Shown in pieces: positions 1 through 64,000 of a stretch of DNA of 64,000 bases (within the stretch, counting starts at the first letter, position 1; each line of letters begins with the position of its first letter). This DNA is from Volutella citrinella (taxonomy: Eukaryota > Ascomycota > Sordariomycetes > Hypocreales > Nectriaceae): NCBI GenBank assembly GCA_034401135.1, contig JAWZSP010000007.1:3472001-3536000 (forward strand). The letters are read 5' to 3'. Below the pieces are notes generated by a model. It made no database searches. It was not told the DNA's origin and was given only the letters and a program-made list of their open reading frames with translations. A program made the translations under genes and the position numbers.

Positions 1-1613
1 GCCCCTTGGCAAGCTGGATTGAGTAATGTAAGTCATCGCAAACGCCGCCTCTTGTCCAGCGCCTCGAGAGCCTTCTATCACACAGCCAAGTCCCTCTGAA
101 CGACGCTCACAAGCCATTACTACAGGGTGCTCAATGTGGCGAGATCATTGGTCTCTTCATCAATGGGTGGGTTGCGGAACGGTTCGGTTACAGATACACA
201 GTTATGGCCTGTCTCATCATGGTCACCGGCTTCACAGCCATCTTCTTCACCGCCCAGAACGTCCAGACCCTTCTAGTCGCCGAGATCCTATGCGGTATCC
301 CATGGGGTATGTTCCAGACGCTGACCATTAGCTACGCTGCCGAGGTGTGTCCGATTGCCCTCCGTGGCTACCTCACAACGTATGTCAACTTTTGCTGGGG
401 ACTTGGCCAAGAAATCGGCATTGGCGTCATTCGCTCCATGTTACATCGCCAGGATGAGTGGGCGTATCGAATCCCATATGCGCTGCAGTGGATGTGGCCT
501 GTCCCGCTGTTCATTGGAATCTTCTTTGCCCCAGAGTCGCCTTGGTGGTTAGTCCGCCGCGGCCGCACGGAGGAAGCTAAGAAAAACCTGCTGCGGCTAA
601 CGAGCCTGGATCGTGAGACCGATTTCGATGCGGATGAGACTATCGCGATGATGGTGCATACTACGGCACTCGAGGAGAAGATAACTTCTGGCGCTTCGTA
701 CTTGGATTGCTTCAAGGGCGTCGATCTGCGACGCACTGAGATTGTCTGCATGGTCTGGGCAATCCAGAACCTCAGCGGCAATTCCTTTTCTAATTATTCG
801 ACTTACTTCCTCGAGCAAGCCGGGCTTTCGACGGAGCATTCGTACTCATTTGCGCTCGGCCAATATGCCATCAACATGGTTGGCGTGTTTGGCGCCTGGG
901 GTCTCATGACGATCGGCTTTGGCCGCCGCACGCTCTACTTGTACGGCCTGTGCGGTCTCTGCTCCATGTTGCTCATCCTAGGGTTCTTGGGCTTGGTGCC
1001 TGAGAAGAACCGAGAGGCTGGCGCGATGGCGACCGGTAGCATCATGATCGTCTGGGCCCTCTTTTACCAGCTCACCGTGGGCACCGTCTGTTATTCGCTC
1101 GTTGGTGAGCTGTCGTCGCGACGACTGCAGATCAAAACGATTGTGCTCGGTCGAAATCTATAGTAAGTCATAACAGGCAATCTGCCATCGCCGGCCCGGT
1201 TGCGACTTGGTCGTGCTGACGATGAACCGTTTAGCAACATTGTTGCCATCATCAACAACGTCCTCACGCCGTATATGCTGAACCCCACCGCTTGGGACTG
1301 GAGCAATTACACGGGCTTCTTCTGGGTAAGTGAACTGGTGCAGGCTGCCTGCATGCGACCGTGTGGCCATGCAAGTGCTGACAAACCTGTATAGGGTGGT
1401 ATCTGCTTCCTGTGCATCATCTACACTTACTTCCGGTTGCCGGAGCCCAACGGTCGAACCTTTGCAGAGCTGGACGTGTTGTTTGAGCGCCGCATCAGCG
1501 CGAGGAAGTTTGCGACGACAGAGGTAGATGTCTTCCACGAGACAGTGGAGGAGAAGGTCATGAACCAGTATGAGCAGATTGTTGACCGATCTGATAACGC
1601 GGCCAAGGTATGA
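1..1613 (+). CDS. MFS sugar (alpha-glucoside type) transporter, 5' end cut off by window
   Basis: Twelve-helix major facilitator of the fungal sugar-porter family, closest in style to maltose/alpha-glucoside:H+ symporters of the plasma membrane. I place exons at 1-27, 126-1162, 1235-1325 and 1395-1613, all with GT-AG introns (donors gtaagt, gtaagt, gtaagt), giving 457 visible residues; roughly the first 80 residues and first two helices lie outside the window. Visible family hallmarks are the WQAGLSNG...GEIIGLF segment, the inter-helix ERFGYR motif, the central PESPWWLVRRGR signature ending the first six helices, and the PEPNGRTFAELD motif after the last helix. The C-terminal tail is acidic and ends with a TGA at 1611. 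Several of these transporters exist per genome, so the exact sugar cannot be assigned. No neighbouring glucosidase or regulator is visible to the right. Confidence 0.9.
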
Positions 1614-3782
1614 GCGCCCCGTCAGCTGGGGGTGTGTGTGGACCAGCAGCTTTTTAGTGTGTCAGATTGGCGCCTGGTGTGGTGCCCGGCATGGGCAGTC
1701 ATTCTGTGGTGGGTGTGTGTGACTGTGTATGTGTGACTGAGTGCAGCGGGCAGTTCCGGGAAGCCCCTGCACATAGAGTCACACGCGGCATGCGGTGCGC
1801 TCGATCGCAGCCTGGCGATATCTCGGATCTTGGTCGGGGTTCGAGCGACGCGCCCTTGAAACATTTTAAATTTGGCAGGACATGGGAATACTAATGACGA
1901 ACAGCATTGAATTGGGGTAGCTGGGACTAGTTAACGAGCAAACCGTGCACTGATTTCCGTGTCTCCGATCCCTTTATTTAGCGCATCCCGTCCACGCGAG
2001 GCTGTCCCCAGTCTCTCCCCCACGTTTCTCTCCGCCCAAAAGTCGGGGCTGGGGAGCTCTGTGCGTGCGCTGCGATTGCGAGAGAGCGCGCGACTGGCGG
2101 CGCCTGTGACGTTGCTAGTTTGTCCCTGACCGGGCCGGTCTGTGACTCTGTGAATGGGGCCAGGGCCGGGCAGACCACAAGGGGGTTTGGACGGGCAAGC
2201 TGGCTCGGAGTGAGACACGAGCTGCGAGGTCCCAGAGGGGCGAGCTAGCCTTTGCTGGTCGAGGGAGGACGAGAGCTCTGACATGGAGTAATTAGTGTGC
2301 AGTTGCTGCTGGCACTAGGGGAGGGGAGCGAGGTGCGGCTTGTGAGTAGAGGCCATCCGGCCGGACGGACTCCCGTGCTTCGGAGACCTAAGCCGGCGGC
2401 ACACCGTACCCCGAAGGTACTCCATGCATGCGCCGAAATCACTCCAGCGGGCAAAGGCGGAAGGGAAGGGGAGGGTCCTGCAGCGCATGGTGCAAGCGCC
2501 AGCACCTTTTGGTTAGTTGGCCAGGTTTACGGATAGGCATTGTGGGTTGGAGGACCCAGGGGAGGACGACGGCTCCGGGGGATGAGTTTCATGTCTCATC
2601 TGGCAGGAATGTGCTTCGCGGCGTCCATTGTGCGCGCATGGACATCTCAGGAAGTTGCCAGATTGCTCGCAGATTGTCGAGATGGTATGACGATGCCAAA
2701 GTCGGCGGCAGTTGAGGCGAGTGCCGGGGGAGGCCCGGGAGGGGAGCTATGAGGAGCACTGGCGGGATCGTCGGTGGGCCCCCATGCCCTCATTGTCATG
2801 CTGCCCGCACAGATCATGGCCCCCAGGCAACGCAGCTTGTTGCGAATTCCTGCGGGAGAGCACACCGACGAGCTGTTTGCAATTAGTTGACAGCTCCGGG
2901 AAGTATGGAACAATGCCAATTGAGTCATTCTCATGGGCATCATGCAATTATAGACTTGGCTTCATGGAGACTTCGGTGTGGAGGTTAGTCAATGCCATTG
3001 TCACCACACCACTTTTTTTTTTCTCTCCCTCTCCTTCGTCTCAGACCACGCAATTGCCTCGAGACGGGCAGAGGCGGAGACTGGTACGAGGGCGACGGAC
3101 TTTGTCCAGTGGCCGCCATGGACAAAAAGCAACAAGCAAGGCAAAGCAAGACGATGGCGCACACAACACGCCGCCAGTCCCGCTCCAGGCGCACCACTCA
3201 GGCGCTCAGGCGGTGTTCCAGGCCCGCTGGCCACTGGGTTCCAGCAGGGCCGGCGCCGGTGTCCGGGGTAGCCCCACTGTTGTTTTCGTCACCCACTCAA
3301 CCGGTGGCAGCCAGCACCCAGGGACAACGCTGTGAAGTGCGAGCGCATCCCGCGCGCCGCTGTGGCCCTCTTTCCTGCTTGGGTAGGCCGTAGCTCTCCA
3401 TCCCGCCTGCTGCTGCTCACACACAGTGGTTGCTACTCCTGCTTGGCACACGCCCCCAGCGGCGCTTTCCCGGTGTTGGCATGTCAAGCCGCACCACAGA
3501 AACGGAGGACCACATGCCCCCGGCCCATTGGCTTCACAAACCCTTGCTGGGGGCCCTTGTCCTGCCCGCCCAGCTCCGATCGCCGCACACCCTCCACCAC
3601 ACCTTGCCCTCACCTGTGCCATCGCATCGCCTCACGCCCGCTCACCTGTGCGCTGCCGCCCTCCGCTCATCCTTTTTTTTCTTTCCCTTCCCTTCATCTA
3701 CTCCCCCCCTCCTCCTCCGGACCAATTCCTTCTTCCCTTCCTCATCCCATCTCCCCTCCACCTCTCCATCCACAGCTTCACA
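1614..3782. other. Intergenic region with pyrimidine-rich promoter of the aminotransferase gene
   Basis: No reading frame here has codon texture, a family motif or credible splice structure. The part near 1630-1740 is rich in gt/tgtg steps (simple sequence). From about 3660 to 3780 the plus strand is a long C/T tract just upstream of the aspartate aminotransferase ATG, a usual core-promoter feature of strongly expressed genes in filamentous ascomycetes. The proline- and serine-rich frames through this tract follow from the base composition. Confidence 0.6.
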
Positions 3783-5481
3783 ATGCTTTCTACTCTCCGC
3801 GTCGCCAGCCGCCAGGCTGCTTCCCGCCAGGGCCAGCTCAGCGTCCTCCGCGCTGCCTCCACCTGGGCCAACGTCACCCAGGGCCCTCCTGTATGAAGCT
3901 CCCCCGCCATTCAATGCGCCGTGTCCTCCGTGGCCTTTTGCTAACCTTTTGCAGGATGTAAGTCGATATTGGAATCAATTGAGCTTCGCTGCAGCTTTGT
4001 ACTGACCGTCCGCTTCTTGCCTGCCTCCAGGCCATTCTTGGTATGTAGACTGCTCTGTCTGGCGCGCCTTGATTCCTTGCATCCGTTCCCCCGATGTCAA
4101 GGGGCCATGGGGGCGCCAAACACCTTTAGTCGTGGCATTGGCTAATTCTGTTTCCAGGTATCACCGAAGCTTTCAAGGCCGACAAGTTCGACAAGAAGAT
4201 CAACCTTGGTATGCTTAACCCCCGCCCCGATGAGTCAACCACCCTCGACCCGCAACAACCAAGCGAAAAAGGGAGCAAAGGGCAAGATGACGCTAACAGG
4301 TGTCGATTGTAGGTGTCGGTGCTTACCGTGACGATGCTGGCAAGCCCTACGTCCTTCCCTCCGTCCGCGAGGCCGAGCAGAAGGTCGTCGACAGCAAGAT
4401 GAACAAGGAGTACGCCGGCATCACCGGTGTCCCCGAGTTTGCTCCCGCCGCCGCCAAGCTTGCCTACGGCGCCCAGAACCCTGCCCTCGAGCGCATCACC
4501 ATCACCCAGACCATCTCTGGCACTGGTGCCCTCCGAGTCGGCGCTGCCTTCCTCGCCAAGTTCTACCCCGGCGAGAAGAAGATCTACATCCCTACCCCCT
4601 CGTGGGCCAACCACAAGGCTGTCTTCACCCAGGCCGGCCTCGAGGTCGAGCAGTACCGCTACTACGACAAGAAGACCATTGGCCTCGACTTCGAGGGCCT
4701 CGTCGCCGACGTCAAGGCCGCCCCCAACGGCAGCATCTTCCTCTTCCACGCCTGCGCCCACAACCCCACCGGCGTCGACCCCACCCCCGAGCAGTGGAAG
4801 CAGATCTCCAACATTGTCAAGGAGAAGGAGCACTTTGCCTTCTTCGACATGGCCTACCAGGGCTTCGCCAGCGGCGACACTGACAAGGATGCCTTTGCTG
4901 TTCGCCACTTCGTCGAGGAGGGCCACAACATTGCCCTCTGCCAGTCCTTCGCCAAGAACATGGTAAGTTGTGAATGGGACTTCACCAGCTAGCCCAGTAT
5001 CTGAAAGTGTCGCTAACCATTCAATCCCTAGGGTCTCTATGGTGAGCGTATCGGTGCCTTCTCCATCGTCTGCGAGGATGCCGCCGAGAAGAAGCGCGTT
5101 GACTCGCAGCTGAAGATCCTCATCCGCCCCATGTACTCCAACCCTCCCATCCACGGTGCTCGCATCGCCTCCGAGATCCTCAACAGCCCCACCCTGTACA
5201 AGCAGTGGCTCGGTGAGGTCAAGGACATGGCCGACCGCATCATCACCATGCGCGCCCTCCTCAAGGAGAACCTTGAGAAGCTCGGCTCCAAGCACGACTG
5301 GTCTCACATCACCAGCCAGATCGGCATGTTCGCCTACACCGGTCTCACTCCCGAGGAGATGACCCGCCTGGCTGAGGAGTTCTCCGTCTACGCCACCAAG
5401 GACGGCCGTATCTCCGTCGCCGGTATCACCAGCGAGAACGTTGGCCGCCTGGCCGAGTCCATTTTCAAGGTCAAGGGTTAA
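3783..5481 (+). CDS. AAT1: Aspartate aminotransferase, mitochondrial
   Basis: PLP enzyme that interconverts aspartate + 2-oxoglutarate and oxaloacetate + glutamate; part of the malate-aspartate shuttle. Exons: 3783-3890, 3955-3957, 4031-4040, 4158-4208, 4313-4962 and 5032-5481, giving 423 residues, normal for the family. The first ~27 residues are rich in Arg, Ser and Ala without acids, as in a mitochondrial presequence. The mature part starts with GPPDAILGITEAF and runs to the GVGAYRDD motif. The PLP-binding Lys is K272 in [16 protein letters not shown], and an intron falls two codons after it. Four of the five introns are packed into the first 60 codons, and one exon is only three bases (GAT), coding the Asp of the GPPD motif. 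Convergent with the next gene on the minus strand. Confidence 0.95.
3955..3957 (+). other. 3-nt microexon (GAT) of the aspartate aminotransferase gene
   Basis: Between exon 1 (ending 3890 after a Pro codon) and the 10-nt exon at 4031-4040, the sequence ...ttttgcag/GAT/gtaagt... has a perfect acceptor and a consensus donor separated by three bases. Including GAT gives the conserved run GPPDAILG; skipping it leaves the frame intact but deletes the Asp. The Asp (or PPDP/PPDA) is present in mitochondrial aspartate aminotransferases generally, so inclusion is the expected form. Confidence 0.85.
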
Positions 5482-5810
5482 ATGGAGTCTCTGGCCCGCT
5501 TGAGATTACTAGGAGGGAGTGGAGCAACTTCAGCATGGTCCCCATGCTGGGGTTGCCGGAACGAAAATATGGATGATATACCCCCACGTCAATATCTGGA
5601 ACCGGGGTCGTCTGGATTAGAGCGCGAACGATGCGACGAGACAAGTTAAAAAAAGACAGTATGTATGAGTAACTAAAGTAATAAGACGCGCGCTTTTGCG
5701 ACTGTCGCTCTAGTCTGATGCATGGATCCAATGCAAAGGGTATCAAAAGTGACGTGAAGGACGTAAAGATTCGTTAGGCCAGTGTGCTCGAGTTCAACAA
5801 CAACAATCTT
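5482..5810. other. Short convergent intergenic space
   Basis: Holds the 3' ends of two convergent genes. It is more A/T-rich than its surroundings (about 5560-5700). I see no gene. Confidence 0.6.
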
Positions 5811-6909
5811 TCAGCTGTCATTGAGGCGATTCAGGTCACCCTCGACGTCGTCCATCTGGCGGCCCATCTCCTTGTAGACCCGCGCCATTTCCTTCATCAT
5901 CTTCTCCTTGCCCTGACCGCCACTTACACCAACCCCGTACTCTGCCAACTCGGCCTTCAACCCCCGAATCCGCTCCTCGCCGCGGACCCTTGCATCTCGC
6001 AGGTGGGCGGCGTAGTTCTTGAGGGCGGCAACCGCCTCGGGCGTGTAGACCTCTCGCTCGACGGCCTGGACGGCCTGGGCCGCATCGAGGTCCTGGCGTT
6101 TGGCCTGTAGAGCCACCTCGGATGCGCGCAGCTCCAGGCTCCGAGCGACGACGCCGTGCTTGGCCTCGAGGGCCCGGACCAGGTGTGCGAGGGCTTGGGA
6201 TGACGCTTGGAGCAGTGTCGTCAGGGCCGCAAGTGCGCGGAGGCGGTCGTCGGCGAGGGCCTGCTCTGCGACGGCCAGGTCAGAGGCCAGCGAGGCGATT
6301 GTCTGGGGCAGGGTGGCGATGTGGCGATGCAGGTAGGACGGGTTCGTCGTCGGGTGTGTGATTCTGGCGAGGCTCAGGGCGGAGGAGCGGAGGGAGGACG
6401 CGACGAGGGGGGCGAGCAGTGGGAGGAGGGCGTCGATGTCGGCGAGGGGCGGGTGGGAGAACAGGAGCTCAAGGTCTTGCTGCGGTAGGGGGGGCGTGTC
6501 TATGGAGAGGAGAGGAGGGAGCAGGAGCAGGAGGTCGAGAAGCGGCTCTGGGAGGGGCGTGGCAGCTTGTTGGGGCCGAGGTTGCGAGAACTTGGACTTT
6601 GCCTTGGTCTTTGCGGTTGATGAAGCATCAGGCGGGACGGCCGTCGCTACGGCGCGGGCGAGGAGGTGGTGTTTGGCAGCTGCAAGACGGCGCTTGTCCA
6701 GCTCCTAGTCGGGGGGATCATTAGAATTTTATCAATCCATTGCCCAGCTCGAGGTCAGGACTCACATTGTGGACGGCGGCTTGCTTGTTAGCGGCGGGGG
6801 CCTCCTTGGTCGAGGCATCAGGGTTGAGCACGGTTTTGGTGAGCTTGGTGTAGAGTTTGGCAAAGTCTGGATTGTTCTTCAACGTCGCCTCGTCGATGGG
6901 CGGCAGCAT
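5811..6909 (-). CDS. Conserved coiled-coil protein, unknown function (possibly augmin HAUS4-like)
   Basis: Two exons, 6766-6909 and 5811-6704, joined by a 61-nt intron with gtgagt donor and ctag acceptor, encode about 345 residues. I checked the second exon codon by codon and it is open. The protein begins MLPPIDEATLKNNPDFAKLY, has a Leu-rich stretch (LLDLLLLLPPLLS) near residue 90, then long alanine/leucine/arginine-rich helices, probably coiled coil, to the end. The segment HPTTNPSYLHRHIATLP is the most motif-like part. I recall this architecture from unnamed filamentous-fungal proteins; a distant relation to the augmin subunit HAUS4 is a guess. Divergent from the bL28m gene. Confidence 0.75.
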
Positions 6910-7353
6910 GATGGAGGAGGCAGCTTGGCATTGAGCAAAGGCGGTGCAGGTTCCGCGAGAGCAGAGTCCAAGGAGACCTGGGATGATCCAACTGTAGAGC
7001 TTCTATAATGTATGCTGCCAATGAAGAGACCCAGGTCGCGAACAGCACACGGAGTCAGCTGATTGGGCACATTGACGGTGGTAAATACGGGCCCAGTCCA
7101 CCAGCACCACCTGCCACTACAGCACAGGGCAGGTCCTGGTGCTGGGCCCCGGCGCCGGAACATCCCGCACCTCCGACGCAGCACCCATTGACCGAAAATC
7201 GCAAAAACTCCAGACGACAGCATCAGCGCATATCGGCCAAGGGGAATTGCACCGCCGCCCCGTCCGCATCCACGCCCCCTCCGGACCTCAATTGAGGCCA
7301 ATGCCTCCCCGCTGAGCCCTCTGCCACCCATCGCACACAGTCGCAGCCCCGCC
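6910..7353. other. Divergent promoter region (coiled-coil gene / bL28m gene)
   Basis: A 444-bp shared upstream region for the minus-strand coiled-coil gene and the plus-strand mitochondrial ribosomal protein gene. The part nearest the bL28m ATG is C-rich. No further gene is seen. Confidence 0.6.
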
Positions 7354-8193
7354 ATGCCATCCCTCGCCCCCGTGCGACGGCCCATTGCCGCCGCGTGCTC
7401 ATCATCCGCCGCTGGCTCGCCCTCCGCCGTGCTCTCCTCGCTCCTCCTCCGCCAGCCCGCCGCCCGGCCCTTCAGCACGACGCTGCCGCAGCAGACCAAG
7501 ACGGTCAAGGCGCACCGCCTGCCCGACCGCCTGATCCCGCCCTACCCCTACGGCGAGCGCCGCATCTACAAGCAGTCCAACCGCGGCCTGTACGCAAACG
7601 CCCGCATCCGCTTCGGCAACAACGTCTCGGAGAAGCACTCGGTCAAGACGCGCCGCTTCTGGCGGCCCAACGTCCACGTCAAGAGCTTCTACCTGCCAGC
7701 CCTCGACGCCAACATCAAGACCCGCCTGACGCTGCGCGTCCTCAAGACGATCCGCCGCGAGGGCGGCCTGCAGGAGTACCTGCTCAAGAGCAAGCCCGCA
7801 CGCATCAAGGAGCTCGGCCCGGGTGGCTGGAACATGCGCTGGCTCCTCATGCAGTCCCGCGACATCCAGAAGAGGTTCAACGACGAGCGCGTCGCCCTCG
7901 GCCTGCCCACCCGCGAGATTGAGGACCGCGACGACATCATCCGCTACGCCCTCGACTTCGCCACCCCGGGCCCCCTCAGCGTGCGGAGCCGCAACACGCT
8001 CGAGGAGCTCAAGTTTGCCGCCGCCATGGACGAGTACTTTGTGCTGGGCGACGAGGACCTGGCCGACATCGAGGGCGTCCAGGAGCTGTCGGACGAGGAG
8101 GAGGCCCTGCTGCTAAAGGAGCTCGACGCCGCCGAGGAGGCCATGGCGAGCCCGGCCAAGACGACAAAGGATGCTACTACCGTCACTGTATAG
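7354..8193 (+). CDS. MRPL24: Mitochondrial large-subunit ribosomal protein bL28m
   Basis: Single-exon gene of 279 residues. The N-terminal ~45 residues, rich in Ala, Ser, Pro and Arg and free of acids, read as a mitochondrial presequence ending near RPFSTTLPQQ. The bL28 core follows: YKQSNRGLYANARIRFGNNV, SEKHSVKTRRFWRPNVHVKS and the TRLTLRVLKTIRREGGL segment, which together are the rRNA-binding fold of bacterial L28. A fungal-specific helical and acidic C-terminal extension (LSDEEEALLLKELD) makes it much longer than bacterial L28, as usual in fungi. It is a structural component of the mitoribosome large subunit. The ATG at 7354 is in good context (gccATGc) and no in-frame upstream ATG exists. 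Confidence 0.93.
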   Translation: MPSLAPVRRPIAAACSSSAAGSPSAVLSSLLLRQPAARPFSTTLPQQTKTVKAHRLPDRLIPPYPYGERRIYKQSNRGLYANARIRFGNNVSEKHSVKTRRFWRPNVHVKSFYLPALDANIKTRLTLRVLKTIRREGGLQEYLLKSKPARIKELGPGGWNMRWLLMQSRDIQKRFNDERVALGLPTREIEDRDDIIRYALDFATPGPLSVRSRNTLEELKFAAAMDEYFVLGDEDLADIEGVQELSDEEEALLLKELDAAEEAMASPAKTTKDATTVTV

Positions 8194-8409
8194 AGAGAAG
8201 CACTCGTGTATAATATCAATCCGTGTAACAAAAAGCAACCCTCTGTTTTTTTTTATATATACAAACGCCCAAGTCAGCCCTGTATTGTCATGACTACCAG
8301 AACTCGCTCCAAGCGTCAAAAATAACGTAACTCCAACAGCTGGTTTGCTTCCGTCTCTCCCTTGATGGTATCTTGATACATTTCCTCTTTTCTCCCCTTC
8401 TCTCAACAT

Positions 8410-10944
8410 TTAGAATCGCAGATCCCAGCCAATTTGAGGACCCAGCTTGGGCAGCTCTTCGGCGACGCTCTGCACGTCCTTGTCGCCACGGCCACTGAGG
8501 CAGATGACGACGTCCTCGCCCGGCTTCATCGTCTTGGCGAGCTCAATGGCACCAAAGATGCCGTGGGCCGACTCGAGGGCGGGAATGATACCCTCCAGCT
8601 GGCTCATGAGCTTGAAGCCGAGGAAAGCCTGGGCGTCGGTGGCGGCAATGAACTTGGCACGCTCATTGTCCTTCCAGGAGCTCAGCTCGGGGCCCACGCC
8701 AGGATAGTCGAGACCGGCCGACACGGAGTGCGTCTCCGCAATCTGGCCGTGTCGGTCCTGGAGGACGTAGGTGCGGACACCGTGCAGAACACCCTTGGAG
8801 CCGCCGGTAAGGGTGGCACTGTGGCGGGCAGTCTCGACACCGTCGCCGCCGGCTTCGACGCCGAGGAGCTTGACGCTGGGGTCGCTGGCGAAGGGGTAGA
8901 ACATGCCGACAGCGTTGCTGCCACCGCCGACGCAAGCCACGACAGCATCGGGGAGCTTGCCGCGCTTCTCGAGCATCTGCTGCTTGGTCTCGTTGCCGAT
9001 GACGGACTGGAAGGTTCGCACAATGGTGGGGAAGGGGTGGGGTCCAATGGCCGAACCGATGATGTAGTGAGTGGAATCAAGATCGACAACCCAAGCTCGG
9101 AGAGCCTCGTTGACGGCATCACGGAGTGTCTTGCTGCCGGCCTCGACGGCGACGACCTTGGCACCCAGAAGACGCATGCGGAAGACGTTGAGGGCCTGGC
9201 GGCGGACATCCTCCTATATCTGGTGTCAGTTACCTTTTCTTGCTTGACCTGTGGTGGAGGACAACTTACGGCACCCATATACACGGTACACTCCATGCCA
9301 AACTTGGCACACACGGTGGCCGTGGCGACACCGTGCTGGCCAGCGCCAGTCTCGGCGATGATGCGGGTCTTGCCGAGTCTGCGGGCAAGGAGAAGCTGGC
9401 CCAGGGCGTTGTTGATCTTGTGGCTGCCAGTGTGGTTGAGATCCTCTCGCTTGAGCCAGATGTTGGCACCGCCGGCGTGCTCAGTCAGGCGCTCTGCAAG
9501 GTGCAGGTGGCCAGGTCGGCCCATGTACTCGTAGTAGCTGCGGTACTCCTCCCAGAATGAGGGGTCGTCAATGACAGCGTTGAAGCCCTCTTCCAGCTGG
9601 CAGAGGCAGTCCATCAGGCTCTCAGGGACGTACTGGCCACCAAACTCGCCGAATCGCTCGGGAATCTTGCTGTGCAGAGCGGCCAGCTGGGCCACGAGGT
9701 CGCTGTCCCGTTCGGCTGTGATTCGGTCACTGACGGTGGGCTCCTCGTTGGTGGCGCCATCGGTGGCCTTGGCAATGGCTTCGACGACACCAACCTCCCG
9801 GGTGTTGGAATCGGATGTACGGCCAGAGAGATAGGCGCAATACTCCTCCACGGCCTTGCTTTCCTCACCCTTGGCGGCACCCTTGATGGTGTTGATGATT
9901 TGCGAGCCGACGACGACACCGTCGGCCATTGAGGCGACGCTCTGGAAGTGTTCGCGGGTGCTAACACCAAAGCCAACGGCAGCAGGCTTGCCACCGCTGT
10001 ACTTGTGCACGCGGCCGAGCAGACTGGGGAGATCGGTGTTCAGGGTGCCAGTGGCGCCGGTGACGCCCATTCTTGAGACGACGTAGATGAAGGAGTCGGC
10101 CAGCTGGCAGAGAATCTTCATTCGGGCATCCGAGGTGGCAGGGGCGATGAGGGGGACATATGAGAGGCTTCAAGCGAGGCAATGTCAGCTGGTGCGTTCT
10201 CGTTGTATGCCAACGATGGAAACTCACCCGGTAGCGGTACACAGCTTGCGGAAGGAAACGGCCTCCTCCGGGGGCAGATCGACAATGATGAAGCCATTGA
10301 CGCCGGCATCGCGGCAGTCATTGAGGAGACGCTCCTCGCCGTAACTGAGAAGAGGGTTGTAGTAGCCCATGAGCAACACAGGGGCCTTGAGGCCCCTGTC
10401 TCGGGCCTGCCTGACCATAGCCAGGGTTGACTCCATGGTGACGCCATTGTCGAGCGCAATCTACTGTCATGTAAGCTGCGGTGTTTCCCTCTCCAAGTTG
10501 GCGGGGGGCTTGTTACGCACGGTGTTGGCAGTCTGGATGGTCGGGCCGTCGGCAATCGGGTCGGTGAAGGGGGCTCCCAGTTCGAGGATGTCTAGGAGGC
10601 AGAGAGTCAGCAAATGAGGACATGGCGATGCAGGTCGCAGTGGCAAGACTCACCAGCACCGCCCTTCTCAAGGCCGAGCAGAATGTCGGGGGTCAATTCA
10701 GCGGACGGGTATCCGGCAGTGACGTATGTAACCAGCGCGGACTGCAATCAATCATGGTCAGCGAACCAAGTTCTCTCTCTCGTAGTTGTGGTTGTGGTCC
10801 CGCGATGTCGGCCGGGTGAAAAAGTTGCCCCGCGGTTATGGCCAAGCCAGCAGAGGGGCACCCAAGCGGTGACGCTCAAGGCAGATGAGGACTCACCCGG
10901 TTCTGCGCTTTGCAGTGCTGGAAAGTCTGTTTGATGGCCTCCAT
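8410..10944 (-). CDS. trp-3: Tryptophan synthase, bifunctional alpha-beta fusion
   Basis: Last step of tryptophan biosynthesis: the alpha domain cleaves indole-3-glycerol phosphate to indole, the beta domain condenses it with serine using PLP. Exons on the minus strand: 10897-10944, 10654-10741, 10521-10591, 10228-10460, 9270-10167 and 8410-9213, giving 713 residues, the usual size of fungal TRP5/trp-3. The alpha catalytic pair sits at E49 and D60 ([16 protein letters not shown]), the same numbers as in the E. coli enzyme. The beta PLP Lys is K397 in [11 protein letters not shown] and the catalytic Glu is in ETGAGQHG. A joining segment of about 45 residues lies between the domains. Five introns, four of them in the alpha half. 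No perfect TGASTCA general-control site is seen just upstream, only a TGACTC half site near 11144-11149. Confidence 0.97.
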
Positions 10945-12811
10945 GGTGTCTTCGTTGCGTGCTGGCGAGGGATGGAGATGGTTCAGTCACGGTCGCTGGG
11001 CTGCGAGGGAGGTGGAATTTAAGAGAAAGCGGTTGTGGCGAGAGATGCTTTTATCCCGGCCCAGCACTAGCCCCGGCCGCCCGCGAGCTTCCAGGTCTTG
11101 AGCCTCGACGCCGCCCCGTCCAGTCGGGAGTCGGGTGTGTGTGTGACTCTTTGCTTCTGGTAGGGTGGCGGGCAAGGCAGGGGACGCTCCAGCGGGGCCT
11201 GTGCGTACTGACGCCGGGCGCGGGGCAGCCTGTTTCTGGGGGACCACCGCTGGCTACTGCAGGTCGCCGCGTGCTGAATCGCCGCTGGGGGCACCGGAAC
11301 CATGCGCTCCGCCCGCCTTTGGCAGTCCCTCCACTGAAGTCCGCTGCAGGTCCTCCTGCACCGCTGCGGCGGACTCGCAGGCGGCCCCACTCGGCTGCAG
11401 ATCCCCTCCGGACTTGCCCAAAGCGGCGGCCCCCACTGCCGGCCGCCCCAAGACAAACTCGACCGTCTCGGCGGCGGGCCCAGTCATGGCCCGACACGGC
11501 GTGCCGGGACCTGCAACCTGGTCTGGTCTGGCATGACATGACGATCGTGTGGCGCATTTTTGCATGACACGACGGCCTCCGCCTCGGACATTCCTGAATG
11601 GTGGCGTTTGGGCCCAAGCAGGGACGCAGACGGGACGCAGACGGGATGCGGACGCCTTCATCCCGTCCCTTGCAAGCATGCCGTCGTCCTGGCTCTTGGG
11701 CAGCCGTCATATTGCGGTGTAAGTTGCAATGGCACCACTCAAATAAGCTCTAAGACAGGCCCAGCCTCCGTGTTCAACATCATGACTCCTCCTATAGCAG
11801 TCTGCAGAGCAGAATCTACTGTTTCACTCTCGAAGACATATCCACCTAGCGGTATGCGAGGCACAGCTGAAGCTCCTGCTGCTGGAGATGGCTGGCCCTG
11901 CGGCATGTAGCTGTGATTGCAGATTCCGCCTGCATCATTCCAGCTATGCGGGAAGCCTGCGTATCATGCTGCTTGTTCCTCGTCACTGATCCAGGCCTTG
12001 ATGGGTGCCGTCGTTGTAAGGGTGATTGTTTGGGCAGCATTCTGATATCCAGCAAAATTTGGTACAGCATGACTGTTGAGCGTAAATATTTCACGGGAAA
12101 TAATGGCTGGTATCAAATGATACATGATAGCTTGGCTCTTGTTCACGAGATGATTCCGTTGTCATCGGCGCTCCACAGCAAACGCACAGGACAGGGGCCC
12201 AGAGGTGCTCGACACTGTGAATGGATGGCAGTGCGGTGTACTGTTAGACATGCAGCCGTCCACTCAAAATCAAATGAGAACAGGGGCACGTAACCCAGGT
12301 CCTGTCGAAGAGAATCCGCCGACCAGGACTAGTTTGCCCACAATCAGCTGCATCCGCCAGTTCGGAAGCAGGTTTCAAAACACTCTTTCAACCCTCCAGC
12401 CAACCCGGCGATTTATTCTATACTGTGCATTTCAGCTGACTCGAAGGCAATATTTTTATAAATCTCGATTTTGATACGGGGTGCAAATACCGGCCAGTTT
12501 GTCGACTAACTTGAGCAGACATGAGCTGTAAGGTAATGATGACATTTGAAGTAACCAAATCATCTGGGGCTGCACAAGGATAAAGACAACTCTTGCACTA
12601 ATTATTCTTGCCTTCAAAAGTTGACTGTGCAATTTGTGCTGCTAAAACTCCGGTACAGGGCATGTACAATGTACAGTACATGCATCATCAGTAAAAAGCA
12701 AGTTCACAGATCCCCGCACATGTCCCAGCCTTTTGTCACCCTCCCTTCGCCGAACAACATCGACCTCAGCCGTGGCCTCGAGGCGTCCGACGCGACCGTA
12801 CTCCATCCAAA
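10945..12811. other. Intergenic region upstream of tryptophan synthase
   Basis: About 1.9 kb. The left half (11000-11700) is GC-rich and the right half (11900-12700) is A/T-richer; none of the frames in either shows a protein family, and no tRNA or rRNA signature is visible. It contains the promoter of the minus-strand tryptophan synthase gene and that of the plus-strand gene at 12812, and the short tandem repeat at 11621-11653. Confidence 0.6.
11621..11653. repeat. Three tandem 11-bp repeats
   Basis: The unit gggacgcagac occurs three times head to tail, the last copy with two changes (gggatgcggac). It is non-coding as far as I can see. Confidence 0.8.
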
Positions 12812-14359
12812 ATGCCTCCCAAGAAGGCGTCAGATACGGGTTCATCCTGGGTCGGCACAGCGCCCGTCGCCGCCGATGGCTTTGCTTTCGCACACGGCGA
12901 CTTCCTCGTGGAGGCTTCAGGGGAGAAACGGCACCGGCGAGCCACTCTCGCTGAGCTGAAGGATCATTTCTCCTCCGGGAGCGACAAGGACCACCCTGCA
13001 CATTGGTTCGAGGCACAGCTTCTCCACTATGGCCTGAAGCCTTCCAAGACAAAGTCCGTCGCCCGTATGCGGCTCTTCGACGCCGTCAACGCCGCTGATC
13101 TCTGTGTGCCGCCTCATCTTGCCAGCCTGGAGGCAAGACTGAAGAAGGAGTGGACCAAGAACGACAGGGCCGCAAAGAAGGCCAAGGCGCCCGCTGCCGT
13201 TGCTACTCCCGCCAAGAAGCCACAGACCACGCCAGCTGCAACGCCCAAGTCTGCAGGGTCGAAGAGAAAGGCTACCACTGCCGACACGGCTGCAGCTCCC
13301 CCCAAGAAGGCTAAAACGACAACGGCCAAGGCAACAACGGCCAATACAGCGGCCAAGACAGCGGCCAAGGAGAGCACCGCGGGAGCTAGCAAAGAACCAA
13401 AGTCTACGACGAAAGCCAAGACGACGCCGGCCAAGTCGATGACCAAGACGCCAACTACCAAGACCTCCAAGTCCAAAACTCCAACGACGACGCAACCAAA
13501 AAATGAGAAATCAGCAGTTCCAGCTCGCGGCAACAAGAAAGCGGCTGCCCCGTCTCCCCCTGCGGCAACGATGCCCAAGCAAACTGCTCGACGTGGTGGT
13601 TCCTGGGCCAGCCGTGGCGGCCGCAGCACGGCTCCTCAAGCCCTGTCTCCGCCACCGACAACGATGCCCAAGCAAACTGCTCGGCGTGGTGGTTCCTGGG
13701 CTAGCCGAGGGCGGCTATCGGCTCCTCAAATCAGCACTTCCTCTCAATACAAGTACGAGACCTGGGATGATGGCGACGACTATGACGTAAAAGACGAATC
13801 CGATTGGGAGCACAGCGGAAGTGTGGGCCACTATCAAGATTCTTACCACGACGACGATGAAGTGGACGATGAAGTGGACGATGACGACGACGATGACAAC
13901 TATTTGGGTGAGCTCGGTCATCTCAACGGAATCTACAATGTCGATTGCCCCGACGTCAATGACAACTGGTCCCATGTGGGTTCCAACTTTGACCTAGTCC
14001 TCACAGTCTCAGGCTCCGAGCTCTGGGGTGCATTCGACCTCGGTATTATCGAGGGAGTCATGTACTTTGAGGATCAGCCAACCGAGTCCTCCCATGACAA
14101 AGTATGGTTCAGTTGGCGCGGTCGCGAGAACGAGGGTCAGATAATGTACGAGGATCGCAACCAGGAGGGCTGGATCCAGTTTCTCGGCTTCGGTCGGTTC
14201 AGGGGGTGGATTGATTATTACCGGGGCATGGAATTCAATGGGCGACGCCGCCCAATGCCGGCAACTTTGACAACTATCGATGCGCGAACCATGGAACGCA
14301 GATGGGATGATTACTCGGAGGACGAGTACGAGAGGGAGAGGGTAGGTCGGTGGCATTGA
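12812..14359 (+). CDS. Basic low-complexity protein with conserved N-terminal helical domain, unknown function
   Basis: Single exon, 515 residues, ATG at 12812 (aaaATGcc). Residues ~40-110 form a folded-looking domain (TLAELKDHFSS, HWFEAQLLHYGL, SVARMRLFDAV) that resembles SAP-like DNA-binding helices in spacing; that relation is a guess. Residues ~110-245 are a histone-H1-like Lys/Ala/Thr/Pro tract, suggesting a nuclear, nucleic-acid-binding protein. Two copies of an RGG-like block (KQTARRGGSWASRG) follow, produced by a 93-bp tandem duplication. Then comes a very acidic run (DDDEVDDEVDDDDDDD) and a C-terminal ~140-residue Trp/Gly/Tyr-rich region that looks globular (WGAFDLGIIEGVMYF, WIQFLGFGRFRGWIDYY). 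I do not recognise the full architecture. Confidence 0.75.
   Translation: MPPKKASDTGSSWVGTAPVAADGFAFAHGDFLVEASGEKRHRRATLAELKDHFSSGSDKDHPAHWFEAQLLHYGLKPSKTKSVARMRLFDAVNAADLCVPPHLASLEARLKKEWTKNDRAAKKAKAPAAVATPAKKPQTTPAATPKSAGSKRKATTADTAAAPPKKAKTTTAKATTANTAAKTAAKESTAGASKEPKSTTKAKTTPAKSMTKTPTTKTSKSKTPTTTQPKNEKSAVPARGNKKAAAPSPPAATMPKQTARRGGSWASRGGRSTAPQALSPPPTTMPKQTARRGGSWASRGRLSAPQISTSSQYKYETWDDGDDYDVKDESDWEHSGSVGHYQDSYHDDDEVDDEVDDDDDDDNYLGELGHLNGIYNVDCPDVNDNWSHVGSNFDLVLTVSGSELWGAFDLGIIEGVMYFEDQPTESSHDKVWFSWRGRENEGQIMYEDRNQEGWIQFLGFGRFRGWIDYYRGMEFNGRRRPMPATLTTIDARTMERRWDDYSEDEYERERVGRWH
13566..13707 (+). repeat. 93-bp period internal duplication in the 12812 gene
   Basis: The 49-bp segments 13566-13614 and 13659-13707 differ at only two bases and lie exactly 93 bp (31 codons) apart in the same frame, so the encoded block TMPKQTARRGGSWASRG is present twice. 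The near identity, including synonymous positions, points to a recent duplication. Confidence 0.9.
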
Positions 14360-14994
14360 GGAGACTGGGATATTTTGAGGATATAGTCTAGTTCCTTTTT
14401 TTGTGTTGACCGGGAGTATGAAAGACTGTTACTGCGTCCTTTTTTCAGACAGGGCAGTTTTATTCTCTCCAGGGAGAGTCACGGTGCTATGGTTCTCAGT
14501 CTCAATAGTAATTTCTAGTATACTGGCAATTTGTCAAAATTGCCCAAGGCTGCCTCCTTTCCTGACCCGTGCTCCACGTAGGATCTATCTGAGCCACACC
14601 TCTGCTTAACTTTGTACCTTGGCAATATTCTCCATGGCGGCCAAGATTTTCCTGAGTTGAGCGGCCAGAGTATTTCTCGCCAGGAGAGGCAGAGTTACCA
14701 AAAGCTTGGTTGTTTTATAGCCAGCTAGAAGGACATTTGCCGTTCAAGACAATATGAATAATCAGTTACATGTACTCGGCAATATGTGAATTTAAATAGC
14801 ACATTAGTACTCGTCCCGGGAATCCAGACTGAGTAGCCCAGCAGATCCCGGAATAATGATTAAATAAACATGAAAACAGCAGTCAGTTCCACGGGCAGAA
14901 GCTACTTCCAACGAATATCGAGGGACGCCCTTAAAAGAGCACAACTTCTTGTACTCAAACCATCCCCTATCTCTTGGAACCCTTACTACACTAC
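14360..14994. other. Convergent intergenic space
   Basis: Contains the 3' ends of the 12812 gene and the carboxypeptidase gene. A/T-richer than the genes. No gene or RNA signature seen. Confidence 0.6.
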
Positions 14995-16463
14995 CTAAAT
15001 AACCGAGAACAAAGTCTTGATGCCCTCCCAGTTGTCCTTGGCAGTCGACAAGATGCGGCTGGCCGGAAGGACAAAGCCTCCTCCCGCGCTGCTCGTTGGC
15101 GGCAGCTCAATGGTCCAGGCATACTCGGCACTGGAGACACCAGTCAGGTAGTCGGTCGAGTCGCCAGTGGTGGGATACAGGGCGCCACAGCTCGATCCAG
15201 TCGTGTACCGGGCGCCGCTGACCTGGGAGATGCGGTTGGCCATCTGGGTGGCAGCCGTGCGCTGCTTGGCAATGTTGGCCGGGTACGAGCTGCACGTGTA
15301 GCCATACGGCTGTAGAATGTACTGCCCGTAGCTGTGGAAGTCGATGTAGAGCTTGATGCCCTTGTTCAGCTGCTGGGTGAAGCTGACGAGGCTCTTGATC
15401 TCAGGCGTGTCACCCTGGGCCGCGCCCTTGTAGTCCTCGTCACACGGGTTGGTCGAGGCGCCAGCTGGGTTGGAGTTCCATTGGAACGGCCAGTTGCGGT
15501 TGTTGTCAGTTCCGATGCAGGAGTTGCTGCTGCGAGGCTGGCGGTTCTTTCGCCACATCCTGTTGGATGTCTGAGTGTAGACGAATCCTGGTCACGGTTT
15601 AGCAAGACTGAGATTCTGCCAACACTGAGAGATTAGGTACTGGGGAGTTCTCACCATCAGGGTTGACAAAGGGGATGACGTAGAAATCGTACTTGTCGAC
15701 AATGGCCTTGACTTGGGCATCCCCAGTGAGATAGCCGTTGATCAGCTGCCAGGTGATGTACTCTTCAACCTTGAGGGTCAAATTGTCAGTCGATTCTCCC
15801 GTCTACCGCATGCTATCATTAGGGAATAGACTTACAGGAGCCGCAATCCATTCTCGGGCATGCACCGTGGCGTGCAGGTAGATGGCAGGCTTCTGGCTCT
15901 TGCCGCCAGCTCCCCAAAAATGAAGGCCGTAAATGTCCCGTCCCTCGTACGACTTGCCAGCCGAGAAGATTTCAGAGTTCTGGGGGAACGCCGACCTGAG
16001 GTCGTCGAAAAAGGTCCGGTGGTCCGCGTATGAGTGATACGAGTTGAACCAGGAGAGGGCAGGCAGCGCCGACGCCTGCCTCTTTTGAGCAGAGGAACCA
16101 CTGACTAGCAGAGTTGTTAGACATTCTTACCCTTCCTAAGCGACAAAGTGGTCACTTACCGCTGTGGTACTCCTCAAAGACGGACTCTTCCGCAAAATCA
16201 GCTCCCAGGTCCTCACTAACAACCTTGAAGTCGAGGCCGAGAGACTCAAACTCCTTCAGGTCGTGCGGAGCAACAGCCACATCATACTGCCCATCCACAT
16301 CGCGAAGGGTCATGGACACAGTGTCAAGGCGGGAGAGCTGGTCTCGGATCTTGTCCCATTCACCGGCAGTGTCAATGCTGAACACCTTGTAGCCATCATA
16401 GGAGACGCGTTCCGCACTGGCCAGGGCCAAGGCCGCAGCAATGATGGTGCAGTGAAGTCTCAT
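14995..16463 (-). CDS. Secreted metallocarboxypeptidase, peptidase family M14A (procarboxypeptidase A type)
   Basis: Zinc exopeptidase that removes C-terminal residues. Exons: 16160-16463, 15836-16104, 15655-15802 and 14995-15587, giving 437 residues. The start is the ATG at 16463, directly followed by a signal peptide ([17 protein letters not shown]). Residues ~20-105 match the activation propeptide ([15 protein letters not shown]...FKVVSEDLG). The catalytic domain carries the first zinc ligands in [13 protein letters not shown] (HxxE), the substrate arginine/asparagine region [10 protein letters not shown], the third zinc-ligand segment YIDFHSYGQ, and the general-base Glu in AWTIELPP. A conserved Tyr lies in CGALYPTTG. 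It resembles the extracellular MeCPA-type enzymes of entomopathogenic and mycoparasitic Hypocreales, where such enzymes feed on host protein; that ecological role is inference. Confidence 0.95.
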
Positions 16464-17188
16464 GTTGGATCTGGAAATTAATGCCAAGGAAGTTATTGAT
16501 GGGGTTTCAACTGTTGGGAAACCGGCGGGCTATATAGTCGTGCAGTTGGTTGTGATCGCCAAGTTGTGTCCTACTAGATGCATGTGGAAGGTGACTACCT
16601 ACAATGCACAAATCACGCCGTCCTCAGCACTCCATCAGGAGATACAGCAGTAAAGACCGGTCGCCTTCTCCTTTGGTCTGGGCAAGTCGCGAGGTGCAGG
16701 ATAAAGGCCAGCGAATGGGGTGTCTCGATTCGCAGACTAGTTGCCTCGGTTGCCGATAGATGGGAACTTTTCGCAAGCACGCAAGTATTAGCATTATTGT
16801 CTGGCAGACTATATCTCGCCGGACTATCTGCAACTTACCAGTTCCAGACCCGGCCGTGCTGCGACCTGCCTGTTGGACGACGCGATGCTACCTTGTCGGC
16901 AGCTCAGCTCGGTGCAAGTCTCAATTTGGGTGTCTCGGCCCGAGCCGTGCCTGAGCATGTGCGTGTGATGGTGCAGAGTTCCAGATCCCCAGCTTCTTCA
17001 ACGAGAAGGTGGTGGATCGGCATGTCTCATAAAGGTTCTTCAATGCAGTTTATGTTTTAGGAAGGTGAGGTCATTGAGAGGAAGGGCAGGCCTGGCAGTA
17101 GCCTCCCGTGCACATACACAAGTGGGGGGCGCCACACTCAATATCCACAAATATCCACACAACCTTCACGATAGCAAAAAGGCAAAAA
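16464..17188. other. Promoter side of carboxypeptidase gene and spacer to 5S rRNA
   Basis: Upstream region of the minus-strand carboxypeptidase gene. Some frames are open for 60-160 codons but lack any recognisable domain or codon bias. No gene called. Confidence 0.55.
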
Positions 17189-17307
17189 ACATACAACAGC
17201 GGGGATTCCCCGGTCGTCACCGACCCGAGTACTAGTCCGCCCCTTACCAGCTTAACTATGGGAGAGCGGACGGGATCCCGTGTTCTCTAGTAGGTATGGT
17301 CGTATGT
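17189..17307 (-). rRNA. 5S ribosomal RNA (copy 1)
   Basis: The minus strand from 17307 to 17189 reads as a complete 119-nt fungal 5S rRNA: it starts ACATACGACC, contains the box A region (AGTTAAGC) and box C region (GGTCGGTGACGACC) of the internal Pol III promoter, and ends GCTGTTGTATGT. The ends pair to form helix I (ACATACGAC with TTGTATGT). A T6 run directly follows the 3' end (17184-17189 as A's on the plus strand), a Pol III terminator, with a second T5 run beyond. About 29 bp upstream there is a weak TATA-like CTATGAT. It differs from copy 2 at two positions in the CTAGAGAAC region. It is a dispersed single gene, as is typical for Pezizomycotina. Confidence 0.96.
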
Positions 17308-17834
17308 AATATCCTCTGCGCCAAACACCAATCATAGCCCCTCCTCGCCCGTTCCGCAGACAGCAGGACACCGCACAAGAACCCAAGACATGCAGCTGCT
17401 TAACGGAGCGTCAAGGGGAAATATTTCTCGTCCGTTTCGCGCGGCAGCTAGGCGAGATCACGAGTTGTAAATATAGCCTTTCTGTTCGGCACAAGTGACA
17501 TCACCTTCAGGCCAACCCCTTCATGGACTCGTATTTGGCCCACAGACTTCGTCACAGATCGTCATAACATCATTCAAGAGTCCACTTTTGGTCTGGCTGG
17601 AGGTTTCCTTTTGCCTCTTGAGAAATCAGGCAGCCTCGACTGCCTTTGCGCCCTCCAAGTCCCCTCCTGGCTTGTGGAATGGAATCTGCAAACGCTTCCG
17701 CTCTTCTGATTGCTTCCCGCGCGCGGGTGGCAGTCGTTTCGAGGCAGATATTTCCATTTTTTTCTTTCTCAGAGACCTTTGCCGGTTTGGGCAGCAACGA
17801 AAAAAGTAGTCTCTACCCCTTCAATCGACGAGTA
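17308..17834. other. Spacer between 5S rRNA copy 1 and the phosphotransferase pseudogene
   Basis: No gene seen. It contains the 5' flank of the minus-strand 5S gene and the 3' flank of the pseudogene. Confidence 0.55.
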
Positions 17835-19258
17835 TCATGAGATACGATGCCTGGCCAAAAGTAGCTGCAGCTCGGGATCATCCTTGTAGCGTTGGAGTAC
17901 AGTTGCCTTCCACTCGTCCCATTCCAAGTCTTCGTCTACCCCTAACGCACTTTTAAGCCCTTGGAAGAGGCCTAGGAATCCATCCCAGTCGGCAAGATCG
18001 TATCCGCAGCAGAAAGCGAACCGATACTGTTCTAAACAAAAGACGCCAGATCTCGATAGCCCTTCTCCTCCAGGAGTTAGGCAAAAACAATTTCATCGTC
18101 TCCCAGGCTGTTCTTGCCACAGTAGAAGTCTGCAACTGGCAAGAAGCCAATAGGAGAGTTGAAGGCATGTGCCGGCCATGCAGTATGGGGCCTATGGGCC
18201 CATTCCCAATCGATTATTCCAGTGATGACAAAATTCTCATCGGCTAGAATATGATCGCCCTTTCATCCGCATGCTTAAGATAAGATTTCTGATCATTGCC
18301 GACGGAAGGCAATACGAGTGGGACTAGATCGAGTAGATATCGATGGATTAGGTAGGCATCCAATGCTCGCTGTGAATATATCTCCTCTTGAATGATTAAG
18401 TCCTAGATGAGCCGGATTGAAGATGTATGATATTCTTCTAAAGAAGAAAAGGGCCCAATGGCGTGCATTTAGATTGTGCAAAGTTGGTAAGTGACTCTCG
18501 TGCAAATGCGCCGACCTGAAGGCTGCCAAGACTGTCCAGAGAGCCAAAACGGTCAAAGAGGTGTTTAGATAGCTCCACAAAGATATCTGCAACTTGGTCC
18601 ATAACTTTCTTCCGCTGTTGCTGAGTTGTAACAGACCATCTCAATGATGTGCCTAGTAATTTCTCCATTAGAATGAAGCCCACTCCTACAGGATTATCAG
18701 GGTGCTTAAGTGCAAAGTCGTACACCTTTGGAGCGGGAACCCCAGTCTGCTCTAAGAACTTGAGAGTTGCCACTTCGCTTTTGATAATGTAATCTCGTAG
18801 TTCTGCAGGGGGAGATGTGGCATTGAACCTGCGGACGCGGGCGATCCACGTTATTCCATCATTAAAGTAAATTTGGAGATGATAGTTCATACCGCCCATG
18901 ACAGAACTTCGTGTCGCTCTGTCATATTGAAGCTGAGGGATGGAGCACGGAGCCCCTTGGCGTAGATGGCTGGCTCGAGCTGCAAGGGTGGTGGTATTGA
19001 TCTTCTCGATTAGCCGTGTGAGCTCATGTGCCTCAGCATCTCGGGCAATAAGATCGTAGGATTCCGCGTCCTGCCAGTTATCGAGTTAGTGAGCAAGTTG
19101 TCTGAGTGAAGAGGTGAACTAACCTCCCACCGAGGGCAGCTGTGGAACTCAGGCTTCAGGTGCTTGGAGCATAAATGGCGGTTGCAGAGCAAGCAATCCC
19201 CGAGAGTGCGAACGGCAGGTCCGCAGCAGCTCTCATAGTCACAACCCCACAACGGCAT
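17835..19258 (-). pseudogene. Decayed phosphotransferase of the APH/choline-kinase-like family with N-terminal Cys-rich zinc finger
   Basis: The 5' part is intact: ATG at 19258, exon 19124-19258, a 53-nt intron (gttagt donor, ggcag acceptor), then an exon from 19070 open to a TAG at 18438. The first 45 residues form a Cys/His-rich, AN1-like finger (CDYESCC, CLLCNRHLCSKHLKPEFHSC). Then comes the kinase-like N-lobe with TWIARVRRF, a P-loop-like region, VPAPKVYDF and GFILMEKLLG. From about 18470 homology continues in other frames: after one frameshift with a TAG at 18403, a second near 18260 before HILADENFVITGIIDWEWAH (the metal-binding IDWE motif), then a TAA at 18077 and a TAG at 18032, and a third frameshift before the C-terminal segment ending LLARHRIS and a TGA at 17835. 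Three frameshifts and at least three mixed stops mean no full kinase is made. An unedited, truncated 255-residue product is possible in principle. Confidence 0.85.
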
Positions 19259-19830
19259 TATGGAAAAGCCTTCGCGGGGTGCTGGGCATAGGAGAATGGG
19301 CCGAGTCGGAGTAGGGATAAATTCGTGGACGATATGAGACGTGACTGAGGTGTTGAGGCACGTGACGGTGGTACTTGGAGTTTGTGCGAGCACATCCGCC
19401 TGCTTGGGGAGGGGATTTCGGTGCCACCCACCAAAACGAGGCAGCGAGCTACTACCCCTCCATGAGCTGCGCACAGCTTCCCAGCCGACACATCCCCCTT
19501 GCCGTAGGGCCAATCGGAGAAGGGGGGCGCAGGAAGTGTATTCTCATTGGTGAGCTGGTCACAGGCCTACCCGGCGAACCATCTGTTGGATGCCTTATTG
19601 TAGGCGATGTATAAAGGAGGGGCATCATTCGCGTTTTCTACCATTTCAGTCAACCTAATCGAAACACCAATTGTGATCTTGGCCAGAAACACAGTCAAAG
19701 AAATCCCTCCCAGTGTCGATGGCAGAGATAGTAAGTCCACTCGGAAGAGCTGCTGAAATGCATCCCGGCAGTTAGGCCCTTTTCCCGCCACCCATTGCTG
19801 ATATAAACCTCCTGGCCCCCATATCTTAGC
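19259..19830. other. Spacer between pseudogene start and 5S rRNA copy 2
   Basis: It holds the old promoter of the phosphotransferase pseudogene and the 5' flank of the second 5S gene, including an atataaac TATA-like box at 19801-19808, 29 bp upstream of the 5S start. No other gene seen. Confidence 0.6.
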
Positions 19831-19949
19831 ACATACGACCATACCTACTAGAAAGCACGGGATCCCGTCCGCTCTCCCATAGTTAAGCTGGTAAGGGGCG
19901 GACTAGTACTCGGGTCGGTGACGACCGGGGAATCCCCGCTGTTGTATGT
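19831..19949 (+). rRNA. 5S ribosomal RNA (copy 2)
   Basis: Complete 119-nt 5S rRNA on the plus strand with the same ends as copy 1 (ACATACGACC ... GCTGTTGTATGT), the same internal promoter boxes and two base differences from it. A ctttttgg run follows at 19950, the Pol III terminator. A TATA-like atataaac lies at -29, a position known to matter for 5S transcription in Neurospora. The two copies are divergent and 2.5 kb apart, and their flanks are unrelated, so they are separate dispersed genes and not a tandem array. Confidence 0.96.
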
Positions 19950-21049
19950 CTTTTTGGCGGAAGTCGCTATTCTTTTTGGCGCACGAAACCCTCCCCACGC
20001 AACCTACACATTGTTGGCTTTAATCGCAAAGGCGACCAAGGGACGTCGAGACAAAGTTTTTGCCTCGGTTGTATTTTGGTTAAACTTATTGCTCCATCAA
20101 ACGTGGCGTAGTGTTCTTCGGTGCCCTGACCGTTGAGTCTCCCTCACGCAAAAGGCAGTCCTCTGTGACATGCAATTCGCTTCGCCAGCATTCAGGCCAG
20201 CACAACCCCGTCCAGGGCATTGCCAATAGCTTGCATTGCATCACTTATTTCAAGAACTGCTGGTCACAAATGGTCGCGCAGTCGGGCAAGCGGATGCTTG
20301 GCCGGAATTTGTGCCGCTGATTACAAGACGAACTGCAGCGCCAGGACAACAAGGCCAAGTGTAGTGAATGGACTCCACATCACCAGCTAATATAGATAGC
20401 ATAGCGCATGCGAGATGATCATTTGGCAGATCCTCAGGCCGTTGATCAGGTGCTGGGAAGTGCAAATACAACAAAAGCTCCTATCGCAATCTGCAGACCC
20501 CCTCAATGGCGGAATGCTAAGCAAGTCCAAAGCCCTTCGAGGCTCGGGGGGTTGAAGATGGATCACAAACATATACTACTACAGGCCATTCAATCACGTA
20601 TGAAGAGATTCTGTCGCGTTTTATCAGTCAATTTGGGTCTATGGAAGGCGTGGGTGCTCCCTGCTGCTGTCTAGACAACAAGAACAGTGAAGCAAACCCG
20701 CCAGTGTCCTCTCGTTTGCATGGTGTGAAGCATCCAATGACTACGGAAGAAAGCCCCCCTTCCAAGATGACGGCGAAACTCTAGACGTGCCAAAGAAAAC
20801 AGAGGAAAATATTCGCAAGAACCAAGAGTCGAGTCGCCTCGTTCGGTGTCCAAAATCGTGCAGTCAAAAAAGTCCATCCCATAGTACCACATTAACACCA
20901 ACCGTCGCTTTCCAGTAAATGCAGGCAGTTTTTAGAGAGAGAATCTCTCGGCGCGGGTCCAGCCAGGCCGGAGGAAGACTGCGTGCGCCTTGTACGTGTG
21001 AAGGGAATTAGCAAGTCTCGCTCGGCCACGGGTAGGTTGGCCGGCATGA
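19950..21049. other. Intergenic region between 5S rRNA copy 2 and PRM1
   Basis: About 1.1 kb with no supportable gene. Short open frames lack any family signature. Confidence 0.55.
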
Positions 21050-23257
21050 TCAATGCTTGCCACTCGACCCGAAGTGGCCGTACGAGCTGTTCCTCTGGTG
21101 CCCATCGCTCTGGATTGGGGGCGCCCCTTGCGCGCCTGACATCATCTTCTCGCTGGTCCCCGACGTGGTTCCCCGAGCGTAGTTGATGTCCTCGCCGGAC
21201 GATGCGCCGAACCTAGAATACGGTCTGCCCTGGTGCTCATCAAAGCCATTCTGTGGCTGTCGTGGGCTGTAGCCAGGGCGATCCTCGCCGGTGTAGCGCA
21301 TGCCACCCTCCGCGCGGCCCTTGTCTGGCGATGCAAGGCCGGCAAGCGTGCGAGCAACGCCGAATAGGACGACGACCACATACACGAGCAGGATGCCAGT
21401 TGAGATAAACACATCCAAGATGAGGTTGTTGTACAGCCAGTCGGTGACTTTCTGGACCGCGCCCGTCACCTCATCGGTGGTGATGGTTGAAGGGGAGGAC
21501 AGGAACGTGTTGAGGTCGGAATCGCCACCGACGGACTCGTTGGCACCCTTGCTAAACAAGGTCTTGTCAAACATGGGGAATTCGACCTTGGCGTTGTCGT
21601 GTACCCAGGTCAACCCCTTCTGTACACTCTCGATTTTGATGCCAATCACGCAGCGGAGGACAGTCTTGATTGGGTCCAGGAACACAGTGTCCTTGAAAGC
21701 CGTGTTCAAGCCCTTGTCCATGGTCTCAAGGAATGTGTTGAGTGTGTCGTTGACGGCATCGGTAGCATTCGTGACATAGCCCAGGACGTCCTGATTGATA
21801 TCGTTGTTAAGGCCCTTGACTACGCCATTGGCATCATTTGCCCATTTATCAGAAACGCTGCCCAGGGACTTAACCACATCGTCCGCAAACGCTCCCACCT
21901 GGCCGGCCAAAGCTGGGACTTCATTCTTGACAGCCTTCATCATGAGATACTGGCAGAAACAAGAGAAGAAACCGGCCAGAGCCAATGACAGGACGAAGAG
22001 GGCCGTTGGTGAGGTGGCATAGGCGATGCACCAGCGCACGAGGACTTGCTTCCTGCCCTTGAACCGGGATGCGACGTGAATTCCGAATGTTGCAGTTGTG
22101 GTGCGCGAGGCGATGTAGACGACATCCATGGGATCATATTGGTTCTTAGCAATAAGCTTCGCATGTCTCTGCTGGCGCCTCCAGCGCTGGATTTCGAGCC
22201 AGGCCATGGGGGCGATGGCGAGGACGGCGAGGATCACGATGACCACGATGAAGATTGTGCGGGCCTTGGAGATGAGCTCGGCCAGGTTCTTGAAGAAGTT
22301 GTTGATGCCGTCGTTATTGGAACAAAACGTCATCTTCTCCTTGGCGGCAACCGGGAATGCGTTGCGATCAAACTTGTAGCTGCCGTACTTGTCCTTGAGC
22401 AGGCCACGGACCTTGTTGAAGGGGATCGCAATGGCTTCCCGAGTCATGTTTTGTACCTCTTCAAATGTGGGCACGTCTTCCTCGACCTTCCTGATCTTGT
22501 TGGTGAAGCCCGACGTGTCAAGCTTGAAGCCCTCCAATTCCTTGATGGGGCCCGTAAAGTCCACCTTAGGGACCTTGGGTAGAACTCCACCAAAGATAGA
22601 ACCTTCTATGCCCTTGACAATGTCGTTGATTCCACCAGAAAGGCCGTCGGCGAGAGACTTGATCTCCTTTGTGGACTTCTGGACCAGATCGTTGATGGAT
22701 TTGGTGGCATCCTCGGTGACATCGCCAGCCACGTCCAAAGCACCGTGGACCATGGCCGTGAGAAGACAGGTATACGTAGCGGTGTAAAAGTTGATGAAGA
22801 AGATAATGACGCCCTCGACTCCCTGGATGATGAGATCGAGCATGAAGATCATGGCGGCGACGGCCTTTTCGATGCCTGAAGCAGTCAGGTCATTGACGCC
22901 AACGGACAAGTAATGAGGCATCGATGCCATGGCGCTTCCGATGTCTTCGACCTTTGTGCAAGCCGAGAGGGCCTTGCTCTTAGCCTCGCCCACATGGTCG
23001 GTGAGGTCGTTGATGACGAGGAGGACGTGGACCAGAACAAGAAGCAGCAGAACTGTCCAGCGGTTCAGCCACATTTGAGAGAGTCGGGAGCGGAGACTGA
23101 GATATGGCGTGTACGAGGGAGCTGTATCGGCTCTAGCCTCTTGCACCTTGCGCATCTCCGACATCTCGAACGAGTCGGTCCGGATGGAGTCTGGGACGGC
23201 CGGGTAGGAAGGGGGGGGCCCCTCGTTTCTTCGTGAGAACATGTCGGATCTATCCAT
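21050..23257 (-). CDS. PRM1: Plasma membrane fusion protein Prm1
   Basis: Polytopic plasma-membrane protein that helps bilayer merger during mating and vegetative hyphal fusion. Single exon, 735 residues, ATG at 23257. Four to five hydrophobic spans are visible: WTVLLLLVLVHVLLVI near residue 70, MIFMLDLIIQGVEGVIIFFINF near 135, IFIVVIVILAVLAIAPMAWL near 340, ALFVLSLALAGFFSCFC near 420, and ILLVYVVVVLFGVA near 635. Between them lie long extracellular loops of amphipathic helices with NDxxN-type glycosylation sites (for example NATDAVNDTL) and conserved Cys residues. The cytosolic C-terminus is disordered. Length and layout agree with fungal Prm1. The sexual role fits with AMA1 elsewhere in the window, though the two genes are not linked in function. 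Confidence 0.94.
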   Translation of the reverse strand: MDRSDMFSRRNEGPPPSYPAVPDSIRTDSFEMSEMRKVQEARADTAPSYTPYLSLRSRLSQMWLNRWTVLLLLVLVHVLLVINDLTDHVGEAKSKALSACTKVEDIGSAMASMPHYLSVGVNDLTASGIEKAVAAMIFMLDLIIQGVEGVIIFFINFYTATYTCLLTAMVHGALDVAGDVTEDATKSINDLVQKSTKEIKSLADGLSGGINDIVKGIEGSIFGGVLPKVPKVDFTGPIKELEGFKLDTSGFTNKIRKVEEDVPTFEEVQNMTREAIAIPFNKVRGLLKDKYGSYKFDRNAFPVAAKEKMTFCSNNDGINNFFKNLAELISKARTIFIVVIVILAVLAIAPMAWLEIQRWRRQQRHAKLIAKNQYDPMDVVYIASRTTTATFGIHVASRFKGRKQVLVRWCIAYATSPTALFVLSLALAGFFSCFCQYLMMKAVKNEVPALAGQVGAFADDVVKSLGSVSDKWANDANGVVKGLNNDINQDVLGYVTNATDAVNDTLNTFLETMDKGLNTAFKDTVFLDPIKTVLRCVIGIKIESVQKGLTWVHDNAKVEFPMFDKTLFSKGANESVGGDSDLNTFLSSPSTITTDEVTGAVQKVTDWLYNNLILDVFISTGILLVYVVVVLFGVARTLAGLASPDKGRAEGGMRYTGEDRPGYSPRQPQNGFDEHQGRPYSRFGASSGEDINYARGTTSGTSEKMMSGAQGAPPIQSDGHQRNSSYGHFGSSGKH

Positions 23258-25829
23258 GGTTGGGAAATATTTATGATGAGTATCGGAATAGTAAGGAAGA
23301 GTAAGAAGTTGAAATCAGAACAACAAGATACTTGTTTGTTGAGGGAGGTTGTGGAAAGAAAAAGAGTATTGGAATAGAACCTGTTCCTCAGGCGTCGCAA
23401 GAGGAGCAGTGTGGATTAGAGTAATCGATACCAGCGATTAGGAAGAGAAGAAATGCGACAAAGGAGAACAGCCGTGAATTCCAACAAGTAAAAGTGCAGC
23501 CTTCTATGATTCCATGGTGTGTGGTGTCTTGGTTGGTTTGCGTCGGGTGGGTGCGTGTAAGTGAGGGAGGGAGTGAGTGTGAGTGATGGAACAATGGCAG
23601 CGGGGGAAAACGGGCATCAATGACAATAAGAGCAACAAGCGGCATCATAGAAAGCGCATGCTCACCTGAGTCACTCCACAGCGAGTGCGCCCAATGGAAA
23701 GGATCCCCCAGGTATTTTTAGTTTCACCTCGCGACGACAGGCCGTATTGTCTTTGTCGTGATGGCGGCAGCGCTTAGAGCCAGCTAGGGCTGTCGGTGGT
23801 TGAGCGCTCACTGTGTCTGTGCCCCCCGTAACCCCCGTAAGCGCCCGCCGAACAGTGGTGGCCAGTCACAGCACAGACTGGAGTCGGAAGGGGAACCGCC
23901 TCAAACTACACCACGGGGCCAGATGGGTCTTCGGGACAAGCAGAGGCTGAGAGTCTCTGAAAGACGGGTGGTCCCTGCGGAGGGGGTCTTTGTTGAATGC
24001 CGTGCGCAGCAGACGGGAATCACAAGGCGCCCGGGGAGTGCCTTACAATTGCCTGGGGTCCAGCCTCAAGCACGGATTCGCTTCGATGCGCTCCTAGTCT
24101 TTGACCGCGCTCGCACAATGGGTGGGTCACAATGAAGATTGTCTGTAATAAACCGGCTGACAATAGCAGTAGCACTCAGACGCGGCAGCTCTGAGATGCC
24201 AAGGCAGATGCAGCGGAATATATAGTGACTCACTCAGAGGGCGAGGGGACACCTGCGGTGCGGAGCGACAAGGTTGACGGGTGCCCGCCTCTCCAAGTCT
24301 CGCCATCAGGCCCGACGGCGTTGAGAAGTGGCATTTATTCAGACCGTGAACTGGTTGATGGCTCCCTGGTGCCCTGCTGCCCACCCTGCCGCCCACCTGA
24401 GGACTGACGCCATGGCGAGCCCACCGACGTTCATCCTGCCCGGTGCAGGCGACTTGAGCTTGCCGAAAAGGGTGAAGAGCCTGGTCCTCTGACTGGAAAA
24501 GATGGGAGCGCTGGGAGAGCTAGGCGTCGAACTGGACAGGATCGTCTCTTCGCAACGGCGAAGTCTGCCACGACTTGCCAGGGAGAAGTTGGCGACGTTG
24601 GCTGCTGTCCAATCGATGGGTCGTCGCAACTCTGAGATGCCGCTGGACCCTCTGGACCCTGGCAGATTTAGCACAGAGCCTCGGGCCTAAATGCTAGCGT
24701 CCGGGGGCGCCAAAGGCTTAAACTCCAGAAGGGTCCCCCCAAGCCCCCATGACCAGCCCAGACCAGGGGGGAATGGGTGGCCATCACCGTTTAACCGCTG
24801 ATCCCATCCGGAGGCGGTCCTTTCGCCACCAAGCAGTGCTGTTGAAACCTGTTTTCCCGCCTTCGTACAGATCCTGAAACGCCATCCAGGGCTGCCAGCT
24901 TTTCCCGGCTTTGTCTGAAATAGCGGGGCCGTGGTTGGGAGGCAACCGACTGTGCTTTTGTCGTTTTTGTTCTGGTCTCGTCTCTAGCTTCCTAACAGAC
25001 GGACCTGCATCTGTACCTGCCTTGCAGGATGCTTCCTCCCACCTGACGTCATTTTTTCCGTGCATGCCAGATCGATCCTCCCCGAACCAACAGTCCAACA
25101 CGCAGCCCGCCGTCAGTCACGGCGCGCATTCGTAGGATACTCTAGGCCGGGGTGGTATCACGGGAGCTTGTCGAGTTTCTTCACCGCGCACACGCGCCGG
25201 GCTCTTCTTCTGGCGCTACATTTGCACAAAGGGTAGCTGTTTTTAACTGCTCTCCTCGACTGATTGGCTCTCGTGTGCTCCGAGCGCTGGGCGCCAGTTG
25301 AAACGCTGGGGGGGTACAGCATCGTATCCGCCTGTTGTCCCCGCCAGCATCCAGCCCCAGCCAACCGTAAATAGAATGCCAAGGGCTTGAGAAACTGCAA
25401 TTTCGTATGCGATGGCGCCTATTCGGCCCCGAAAGCTCAGCCAGCCCAGCCTCTCGCTGCATCTGTCAACAAGCAGCACGTACTACGTACACAGCACCCA
25501 AGAGCTCCCAGGCGCCAAAGACAGCAATGACTGACGAGCGCCACTGTGGGGTTGTCCAAGACCGTGGGAGTAATGCAGCATTCGTGCACAATAAATACTA
25601 GGCCGAGTTCACTCCTCAAAGACAGCCGGTTAGGGTTGTTCCGCTGCAAGGCGCCTCACGCAGCGCGCCACGGCACAAGTTTCGCAGTGATTCAGAAAAT
25701 GTGTGTGCTTAGATAGGCCATACTTGAGTTCGAAATCCCCTCTGCCTCACAGTGAAGCTCGTTGTGAATCAAACCGCCCAGCGCTCCCGACCAGCTTCAG
25801 GACACCAGCAACCTAGATAAGCAGCCGCC
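23258..25829. other. Divergent intergenic region PRM1 / methyltransferase
   Basis: About 2.6 kb. It contains the promoter of PRM1 on the left and that of the methyltransferase on the right. I inspected the open frames of 60-110 codons and found none with a family motif or believable splicing, and saw no tRNA. Confidence 0.55.
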
Positions 25830-27109
25830 ATGGCATCCATCGCAGACACCACAGAGCTCAGCAAGGAGTATGATACTCCGCTGGGCTTAGCCCACTCTTC
25901 AATGCAGACCCTCAAGGATCGCATCAAGCTCCACTACGATCTCGCGAGCGACTACTACCTAAACTTGTGGTGCGTACGCTGCCCAGCCTGTGGAAGCCCA
26001 GGCTCGAGAGATGCTCATTGTGCTCCTCTCTCTCTCCTTCTTGATCCATAGTCGCCCTCTTTTGCTGCAGTGCAGTAGGCCATCTGACCCAGTTCTTTGA
26101 CTGACTGCTACAACCCTTTCGCAGGGGGGAACACATCCATCACGGGTACTGGCCAACCCCAGAGTCCTACGCCTCTCTATCCAAAGAAGAGGCCCAAGAT
26201 AAGCTTGTGCAACTCCTTTTGCAGATTTCCCAGTTCCCTCCCGGTGCAGCCGTGCTGGATGTCGGCTGCGGCATTGGAGGGACTGCCCGCCACCTGGCTG
26301 CCAAACACGGCTGCACTGTCACCGGCATCACCATCTCCTCCAGGCAAGTCGAGATTGCCAAGCGTCTCACTAAGGAGGCTTCTGTGACTCTCTCTGAAAA
26401 GGAGGGCTCGTCGGAGTGCCCGAGCGATGCTGAGCAGGATTCTCCAGATGGGTTCGTCACGCTCGGTAGAGGAAAGGTGCGCTTCATTGAGCTCGACGCC
26501 GAGGCAATGGCCGAGCACTTTGCTAACCAGGCAGCGTCTTTTGACGCCGTTTGGATCAGCGAAGCTCTGAGTCACTTCCCGAATAAGCCCCTCTTTTACA
26601 GAAATGCGCAACGAGTCCTAAAGCCCGGTGGTAAACTAGTTGTCGCCGACTGGTTCAAGGCAGATTCTCTAGACGAGGCAGGCCTCGCTCGCGACATCAA
26701 ACCCATCGAAGGTGCGCTCATGTTCCCAATACTCTCTGCCCTTCATAGTCTAGTGCTGACGCTCGTTAGACGGCATGCTGCTCCCTCCGCTCTGTACGCA
26801 GCAAGACTATGTAAATTTCGCTCAAGAGGCCGGGCTAGCCGTCTTTGCCCAGCCCAAAGACATCAGCGAGGAAGTCAGTAGAACTTGGTAAGTCACCCCA
26901 CGTGCGGCTCCTCCAGCCTTGACTCACATCAGAACAGGGACATCACCTGGTCGCTCGTGCAAAACCCTTCTCTCTGGGCATTCGCCTTGACTCAAGGTCG
27001 CGACGGTATTGCCTTTTTGCAGTCATTTCGGGCAATGAGACGCGGCTACGCGAATGGAAACTTCCGCTATGCTGTAATGGCATTTGTCAATGACACAGCT
27101 GCACCATGA
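25830..27109 (+). CDS. SAM-dependent methyltransferase, sterol/tocopherol C-methyltransferase-like
   Basis: Class I methyltransferase. Exons: 25830-25969, 26125-26711, 26770-26887 and 26938-27109, giving 338 residues. An N-terminal segment typical of this group (LKDRIKLHYDLASDYYLNLW, then GEHIHHGYWP) precedes motif I, VLDVGCGIGGTARHLA, which binds SAM; TGITISSRQVEIAKR is post-I; ASFDAVWISEALSHFPNK is motif II; VLKPGGKLVVADWFKAD is motif III. Between motif I and the next strand there is an acidic, Ser-rich insertion (SEKEGSSECPSDAEQDSPDG) that is not typical. The C-terminal domain resembles that of gamma-tocopherol or small-molecule methyltransferases found in fungal secondary metabolism. No backbone synthase or other pathway gene lies beside it, so the substrate is unknown. 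Confidence 0.88.
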
Positions 27110-27709
27110 TGGGCACCAAATTCATCACGCAATTAAGTCATGTATGCGCTTTAGAAAATCGTTATCAGGACCGGAAAAATCCTATGGCTTGTCTAATCTC
27201 TGGCTTGTATTACAATCCGAACAGGAATAGGAATGTGATATCACGTAGCAAAGAATAGTTGCTCCGACGCTGATTCGGTTGTTTCGGCATTTAACAGCAC
27301 TCCCCGAAGACGGCATCAGGCACCAGTGCCGTGTTTCGCAGTTTACATATTTGCCAAACGTAGCTTGCAAGCCTAGGAGGCGCAATCCCAGCACACAGTT
27401 ACCAAGTATTTGCCAGGACCAGATCTCTCACGACACCCGAGGTAAACTCAACTGGAGTCTGGCCGCTCTGCTGTGCTCTGCACTCAAAACACGCCGTATC
27501 CTGTTCGAGGCCCATCAGAAGCGAAGTTGTTGGATGGGAACGCGGATCGTAGTGCAAGATTCTATTCCTTCCCAAACCCGGTGGCTCGAAATAACCGTCA
27601 TACAAAGTGCAAGTGGCCTTAACACAACTCAAAAGATCCAAATTCAATCGACCGAGTGACCTAAACGCCTTCATCATTCGCAACGTTGGGATGACGCATC
27701 CTACACTTC
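27110..27709. other. Convergent intergenic space, methyltransferase / ATG8
   Basis: 600 bp of 3'-flanking sequence of two convergent genes. No gene seen. Confidence 0.6.
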
Positions 27710-28301
27710 TCAAGCGGTACCGAAGGTGTTCTCGCCCGAGTAGGTAATGTAGAGGAAGCTGCAAATGAGACAAGTTAGCGCCAGTCTTCCGAAAACGGTG
27801 TCCGGGTCAAACGGAAACGTACCCATCCTCGTCCTTGTGCTCGTCGTAGATGCTGCTCATGAGGGCGGCGGTGGGAGGAAGGACCTCGTCGACGAAGATG
27901 AAGATGGCCTTCTCGGGGGACAGCTTGATTCGCTTTCGGATGACGTAGACGAACTGGCCGACGGTGAGGTCTGCGGGAACGAGATACTTCTTCTTATCGA
28001 TGGTCGCGATGTCGCTCTTCTCAACCTTCTCGCAGATAACCTATTTCACTCAGTCAACCGCGGTGCTGCAAGATTGTTTGCTACCGAGGAGGCGGGGCAT
28101 TCTGGCGCGGCGGTGAAGCGCCCGACGACCAGCCACCCGACAACTTGGACGCAACAAAGCGATTATCAAGGACACGGGCAAGCGGCAAGGCCTTGGAGGT
28201 GGAAAACCTACGGGAATGCGATCAGAGTACTTCTGACGGATGCGTTCGGCCTCAGCCTTGCGCTTCTCGAAGGGGTGCTCGTCCTTGAACTTGCTTCGCA
28301 T
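27710..28301 (-). CDS. ATG8: Autophagy ubiquitin-like protein Atg8
   Basis: Ubiquitin-like protein conjugated to phosphatidylethanolamine on autophagosomal membranes; drives phagophore expansion and cargo selection. Exons on the minus strand: 28212-28301, 27823-28040 and 27710-27758, giving 118 residues, the normal length. The N-terminal helices ([25 protein letters not shown]), the LIR-docking site residues [22 protein letters not shown] and the C-terminal TFG are all present. Processing by the Atg4 protease is expected after G116, removing the last two residues (TA). The first intron is about 170 nt, the longest of this gene. Divergent from HEM13 across 1.7 kb. Confidence 0.98.
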
Positions 28302-29978
28302 AGTGGCGGTCGTGTTGGTGTTAGTTGCTAAGTCGGTACGGTGCGTCAGAGCGTTCGCAGATCGGGATGTGTTGGGTTCACGAAGTTGTTTGGAGGGAGA
28401 AGAGACTGAGGGGGGTGATGATGATGGAAGAGAAGGGAAGGTTAGGTTGCGATGGTATGCGTCAGGCTACCTTAGGTGCAGGTGCCTCAGTCAGACGGTG
28501 GCACGGCACAGATGAGCGGTCGGCGAGCAAGTAGCGAGGGGCTGACGCAGGCAGTGCACAAGCTGGGCGGCGGGCGTCTCCTGCTGAGCAAGCGTAGGCA
28601 GCCAGGCAGGCAGACATGACGGGCGGGCAGGAGGCGTGGGTGACGGAGCCACACAGGGCAGCGCGGGGCTACGGCGCTAGTCCATATACGGACTAAACCG
28701 GCCCGGCAAGAGGAGAGCAAGGGATCAATCAATCACAAGCAGCCCACCAGGTGATGGCGATGTGCAGCGGGGATGTCATGTGGACAGGCAAGGGGAACCA
28801 ACTGCCTATGAGGCCGCTGCATCACGCAAGAAGTACCCAGGCGCTGATTGCTTCACAGCCGTCGTCGTGAGAGAGAAGCTCTCAATAATGGCCGAGATGA
28901 GATAACGAACAGGACCACATATCCCGCCAGCAGTCAACAGGCCTACTGGATTCAAGAGCAAAGTCACGATGGTGGATTAGGAATCCTTCTTTTGGCCTTC
29001 AAACCCCATCCTCAAGCTCGGTGGCTGCGTTAGGTTGCTGCTCTTGGCGAGGCTGCTGCAGATGGCGACCGTGAGGCGGGGCTGCAAATGATGCTAGGTT
29101 CCAGGGAGTTGCGACGGGCATTGGTAAGGTAGGTACTGAACAAGGGCGCTGTGCTGTGCTGTAAGTCAGCAGGCGTGACAAAGAGCCTCATGGAAGCTCT
29201 AGAAGTGGGTTGGTAAGACGCAGCAACATCATCAGCCGGCAACCCAATTCTTCAACGGGCAGCTTTCACCGTTGCTGCTACAAGCAAATTGAAAAGTTCT
29301 CCTAGTTACTGCAAAGAGCCACACACTGTATCTCACTGCTCACTGCTCACTGCAAGCGCCTCCAAATAGCCATCTCAAGTCACTCGCATCGTATCCGCAT
29401 ACTTCAGCCTTCGCACACCGTCATCCCAGCTTGTCACCGAGCCGTGGGCAAGCTAGTATACACAGTGTATTTAGACATCAAGTCCACTTTTGGTACTGTT
29501 TTCGGAATATCTATTGATCCGCTTTCCAGACTCTGAACCCAAACCGGAAATGGCGAGGGAAGGAGACAAACGGGAACCAAGAAGCAAAAAAAAAGGTGAA
29601 ACTGCCGATGAGGTACGTACCTCCCTGGACATGTAGCCTTGAAAGCTGTGAAGTGGTTCGTGCCTGGCCTTTCCTTGACTGTCCGTCAGCCGATTTGGCC
29701 TCTAGCCCAGCCAAGCGCACCCGAATCAGTGCCGTAGAATCCAGGGCCCAGAATTCAAGATCCAATCGCGAAACATTCGATTCCAACCATCACCCGAGTT
29801 GACCGGCCTTGACCGCTCCGTTGCCGCCTACGCCTCCTCGGCCCCGCTCGCTCGCAGTGGCCTTATGTGACCGGCATACAGTGGCATCACCTGTTTTTGG
29901 TTTTCGTCTAGTCGAGCTTTCTCCGCCCCTGTCACCTTCTCCGCGCGCCCCCAGCGCCCTACATTGGTATTTAGACCC
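28302..29978. other. Divergent promoter region ATG8 / HEM13
   Basis: About 1.7 kb with no supportable gene. A short run of a 7-bp repeat (cactgct, three copies) lies near 29334-29356. Confidence 0.55.
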
Positions 29979-31316
29979 ATGGCTGCCAGACCACAGCGCC
30001 TGGCCGCGCAACTTGCAACACATTCATCCCGCCTCCCAAGGACCCAATTGACTGTCGCACGACGCTGGCTGTCGAGCTCGAGCACCTCTCGAGCTTCCAA
30101 GAGCACACCAACTTCCAATCCGCCCTCGTTGTGGCTTGCCGCTGGCCTTGTTGCCGTCGCTGCCCCGCTCGCATACAAAATGGTATGTCCATCACCACTT
30201 CTCGACACATGCGTGCGGCATCCGGCCATCGGCCATCTCGGCCCAGGAGGGCACCTCGGCCAGACAGCTCGCTAACTCGCTACCTTCCAGGCTGAACCCG
30301 AAGCGCCCCCCGTTTCCCTCGACCAGGCCTCGCTCGCCGACCGCGACGCCCAGAAGAAGCGCGAGTCTGGCGTCAACCAGGACTCACCCATGCGCCTGCG
30401 CATGGAGAAGTTTATTCGGGAGCAGCAAGCCCTAATTGTTGAAGGCCTTGAGAAGGTCGACGGCAAGAAGTTCAGAAAGGACGAGTGGGAGCGTCCCAAC
30501 GGCGGCGGCGGCACAACATGCGTCCTGCAGGAGGGTAACGTCTTTGAGAAGGCCGGCCTCGGCGTCTCAGTCGTTTATGGCTCCCTGCCCAAGGCTTCGA
30601 TCAAAGCGATGCACTCCAACCACAAGTCGCTCGACCCCAATGTCGAGTCCGTCGAGTTCTTCGCCGCCGGCCTGAGCATGGTCCTCCACCCTTACAACCC
30701 TATGGCGCCCACTGTCCATCTCAACTACCGATACTTCGAAACTGCCAACCACGACGGTACCTCCCAGGCATGGTGGTTCGGTGGCGGCTGCGATCTGACC
30801 CCCTCGTATCTGTTCGATGAGGATGCCATCCACTTCCACAAGACGCTCAAGGACACATGCGACGCCCACGACAAGGACTACTACCCTCGCTTCAAGAAGT
30901 GGTGCGATGAGTACTTCTACAACAAGCACCGTGGCGAGGGCCGCGGTATTGGTGGTATCTTCTTCGATGACCTCGATGAGACGGAGCGTGATAAGGAGCT
31001 GCTGTTCTCCTTCGTCCAGGACTGTCTCAAGTCCTTCCTGCCGTCGTACATTCCCATCATTGAGAGGCGCAAGGACATGCCCTACAATGAGCAGGAGAAG
31101 GATTGGCAGCAGCTGCGCCGTGGAAAGTACGTCGAGTTTAACCTGGTCCATGACCGTGGGACGCAGTTTGGCCTCAACACCCCTGGCTCCCGCGTCGAGA
31201 GCATCCTTATGAGTCTGCCCTTGACTGCTGGTTGGAAGTACATGCACGAGCCTGAGCCCAAGAGCCGCGAGGCTCGACTGGTTGATATCCTTCGGGATCC
31301 CAAGGATTGGGTCTAA
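29979..31316 (+). CDS. HEM13: Oxygen-dependent coproporphyrinogen III oxidase
   Basis: Haem biosynthesis: oxidative decarboxylation of coproporphyrinogen III to protoporphyrinogen IX using O2. Two exons, 29979-30182 and 30291-31316, give 409 residues. The first exon encodes an Arg/Ser/Ala-rich presequence and a hydrophobic helix ([16 protein letters not shown]), consistent with mitochondrial intermembrane-space location as in other filamentous fungi; the yeast enzyme lacks this extension. The catalytic domain carries all signatures: [54 protein letters not shown] and the [23 protein letters not shown] region. The ATG at 29979 is the first in frame with the presequence. Confidence 0.97.
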
Positions 31317-31737
31317 GTATAGGGGAGATGGTGATGATTGGAAATATAAGAGTGTACGAAAGCGTGATGTAAGACATGCGAAACATGGTGTTATAACATA
31401 TTATCCAAGACTGAAATGCCCGAGCCTGTACAAAACAAAAAGCAGTGGAAGTACGATGAAGGTAGAAACTAAAATGAGAAAAAAATTGAATAATGAACAA
31501 TCCTGTCGGTCCAACAAAACAAATTGCTTCGTGATTTGTTTCAGCTCGTTCCCTCCAAGGAAGAGGTGGACCAACGATAATGGTGAGGGGCAATAAATGA
31601 TGGATGACGAACTGGCACACCCAACCCAACTTCCCCAACCGCACACCGCGGAATTCCCTGCCCTTCCAACGAGCAAGATCAAGCCAGGCGGTTGGCACAC
31701 TAGCGTCAACGATGAAAATAAAGTCAAGTTTTCGAAA
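31317..31737. other. Spacer HEM13 / SWIM protein; possible alternative upstream start
   Basis: It contains the A/T-rich 3' flank of HEM13. The frame of the next gene is open from an ATG at 31597 (MMDDELAHP), but the extra 47 residues are polar and look untranslated; I prefer the ATG at 31738. Confidence 0.5.
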
Positions 31738-32499
31738 ATGGAGAAAGTTCCCTCTCCCCGTCAGTTGCTGAGTGCGCTCATCAACACCATCACGGATATT
31801 TCTGCACCCCAGCCTGAACAGAGGGGCGACGACGGCCATGATCGCAACGCCGCGCCGGCGCCACCACTGCCCAGCGATGCGTCTCCCCTCCAGACACTAT
31901 CCGAGAGTCAGCGCCCGCTGCTGATGACTCTGCATGTCCTCTTCCCGGGCCTGCTGCTCCCCGCGCTCGACCTCCTCGACCGCCGGCTCGTGGCGGTTGT
32001 GCACCAGCACCCCGTGCCACAAGCCACGACGGCGGACTCGGCTTCAGCTTCTTCCACGGAGAACGCCGCCTTATCGAAACTCGCATCCGAGGATGCCTGC
32101 GTCACGGGGGGGCGCAACGCAATGGGGATGAGCAGCGTGTTTCTCGTCAAGTCCATCGCCACCACCCTGCCACGGCGCAAGCGAGATAAGAGTGCCTCTT
32201 CGCGACAGTACCTGGTTCATCTCGATCCGTGGAACTGTTCATGCGTAAGCTTCACGTTCGACGCCTTCCCAGCTGCGCCCGTACACGTCTCTGGGGATAA
32301 GGAATTCAAGACGCTTGAGTGGTCTTTTGGGGGATCGAGTCTCGACGGCTTCGATCGATCCTCCGTTGCCGATGTGCCGTGCTGCAAGCATTTACTAGCT
32401 TGCCTCTTAGCAGAAAGATGGTCCGGCATGCTGGGCTCTTATATTGATCAACGTATCGTCACAAGAGAAGAAATGGCCGGCATCGTGGCGGAGTTGTGA
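31738..32499 (+). CDS. SWIM zinc-finger protein, Sws1/Shu2-like
   Basis: Single exon of 253 residues from ATG 31738 (300 if the ATG at 31597 is used). The middle segment (LLMTLHVLFPGLLLPALDLLDRRLV) is followed by a variable stretch and then by the SWIM signature: CSC in WNCSCVSF and, after about 45 residues, CCKHLLAC, that is CxC...CxH. This order, a helical hydrophobic LHVLFP-LLPALDLLDR block before a SWIM domain, is that of the Sws1/Shu2 partners of Rad51 paralogues in the Shu complex, which promotes homologous recombination. The assignment rests on the motif order only. It lies tail to tail with RPN8. Confidence 0.7.
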   Translation: MEKVPSPRQLLSALINTITDISAPQPEQRGDDGHDRNAAPAPPLPSDASPLQTLSESQRPLLMTLHVLFPGLLLPALDLLDRRLVAVVHQHPVPQATTADSASASSTENAALSKLASEDACVTGGRNAMGMSSVFLVKSIATTLPRRKRDKSASSRQYLVHLDPWNCSCVSFTFDAFPAAPVHVSGDKEFKTLEWSFGGSSLDGFDRSSVADVPCCKHLLACLLAERWSGMLGSYIDQRIVTREEMAGIVAEL

Positions 32500-32727
32500 T
32501 GGGACGCTCAGCGTGGCATGGAATGGATTCCCATGGAATGGCCGGCCTATATTAGTAGCCATCCTCTCATCTAGGTTGTAGTAATTCGACATGTCGTGCT
32601 CAATGTACAATGGCATTTTCCGTCCACCCGGCCAAAAAGTCATACCGCCTGGTTGCATAGCCCCACGACGCCGAAAGTCTCACGCTATTCAGCTCCATTG
32701 TTTCGTCTACTTGGCTCCCTTCATCGA

Positions 32728-33917
32728 CTACTTCTTGCTCTCCCTGGCATCCTTGTCCTTGTCGCCGCCTTCCTTGGCCTCGCCATTCGCACCATTACCG
32801 CCATCCTTCTTGTCATCGGTGCCAGTAGCCTCGTCCTTCTTGGTCTCCTTCTCCTCCTGCTGCTGTCGGTTCTGAATCTTGTTCTCGATGAGGTCGTGGA
32901 ACGCAGTAATGGCACGAATCAGACTGCTCAGGTAGATAGCCATGAGTTGGTCATTGGTCTTGATGCTCATGGCATATGACAGCTCGCTAGCACCGGGCTT
33001 TCCGTCGCCAGCCTTGCCGTCGCTCTCGGGCGTCGAGAGATTTGGGAGTAGGTTAAAGACATCCTGTAGGTTGCCGAGGATAGCATGGTTCACAGGCAGA
33101 TCGCCATCGAGAACCTTCTGCAGATAAGCGCCGATGTCTCGGAGGCGCAGGTGGAGGCCTTGGAGCGATTGGAGCTGGTTCGTGATACGGGTGGACAAGG
33201 TTCCCGCCGCCACGTCGCGGATATCTCTTAGCAGATGCTCAACTCCAATCTCTTCTGCTTCCTCGGCCTCGATAATGGAAGGTGTGTGTACAAACGTTCG
33301 GGAGGTAGTTGTTCCGTCCTAGGGGACATTATCTTGGTTAGCCTCGTTTCCCGGCGACGATGCGGGCCAGTGTTAACTCACGTCCTTGATCTCCTCAATG
33401 GCAATGTACGCATCGGTGGGGACGCCACTCTCCTTTGGCTGCACGTCGATGATGACGAGAAGAGGGTTGGGGGTGTATCGCTTGAAGAGCTCATTGATCT
33501 CCAAGTCTGAAGCGCGGAGCTTAGGACCGGTATGGTACCATCCTATCAGCTTCTCCCTCGCATTGACCTTCTTGAACATGTCGTTCATGGATTCGACGTA
33601 GTTGTGGTCGAGGAACCATACTGAGGGGTCCTTTTCATCTTCCTCGAATGGGACTGGGGTTTTGTCATGTCAGCGGGGGTTGTCCTTTCGCACTTTTCTA
33701 TACCTGGGTATGAAGTAGTCGGCATACCAGCAAAGCTGTTTGACACCCTCACGTTCTTTCCATCGTTCTGGCCTAGGAGGACGCCAACGACTCGCTTGGT
33801 CTTGGTCTTGGCCTGTACTGTTCGGTTGTAATGGTCGACGGCGGAGAGGAGGACTAGCGGCGCAACGGTGACGTTTCGGGTGACGAGGGAGAGGGTTTCT
33901 GCTGTGGTGGCAGGCAT
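32728..33917 (-). CDS. RPN8: 26S proteasome regulatory particle lid subunit Rpn8
   Basis: MPN-domain partner of the deubiquitinase Rpn11 in the proteasome lid. Exons on the minus strand: 33728-33917, 33382-33653 and 32728-33318, giving 350 residues. The MPN fold is seen in [42 protein letters not shown] and NPLLVIIDV. The catalytic JAMM zinc motif (ExnHxHx10D) is absent, as expected for Rpn8, which is catalytically inactive. The C-terminal half is helical ([42 protein letters not shown]) and contributes to the lid helical bundle. The tail is a charged KKD/EGGDKDK run typical of the family. The start at 33917 gives the usual MPATTAET opening. Confidence 0.97.
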
Positions 33918-36202
33918 CGTAAATGTGTTGGGAAAGGGGAGAACGCAGCTGCGTATTTTATGGTGGTGCTGGGCTGCGATCACACGGTGGTGGTTTGGTG
34001 GAAGCAGAGCAGCGATAGATGTTGACGCCGGGGATGTGGTAGTGGCGGTAGCACGTACGTACTTGAGAGGCTGCCTTCTTCCAGCAGCTCAGCTCCCTTG
34101 TCCCACCAGAACTAGGCGGAAAGCTCAAGCCTCATCCAACGCCTTGTCACGTGCTTTCGCCTGAATCTCCAGCCACATGCAGCAACGCCACATTGTGCCA
34201 AGGGCGCTGACATCATTCGGATTTGGCATGGGCAATACATAAGTACGTAGAAGGTAGCTCCGTACTGCGGCCCAGATTCGTGACCACCAGTACGTTGTAC
34301 TAAGCTCTTACCCTAGATCTCCGAATGCTTAGGTTGAGGTTGGAGGGTGTAGGGGGTATCGGCGCGCACAATGTAAGATCTGGAGGTGCAACTTCTGTGT
34401 GGATTTCTCTTCAACATAGCAATATAGCTTGTCTGTCTGACGCGCCGGTGGTTCAACCTGATCCGGCTAATGTTTGTCGGTGACTGTGCTTGATTTGTGC
34501 CATGGTGCGGCGCGGTGTAGGGATTTGGGGACAATCGCAAGGGTAGGGGTACCGGACCAACTCTAGCTGCGCAAGAAGTGAGACAACGAAGATACCGGAC
34601 AGAGCCAATATGAATCGGCACTTGGCGAGGCGATTCATGCAACGAACAGGCTACGGGAAGCGGCGGTAAATGCAGAAGGCTACGGCGCAGCGCCGGGAGT
34701 TCGAATGGAACCCGGTGGCGATCCGCCGGAACATGGCCGTGCGGCGTCGCTCGGGTCAAGGGACCGTGGCTCCCCAACAATGCCTCTGCCTCGGCCCTGT
34801 TGGCCGATTCCACACAACGACACAGCAGCACAGTGAGCAGCGATAGTAACACAACGCCGCGAGTGGACGGACTTGGGCCCCGTCGGCTAGCAAACATCCC
34901 ACGACGCAATCACGCAGATAGGCACACAGTGACACAGACCGCCCGATCCGCGAGCCCGGGCGTGGCTTCGGGAGAGCGACGGGGACGGGGTGCCACGACT
35001 TGTGGAATCCTCCTTCTGCGTGGTGGCCGATGCGATAATTGGTGACTGCTCTCCGCCGACAGGAGATTGTGGCACGGCAGACACCAGCCCGAGGCCTATG
35101 AGAAGCAGGAGAAGCAAGGCAAGGGGGCAAATAGCACACGGCTACCAGTTACCACATTCAGTTATTACCTTACCCGGAGTAGTTGCTGGAGTAAAAGGTA
35201 GCATTTGGCTTGCGCAGGCCAGTACTCGCATCTACTTAGTAAATGGCACTGTCCAGCGACTCACCACCAATCTGAGCCCCCATGCATCGCTCAATTGGCA
35301 GTAGTACATTCTTACTTACTACAAGTAGTAATTACTCTGTCTGGCCACTAGTAGTAATTACCATGTCTGGCCACTAGTAGCAATTCCTATGTCTGGCCTG
35401 GTACGCTCGGATCATGGCCGGAGAAAAATCCGCTACTTGAGAGGGCTGCGATCGATGGGCTCCGCCCAGTACGGGCCTTCATCTGCCGCCGCCCTGACTG
35501 GATATGCCGCATAGTTGAATTCCGGGGAAGTCCAATTGAGCCCAGCTGGCGCCGAAGGTGAGTAACGAGCGCATGAGATCCAAGGCAGCTGAAGCCTCAA
35601 TGCCACGAGGAGTTCCCTCCTATCTACTATTAATAGCCTGTGCCTCTTATGTCGGTCGAAACGTAAACCGACGGGAGGTGGTGCTCTCTCTGGTTCTGTT
35701 CTGCAAGTACCGCCACGAACCGACCGCGGCACAGCATGGAATCACGGCAAAAGGGCCCGACTTGCTGTTGAGACCAACTATTACCACGCGCCGCTGCGAC
35801 GACGGCTGTGGCTGCGACTGGCCTCCCTGCCCTGCCTGGGTGGGGATTGCCATGGGGGTCACTCTCTGCCAGCTGGCGGCAGCACGCTACAAGATACATG
35901 TGTACGGGCTACCTACAGTGCGTGGGTCCATGCGCGTCCCGAGGAACCAGTGTGCAGCCGACGAATCACGGGCCGCCATAGCTCCCCCCAAAAAACCTCC
36001 CATCCTCCGGCTACGCAGCAAGATTTCCTGCCTCGCCTACTCTCTTTCTGCGCATCCTCCTTCTCTCCCCTTCCACCCTGCCCTCCCCCCTCCTACGCCT
36101 TACCCAGAGCCCTTATAGCCACCCTCGCCGCCTTCGAGTCCTATCCCGCTCCTCGTCTTCCCTCAATTGCCACCGCAAATCCCCCCAATTCCCACCGCAA
36201 TC
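33918..36202. other. Divergent intergenic region RPN8 / ADK1
   Basis: About 2.3 kb without a supportable gene. A short minisatellite lies at 35320-35398. From about 36030 to 36110 the plus strand is C/T-rich and serves as the core promoter of the adenylate kinase gene. Confidence 0.55.
35320..35398. repeat. Minisatellite, three ~26-bp tandem units
   Basis: Three head-to-tail imperfect copies of a unit like cactagtagtaattaccatg followed by tctggc; the first copy is the most diverged. It is non-coding. Confidence 0.85.
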
Positions 36203-37192
<990 letters not shown>

Positions 37193-38094
37193 ACAGCGTT
37201 GGATTGGGTGGGACTCCACAAGAAGGGTCAACTGGAGGCACCCTCTTGGATATGATAGCTATGAATTGGCATGAGGCAAGAGTCCTCCAGCTCGAAGGGG
37301 GCGTTACGGTAGATGGTTTGCCTGCGGCCTTGGGTTGATGCGAATACAAAAAAAAAGCACTACCCGTTGATGGCTTGTATGTATCACTTTTGTCTTACTA
37401 TTACTACTACTAGTTGAAAAAGTGGCATTCTGAGCGCCTTTTCACACATGACCTGACATCATATTTCGGTTACAGTCGTCAACGTGATTGATCTCGTCAT
37501 CCTGTCATGGGTAATAGTGTGTAATTTGAGGGGAAATCTCCGCAATCGATCTCGATACGCGATACAATGCCTGGCCCATGTGACAGGTTGCGGGAGCATG
37601 CTACATCATAACCCTTGACTAAAACCCATCCAGAACAGGCGGCGCCAAATGCATGACTATACTGTAGCTTGATCTGTGTTGCTAGTGTGGGAAGGTGACG
37701 CGACACACACACTCTCTCACTCGCTCTCTCTCTGCGCTCCTTGCCAATAACGCATGGACATTGGCTCTAGGGGGAATATGGGCTTGAAACGAATCAACAA
37801 ACACGCGAAGAGAAAACGCCAGCCAAGCTCCATGACGCCGGGGTAACCATTTCAAATAACAAGAGTGGGAGGGAATCAGAGAAACACAATATTATTATAA
37901 CGATAGTCACGGTCCGAGGATCGTTGGAGGAAATCGAAGGGCCCGGGACAGCTGGCTTTCTGAGGTAGGGGCACAGCATTGGTATATATATGTTGCCGCT
38001 GTCTCTAGGCACGGCGGCAATCGTCTTTGGGGAAGTGGAGGTTTGGTCCTCATCCCGGGATTTCCTATCGTCGCGGGGTCGCTGACGAGGAAGG
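37193..38094. other. Convergent intergenic space ADK1 / HOOK
   Basis: 900 bp of 3' flanks. It includes a simple-sequence run of ca/ct dinucleotides near 37704-37734. No gene seen. Confidence 0.6.
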
Positions 38095-41066
38095 TCAGTA
38101 GAGGTAGAGCAAGTCGCGATGGCGCAACTGACCGTTGACCATCTGCCTCTGCTTGTTAAGCCAGCTCCGGGGAGCATCCTGCCGGCGCTGCAGGACCACG
38201 TGGTTGCTCTGCAGTCGGCTAGTGAGATCATACCACGCAGTGGCCATGAGGGAGTTTTCGCGCTCCAGGTTGCGGATGATCTGGTCGCTCGCGGCCTTGT
38301 AATGAGAGTGTTTCGATTAGCGTCTGCCCGAGAGCGAGCGTTGTGACGAGTCGTTGGACGCAACAATACCTTTTGCGCCGTAATGGCTTCCCCATCTTGT
38401 GCGGCCTTGAGCTTTCGCTGTAGGTCGATTTTCGCCTGTTCGGCCTGTTCGAGTTGCTGCCATGACACGGAGCATTAGCGACGTCAACCATCGGCCTGCA
38501 AGTAAACAGAAGGAGGGAACGTGGGAAAGAAATCGTCACGAGCACCACCGCGGCTCCAGTTCTGGGTAAGCTCATAGTCTCCCTGTGACGAGGAATCCAC
38601 AGACCAGCACGGCTCGAACTGTTTGTCACGTGGTAGGCTCTTGGCGACGGGCCAGAACTCTGGCTCTTCATCTTGCGCCTTCGCTCCTTCAGCAGAAGCT
38701 GTGGAGCCGCATTCTTTGCCTTTGCCGAGCAGGTCGGCATCTTGGACGCTCATCTCCATCTGGGCCACTGGGCCGTCTTCATCACCGTTGGCGATTATAT
38801 CATATAAGTCACTCACCTCGCGGAGTTCTCTGAGGCGGGCTCTCAACTTCTCGATAAGCTCACTGCTCTTCTTGTTGACAGGTCCTGAAGCTTCTTGGTC
38901 CGTGGAGGTGCCATCTTGCATCTCTTTCCCCTCTTCCATTTCTCTTCGGAGCTTATCCTTGGCTAGAAGGGCGTCGACAAGCTGGGACTTGTGGGCATCC
39001 CGCTCGGCCACAACGAAGCTGAGCTCCTCTCGGATGCGGTCAAGGTCAGTCTTGAGTGACTCAGCGATCAGCATGTCTGTATTCTTTAGTTTCTGGAGCG
39101 CATCTACGCTCTCCATTTCCACTGCAGATAGCTGCGTGTTGGCTTCGAGTAAATCACGGTTCTGGTCAGCCACCTTAGCTGCCAGGTCCTTCTCTCGCTT
39201 CTTCGACTGTTCCAACTCGAAGCTGAGCTGCATCGACTCGGTTCGGAGGTTGATAAAAGCCTTGGTCCTGTAGTAATCGCCAGTAAGTACGTGGGACTGA
39301 TCAGAGCTGGCTTCGTCGATGGCTTTGACTAACCCCTCATCGGTCATGTTCTTGATTAAAGCCTCAATTTGATCCTGAGCCACAGCGTGCTTTTCAAACA
39401 AGTCGTTGTAGTTCGCCTGCAGTCGGCCCCTTTGTTTCTTTTCTTCGTCCAACTCGCGTCTGATCAAGGCTGCGTCTCCAGTTGAACCAACTGTGCTTCG
39501 AAGTAGATCGTTCTCCGCCTTGAGTCGAGAATATTCCAGCGGGATGTTGATCTGGCCGCCATCCTCGGTTGATGCGCTGTTAAGCTCGTCCTCGAGATTG
39601 AACGTCCCTCCAGAAACCCCTACGGACTCACCCTGTGTTGCTGTATTGTGCTGTATTTGGTCCTGTAAGTCCTTGATAAAGTTCTCGTCGTGATTCTGCC
39701 GAGCTCGAAGGCGTATGACTTCTTCCTCCAAAGCAGAAAAGTCCTTCATCAGCTGGGTCTTTTGGTTCCTCTCGTCCCAGAGATGCTGCTCGGATTGTGT
39801 GATCATTTTGGTGAGCTCGTCCTCCGCCTTGCGAGTCCGGGCATTTCTCTCCTGATCATCACTGAGTCCCCGCAACTGTTCCTGCAATTCTGCTTTCTCA
39901 TAACGCAGGTTTTGTACCTCCTTGACGAGATGTTGTTGCGCTTCCAGTTTCTGTTTGTATCGCTCAGCAGTGTTGGCCTTCTTCTCCAGCTCCTCCGCCT
40001 TGTGCTTCCATTCGGTTGCTTGATCCCGCAGCTCATCTGCCTGCATACTCTTTTGCGTGAGCTTTTGGACCTCGGCCTCAAGCTGAGCCTTGGTTCTCTC
40101 GTATGTTCGGATTGTCTCTTCGTTTCTCGCAATTATTTCCATCTGCTCATGTACCTGGGCTTCTAAGACCTTGATCGATTCGGCGCTGTTGGCGCCATCC
40201 TGTGTCGCTTTGCGGAGGACCTCGAGCTCCCTGTCATTCTTCTCCTTTTCATATTTCAGCTCTTCGTGGCTTTGCTGCAGGTGATCCAGTCGAGTAATAT
40301 AGTCGGAGAGGTGCTTCTTGGAGATGTCCAGTTGTTGGCGTAGCGAGGCATTCTGTTCCTCAACGAGCAGGTCGATATCACGGGCCTCCATTACGGCATC
40401 AATGGCGTCATCGAGATCCTCGTCGTCTCTTGAATTGCTTATATCCTGCTGCATGGTCCTGATAATCTGCATGATTTCGGCCTGGGTTTGCTTGTCGAGA
40501 CCCGTCTGAATATGGGGGATAAATCGCTGGTTGTCTGGCCCCATGGCCGCCGCCGAAAGCATGACAGCCAGCAACTAGAAAGCGAGAGTTGTTAGCTGGA
40601 CAGACCACCAAAGTTGAAGAGAAGGGCAAGGCTTACCTGACTGATGCCTTGCGGCTCTGGATTCTCAGCGATCGCATGGTAGTCGAACTTCTTCGCTTGG
40701 CACCCAAGCTCGGGAACCTGGCGGCGAATGAATCTGAAAAGACCCTTGTAGACGGCTTGAAGGTTACGCTTATTGGTAAGATATCGTGAGGTGCCGACGC
40801 TTGTCTCGAGCTCGGAAGGGTTGAACTCAGGGTCGAGCTCGTGGAGGATCTGGGCGAGGACGACACCATCTGCAAGGTCGTCGAGCGAGTCGGCGGTCCG
40901 CTGAGGTTCAAATACGCGATTGGCCTGAGAAGACGCTGTCAGTTGGACGGCCAGGAGGGACGGGGGATTCGGATTTGGGGCAGGAGTCACTTACGGCCTT
41001 TAGAAGCGCGGCCTGCGCACCTGGGCTGTAGGCGGGCATCGTCCGGGCAGATGATGCCGAGGTCAT
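38095..41066 (-). CDS. hookA: Hook family dynein-endosome adaptor
   Basis: Coiled-coil adaptor that links dynein-dynactin to early endosomes in hyphae (HookA in Aspergillus). Minus-strand exons as modelled: 40995-41066, 40637-40924, 38817-40574, 38370-38456 and 38095-38295, 801 residues. The N-terminal Hook domain (calponin-homology-like) spans roughly residues 1-160 (DSLDDLADGVVLAQILHELDP, LQAVYKGLFRFIRRQVPELG). A coiled coil of about 450 residues follows. The conserved C-terminal segment, which binds the cargo complex, is on the last exon (NLERENSLMATAWYDLTSRL, RSWLNKQRQMVNG). The ATG at 41066 is chosen, with an alternative at 41039. The penultimate intron (38457-38816, 360 nt) has a strong gtgagt donor but its sequence is open for 110 codons in the frame of exon 3, so part of it may be coding. 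Confidence 0.88.
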
Positions 41067-42319
41067 CTGAGGCGAGAATATATCAGGTGCAGAAGCACAA
41101 GCAGTCACTTGCAGTTGCAGCCGCAGGTTGCAGCCAGTGGACGGTTACGGCGAGAGCTCGAACTGCTAGTAGAAGTCGCGTCGCGGAGTAGGGTCTAGGG
41201 GGGTTGCTTGCTCTCGCAACGGCATAGCTAGAGGCAGGGCGGGCAGACTGACTCAAAGGGCAGGTATAAAAAAAAAATCCAGAGCTTGTTCCAGCCCCCA
41301 GCGACTGGACGGGTGATGTGTTCGCTCAGCAAGTCGAGGACACCGGCGAGCGCATTGTTCTGGCCACCGTGCTGGGGATTCTGCTTGACGGGACAGGGCA
41401 GTCTTGCTTGGGTGTGTGGAAATGGAGCTGTTGGCTTATCGATTCCTCCCGACCAGGGGCGGCTCCACTGCTCCAGCGCACGGGGAGCCAGTCAAGCAAT
41501 GCCAGCGATTGTCGCATCAATGGAGGAAGTAGCACCCTCTGAACAACCGCCCCGTTGATCAAGTGGGGCGTCTCTGCGCATGGTACGGTGTTTGTCGCAG
41601 ATGCTGCAATTGCGTCAAAGCAAGTGCTCCTTGGAGTAGCGGGCATGATCATACTACGGATATGCTGCTTCCGTATCCGCAGCGCATGTATTACTGGCAG
41701 TAGGAGGGCTTGCGTGATTGGACAGCATTCTTCAACCCATCCACCAGTGAGCATTGGCGTTCGCTTACAGGGGCGAACATGCTGTAATTAGTTTGAGACG
41801 TGGAACACAAGAAAGAGGGAAGTGATGATTTGAGCCATGACAACACAGGCCAGCCTAAGAGCGTCGATGGTTCAGTCTCTATACGTACTTTAGCGGTCTC
41901 AGTTTCCTGTGATCCATCTTATTTCCGAGGCCGGTCGCGGGAATTATTAGAGTTTGCCACTGCGGGATAAAGGTCACGAGACACAGTGAATGATGGATCA
42001 TCATCAGGTCACAGTGGGGAGGTTGCAAAGATTGAGAGAATAAGTACGTAGTTCTATGATTGTAATTACAACGGGGATCGACCAGTATCTGATCCGAAGG
42101 AGCCGCTCATGTACGATGTTCCGCGGTTCCAAACCTCCTGAGAAAACGGGGTATTGTGTTGCCTGTTCGTTTAAGCCGAAACGCCGTACCCGAAAAGAAT
42201 GTCCGAGATTCCGAAGCCACCATACCCATGCCATGCGCCGATGCTCTCTATTAGTTCAACACAGAGGTCGTCAATATTTTTATCATTTTTTGTTTCGTTT
42301 CATAGCATTTGAGATCCAC
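41067..42319. other. Intergenic region between HOOK promoter and the I9-like gene
   Basis: About 1.25 kb. It contains an A9 run near 41269-41277 in the HOOK upstream region. No gene seen. Confidence 0.55.
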
Positions 42320-42677
42320 CTAGTTGGTGATGGACATGACCTGGTCGGCCTCGACCTTGATCTTGTGCTTGTTGGCTGTCGACGTCTGTACGCTGACGAG
42401 AGTGTTTTCCGGCGCGACAACAGAGAAGCCCCTGGAGGTTCAGAGTTAGTATATGTGGTTGGTTTATTCAGAGTTTCCAGGTGGGGGCTCACTTGATGAT
42501 GGAGTAGGTGTGGGTGATCTTGCCGCCACCACTCATGATTGTTTTCTTGGCAGCGTCGATGATGGAGTCGGGAGTATTGAAATCCTCGAACCAGACGATG
42601 GCAGACATCTTGCGGTCGACGGCGAAGGCGCCGGGGAGGACAGCGAAGACAGCGGTGAGGTAGGTGAAGGCCTTCAT
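42320..42677 (-). CDS. Small secreted I9-type proteinase inhibitor / subtilisin-propeptide-like protein
   Basis: Two exons, 42493-42677 and 42320-42431, encode 98 residues. The first ~20 residues form a signal peptide (MKAFTYLTAVFAVLPGAFA). The rest is a single inhibitor-I9 fold: SAIVWFEDFNTPDSIIDAAK is the first strand and helix, SGGGKITHTYSIIKGFSVVAPENTL the middle hairpin with the usual KGF motif, and the tail ends VEADQVMSITN. Such stand-alone propeptide domains act as inhibitors or foldases of subtilases (yeast Pbi2, Pleurotus POIA1). Most of those are cytosolic; the clear signal peptide here suggests a vacuolar or secreted target. No subtilase gene is adjacent. Confidence 0.85.
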
Positions 42678-43991
42678 GATGACTGGGTGGTGTGGCTTGG
42701 AAGATGACTCGACAGCGAGTGACGAAAGCGGAGTATTCGAGTTGTTGAGATGCTGACGGGTGCAGATCTAATGTGTTCGGTCGCAGGAGCGAAGTTCCGA
42801 TGATGCAGACAGTGGGAAAGTTGAGCCTTTGTACGCTCGTTACGGATGTGCGGTAGTGGCTGTGATATAGTTGTTGTTGTAGCGATGATGTTGTTGAGTT
42901 TGAGATGGTGCTGATCATCAGGCAGCGGCCGATGGTCTTGTATGCGCGCAACAGCGGGCATACCGACCGCCGAAGTATAGCCGGGGAATGCTTGCAGGTC
43001 TAGCCCGAGGTACCTCGACCGAGTGGAGCAGTGCCTCGGCGCCTCGATTTGTGAGTGGCTTCTGAGTTGCACAGATTTTCCAAGGCAGGCAGTTGGAGGA
43101 AACAATCCAAGCCTCCCATTTGACCAATTTTCGAGCGGATGGGCATGCCACAGACCCTTTCGGCCTCGTGGTCGCCGGGTCGGTGGCAGCACAGTTGCAA
43201 CGGCATCTCCCCACTCTTGGGCCCTGGCCGACGGAATCACTCCACCCCCACAGAGTCAAGGACTCAGGCCCCACCGAGGCCTGAATCGCACCCGGACTTC
43301 CGAATCCTTCTAATGGACCACGACTTACATGGCCGGCAGTTTCCAGGTGCCTGGTCTAGCCCAGCTTACAGTTGACTTTGAAGTTCTTCCTGAAACGTTT
43401 ATCTAGACGTCTAGGAATAGACGGCGCGGGACTTCCCATCTCTACATTGCCAGAACAGGCATCGTCTTCCTGACCCGAGGCGTTGGGCCGTCCAGTTCCT
43501 GTCGGACTCAACGTCGCTCGACTCAGCCAAAAAGCTACGTACTTTCCTCGATAGCATCTGATTCAAAGGCGCCCGCGCGGCTTATGCAGCTGCCTGCGGA
43601 GCGAACGGAAGACACCGCCTGACATTGTTGCCTGCCAACCCAAGTGCTCTTGAGACGACATGGCCTGTTTTGTCTTTGGTCGCATAATCACATGCCCGCC
43701 ACTGGCAAGAGAAGGCGGATAATATGTCGTAAGTGAGGCACATGCATACCCGTAGAGTCCTTTGCACTCTAGGGTTCTTCAATGAAATTTACCAAGTGGG
43801 AGATAACTGAAGTTTGTGGTTCCGACATGGGAAAACGCTCTCAATCTCCCATTTCTGCCATAGGCTCTTTATACTGGCCCATGAAAAGCTCAATGAATTG
43901 CCCAACGATATCGATTGCGCCGAAACTCCACGCACCACTATGTATGCTGAAACAGATAGGACAAGATCTTGACAGCTGCACTATATATTCG
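42678..43991. other. Intergenic region
   Basis: 1.3 kb holding the promoter of the I9-like gene and the 3' flank of the next minus-strand gene. A perfect 12-bp palindrome (ctagacgtctag) lies at 43403-43414. No gene seen. Confidence 0.55.
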
Positions 43992-44795
43992 TCAAAGCCT
44001 TCCTGCTTCCGTCATACTGTTGCTCTCGCTCCAAACCTCCTTGCTCTCTTGCTCAACGGCTCGCATTGCCACTGCAACGTCGTCCAGTTTGGTGACCACG
44101 TCAATCACACCTTGATTGACTCGCTGGAAATACCTGTCATTGGCTTCCCGCCGCCTCCGCGCAAGGATTATGTCGGCTTCAGTCTCTACCTCCAGCTTGG
44201 CAGAGAGACCCTCAGCGCCTCCTCCGCTACTGTCCGGACGGGGGACACTGCCTGTGCCAACAGTGCTCTTTGCTGCATCGGTCCCATCAATCGCCCCGGC
44301 CCCGCGCATATTCCTAACTTCGTCCCCAACAACCGTCGAGGTGAGGTCTCCAGTCTCGAGAACATCGTCGGCCTCGCTCCTTGCCCAGGCTCGAGCCAGT
44401 GCAATCTGAGCCGCCCGGAGATCCGCCAGTTTGCGGTCATGGTCTGGCCCAAATACGTGTGTTCCGCCAGAGGCGGAAAGCTCCACCTCTTCCAACGTAG
44501 CTTGCATCTCGGCCCACAGCGCGTCGGTTCTGTCGGTGCTTCGCGTGCTCTCGGCAGCAATGAGTGGACGGACCGGCCTTTGCGGATCCGGTGATATGAC
44601 TGTGCCAGAGCGATTTGAACGGTTTGAAGCGCTGCGATCCAGGGTTGGTCGGTCTCTCATCAAGCTTGAATAACCCGATGAAGGCCCCCCTGATGACTGA
44701 TTCACGGAGACATGAGACGCTGCGGGAGATGGATGAAGAAACAAGGTGGGAGGCGGATCCCGTTGCCTGCTCTTTGGTCGATTCAGCTGAGACAT
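43992..44795 (-). CDS. Conserved mostly disordered fungal protein (DUF5315-like)
   Basis: Single exon, 267 residues, ATG at 44795. The first ~90 residues are Ser/Pro/Arg-rich and disordered. A conserved helical block follows (TDALWAEMQATLEEVELSA, THVFGPDHDRKLADLRAAQIALARAWARSE), which I recall from the fungal DUF5315 family. After a disordered linker, a C-terminal helix (LARRRREANDRYFQRVNQG, VVTKLDDVAVAMRAVEQESKEVW) looks coiled-coil. The function is unknown. It is divergent from the RPS23 gene, with 403 bp between their start codons. Confidence 0.8.
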   Translation of the reverse strand: MSQLNRPKSRQRDPPPTLFLHPSPAASHVSVNQSSGGPSSGYSSLMRDRPTLDRSASNRSNRSGTVISPDPQRPVRPLIAAESTRSTDRTDALWAEMQATLEEVELSASGGTHVFGPDHDRKLADLRAAQIALARAWARSEADDVLETGDLTSTVVGDEVRNMRGAGAIDGTDAAKSTVGTGSVPRPDSSGGGAEGLSAKLEVETEADIILARRRREANDRYFQRVNQGVIDVVTKLDDVAVAMRAVEQESKEVWSESNSMTEAGRL

Positions 44796-45198
44796 GTTTG
44801 CCTTTCGGAGTCCTTGGGCTCTTCGTGAAACGATTGACGACGTATCACCCTGCTTGTCATGACAGCTCAGTGAGGAACCGCGTGAGGAAGAGGCGCTCAG
44901 TGGCGCGGGTCCACATCAAGTGTGGCGCGTTATCGATAAGCACGTGACACTCCAACATCGGCCCACACATTCGCACAACGCGACTCTACTAGGGCCTTGA
45001 AACCCTACTTCCAATTTCTGACGGCCGCTCTTGCTCAAGTTTTCGTCGCCTCCACCACTCCACCTCACCAACCATCGTCGCGGTACACCACATCAATCGG
45101 TAGGTGCCTTTCCAACACAACCACTCCTGCATGCAATCATCGACATTGCGACCGCTTTTATAAAGACGCATTCGACTGACTGACGCCGTGAAGCAAAA
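44796..45198. promoter_or_regulatory. Divergent promoter of the disordered-protein gene and RPS23
   Basis: 403-bp shared upstream region. It contains a CACGTG E-box (44941-44946) and AACCCTAC (45001-45008), which resembles the Homol-E/telobox-type elements common before fungal ribosomal protein genes. A tract near 45060-45190 may carry a 5'UTR intron, but I cannot define it. Confidence 0.4.
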
Positions 45199-45711
45199 AT
45201 GGCAGGAGGAAAGCCCCGCGGTCTCAACGCCGCCCGAAAGCTGCGAACAAACCGAAAGGACCAGAAATGGGCCGATCTCGCCTACAAGAAGCGTGCCCTG
45301 GGTACCGCCTTCAAGTCGTCTCCCTTCGGTGGTTCTTCCCACGCCAAGGGAATTGTCCTCGAGAAGGTCGGTGTTGAGGCCAAGCAGCCCAACTCTGCCA
45401 TTCGAAAGTGTGTCCGTGTTCAGTTGATCAAGAACGGCAAGAAGGTCACTGCCTTCGGTACGATACTCCCCCGATTATGGATGCGATCCACGAAGCCACG
45501 CCAGGTTTACTAATATGTTTTCTTTTCTGCAGTCCCCAATGACGGTTGCCTGAACTTCGTGGACGAGAACGACGAGGTCCTCCTGGCTGGTTTTGGTCGA
45601 AAGGGCAAGGCCAAGGGTGATATTCCCGGTGTGCGATTCAAGGTCGTCAAGGTCTCTGGTGTCGGTCTGCTGGCCCTGTGGAAGGAGAAGAAGGAGAAGC
45701 CCCGATCTTAA
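45199..45711 (+). CDS. RPS23: Small-subunit ribosomal protein uS12 (S23)
   Basis: Decoding-centre protein of the cytosolic 40S subunit. Two exons, 45199-45457 and 45533-45711, give 145 residues, the standard length. It is nearly invariant: [16 protein letters not shown] at the start, [21 protein letters not shown], and [22 protein letters not shown]. The conserved loop containing the hydroxylated Pro (KQPNSA) is intact. The intron falls in the VTAF/VPNDG junction and has a ctaat branch motif 20 nt from the acceptor. Confidence 0.99.
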
Positions 45712-45947
45712 ACGAAGAGCGACGGGGAGAATAAACGAACTCAATTTCGGCACGAGGAGTCAAATCGGCTTGTTGCAATCGGCATTACAGGTTAGGGTTC
45801 TGATCATGGGAGACGAGGTCTGAAAAAGGAAAATAGATCAAAAATCTTCCGATCACATTTGTGCACCACATACCGCTGGCCCTGATTCCCATTGTGTCTG
45901 ATATACATGGTTACATACATGGTTCTGTTTTACAGGCTATGGTCACA

Positions 45948-47186
45948 CTATTGTACATTGTCTTCGTGATTTGCCGAAGATACCTTCTGGGGCTTACGGG
46001 CGTATTGGATGGCATAGTCGGCAGTCAGGCCTAGGCTAATGACGCCTCCAGTGATCCAACAGCCATTAATGAACCACCACCAGCAGTCCTTTACGTTTTT
46101 CAGGTTGACACGCTTGATCATGACGCCCAGAGTTACCAGGGCGCCTCCACAGCTGCCAATGAAGAAAGCCGGGCCCGCGCCAGCGGCGGTGCCTGCAGCA
46201 GCCAAGAGTGACACCTGCACAAGAGCTAGTCCTGTCAGAACCTGCTTTGTCTCAGCATCATGCTTCAGCGCGATGCTCTTGATACCGGCCTTGACATCAT
46301 CCTTGATGTCCATGTGTGCATAGACCATGTCGTACAGAATTGTCCAGGCAATGTTCGAGGCATAGAGGCATCCAGCTGCCATCAAAGCGGACGAGTTGGA
46401 GAGCAGATCCACGCCCAGGGCCGGGAATCCCATAATGGCGCCCCATGAAAAGGTAAGGCCGAGAACAGCCTGGGGATAATAGGTCACCCGCTTTGCAAGA
46501 GGATAGCTTGCAACGAAGAGTAAGCTGGGCGTAGCATAAAAGAAGCATTCAATGGGAAATTGAAGCAGAATAGCAAGGCCTGCGAACAGCTGGGCTCCGG
46601 TGAACACGAGGCCTTTGAATGGAGTGATGGCACCGCGGGCGATAGGTCGAAGGCGAGTCCGTGTGACATGAGGATCCAAGTTCCTGTCCCATAGGTCGTT
46701 GATCGTGCATCCGGCTCCTCGCATGATCAGCGCTCCCGAGAGAAAAAGAAGCGAAGTCCCTATAACAGAACCTGGAGTTGCCATCGGCGCGGCCATCGGG
46801 GCAGCCATCAATGTCGAAAACAGGCATGGGAAGAAGAGGTAATATGTTCCGGCAGGCTTGTCGAGGCGCACCAGCTCGGCGTATGGTACCCATGATGGCG
46901 GAAGGACCGAGAGCAGGCCCGTCTTGGGTGGTTCATAAGCCGGTAGCGGGGGGGTCACCGCAGTCGCCGTCCCATGGTCGGCACCGATTGGCACTGACAG
47001 CTTAGCAGTCGCGTGATACTGTACGGCACGCAGATGGCTAGCGGTATGTCGTGGGAGGGTGCTTGGTAGGCGCATAGGAGAAGGCCGCGAAGTCGCCCAT
47101 CTCTGAATACCAAGCCCCGGATGTGATGGAAGCCGGTGATGCGCCCAGGCCGAAGGCCGGGCAGCAATGAGCCTCACTGGCCCCAT
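45948..47186 (-). CDS. COQ2: 4-hydroxybenzoate polyprenyltransferase, mitochondrial
   Basis: UbiA-family integral membrane enzyme of the inner mitochondrial membrane that attaches the polyprenyl tail to 4-hydroxybenzoate in ubiquinone synthesis. Single exon, 412 residues, ATG at 47186. The first ~65 residues are an Arg/His/Ser-rich presequence. The core begins at YAELVRLDKPAGTYYLFFPCL. The two Asp-rich prenyl diphosphate motifs are seen in GCTINDLWDRNLDPHVTRTR (NDxxD) and YDMVYAHMDIKDDVKAGIKS (DxxxD). Eight or nine hydrophobic helices follow the UbiA pattern. Ends with a polar tail. Divergent from the JmjC gene. Confidence 0.96.
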   Translation of the reverse strand: MGPVRLIAARPSAWAHHRLPSHPGLGIQRWATSRPSPMRLPSTLPRHTASHLRAVQYHATAKLSVPIGADHGTATAVTPPLPAYEPPKTGLLSVLPPSWVPYAELVRLDKPAGTYYLFFPCLFSTLMAAPMAAPMATPGSVIGTSLLFLSGALIMRGAGCTINDLWDRNLDPHVTRTRLRPIARGAITPFKGLVFTGAQLFAGLAILLQFPIECFFYATPSLLFVASYPLAKRVTYYPQAVLGLTFSWGAIMGFPALGVDLLSNSSALMAAGCLYASNIAWTILYDMVYAHMDIKDDVKAGIKSIALKHDAETKQVLTGLALVQVSLLAAAGTAAGAGPAFFIGSCGGALVTLGVMIKRVNLKNVKDCWWWFINGCWITGGVISLGLTADYAIQYARKPQKVSSANHEDNVQ

Positions 47187-47677
47187 GATCCTGCAAGTAT
47201 GATGATATACACCACCTTCCGCCGCCTAGGCAATGCCGTGTTCGCTAAAAAGCCCTCGAGCGAACAATGGCTGTCCCCAAATTTGACCTTGGTGACTGGA
47301 TGGGATGGCCGGAAAACTTTAGGTGGGTCCAGAGCGCTCATGACTCAAGTTCAAGTTCTATCACGTGATACCGCGATTGAGTCGATACTAGTTACTGTTC
47401 GCGTAAGGCAAGCGCAAGGGAAATCCTGCGAAAGGTATCGAACCGCTGCCCGGATTGGCCCTTCGAGCTAGTACACGAAGCACAATTGCGAACCGCGAAT
47501 TGCGCATGATAACCGCAAACCGGCACGCGCCCGGCCCGGGTCACATGCTGCCAACTGACGACTGATCCGTTGCCCTCTCATCCGTCGCTCGGGATCCAGC
47601 TTCTTGCTCTCAACAACATCGGCCCCACCTGCGGTCTCCGACTGACAGCTTGCGCCATCGTGAGCTAGGACGACAAT
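47187..47677. other. Divergent promoter region COQ2 / JmjC gene
   Basis: 491 bp. A tRNA-like box B (GGTTCGATACC on the minus strand near 47430) is present, but no tRNA can be folded around it. No gene seen. Confidence 0.55.
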
Positions 47678-50600
47678 ATGCCGACATCTTTACATCCCCA
47701 GGCTAAATTTGACCCGATTCCTCCCGATCTAGACCTGCACAGCCTAGTCGATCGAACTCCCAACTTCAAATGGGTTCAGCGTGTTTCAAAAGCCCAGATT
47801 CGCAACCTTGGCCAACAGGAATTTGAGAAACTTGTCCTTCTCCATGTCATTGCTGGTGGAAAGCCCCTGGTAATCGATGGATGGAATGACTTCCTTCCCA
47901 AATGGTTATTCAGCCCTGAGTGGCTGGAGAAGACTTATGACAAGAAGCGTGAGTGTACTGCCTTGCGCCATGCGACTGTGATAACACTTTCTAATGAATT
48001 ATCCACAGAGGAGAACGTACGGGATATCGGCGGAGGCACCGATATTCCTATGACAACCGGTCACTATCTGCGCTCGATGAAGCAACTGACGAACCAATGG
48101 ACACCAAATAATTATCGGGACGAACGTCGTCAACGGCTGTACCTGAAGGATATTGACTGCCCCGTTGAATGGCATGATGCGCTACAGAAAGTCATTCAAC
48201 CCAGCTTGTTTTATCTCAACGAGAACGTCACCAAACCTGGCGGCCAGGGGTCGAATAACATCGACACCTTCCGCGATGAAGTTAAATTGGCCCCGGCGGG
48301 TGATCTGATGTCCAACTTACCGGAAGAGATGCGCGCCCAAAACCTCATGTGCTACATTGGCCATGAAGGCACATATACGCCCGCCCATCGTGAGATGTGC
48401 GCCTCGCTGGGCCAAAACATCATGGTTGAATCATCTATGGATGCCAACGGCGAGAAAACGGGAAGCTCGGTCTGGTTCATGACTGAGAGTAAAGATCGTG
48501 AAGTCGTCCGGGAGTATTTTCTGTCCATGCTGGGACATGATATCGAAATCGAGAAACACTTTGCCCAGATCAACGCCTGGAAAAAGGCCCCATTCGACGT
48601 CTACGTCGTAGAGCAGAAAGTGGGCGACTTCATTTTGATCCCGCCGCTCGCCGCTCATCAGGTGTGGAATCGTGGTACCCGCACGATGAAGGTGGCCTGG
48701 AACCGCACGACTGCAGAAACTCTGGAGCTCGCTCTCCGCGAAGCGCTTCCTAAAGCTCGATTGGTCTGCCGCGATGAGCAATACAAAAATAAGGCAATCT
48801 TATATTTCACGCTCCAGAAGTATTTTGAGCAACTGAAAAACATCGAGGACAGCTCCAACACATCTGCTATGAGTTTTCTCGGCCTAGGACAGGAAATCAG
48901 ACGCAATTCTCCTCGGGCAAAACAGCTGGCTGGCGATTTCAAGAGCCTATTCAACCTGTTCACGGAGATAGTTCTGGACGAAATGTTCGCCTTCAAGGAA
49001 AAAGAGGTTGAGATGGTACCCTTCGACTCTTGCGTCACATGCTCATATTGCCGGTCAAATATCTTCAACAGGTTTCTAACATGCAAACACTGCACCCGCA
49101 CCCTTGTCACCGGTGACGAAGATGCCTACGACATCTGTATGGAATGCTATGCAATGGGGCGGTCATGTGCCTGCCTCTCCGGCCTGCAGTGGTGCGAACA
49201 GTGGTCTTGGCCCAACCTGGTAGCCGATTACGAGGAATGGAGATCGGTGGTCATCAGCAACGATGGGTTTATTGACATCAATGCCTCCCCCCAACCCCTT
49301 GAGATTGCTCGACTGCGCGCTGGCAAGAAATCGGTCGCCCAAATCTGTCAAGAAGCCCTTCGAAGGCGCCCCTGGAAGGATATCACCAAACCCGAACTGG
49401 ACGAACCGCCATCCGAGTCTGAGCCAGACGGCGAGGGAAAGCCCAAGAAGAAACCCCGGAGGAAGAAGAAGAAAGGTGAATTACGAAGGTGTCACGTGTG
49501 CTGCCATCAAGATTACGCCTACAGGGTGCATTCTTGCACCAATCCAGGATGCACTGAGGCCTACTGCTACGGCGTCCTGTACCGAGCCTTTGACATGATG
49601 CCTCAAAAAGTGTTGGAGGATGAGCAGTGGCAGTGTCCAAAGTGCCTGGGCATCTGCAACTGCGGAGCCTGTCGACGAACAGGCAATTCCATCAATCCGT
49701 ATACCCCAAAAAACACCTCCCTCGGTCACGATACTCGCCCAATTGCCGATGATCGCAGCGTGGAAGCCCTTGTTGATTTCCGCGTACACAACTTGACTTG
49801 GCTCAAGGCTGGTGGAGAAGAGAGCCGCAGCAAAGACAGCAAACGTATGAAACGGCTCAGAGAGCAAGCCGATAATGCCAAAGCACAAGATCGTGCAGAA
49901 CAAGTCGAGACAGGACAGGCCACTCCCATCGACCAAGGGCCTCCCCAAGCCAGCAGCGACCCCATTCCAGGTCCTGTTCTGGATGGCTACGGAGACCAGA
50001 GCCATGTCGTTGGCGAACCAATGGTGGAACATGGTGCCAATGAGTCCGAGCTCATGACACAGCCTCTTCAGGAGCAGCCTAACGCATCTTCAACCTCTGT
50101 GGGCGATGTAGGAATGCCAGAGGGAGAAGACCTGGACTTTTCCTATCCAGATCCATCTGTGGTCGGTCGACAACGTATTGGAATGGGTTATTACGAGCAA
50201 GACGATACTCGTGATAAGATCTTATTCGACCCGTTTCAGGCTCCCACTGAGGACGCTATGCGATTGACGGAGCCAGATATACCAGAATTTGTGAAGAAAT
50301 CGATCCGAGCTGCCAAAAGAAAGGCCAAACGCGACAACGAAGACCCCGATTTTGTTGTGGCAAGGAGTCACTATAAGAAGGTCCGTGCAGCTATCGAGGC
50401 CGTGGAGGGAGACTTCCTCGATAATATGGACCCTGCATTATTCGGAAGTGCCCCCGTTGCTCCGGGCCATGACGATCCTCAACAGAGTCTCCCGACCGAG
50501 CAGCCGACAATTGACCAGCCGCATGCCGAAGGCATTGGGCCAGGACAAGAGCAAACGGAAATAGGAACTCAAGGTATGCCGACCGGGAACCGTACTGCAG

Positions 50601-51841
50601 CCAGGCGATATAGCGCCAACGAGGTGTTGTTACGACATGCCAAACCCAGGGCATCGTACATCGAGCTGGAGGATATTGATTTAGAGGAGGAGGAGGCGGT
50701 GGAGGAGGAGGAACACTCGCACCAGCCAGTCGACGTGCGTCCGACTTCACCCACAGGAGACGGCAAAAGTGCTGGTGAGCTTGGTGCGGAAGCGGCGCGG
50801 GCGTTGTTTGGCTTGCCTGGTGACACTCCCGGTAAGCCCAGGTCTACTCAGTTGCAAGCAACACCAACTACCAAGGAACAAGGTGTGAAGAGGAAACGTG
50901 GACGCCCCCCCAAGTCGTCCTACACAACAAACTCGCCCATCACCCCGATGCCGCAGCCGCCATCCGAAGGTTCCCAAATAGCCGTGTCAACTCAACGATC
51001 CGTGCGAGGCCGTCCTCGGCGCTCATCTGCGTCATTCACGCCACTAAATAACCCGAACCGCACGGTGCCTGGCGCTGTTGAAGAGAGTGATGTGAATGCA
51101 AGCATTGAAGTTCATGAGGTTCAATCAGAACCGACAGTGGATGAACCTAAGGCTGAACTCGCAAAGATGGCTGCCAATGACGAGACCGAACTCATCAAAA
51201 GCGATAATAAGAGGCGTCGTGGACGTCCGTCGAAATCTGCTGCGGTGGTTGTTGAAGATCGGGCATCAGCATCTTCCAGTGTATCGGGCGCTGCGGAGGG
51301 TACCGCAGGGAAGCAAAGCATCCAGCGTTCGCGCAGCTCAGTTGCTACGTCGCAGGGTACTCAAATGATGTCCATGGCTGAGCGGATGGCCTTGAAGGGT
51401 AGGAAATTCAAGATCGGACAACGAAGGCCTAAGCAACTTGCTGAAGACGCCTCGGACTCTTCTTCGCCGATGCCGAAGAGAGGAACGCTTCGTGGCTCGG
51501 CTCGTCGTCCAGCCGGGCAACCCAGCCGCAAAACAAGTCCAGAAAGTAACAAACACAGCGACGGAGAATCGTGGGCCCCGTCACCCCAACCAGAGAGCCC
51601 GAAGGCTAATACGCCCCCTCGGCCCCGAAGACGTTCTGGGCAGCCAACTGTAGTCAGACTCGTTGAGTCCTCCGAGGCAGAAAGCCCCAGCGATGAATCT
51701 TCTGCGAGCTCCGGCTCAGATGACGGGCAAGATATTCCCGCCCGCAGACCCGCCATCAGCGGATTGGCAAAAAGAGGAGGCCGTGGAAGGGGAAGAGGAA
51801 GAGGTAGAGGCAGAGGCAGAGGCTGGAGCAGAGGCCACTAG
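47678..51841 (+). CDS. JmjC-domain chromatin protein with 4CXXC-R1 zinc finger and AT-hooks
   Basis: Large nuclear protein, 1367 residues if the 60-nt intron 47949-48008 is spliced (1387 if not). The N-terminal JmjC domain has the Fe(II) ligand pair in TPAHREMC (H217, E219, spliced numbering) and the distal His in IPPLAAHQVWNRG (H307), so a catalytic 2-oxoglutarate oxygenase is plausible. A first Cys-rich region follows (CVTCSYCRSNIF, LTCKHC, DICMECYAMG). Next is the zf-4CXXC_R1 finger (CHVCCHQDY, CTNPGCTEAYC, CPKCLGICNCGACRR), known from monoamine-oxidase-A repressor R1 and plant IBM1-type demethylases. The C-terminal half is disordered with three AT-hook-type GRP cores (KRGRPPKS, RGRPRRSS, RRGRPSKS) and ends in an RG repeat (RGRGRGRGRGRGW). 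Probably a histone demethylase or a reader with DNA-binding tail; substrate not inferable. Confidence 0.93.
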   Translation: MPTSLHPQAKFDPIPPDLDLHSLVDRTPNFKWVQRVSKAQIRNLGQQEFEKLVLLHVIAGGKPLVIDGWNDFLPKWLFSPEWLEKTYDKKRECTALRHATVITLSNELSTEENVRDIGGGTDIPMTTGHYLRSMKQLTNQWTPNNYRDERRQRLYLKDIDCPVEWHDALQKVIQPSLFYLNENVTKPGGQGSNNIDTFRDEVKLAPAGDLMSNLPEEMRAQNLMCYIGHEGTYTPAHREMCASLGQNIMVESSMDANGEKTGSSVWFMTESKDREVVREYFLSMLGHDIEIEKHFAQINAWKKAPFDVYVVEQKVGDFILIPPLAAHQVWNRGTRTMKVAWNRTTAETLELALREALPKARLVCRDEQYKNKAILYFTLQKYFEQLKNIEDSSNTSAMSFLGLGQEIRRNSPRAKQLAGDFKSLFNLFTEIVLDEMFAFKEKEVEMVPFDSCVTCSYCRSNIFNRFLTCKHCTRTLVTGDEDAYDICMECYAMGRSCACLSGLQWCEQWSWPNLVADYEEWRSVVISNDGFIDINASPQPLEIARLRAGKKSVAQICQEALRRRPWKDITKPELDEPPSESEPDGEGKPKKKPRRKKKKGELRRCHVCCHQDYAYRVHSCTNPGCTEAYCYGVLYRAFDMMPQKVLEDEQWQCPKCLGICNCGACRRTGNSINPYTPKNTSLGHDTRPIADDRSVEALVDFRVHNLTWLKAGGEESRSKDSKRMKRLREQADNAKAQDRAEQVETGQATPIDQGPPQASSDPIPGPVLDGYGDQSHVVGEPMVEHGANESELMTQPLQEQPNASSTSVGDVGMPEGEDLDFSYPDPSVVGRQRIGMGYYEQDDTRDKILFDPFQAPTEDAMRLTEPDIPEFVKKSIRAAKRKAKRDNEDPDFVVARSHYKKVRAAIEAVEGDFLDNMDPALFGSAPVAPGHDDPQQSLPTEQPTIDQPHAEGIGPGQEQTEIGTQGMPTGNRTAARRYSANEVLLRHAKPRASYIELEDIDLEEEEAVEEEEHSHQPVDVRPTSPTGDGKSAGELGAEAARALFGLPGDTPGKPRSTQLQATPTTKEQGVKRKRGRPPKSSYTTNSPITPMPQPPSEGSQIAVSTQRSVRGRPRRSSASFTPLNNPNRTVPGAVEESDVNASIEVHEVQSEPTVDEPKAELAKMAANDETELIKSDNKRRRGRPSKSAAVVVEDRASASSSVSGAAEGTAGKQSIQRSRSSVATSQGTQMMSMAERMALKGRKFKIGQRRPKQLAEDASDSSSPMPKRGTLRGSARRPAGQPSRKTSPESNKHSDGESWAPSPQPESPKANTPPRPRRRSGQPTVVRLVESSEAESPSDESSASSGSDDGQDIPARRPAISGLAKRGGRGRGRGRGRGRGRGWSRGH
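47949..48008 (+). other. Predicted 60-nt stop-free intron in the JmjC gene
   Basis: A gtgagt donor after AAGAAGC, a ctaat branch motif 16-20 nt before the end and a ccacag acceptor define a 60-nt intron. Its length is a multiple of three and it contains no stop, so the frame stays open either way. Splicing gives YDKKQENVRDI, which reads as a smooth family sequence; retention inserts 20 residues (RECTALRHATV...). Confidence 0.75.
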
Positions 51842-52160
51842 GTGCGCAACACGTACTTTTATTTCGTGGAATCGCTCTTCCTCAGCTATTACTGTTTGAA
51901 CGGACTGAATTTATCTATGGGACAGCCAGGGGCTAAGTTATGATACCCTCAACTAGTTAGGCGCTAATTGAACGTGTGCAATCTTGCAAATGATGCAACG
52001 ATCCGATTCTCTGGTTGGCGACTACGCTTTCAACGAGTGTCCTTAGCCCTCATGCTGCCATGGGAAAATGCTCAAGTCGCCAATGACAAGCGCGAAGCAT
52101 GTCCCAATGTCATATACTTCCAATCCAAAGGGCCTGTGTGTGGCGCAATGAGGGCGCACC
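51842..52160. other. Convergent intergenic space
   Basis: 319 bp of 3' flanks of the JmjC and BET4 genes. No gene seen. Confidence 0.6.
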
Positions 52161-53556
52161 TCACAAGTTGAGCTCCTTTTCCAAATCAGCCCACCGCCCA
52201 CTTCTCAACGGGTCCAACTCTCGCAGCCGGCTTAGCCATTCGGACACATCGCCGTGGTCTTCGCTACCCAATGTTGATTCCGTCAGCCGCAAGCGGGCAA
52301 GCGTATATTCTATGAGAGACTCATAAATCCACTTGATGTCAGTATAATCTTCCAGCAAGTCCTTGATATCGACAAGTTCTCGATCGATGTAAGCCTTTCG
52401 CTCATCCACGGTGAGGGCTGGTGCTATTTGGGAAGGGGAGTTGATCTCCACCAGATTCGAGATCAAGAATTGATGGTAGAACCATAGGGATTGGTCTTCG
52501 GGGCCGACATTTAGGGCCTCTCGAAGGGTGTCCAGTTCTTCGGACCATTAGCACAGGATACAATACTTCAAACCTAGGGTGCCTTACCTTTGTCAAGGAA
52601 CTCTTGGCGAGAAGGTTCGTCCAAACCGCGTTCTTGCAGAAGTCTGGGGATCAACTGGGCTCGGTTATGCCAAGCGGAGAAGTTTGAAAGGTCCATTTTG
52701 ATCATTGCTGTTGTATAGTCGAATTCCATCTCGACCAAACTCTGTCCATCAAGGTCTGGACTCTCCAGCTGCGATACAACGTGGCGTCGATAGCCCCAGG
52801 CGTGGAAGTTTCGTCGGTCTTTTGTGAGCATCTTCCCAACAAGCCCTAGCTCCTCTTCCCATACGCGGCGAGCTTTGGGAGCGGGCAGGGTTTCGATGGC
52901 TTGTTGCAAGATCCACAACCGATAGTTCCATATCCAGTAGCACTTCGGAAATTGCATGAGGAGTGGGATTGTGAAGGCCAGCTCGGAGCGAAATAGGTTC
53001 GCGTTCTGTTCCACGGCGTTCTCTTCAAGTGTTGTACCATTCTTCCCAGCTGTCTGGTGGCTGTGGGGTGGCTGGGTCTCGGTTGAGGAAGAGGGCAAGG
53101 ACTCGGCGGAAGACGTTATGGGAGTGTCGGTCGCTGAAGTATTCAGCCACCCCTTCGAGCATGACGACCCAGCTGATGGTTTGGATAATAATCCAGAGAT
53201 TAGACAGCGCCTGCGGACGTTCCATATTGTGTAGTATTCGGGGTTCTGTCGGAGAAGTTTGGTGGTGAGCTGCAGCGTCTCTTGGCCGTAGTGGCCGTCG
53301 GCAACCTGTCGTGGATTGCGAGTCAGTTTCCTGTATCGCAGTGGGTGGACATTTGGAGCCAGAGCAGGCGGCTTTGGCTTACCTGCTGGCGTATCTGGTC
53401 CTCGCTCGACCGGTACTTTTCGATCTTGTCGATGTCCTGCTGTCGCTGCTCCTCGGTTCGATGCCGCGTCGTGCGGGCTATGCCGTGCTAAGTAGCCTTG
53501 CATCAGCCCATCAGCGTCGAGCCAGGATCTGGGGGAGATGAGCTTACACTGGCCAT
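52161..53556 (-). CDS. BET4: Rab geranylgeranyltransferase alpha subunit
   Basis: Alpha subunit of type II protein prenyltransferase, which with the beta subunit and the REP escort protein attaches geranylgeranyl groups to Rab GTPases. Minus-strand exons: 53548-53556, 53383-53487, 52588-53305 and 52161-52537, giving 402 residues. The first coding exon is only nine bases (MAS). The PFTA repeats are visible as TKLLRQNPEYYTIWNVRR, IPLLMQFPKCYWIWNYRLWIL, LTKDRRNFHAWGYRRHVV and MIKMDLSNFSAWHNRAQLI, each with the Trp-x-x-Arg helix pair. Between repeats 1 and 2 there is a Ser/Thr-rich insertion of ~60 residues that is usual in filamentous fungi. Divergent from AMA1, with 613 bp between starts. Confidence 0.95.
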
Positions 53557-54169
53557 GCTCTAGTTTCGAAGGGAGGGCGGCGGTGGCTTCCGAGGCGCCG
53601 TGAGGAGCAGTAGCGTCGCCTCTGTCTTGCTTCGCGTGATGTCTTGTACTGATGCGACAAGTGATGATGCTAGAAACTCTCGATGTTGCTGGTGAGAGTG
53701 AAACTCCGAAGCTTACGATTGGGTCTAGGGTAATACTTGGGGGCACAACAACCTGTTCGTTCTACTTCGTGGTGGTAGCCTCGGGAAAATCCCATCGTGC
53801 GACAAATTGGACAATTGTTTTTTTTTTTCCCGTTGAAGCGGCTTTCTGTTCGAATGCACTGTATCCTTCAGTTTCGTCATGTGGAAGGCTCGAGTCGCGC
53901 ATGTTGCAGCGTTCCTGCTCCGCTCCTTCCGGCGGGATCACGCCTACTTCTTTCACTAGTAGAATGCCAAAAAGAAACTCGAGCTGGATACTTGGCCAAC
54001 CTCGCATCGGCGAGAGAAATATGCACCAGTGCTGTGACTTATTCTTGATATTATTTTTTACCCGCGGTTCAGCTCATTTGCCGTATCTCGTGACAATGAG
54101 GCAAGAATAGCGCCAATCTCTACTGACTACTTTCTGCGCCAGGCGTTCACTAAATAGTCACTCGAACGG
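53557..54169. other. Divergent promoter region BET4 / AMA1
   Basis: 613 bp. It holds a T10 run near 53818-53828. I looked for a Ndt80-type middle sporulation element (CRCAAA core) and found no convincing match. No gene seen. Confidence 0.55.
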
Positions 54170-56685
54170 ATGAGCGACAGTCCTGCACTTTGGCAGGCGA
54201 ATATGCAAGAATCGTCACCAGACACAACTCGTCGATGTCACGTCGGAATTAGGCTCTTGGAATCAAGTCCTCACGACTCGGGCTACGGCTCCCCCCGGGG
54301 CTCTCCATGTGCGCCACAGGGCCACTCAAGCAAAGGAAAACGTCGATACCTGCACAGGGATAGTCATGGCCTCACCAAGAGAGAATCTTCGATACAGACA
54401 CCAATCCTAGACGCGTCAAACAAGGACAGGTCCATTCCTTCTACTGCCTCACTTGGATCGGAAACCGGGAGCCCATGGTCGTACATTTGCCATGGCGGTC
54501 CTCAAACGCCTTCACCCGACGGAGCACGCAGAACAAGGTGGCTGGACAGGTTCGTCCCCAACCGACACCATTCAGCACCCCCAGCGGATCGATATAGAAC
54601 TACAAAGAATGCGAATGAGCTTTCCGTGCAGGAGAGACTCACACGAAACAAGATTGCTTCCCAAGACCCGTTTTATGTCCCCAGCGGTTTGGCCAGCCCG
54701 GATCACCATTCCTCATTTTACCTCGACAGCAGGGATTTAGCAAGAGGTCAGTAATATCGAAAAATTCTCATTAGACCTCGCTGATATGGACAAAGCTGGT
54801 ACAGTCCTCAGCCCTTTACCCCAGAACCAGGGACGCATGAGGCGGATAAGTCAGGGTGCTGTCTAGTCGGTCGGTGGTCTGGCTTCACCCACCTCAGCTA
54901 CAGATAATGGACGCGGGCGGCTTGTTCGTCGTGGGACCAATGCTCGAATGTACACAACGACCTTCGTCGCAGCCCCTCCATGTGGCGACGAAGACCTAGA
55001 AAAGCACGAGGGCCGGATAGCACATGCCTTGGACATGGATCGGGTCAGCAGAATTCTCGATTTTGGCCAACGCAGCTTGATCCCCGACCCCATCCGTACC
55101 AACTCCGGCCCTCAGACCCGTACAGTATGGAACGGATATCAGTGGGAAACTATGGACCAAGGTGGAGGTAAGAGAGAACGGGCTTCTTGCTGGCTCGCAT
55201 CTTGCTAATGAGTCAAGTGCGCGCGGTCAAGAAAAAGCGGACTCTCCCAACGGCGCCCCTTCGGTATGGTTGACTTCCTGTTCTGCGGCCAACTTGAGTT
55301 GCAACTGATGATTCGCCAGAGTACTAGATGCACCCAACTTGAAAGATGACTTTTACTGCTCCCCTCTGGCCTACTCTGTATCATCCCGGACGCTGGCCGT
55401 CTGTCTCGGCAGCCTTCTCTACGCATGGTCAGAGGAAGACGGCGTTCATATGATGCACGGTGCCCAGTCGGGCGCCTGGCTTACATCAGTCGCCTTCTCA
55501 TCAGAGCAGGGCGCCAAAGCCATCCTCGGGATTGGGCAGTCCAACGGTTCGCTAGTACTGACATCTGTGTACGATGGGTTGCCACGGTTTGAGGTGCAAC
55601 AGCCCTTCCCGATTGCATGTCTAAGCTAGCGACCGACATGCACCTTGCGGTCATCCCGAAACCCGCTCAACCCTGGCGTATCGGTCCAAACCGAGGATTT
55701 GGTGGTTGGCGACGAAATGGGAACTATATTCTACTACGTTGTTGAATGGCCTATGAACTGGGAAGTATCCAGGGATACATGGCCTGGGTCTGTGACACTC
55801 ATCGCCGAAATATCCGTACACTGCCAACAGATTTGCGGCCTCTCGTGGGCGCCAAACGGAAAACAATTTGCGTCGGGGGGCAATGATAATTTGTGTTGCT
55901 TGTTTGAGGTGGACCAGATCCTCGAGAAGGCCCGCCATTGCCTCAAAGGCGCCGAAACTTGTGCTGTCGATTTGAGCGAAGAAACCGTCTCCTCCAGCTC
56001 CGTCTTGGAATCGATATCGACTAGAGAGCACTGGTCCCAGGACGATGACCAGACCACAGACGCGTTGACAAGTCGGAACCCATTTGAAAGGACCGGGGCA
56101 CGGCACTCGACTGAACCTGTCTGCTACCTTGGTCGTGGCACAGAAAGGCATCGGTAGGCCCATGGTGCCGCAGTCAAAGCCATCGCCTTTTGCCCTTGGC
56201 GGCGAGGCCTGGTGGCGACAGGGGGCGGTTCCAACGACAAGTGCATCCACTTCTTCCATAGCGACTCTGGTGCCGCCCTTGCGACTATATCTGTATCTGC
56301 TCAGGTCACCTCATTGATGTGGTCGACGACAAAGCGCGAGATTGTTGCCACGTTTGGGTACGCTCAACCAGAACACCCGTTTCGGATTGCCATTTTTAGC
56401 TGGCCGGACTGTGAACAAGTCGCGGCGATCCCTTGGGAGGGCAAGCTGCGTGCCCTCTACGCCGTGCCCTACCCACGGGGGCCTGCATGCCCCTCGGGAC
56501 GCAAAGATGGCCAAACAAGCCATGAAGGTTGTATTATAGTGGCATCAAGCGATGAGAGCGTCAAGTTCCACGAGGTCTGGTCGCCAGAGAGGGGGACCAC
56601 GGTGGCCACTCCAGGTATTTTGGGTGGAAGCGATATACTTGAAGGGTTGGAAGGCATTGACAAGGAGGGTTCTGTGATCCGCTGA
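54170..56685 (+). CDS. AMA1: Meiosis-specific APC/C activator Ama1 (Cdc20/Fizzy family), interrupted by three in-frame TAG codons
   Basis: WD40 co-activator of the anaphase-promoting complex used in meiosis and spore formation. Exons: 54170-54746, 54805-55167, 55218-55263 and 55320-56685 (the first intron could alternatively be 54751-54811), 784 codons. The C-box that binds the APC/C is DRFVPNR (residues 126-132). The WD40 part includes VLDAPNLKDDFYCSPLAYS, LVVGDEMGTIFYYVVEWP, ICGLSWAPNGKQFASGGND and TGGGSNDKCIHFFH; the protein ends in IR, the tail motif that docks on the APC/C. Three codons are TAG: 54864 (codon 213), 55627 (codon 432) and 56155 (codon 608). Each stands where the family has Trp (QGAVxSVGG, CLSxRPTC, RHRxAHGAAVKA). 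There is no frameshift and no other stop. I infer sexual-stage A-to-I editing of UAG to UIG (read UGG). Unedited mRNA would yield only 212 residues. A recent pseudogene is the alternative. Confidence 0.9.
54848..54885 (+). promoter_or_regulatory. Putative editing hairpin around TAG 54864
   Basis: AAGUCAG (54848-54854) can pair with CUGGCUU (54879-54885), seven pairs with one G-U. The 24-nt loop contains the TAG at 54864-54866 near its middle. The base before the target A is U. The weakest of the three hairpins because the loop is large. Confidence 0.4.
55614..55642 (+). promoter_or_regulatory. Putative editing hairpin around TAG 55627
   Basis: UGCAUGUC (55614-55621) pairs perfectly with GACAUGCA (55635-55642), eight Watson-Crick pairs. 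The 13-nt loop (taagctagcgacc) contains the TAG at 55627-55629 in its centre. Hairpin-loop placement of the edited A is a reported preference of fungal A-to-I editing. Confidence 0.6.
56147..56169 (+). promoter_or_regulatory. Putative editing hairpin around TAG 56155
   Basis: GGCAUC (56147-56152) pairs with GGUGCC (56164-56169), six pairs with one G-U, extendable by a G-U. The loop ggtaggcccat contains the TAG at 56155-56157. Confidence 0.5.
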
Positions 56686-57149
56686 GTGGGAGGAGCGGGC
56701 CAAGAGCCCAGGCTGTGCCAGGTGACGCTATCAGAGATTGAACGACTGTGGGACGTTGCAACAGGTTTGGGGCAAGGCCGACTGAGGCGCCGCTATTCTT
56801 TCTTTCAACCAGATTTGTTCGTCAGACCCTAAAACCCGCGTTTAAGAAGTATTCAAAGTAGATTGCCATAATAGAGGGACGCGGCCGTCGATGTTGCCTG
56901 ACCCGAATGCAGTATACGGTGATTGATTTTGTGGGAGGCAGTCAGTAGGTCGGCAAAAGCCGATCTGAATATCACTATGTTCGACCAATAAGTCACCTAG
57001 CTAACCGTGAGCTAACGAGAATATAGAATGATGTGTACACATAACCCGATCTTGCGTGTAGTATGGCCTCGATGCAATCAAAACTCCCAAACTCCTAATC
57101 TATGCGCCCGCTGTTGTCCTTGCGTATTCCAACTCTCGTCACGTGGCTT
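56686..57149. other. Convergent intergenic space AMA1 / SYN8
   Basis: 464 bp of 3' flanks. No gene seen. Confidence 0.6.
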
Positions 57150-58074
57150 CTATTTCAAGATTGCGATCAAAAGAATGAGTATTATGATGAGAACCACGAT
57201 CGCCGTCATCTGCTTGTTCTCGCTAGCACCGCGAGCCACCCGGCCGAGGATCCGGCTTGCTCGGTCTAGGCGACTCTGGTGGCGGTCGGTAAGGCCCTCG
57301 ACCTCGTCGAGCATAGCGACGTGGCTATCGAGCTCATCACCAATCTGCATGCTCAACTCGCGCTGGCGGCCGATGGACTCACCAAGGCGGTCGAGCTGCT
57401 CGTCCTGCTGCTCGAGGATCTGCGAGTGGTATTCGTGGAGCTGCTGGTTGTCTAGCTGCGCGGCATCGTCCCGGTAGGCGTCGGTAGCGGTGGGATCGTC
57501 GCGGTAGCGACCGCCAAAGAGATCTTCGCGACCGGGGTCAATGGCATCTTGCTGGGGCGAGGCGGGTGTATCGCTGAAGCGGACCGACTTGGGCTTGCGG
57601 GCCCCCGAGGCAGCATGGGCGAAGTCATCGGCCAAGGCATCCGAGTTGGGTTGCGTCAGAGTCGCCGAGGCGGCGGCGTCGGCGAAGCCGTGGAACTGGG
57701 CAGTCAGGTCGTCGTACTGCTTCTGGAGAGCAGCGAGGTCTTCGGCGGTGCTGGCAGCGGCGCTAGAAGAACAGACGGCTCAGTACATCTTCTTGGACCT
57801 TGCGTGCGTGCTTGCGTGTGCGCAATACAGGGCATCTGATGCTGCCCTGCCGGGAGGGAGGACGGGGAGGTACTCACGCCTCATCGCCAGCCTGGGCGAG
57901 GCGGAGCTGCTCCTCGCCTACGGCAGCCAGGCCATCGCGGAATTGGTCGAGAGATCGCGAGAGATGCCCATCCTGGGAGTCGTCCTCAAGGTCGAGGCTC
58001 TGTGCGCGCTTGCGCTCAAGAATCGACAGCTTGATGTGGTCTGCCAGGAGGAAGAGCTGGCTGGAGCTAGACAT
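57150..58074 (-). CDS. SYN8: Syntaxin-8-like Qc-SNARE
   Basis: Tail-anchored SNARE of the endosome/vacuole pathway. Two exons, 57878-58074 and 57150-57762, give 269 residues; the ATG at 58074 opens MSSSSQLFLLADHIKLSILERKR. The N-terminal helices are followed by a disordered linker (KPKSVRFSDTPASPQQD). The SNARE motif runs from about residue 180 (HEYHSQILEQQDEQLDRLGESIGRQRE...HVAMLDEVEGLTDRH), with the zero-layer Gln expected in the LSMQIGDEL segment. A C-terminal hydrophobic anchor (MTAIVVLIIILILLIAILK) ends the protein, with almost nothing after it. The order and length fit Syn8/Tlg1-type proteins of filamentous fungi. Confidence 0.93.
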
Positions 58075-58884
58075 GGTCGGCGCTGTGTCACGAGTTCGAG
58101 GAGGCCGAGGGGGGGAAGCCTATGGGGCTTTGCGGCCTTGGGAAGGCGGAGCGTGATAGGAATTAAGCGACGGGCTTTGCCGTGGTGTGGGCAAATGGAA
58201 GAAGTGTTGGATACGATTTCCGCACTGATTATGCCTTGAGGGCGTTGATGTGTCGGTATAAGTAAGTGCAGAGGTAGGCCCGGACTTGGACGTGCAGGCT
58301 GCCGACAACCATCTTGTGGTACGTAGCAGTAAGTTCGTAGAGGCAGGGATTGGGTGGTGCACCTCCAGCCACCAATCCGGCTCCAGAATCAAGAGTAGCG
58401 ACCCACCCAAGTTCAAACCAGAAAAGGAAGCAGCCTCCTCAGTCGCGCACACTGTGGATAACATACGTACTTGCTTCGTCAAGAGCACCTCCACCCTTTG
58501 TGACATCTCTGGACCCATGGCTGCAAAACTGTGGCTCATTGCATTTAAATGCGGCTGCATCATGTCGCTTCTTCTACGTGTACGCATCTCTGTCCAAGAG
58601 TCGATTAATTTGCATGACCTCTTATTGTAATAATACTTTTAGTCTCGCCATCACCATGGGTGTGGGAACTGCTAACATACGAAAACAGCAATAACGCCGC
58701 CCATGACTCCCGAGTGCGCTCTGGATGAGCTTCCAAACCGGCCATTCCCATGTCCCTCTTCCCGCCATTGCCAGATTTCCCTCCTGACAAGGCTTAAGAT
58801 ACCTATGCGTAAAACTCCGAGTAATAGATTGAAACAGCCTCAATGGCATTAAATAGCAGCAATTGTAGACCACTCGGTCAAGGC
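58075..58884. other. Intergenic region between SYN8 start and next gene's end
   Basis: About 800 bp, promoter of SYN8 and 3' flank of the 58885 gene. No gene seen. Confidence 0.55.
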
Positions 58885-59748
58885 CTAGTCGAGTCTCATC
58901 TCAGTGTCGTTGAAGGCTTCCACTGGTTTGGGAGACTCGGCAGCCGAGAGGACGTCCATCCCATCAAACTTTGGTGTGGCACTCTTGAGGTTCTGGAGCG
59001 CGCCGTCTGCAGTCTGGCTCACTAGCTGGCCCTGGCGAAGATTCTCGGTGAAGAGGAAGAAGCCCTCAGATGCTTCGACGAGATAGGATTGAAGCCCCTT
59101 GCTCTCCAGAAGCACGCGCGCGTTGTTCAGGGCATAGTGGTTTTCGATATAGCGAGCCCAGCCACGCGCCGCAGCCTGGATATGCTCATCGTCGCTGAGC
59201 TTGCGCCAGCCGATGCCCAGATGCAGAGTGAAGTTGTCAATGACGGGAGCCGAAGGTCCATCCAGTGATGCGGAAGTCGTGTTAGAACCGAAGCTGGCGC
59301 TTGCAGAAGCGGAGGCAAGAGGGGAGGCATCCGGGCCACCAGCAGTGCGTTGAAGTTTGTGGTTCCGCACCATGGACAACTGGTCTCGGAGGGTGGCTTC
59401 TTCGGCGGCCTTCTTCTCTTCAAGCCAGGTGCCGGATTGAGTTGTTGCGTCGGAGACGTAGCGGGAGCTCGGCTTAATCAGGGTCATCCCCTCGCCGTAC
59501 ACCCACTCCTCTTCGGGTTCCTGAGGTGCAGGAGGGGCTTCAGGCTCAAGGTTGACGGAGGCTTCGTCGCGAGATCGCTTACGCCCAGCTGCGGCGGGCC
59601 TGCTTGCCTGGATGGACGCGCCAAATGATCGAGGGTGGGCGTTGTGGCGTGGGAAGTTTGTCATGCCAAGAGGGGTCTGGTGGGCAGGTTGAGGGGACAT
59701 GGTCATGACCGGAGAGGCAGACGAGTAGTGGGGGCTGAAGTAGGCCAT
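58885..59748 (-). CDS. Conserved fungal protein of unknown function
   Basis: Single exon, 287 residues, ATG at 59748. The first ~60 residues are Pro/Ser/His-rich with a basic patch (GRKRSRDEAS) that could be a nuclear signal. A short conserved block EEEWVYGEGMTLIKPSSRYVSDATTQSGTWLEEK follows in the middle. The C-terminal third looks folded (DNFTLHLGIGWRKLSDDEHIQAAARGWARYIENHYAL, ESKGLQSYLVEASEGFFLFTENL). I recognise this layout as a recurring hypothetical protein of filamentous ascomycetes but know no function. Codon use and frame are clean. Confidence 0.78.
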   Translation of the reverse strand: MAYFSPHYSSASPVMTMSPQPAHQTPLGMTNFPRHNAHPRSFGASIQASRPAAAGRKRSRDEASVNLEPEAPPAPQEPEEEWVYGEGMTLIKPSSRYVSDATTQSGTWLEEKKAAEEATLRDQLSMVRNHKLQRTAGGPDASPLASASASASFGSNTTSASLDGPSAPVIDNFTLHLGIGWRKLSDDEHIQAAARGWARYIENHYALNNARVLLESKGLQSYLVEASEGFFLFTENLRQGQLVSQTADGALQNLKSATPKFDGMDVLSAAESPKPVEAFNDTEMRLD

Positions 59749-62343
59749 TTTGATTGATGTGCTGAGATTGACGTTGTGGGTGACTGTGGTTTCTTGAGAT
59801 GGAATAGAAGAACTGCTGGTTAGTAGTCAAGACGACGAACAAACCGTTTGGTACACTGCAAGTGCCACAGAATGATAGACCTAGCCGAGGCCGAAGGGCG
59901 TCAGGGTAATGGAGGAATAAATTGGGAGGAAAGAGATGGATGATCAATTGGCTTGGTTGCTGGACGGGGGTGATGTGAGGCGCGTAGCAGAGTGTGGTGG
60001 GCGCGAAAGCTTGGGCGAAACGCGGACGAGTTGGGTGTAAGAGCACGAGGCCGAGATCGAAGTTCAGCGCGTGCCGAGTGTAAGGGTTAACAGGCTGAGG
60101 TGTAATTGTAGAGCCAGTGGTGGTTGGGAAATGAGGTGGTGAGGAAGAGGATGTGTGTCAATAAGTTGTGTGTGTGGTCGTGAAGAGAAGAGAAGATGGG
60201 AAGGGGAAAACGATGGATGGGCGCTGCGACTGGGCAAGCCGAGAAGGAAGAGAAGGGGCCCGCGAGTGGCTGCTTGGTTCCCAGCTGCAGGAGATCGGAG
60301 TGAGGCTTCGGCCTGGGGTAAGACTAAAAGTGCTCCAGCCTACCAGCACCAAGCCGCAGGGATCGGCTGCAGGGCACCACACGACATGCTCGGGGTACGT
60401 ACCGCGCAGTACCTGCCCACTCTCGTCCGGCCAGTCCGCGGAACGGTACTACGGTAGGTACGTACCACCTCAGCCCCCATGCACCCGCAGTGAGAGCAGT
60501 TGTGATCCGGGCCCACATGCTGCCTCAGGCCAGCTTGCCGGGGGTCTGCCGACCAAGCCTGCTTGCCTGCGCTTGCCCGCTTCCAGCGCCCAAGGTCGCT
60601 GAGCAGACCTAGCCCGTATCTGGACTAGCCGTCGCCCTGGCTCAAGTTCCTCACTGGTTGGGTGGACAACCTGCAGCGGGCGTCAGACTGAGTCTGATTC
60701 TTTGACCGGGTGGTGGAGGACGGCTAGCAACAGCAATAATTGATCAGTACGTACTCATCGCTCCGCCATTCCCATCCTTTCCGCATCTGGGATGTCCATG
60801 CCCAGGTTTGCTGGACCAAGCCGTTTCCAGTCCGCATCCTTCCCTTCAGCGTACGACGATGGATGTCTCGCTCGCGGCGCCGGACCTGTGCCGAGAGCCC
60901 GCCCACTGTCCACCAGTCAATCTTTTCCCAGCCATTCGTTCATCAACCAGCACCGTCTCTTATGATGAAGTTCCAACTGATAGGCCAACAGTGGTCCACA
61001 ACCCCTGGAATGGCCGTCCTGGCGTTGTTGGTCCATCGGCATTTTCGATTATTATTACGGAGTACCCAGCACCATTTTCAGTTCCGCCATGCCGCCACTC
61101 CAACCATCATTTCTACCTAAGGTAGTTAGGCCAGATTGTCCCAGTGCTGGCGAGGCTCACGGCTTCGGATCAATATAGTTTCGGCCAATCCACGGAAGCA
61201 GTTGCCTTTTCTGACCGAGCATGCAAGTCACATGACTATGCCCAGCCAACATGGACATACTCCCACTGATCATTAGGAGATCATCAATCACCCCATTACC
61301 ACAACTCTAGTCGGGACTGACTCGATCCCGTAGAGCCTCTCTCCAAAACTCTGTTTGGGGCAAACTCTGATGTCTATCACGCTTCCGTTCTAGCCTTTGG
61401 TTATTTCTCCTTGAGGGTGATGCGGCAGGGAAGCAGCATGGTTAGGAACTCAAGCCTCTGCTTCCTTCCGGCGTCTCGGCCGTGGTTATGGATGCAAGTT
61501 GCAAGCTAGCCCACGTGTCTAACATTACATCTCATCGACTGCCACGAGTCGCGGGGAGTGCTTTGACAAACATGGATAACGGCGATGCAGATAGCACTGT
61601 AACCAAATCCGCCCTACCAACGAAACATGGCAAAGTTGTGGCAATGCAGCGGCTTTCTTGATGGCTGAATGAAGAGCCAGATTCATGGTCGTACGTACTG
61701 TGACTTTCAACTTTGAAGGACTTCTTGAGGCACACGTCCTGGTGCTGGGCACAGCTATTGTCAAATTATTGCAGGCCACAACTCTCGCGTGGAGCCAGCT
61801 GATTTCATGTGTTCATTAATTTAGATCTCAACCACATAGGCCGGGTTGCTTTGGCCCTGAGACATTTGCCCTGCGAATGGGGCGCGCGCTCGTTTGATAC
61901 GAGGTGTCGTAATCAATTGACTGGTTGCTCTGCCTTTCAGAATCAATCGTGTGTACCTTAGGTAGAGTGGGTGTTGCGTTGACGTACCTGGCTAAGGCAC
62001 CTCCGTGCGGATTTCCTGCTGACAGTCCGGGGTACTTGGCTATAGTTCCGCTTGCAGTGGCACTCGAAGTCGCGTCCGAGCCCAACTGTTCCAGTTCCCA
62101 CTGCCTGCCACGGCATCCCACCGGCGAGGTACCTGGCGCCAGCACAGCCCGCCCAACACGCGCCCAGCAGTGCCAGCAGCCCCAGTAGGTAGGTAGCCCT
62201 GTTAGCCTAGCAGGGTCGGTGATGCTCTGTTGCTCCACGTCCACAGTGGTCGGCCGGTTGGCTTCTCGTCCCCGACTTCGACTTCGTTTTCGAGTCTGTC
62301 CAACTGCCCCTGAGCACCGACGCCGGGCCTCTCAACCGCCACC
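59749..62343. other. Divergent intergenic region between the 58885 gene and the PDK1-like kinase
   Basis: About 2.6 kb with no supportable gene. Short frames of 60-150 codons lack motifs. It holds the promoters of both flanking genes; the last 100 bp before 62344 are a C/T-rich leader. Confidence 0.55.
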
Positions 62344-64000
62344 ATGAACGGTGACTTGAGTCTTTCTCAAGCCCTGGGCGGTCTACGCATCGCAAACCCC
62401 GATGATGCCGCAGAGGTTGCCAACGCTGCTTCGACCGCAGCCTCCGCCTCCCACGCTCCTCCTGATTCGACCATCACCTCTGCGGATGCCATCCACCTGG
62501 ATCCCATTGACGACAGCTTCCAGCCCGTTCTAAGGGACCCAAGGCTAGCGAACGAAGCTCGGCCCGCTGAATCTGCTTTCCAATCCTCACTTGACTCGCC
62601 CCCTATGCACACAGCACGCCCACCACCTTCGGAAGTGACGAGAACCTCGACCTACGGCTTACCCCCCGCGCCGACCGATTCGAGACAAAACCAAAATAAT
62701 CACGCATACCCTTCCCACGAAACAAGTACTAGGGAGCCTCAGCAGCCCTACAATCCAAACCAACAAAGACCTATTCCGCCCGCCGGCGGCCCTCTGCCCG
62801 TTCGAAAGAGCTCTAGGGGAATGGGAGGTGGCCGCACCTCGGCTCCTGGCACGCAACACCTCCCTCCATATGCGGGCGACTCTGCAATGCCCACGAGCAG
62901 TGAGGAGTGGCAGGAGCGTGGCGCGGCCGTGGGGGTCCGTCGTGAGGTGGACGCGAACGGCCGCACAGTTGTTCGTCAGGTCAAGAAGGGCGTCCGAGAC
63001 TTCAACTTTGGTCGCGTGCTGGGCGAAGGATCATACAGCACCGTGTATTTTGCTACCGACCGCCAGACACTGAAGGAGTATGCTATCAAGGTCCTCGAAA
63101 AACGGCACATCATCAAAGAGAAGAAGATCAAATACGTCAACATCGAAAAGAACACACTCAACCGGCTCACTGAGCATCCGGGTATTGTACGCCTGTACTA
63201 TACCTTTCAAGACGAAACATCGCTATACTATGTATTGGATCTTTGCAATGGCGGCGAGCTTCTTGGCGTCCTCAAGAAAACGGGGACTTTCGATGTCGAC
63301 TGCACACGCTTTTACGGTGCACAAATCCTCGACTCTATTGCTTACATGCACTCCCGCGGCGTCATCCATCGAGATCTAAAGCCGGAAAATGTTCTGCTTG
63401 ACGACCAGATGCATGTCAAAGTTACCGATTTTGGCACGGCGAAGTTACTCAAAGACCCTCGAGATCCAAAGGCGTCAGACCCCACTGATCGTGGTGTTCC
63501 CGAAGCTGGACGTCGAGATGACAATAATCGTGCGGCCTCGTTTGTAGGCACGGCTGAGTATGTGAGCCCGGAGCTGCTGACGCACAAAAGTGCCTGTAAG
63601 GCTAGCGATCTATGGGCCTTCGGCTGTATCATCTACCAGCTCCTTGCGGGCCGGCCGCCATTCAAGGGTGGAAGCGAGTATTTGACGTTCCAGAAGATCG
63701 TTAACCTCGAATACGAGTTTCCCGCCGGCTTCCCTCCCGCAGCACGCGACCTTGTTGAGCGGTGCTTGGTGTTGGACCCTTCAAGGCGATTAACCATTGA
63801 GCACATCAAGAACCACGAGTTTTTTGATGGACAACCCTTCGGCAAAGGACTTTGGAGGTCCAAGACCCCGAGGCTGCGCCCTTACATTCCCCCTCCCCAG
63901 GAACCCACAATCATTCAACTCAATGGATTCTCCTCCACGCCGACATCTGCCCCCGGTTCGAGGGGGCTTGCAGGACCTCAAACTGGCGTCTCGAATGGAA
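62344..64000 (+). CDS. PDK1/Pkh-type AGC serine/threonine kinase, 3' end cut off by window
   Basis: Master AGC kinase that phosphorylates activation loops of other AGC kinases and responds to sphingolipids at the plasma membrane (Pkh1/2 in yeast, PkhA in Aspergillus). The frame is open from the ATG at 62344 to the window end, 552 residues visible. Residues 1-200 are disordered. The kinase domain covers about residues 218-497: glycine loop VLGEGSYSTVYFA, catalytic Lys K249 in YAIKVLEK, HRDLKPEN at 342 and DFGTAK at 362. An insertion of ~30 residues lies between DFG and the activation-loop AASFVGTAEYVSPE, which has the Ser of the SFVGTAEYVSPE motif typical of PDK1. The PH-like C-terminal part lies beyond the window. 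No intron is seen so far. Confidence 0.93.
   Translation, partial: MNGDLSLSQALGGLRIANPDDAAEVANAASTAASASHAPPDSTITSADAIHLDPIDDSFQPVLRDPRLANEARPAESAFQSSLDSPPMHTARPPPSEVTRTSTYGLPPAPTDSRQNQNNHAYPSHETSTREPQQPYNPNQQRPIPPAGGPLPVRKSSRGMGGGRTSAPGTQHLPPYAGDSAMPTSSEEWQERGAAVGVRREVDANGRTVVRQVKKGVRDFNFGRVLGEGSYSTVYFATDRQTLKEYAIKVLEKRHIIKEKKIKYVNIEKNTLNRLTEHPGIVRLYYTFQDETSLYYVLDLCNGGELLGVLKKTGTFDVDCTRFYGAQILDSIAYMHSRGVIHRDLKPENVLLDDQMHVKVTDFGTAKLLKDPRDPKASDPTDRGVPEAGRRDDNNRAASFVGTAEYVSPELLTHKSACKASDLWAFGCIIYQLLAGRPPFKGGSEYLTFQKIVNLEYEFPAGFPPAARDLVERCLVLDPSRRLTIEHIKNHEFFDGQPFGKGLWRSKTPRLRPYIPPPQEPTIIQLNGFSSTPTSAPGSRGLAGPQTGVSNG

What the first reader, a model, noticed from the sequence alone, without database searches (positions are those of the whole stretch)
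54170..56685. AMA1 carries three in-frame TAG codons, each replacing a conserved Trp: candidate multi-site stop-codon (UAG to UGG) mRNA editing
Seen: after splicing at consensus sites the gene is open for 784 codons except TAG at 54864, 55627 and 56155. In each case TGG is the expected codon: QGAV[W]SVGG, CLS[W]RPTC and RHR[W]AHGAAVKA. No frameshift and no TAA, TGA or Gln-derived TAG is present, although the gene is rich in Gln codons; both ends (C-box and IR tail) are intact. Known: Fusarium, Neurospora and Sordaria edit A to I in mRNA only during sexual development, favouring U before the A, and stop-edited 'pseudogenes' restore Trp; I recall the AMA1 orthologue of Fusarium being among them but cannot verify this here. 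Inferred: full-length Ama1 is made only in sexual tissue.
Basis: partly seen in the sequence, partly recalled or inferred. Interest (0 to 1): 0.95.

Follow-up and report, generated by a model that had tools for sequence, protein, structure and literature searches.

The report
Meiosis gene with three edited stops
In a fungus of the Nectriaceae the meiosis gene AMA1 is interrupted by three stop codons, each at a spot where relatives carry tryptophan, and the fungus likely removes all three by editing the gene's RNA during sexual reproduction, as is already known for this gene in a wheat pathogen of the same family.

Summary
In detail: the spliced AMA1 frame (783 codons plus stop) is open except for TAG at 54864, 55627 and 56155, each at a conserved Trp. 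It does not look like a pseudogene: the protein departs at 0 of 111 near-invariant columns of the WD40 part, 68 of them after the third TAG. All three A's lie in predicted hairpin loops. The genome encodes Tad2-like and Tad3-like proteins and an Ame1 candidate with the Met-Val pair that editing needs in Fusarium. PUK1, RID, a Rho GTPase and SPO22, kinds of gene named as stop-edited in F. graminearum, carry an in-frame TAG here too. Editing of AMA1 is in print for F. graminearum, so the kind is known. New are three separated stops in one gene and, inferred from broken gene models of relatives, different Trp codons hit in different lineages. No RNA data were available; editing in this fungus is predicted, not shown.

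The parts
54170..54746 (+). AMA1 exon 1 (ATG start; contains DRFVPNR at 54545-54565, the C-box, name recalled)
   Evidence: spliced frame open; motif place
54747..54804 (+). intron 1, 58 bases, GT-AG
54805..55167 (+). AMA1 exon 2
54864..54866 (+). in-frame TAG 1, codon 213, at the Trp of QGAV[W]SVGG; predicted A-to-I editing site
   Evidence: W in 66 of 68 relatives with a residue; hairpin loop P 1.00 in all four window sizes
55168..55217 (+). intron 2, 50 bases, GT-AG
55218..55263 (+). AMA1 exon 3
55264..55319 (+). intron 3, 56 bases, GT-AG
55320..56685 (+). AMA1 exon 4: WD40 propeller of the CDC20/Fizzy family and C-terminal IR
   Evidence: Pfam WD40_CDC20-Fz 6.1e-57, 193.6 bits (cut-off 200); PDB CDC20/CDH1/SLP1
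55477..55479 (+). Trp codon 382, TGG here; the Trp over which 7 Fusarium gene models, one of F. graminearum among them, have a gap
55627..55629 (+). in-frame TAG 2, codon 432, at the Trp of CLS[W]RPTC; predicted editing site; none of the 120 listed relatives has a gap here
   Evidence: W in 120 of 120 relatives; hairpin loop P 0.98-1.00
56155..56157 (+). in-frame TAG 3, codon 608, at the Trp of RHR[W]AHGAAVKA; predicted editing site
   Evidence: W in 119 of 119 relatives with a residue; hairpin loop P 0.95-0.99

Best explanation
AMA1 in this Nectriaceae genome is a conserved single-copy gene with three in-frame UAG codons at tryptophan positions, and the Tad2-Tad3-Ame1 deaminase likely edits each UAG to UIG (read as UGG, Trp) during sexual development, so that full-length Ama1 would be made only then. 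Shown here: the three TAGs, their Trp columns, conservation of the protein after each stop, the loop position of each A in predicted folds, and Tad2-like, Tad3-like and Ame1-like genes in the genome. Inferred: that the A's are edited, that it happens in sexual tissue, and that the unedited message gives a 212-residue product that keeps the C-box but lacks the WD40 propeller and the IR tail and is probably inactive. If the three sites were edited independently, the yield of full-length protein would be the product of three editing levels.
For: Three TAG and no other lesion, all at Trp. 0 of 111 columns that are at least 99% one residue is changed (19 between codons 321 and 431, 24 between TAG 2 and 3, 68 after TAG 3), and identity to 27 outgroup proteins is typical of the family (0.643 against a mean of 0.630 for 20 relatives, rank 5 of 21; after TAG 3 0.741 against 0.743, rank 13 of 21). 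Hairpin-loop probability 1.00, 0.98 and 0.99 in the 61-base fold used in the Fusarium papers; in 101-base folds 0.97-1.00 against a mean of 0.26 for 543 other A's and 0.15 for 17 TGG codons. In 61-base folds 7 of 7 TAG sites of five genes reach P 0.90 or more, against 14% of 78 other UAG triplets in the same loci. The Ame1 candidate at C3:2005458-2006535 has Met-Val 31 residues before the place of the catalytic Ser (counted by hand), the same spacing as MV500-501 and S531 in F. graminearum. Tad2-like C6:1329531-1329965 and Tad3-like C2:1670111-1670323 (named by motif, by eye). PUK1 has TGG TAG, the F. verticillioides state of a proven edited site. RID has TAG at a Trp kept in 66 of 71 relatives with a residue; the other 5 are models broken there. 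Precedent: FgAMA1.
Against: No RNA from this fungus was seen. A or G is favoured at +3 of edited sites; only TAG 2 has it, TAG 1 and 3 have C. In 31-base folds the loop result says little, because other A's are in loops with a mean of 0.60-0.62. In 101-base folds the PUK1 and Rho sites leave the loop (0.00 and 0.27), so the 7 of 7 holds for the 61-base fold only. The end branch of the window's protein is the longest within the family rows (0.8 in the whole-protein tree, 0.4 in the WD40 tree), which could mean faster change, although other proteins of this genome are also far from their best hits (RID 53%, another gene 45-48%). RIP-type mutation alone would give three Trp-to-TAG changes in 6% of cases. 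A pairs less often than G, so the comparison with TGG codons favours the reading; that with other A's does not have this flaw. The relatives were chosen by likeness to the query. The Ame1, Tad2 and Tad3 genes were named by domain and motif, not by a tree; the Tad3 match is weak (E 1.5e-4).
Confidence: 0.88

Rival explanations
1. AMA1 is a recent pseudogene in a lineage that has lost sex; the three TAGs are ordinary or RIP-type mutations.
For: The first stop truncates the protein at codon 213; RIP-type changes would give the pattern in 6% of cases; the end branch is long.
Against: No other lesion; 0 of 111 near-invariant columns changed; no RIP dinucleotide signature; loops; TAG at Trp also in PUK1, RID and a Rho GTPase; alpha-box and HMG-box exons of a likely mating-type locus have no stops in the matched parts.
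Confidence: 0.06
2. The three UAGs are edited, but by an OLD-type (OTT_1508) deaminase or outside the sexual stage, as CHE1 and zao are.
For: Six OTT_1508 deaminase loci are in the genome; OLD enzymes favour U at -1 and hairpin loops and correct UAG stops in Neurospora; hyphal stop correction exists for CHE1.
Against: OLD enzymes mainly act on their own zinc-finger partners; AMA1 encodes a WD40 protein and its orthologue is listed among genes edited during sexual reproduction.
Confidence: 0.04
3. UAG is read as an amino acid directly, by readthrough or a suppressor tRNA.
For: The frame is open past each UAG. Suppressor tRNAs were not searched for.
Against: UAG ends 3 of the 7 open frames checked in the window, among them the SNARE gene 57150-57779 (-) beside AMA1; all three sites are Trp; loop position would not matter for readthrough.
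Confidence: 0.01
4. The TAGs are assembly errors or are spliced out.
For: No reads were seen.
Against: Seven in-frame TAGs in five genes of the same class is no usual error pattern; 0 of 22 possible in-frame spans pass a strict intron test, and they would remove conserved residues.
Confidence: 0.01

Closest known systems
FgAMA1 (FGRRES_10728) of Fusarium graminearum, premature-stop-correction A-to-I editing
   Same: Orthologous gene, in-frame UAG changed to UGG in print
   Different: The F. graminearum gene model P0090 has Trp at all three window sites and a gap over W382 instead, so its stop is inferred to sit at another Trp
PUK1 of F. graminearum / NCU03242 of N. crassa / FVEG_01191 of F. 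verticillioides
   Same: More than one UAG in one gene (F. graminearum), and different species use different neighbouring Trp codons
   Different: PUK1 stops are tandem codons; the AMA1 stops here lie 219 and 176 codons apart
OLD-ZAO and CHE1 stop correction
   Same: UAG to UIG, U at -1, hairpin loops
   Different: Zinc-finger transcription factors, hyphal or virus-induced; OLD-ZAO has a paired deaminase gene

Membership tests
Premature-stop-correction target of sexual-stage fungal A-to-I editing | In-frame UAG at a codon that is Trp in relatives | tested here: met
   3 of 3
Premature-stop-correction target of sexual-stage fungal A-to-I editing | U at -1 and edited A in a predicted hairpin loop (preferences) | tested here: met
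   3 of 3; U at -1 follows from TAG
Premature-stop-correction target of sexual-stage fungal A-to-I editing | A or G at +1 and +3 (preference) | tested here: inconclusive
   +1 G in 3 of 3 (given by TAG); +3 G in 1 of 3, C in 2 of 3
Premature-stop-correction target of sexual-stage fungal A-to-I editing | Coding constraint goes on after the stop | tested here: met
   0 of 68 near-invariant columns changed after TAG 3
Premature-stop-correction target of sexual-stage fungal A-to-I editing | Tad2, Tad3 and Ame1 with Met-Val in the genome | tested here: met
   named by domain and motif, not by a tree
Premature-stop-correction target of sexual-stage fungal A-to-I editing | A-to-G in RNA of sexual tissue, absent from hyphae | not testable with these tools
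   no RNA data held
AMA1, meiotic activator of the anaphase-promoting complex | CDC20/Fizzy WD40 domain | tested here: inconclusive
   exon 4 piece scores 193.6 bits, E 6.1e-57, just under the curated cut-off of 200; PDB CDC20, CDH1, SLP1 match
AMA1, meiotic activator of the anaphase-promoting complex | Closer to proteins named AMA1 than to the CDC20/CDH1-like loci | tested here: met
   hits whose given name holds AMA1 at 56-63% identity, and others named meiosis-specific APC/C activator at up to 69%, against 35-46% over shorter pieces for the two other loci of the same genome
AMA1, meiotic activator of the anaphase-promoting complex | C-box and C-terminal IR (motif names recalled) | tested here: met
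   DRFVPNR 54545-54565 and final IR
Pseudogene | Mixed lesions and lost constraint | tested here: not met
OLD-ZAO module | Zinc-finger factor with an OTT_1508 deaminase gene beside it | tested here: not met
   AMA1 is a WD40 protein; the two neighbours examined are a prenyltransferase alpha-like and a SNARE gene

The most novel reading that the evidence does not exclude
In the Nectriaceae, AMA1 is a gene in which selection keeps a stop but not its place: different lineages have put the edited stop at different conserved Trp codons (W213, W382, W608), and this lineage has stacked three, so that only transcripts edited at all three sites yield Ama1. That would make a steep, multiplicative RNA-level lock on the meiotic activator.
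Probability: 0.3. Interest if true: 0.75.

Novelty: new variant of a known kind. Interest (0 to 1): 0.55.

Why it matters
Whether edited stop codons are useful switches or accidents made harmless by editing is, as I understand the field, still argued. If the same gene repeatedly acquires such a stop at different positions, that speaks for a benefit of the stop itself; if stops merely pile up once editing exists, three in one gene is what a ratchet would leave. This genome gives a case where the two could be told apart by sequencing siblings and measuring joint editing of three linked sites on single RNA molecules. It also warns that many gene models of AMA1 and RID in the Nectriaceae are broken at such codons.

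Tried and rejected
Pseudogene, readthrough, alternative splicing and assembly error were considered and rejected (see rivals). The TAG inside a DUF726 match (C4:3367448) looked like a stop in Ame1 itself but by eye sits at an intron end in a different paralogue. Of 13 kinase matches with TAG as their only kind of stop, 12 were dropped because the TAG lay at an intron-like or frame-changing place by eye, as were three Ras-like and two RhoGAP matches; matches with mixed stops were not looked at. DNA of relatives: one scan each of the viral and the bacterial/archaeal collections found none. One paper was not held. Supplementary tables of Liu 2016, which list all edited genes, could not be read. 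Hao 2019 was seen only in a reference list and Xin 2023 only as a citation. I saw no fungal gene with three separated corrected stops in the listings or in the passages read; this is a weak statement.

Full report
What is there. The + strand of the window holds a gene with exons 54170-54746, 54805-55167, 55218-55263 and 55320-56685. Joined, they give 784 codons with a final TGA; the only other in-frame stops are TAG at codons 213, 432 and 608. The protein is an AMA1 orthologue. Exon 4 matches the CDC20/Fizzy WD40 family (E 6.1e-57; 193.6 bits, just under the curated cut-off of 200 for this piece) and solved CDC20, CDH1 and SLP1 chains. Among 1669 database hits, of which the best 120 are listed, several bear the name AMA1. 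The gene is single copy; the two other loci found are CDC20/CDH1-like, with 35-46% identity over shorter pieces and no stops in the match.

The three positions. In the alignment of the 120 listed relatives the columns hold W in 66 of 68 rows with a residue (52 gaps), in 120 of 120, and in 119 of 119 (1 gap). Of 22 frame-preserving spans that would remove a TAG, 0 have both a good donor and a branch site; the bar is strict, since one of the three real introns has a weaker donor. Under random nonsense mutation three Trp-to-TAG changes have probability 3e-4 to 7e-3, 0.016 with transitions only and 0.064 with RIP-type changes only. The gene shows no RIP signature. The stop pattern by itself therefore does not decide the matter.

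Constraint. In codons 321-783, 111 columns are at least 99% one residue in the relatives (100 or more rows with a residue); the window's protein departs at none, including 68 after the third TAG. Its identity to 27 outgroup proteins (0.643) is typical of 20 named Nectriaceae (mean 0.630, range 0.608-0.650); after the third TAG it is 0.741 against 0.743. The relatives were picked by likeness to the query, which flatters such a count a little. Against constraint stands a long end branch: 0.8 in the whole-protein tree and 0.4 in the WD40 tree, the longest among the family rows. Other proteins of the genome are also distant from their best hits (RID 53%; another gene 45-48%), so I read the branch as an isolated lineage; this is inference. 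The trees place the window with the Nectriaceae rows (support 100/99, 98), its nearest neighbour unsure.

Loops. Fungal editing favours U at -1, A or G at +1 and +3, and hairpin loops. In the 61-base fold used in those papers each of the three A's lies in a hairpin loop in the minimum-energy fold and with probability 1.00, 0.98 and 0.99. In 101-base folds the values are 0.97-1.00, against a mean of 0.26 for 543 other A's of the coding sequence and 0.15 for the 17 TGG codons (the TGG comparison is biased because G pairs more). In 31-base folds the background is already 0.60-0.62, so those say little. The +3 base is G at TAG 2 but C at TAG 1 and 3, not the favoured state.

Machinery. The genome has three DUF726 loci. 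One, C3:2005458-2006535, has Met-Val 31 residues before the place of the catalytic Ser, the spacing of MV500-501 and S531 in F. graminearum Ame1, a pair reported as essential for editing; the Ser itself is Arg here, and the paper reports that its mutation to Ala does no harm to sexual development. The other two loci have other residues at that place. Tad2-like and Tad3-like deaminases are present (named by motif, by eye; the Tad3 match is weak). An alpha-box exon and an HMG-box exon lie 3 kb apart, as in a mating-type locus. Six OTT_1508 (OLD-type) deaminase loci are also present, so another editor cannot be excluded.

Other genes of the same class. Liu 2016 names PUK1, rid, AMA1, SPO22, a Rho GTPase, a Rho-GAP and a Dcp1-like gene as UAG-edited in F. 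graminearum. I looked for six of these seven. AMA1, PUK1, RID, a Rho GTPase and SPO22 carry an in-frame TAG; for RhoGAP only the domain was scanned, and the two TAGs there are at intron ends by eye. Dcp1, and AMD1 and BUD14 from the review, were not looked for. PUK1 has TGG TAG in the DWWS motif (CBK1 alignment), the state shown to be edited in F. verticillioides. RID's TAG is at a Trp of CRW (66 W, 5 N, 49 gaps of 120; the N rows are models broken there by eye). The Rho TAG is the Trp of WDTSG. Whether that Rho gene is the orthologue of the Fusarium one, and whether the SPO22 site is Trp in relatives, was not tested. In 61-base folds 7 of 7 TAGs lie in loops with probability 0.90 or more, against 14% of 78 other UAG triplets in these loci; in 101-base folds the PUK1 and Rho sites do not (0.00 and 0.27).

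Site turnover. Liu 2016 reports that automated annotation puts false introns over such stops. I used this as a proxy. In RID, 43 of 49 models with a gap at the Trp resume exactly at the next residue. In AMA1, of the 20 models among the 120 that I recognised as Nectriaceae by name, 7 Fusarium models including one of F. graminearum have a gap over W382 (4 of them end exactly at it), 4 have a gap over W213 (three of the F. solani group, as I recall it, and Neonectria ditissima), 1 over W608 (F. decemcellulare, starting exactly there), none over W432; 3 start downstream of W213 and say little about it; 5 have Trp at all four. Gaps elsewhere also occur (W301/306 in three, W476/483 in one), so the proxy is noisy. 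DNA of these species was not available. W382 is TGG in the window.

Known and new. Stop-correction editing of AMA1 is in print for F. graminearum; [quoted passage not shown] Hao 2019 itself not seen). So the kind and even the gene are known. New here: three separated stops in one gene, an unnamed lineage, and the inference that the stop moves between Trp codons among lineages. What I saw of the papers: PMC4817773 passages and section 12; PMC11156358 two of three parts; PMC11087585 passages and section 17; PMC11050156, PMC11169179, PMC7306014 and PMC9600606 passages; PMC12754623 first of three parts.

Verdict. Observation confirmed; interpretation supported but untested at the RNA level; confidence 0.88.

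Noticed in passing
L049:2004-2006 (G000 C1:3689503): PUK1-like kinase with DW[TAG]S, the second Trp of DWWS, as in the edited F. verticillioides gene.
   Followed up: yes
L050:2476-2478, - strand (G000 C6): RID-like DNA methyltransferase with TAG at the Trp of CRW; 43 of 49 relatives' gene models with a gap there resume exactly at the next residue.
   Followed up: yes
L074:274-276 (G000 C7:2157273): Rho GTPase-like exon with TAG at the Trp of WDTSG.
   Followed up: partly
L079, G000 C7:2420915-2420917, - strand: SPO22 gene with in-frame TAG (LIG[TAG]DHDLG), open for 89 codons before and 123 after; Trp in relatives not tested.
   Followed up: partly
L027 (G000 C3:2005458-2006535): Ame1 candidate keeps the Met-Val pair but has Arg in place of the catalytic Ser (GYRLA), a natural counterpart of the harmless S531A mutant in the paper.
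   Followed up: partly
L080-L085: Six OTT_1508 (OLD-type) deaminase loci; whether zinc-finger partners with stops lie beside them was not looked at.
   Followed up: no
L078 (G000 C6:2038000-2044500): Alpha-box exon, a PPF-like frame and an HMG-box exon together, beside an APN2-like frame: probably a MAT1-1 locus (names recalled).
   Followed up: no
window 57150-57779 (-): SNARE gene next to AMA1, with a hydrophobic tail at its end, stops at TAG, so UAG is a normal stop here.
   Followed up: yes
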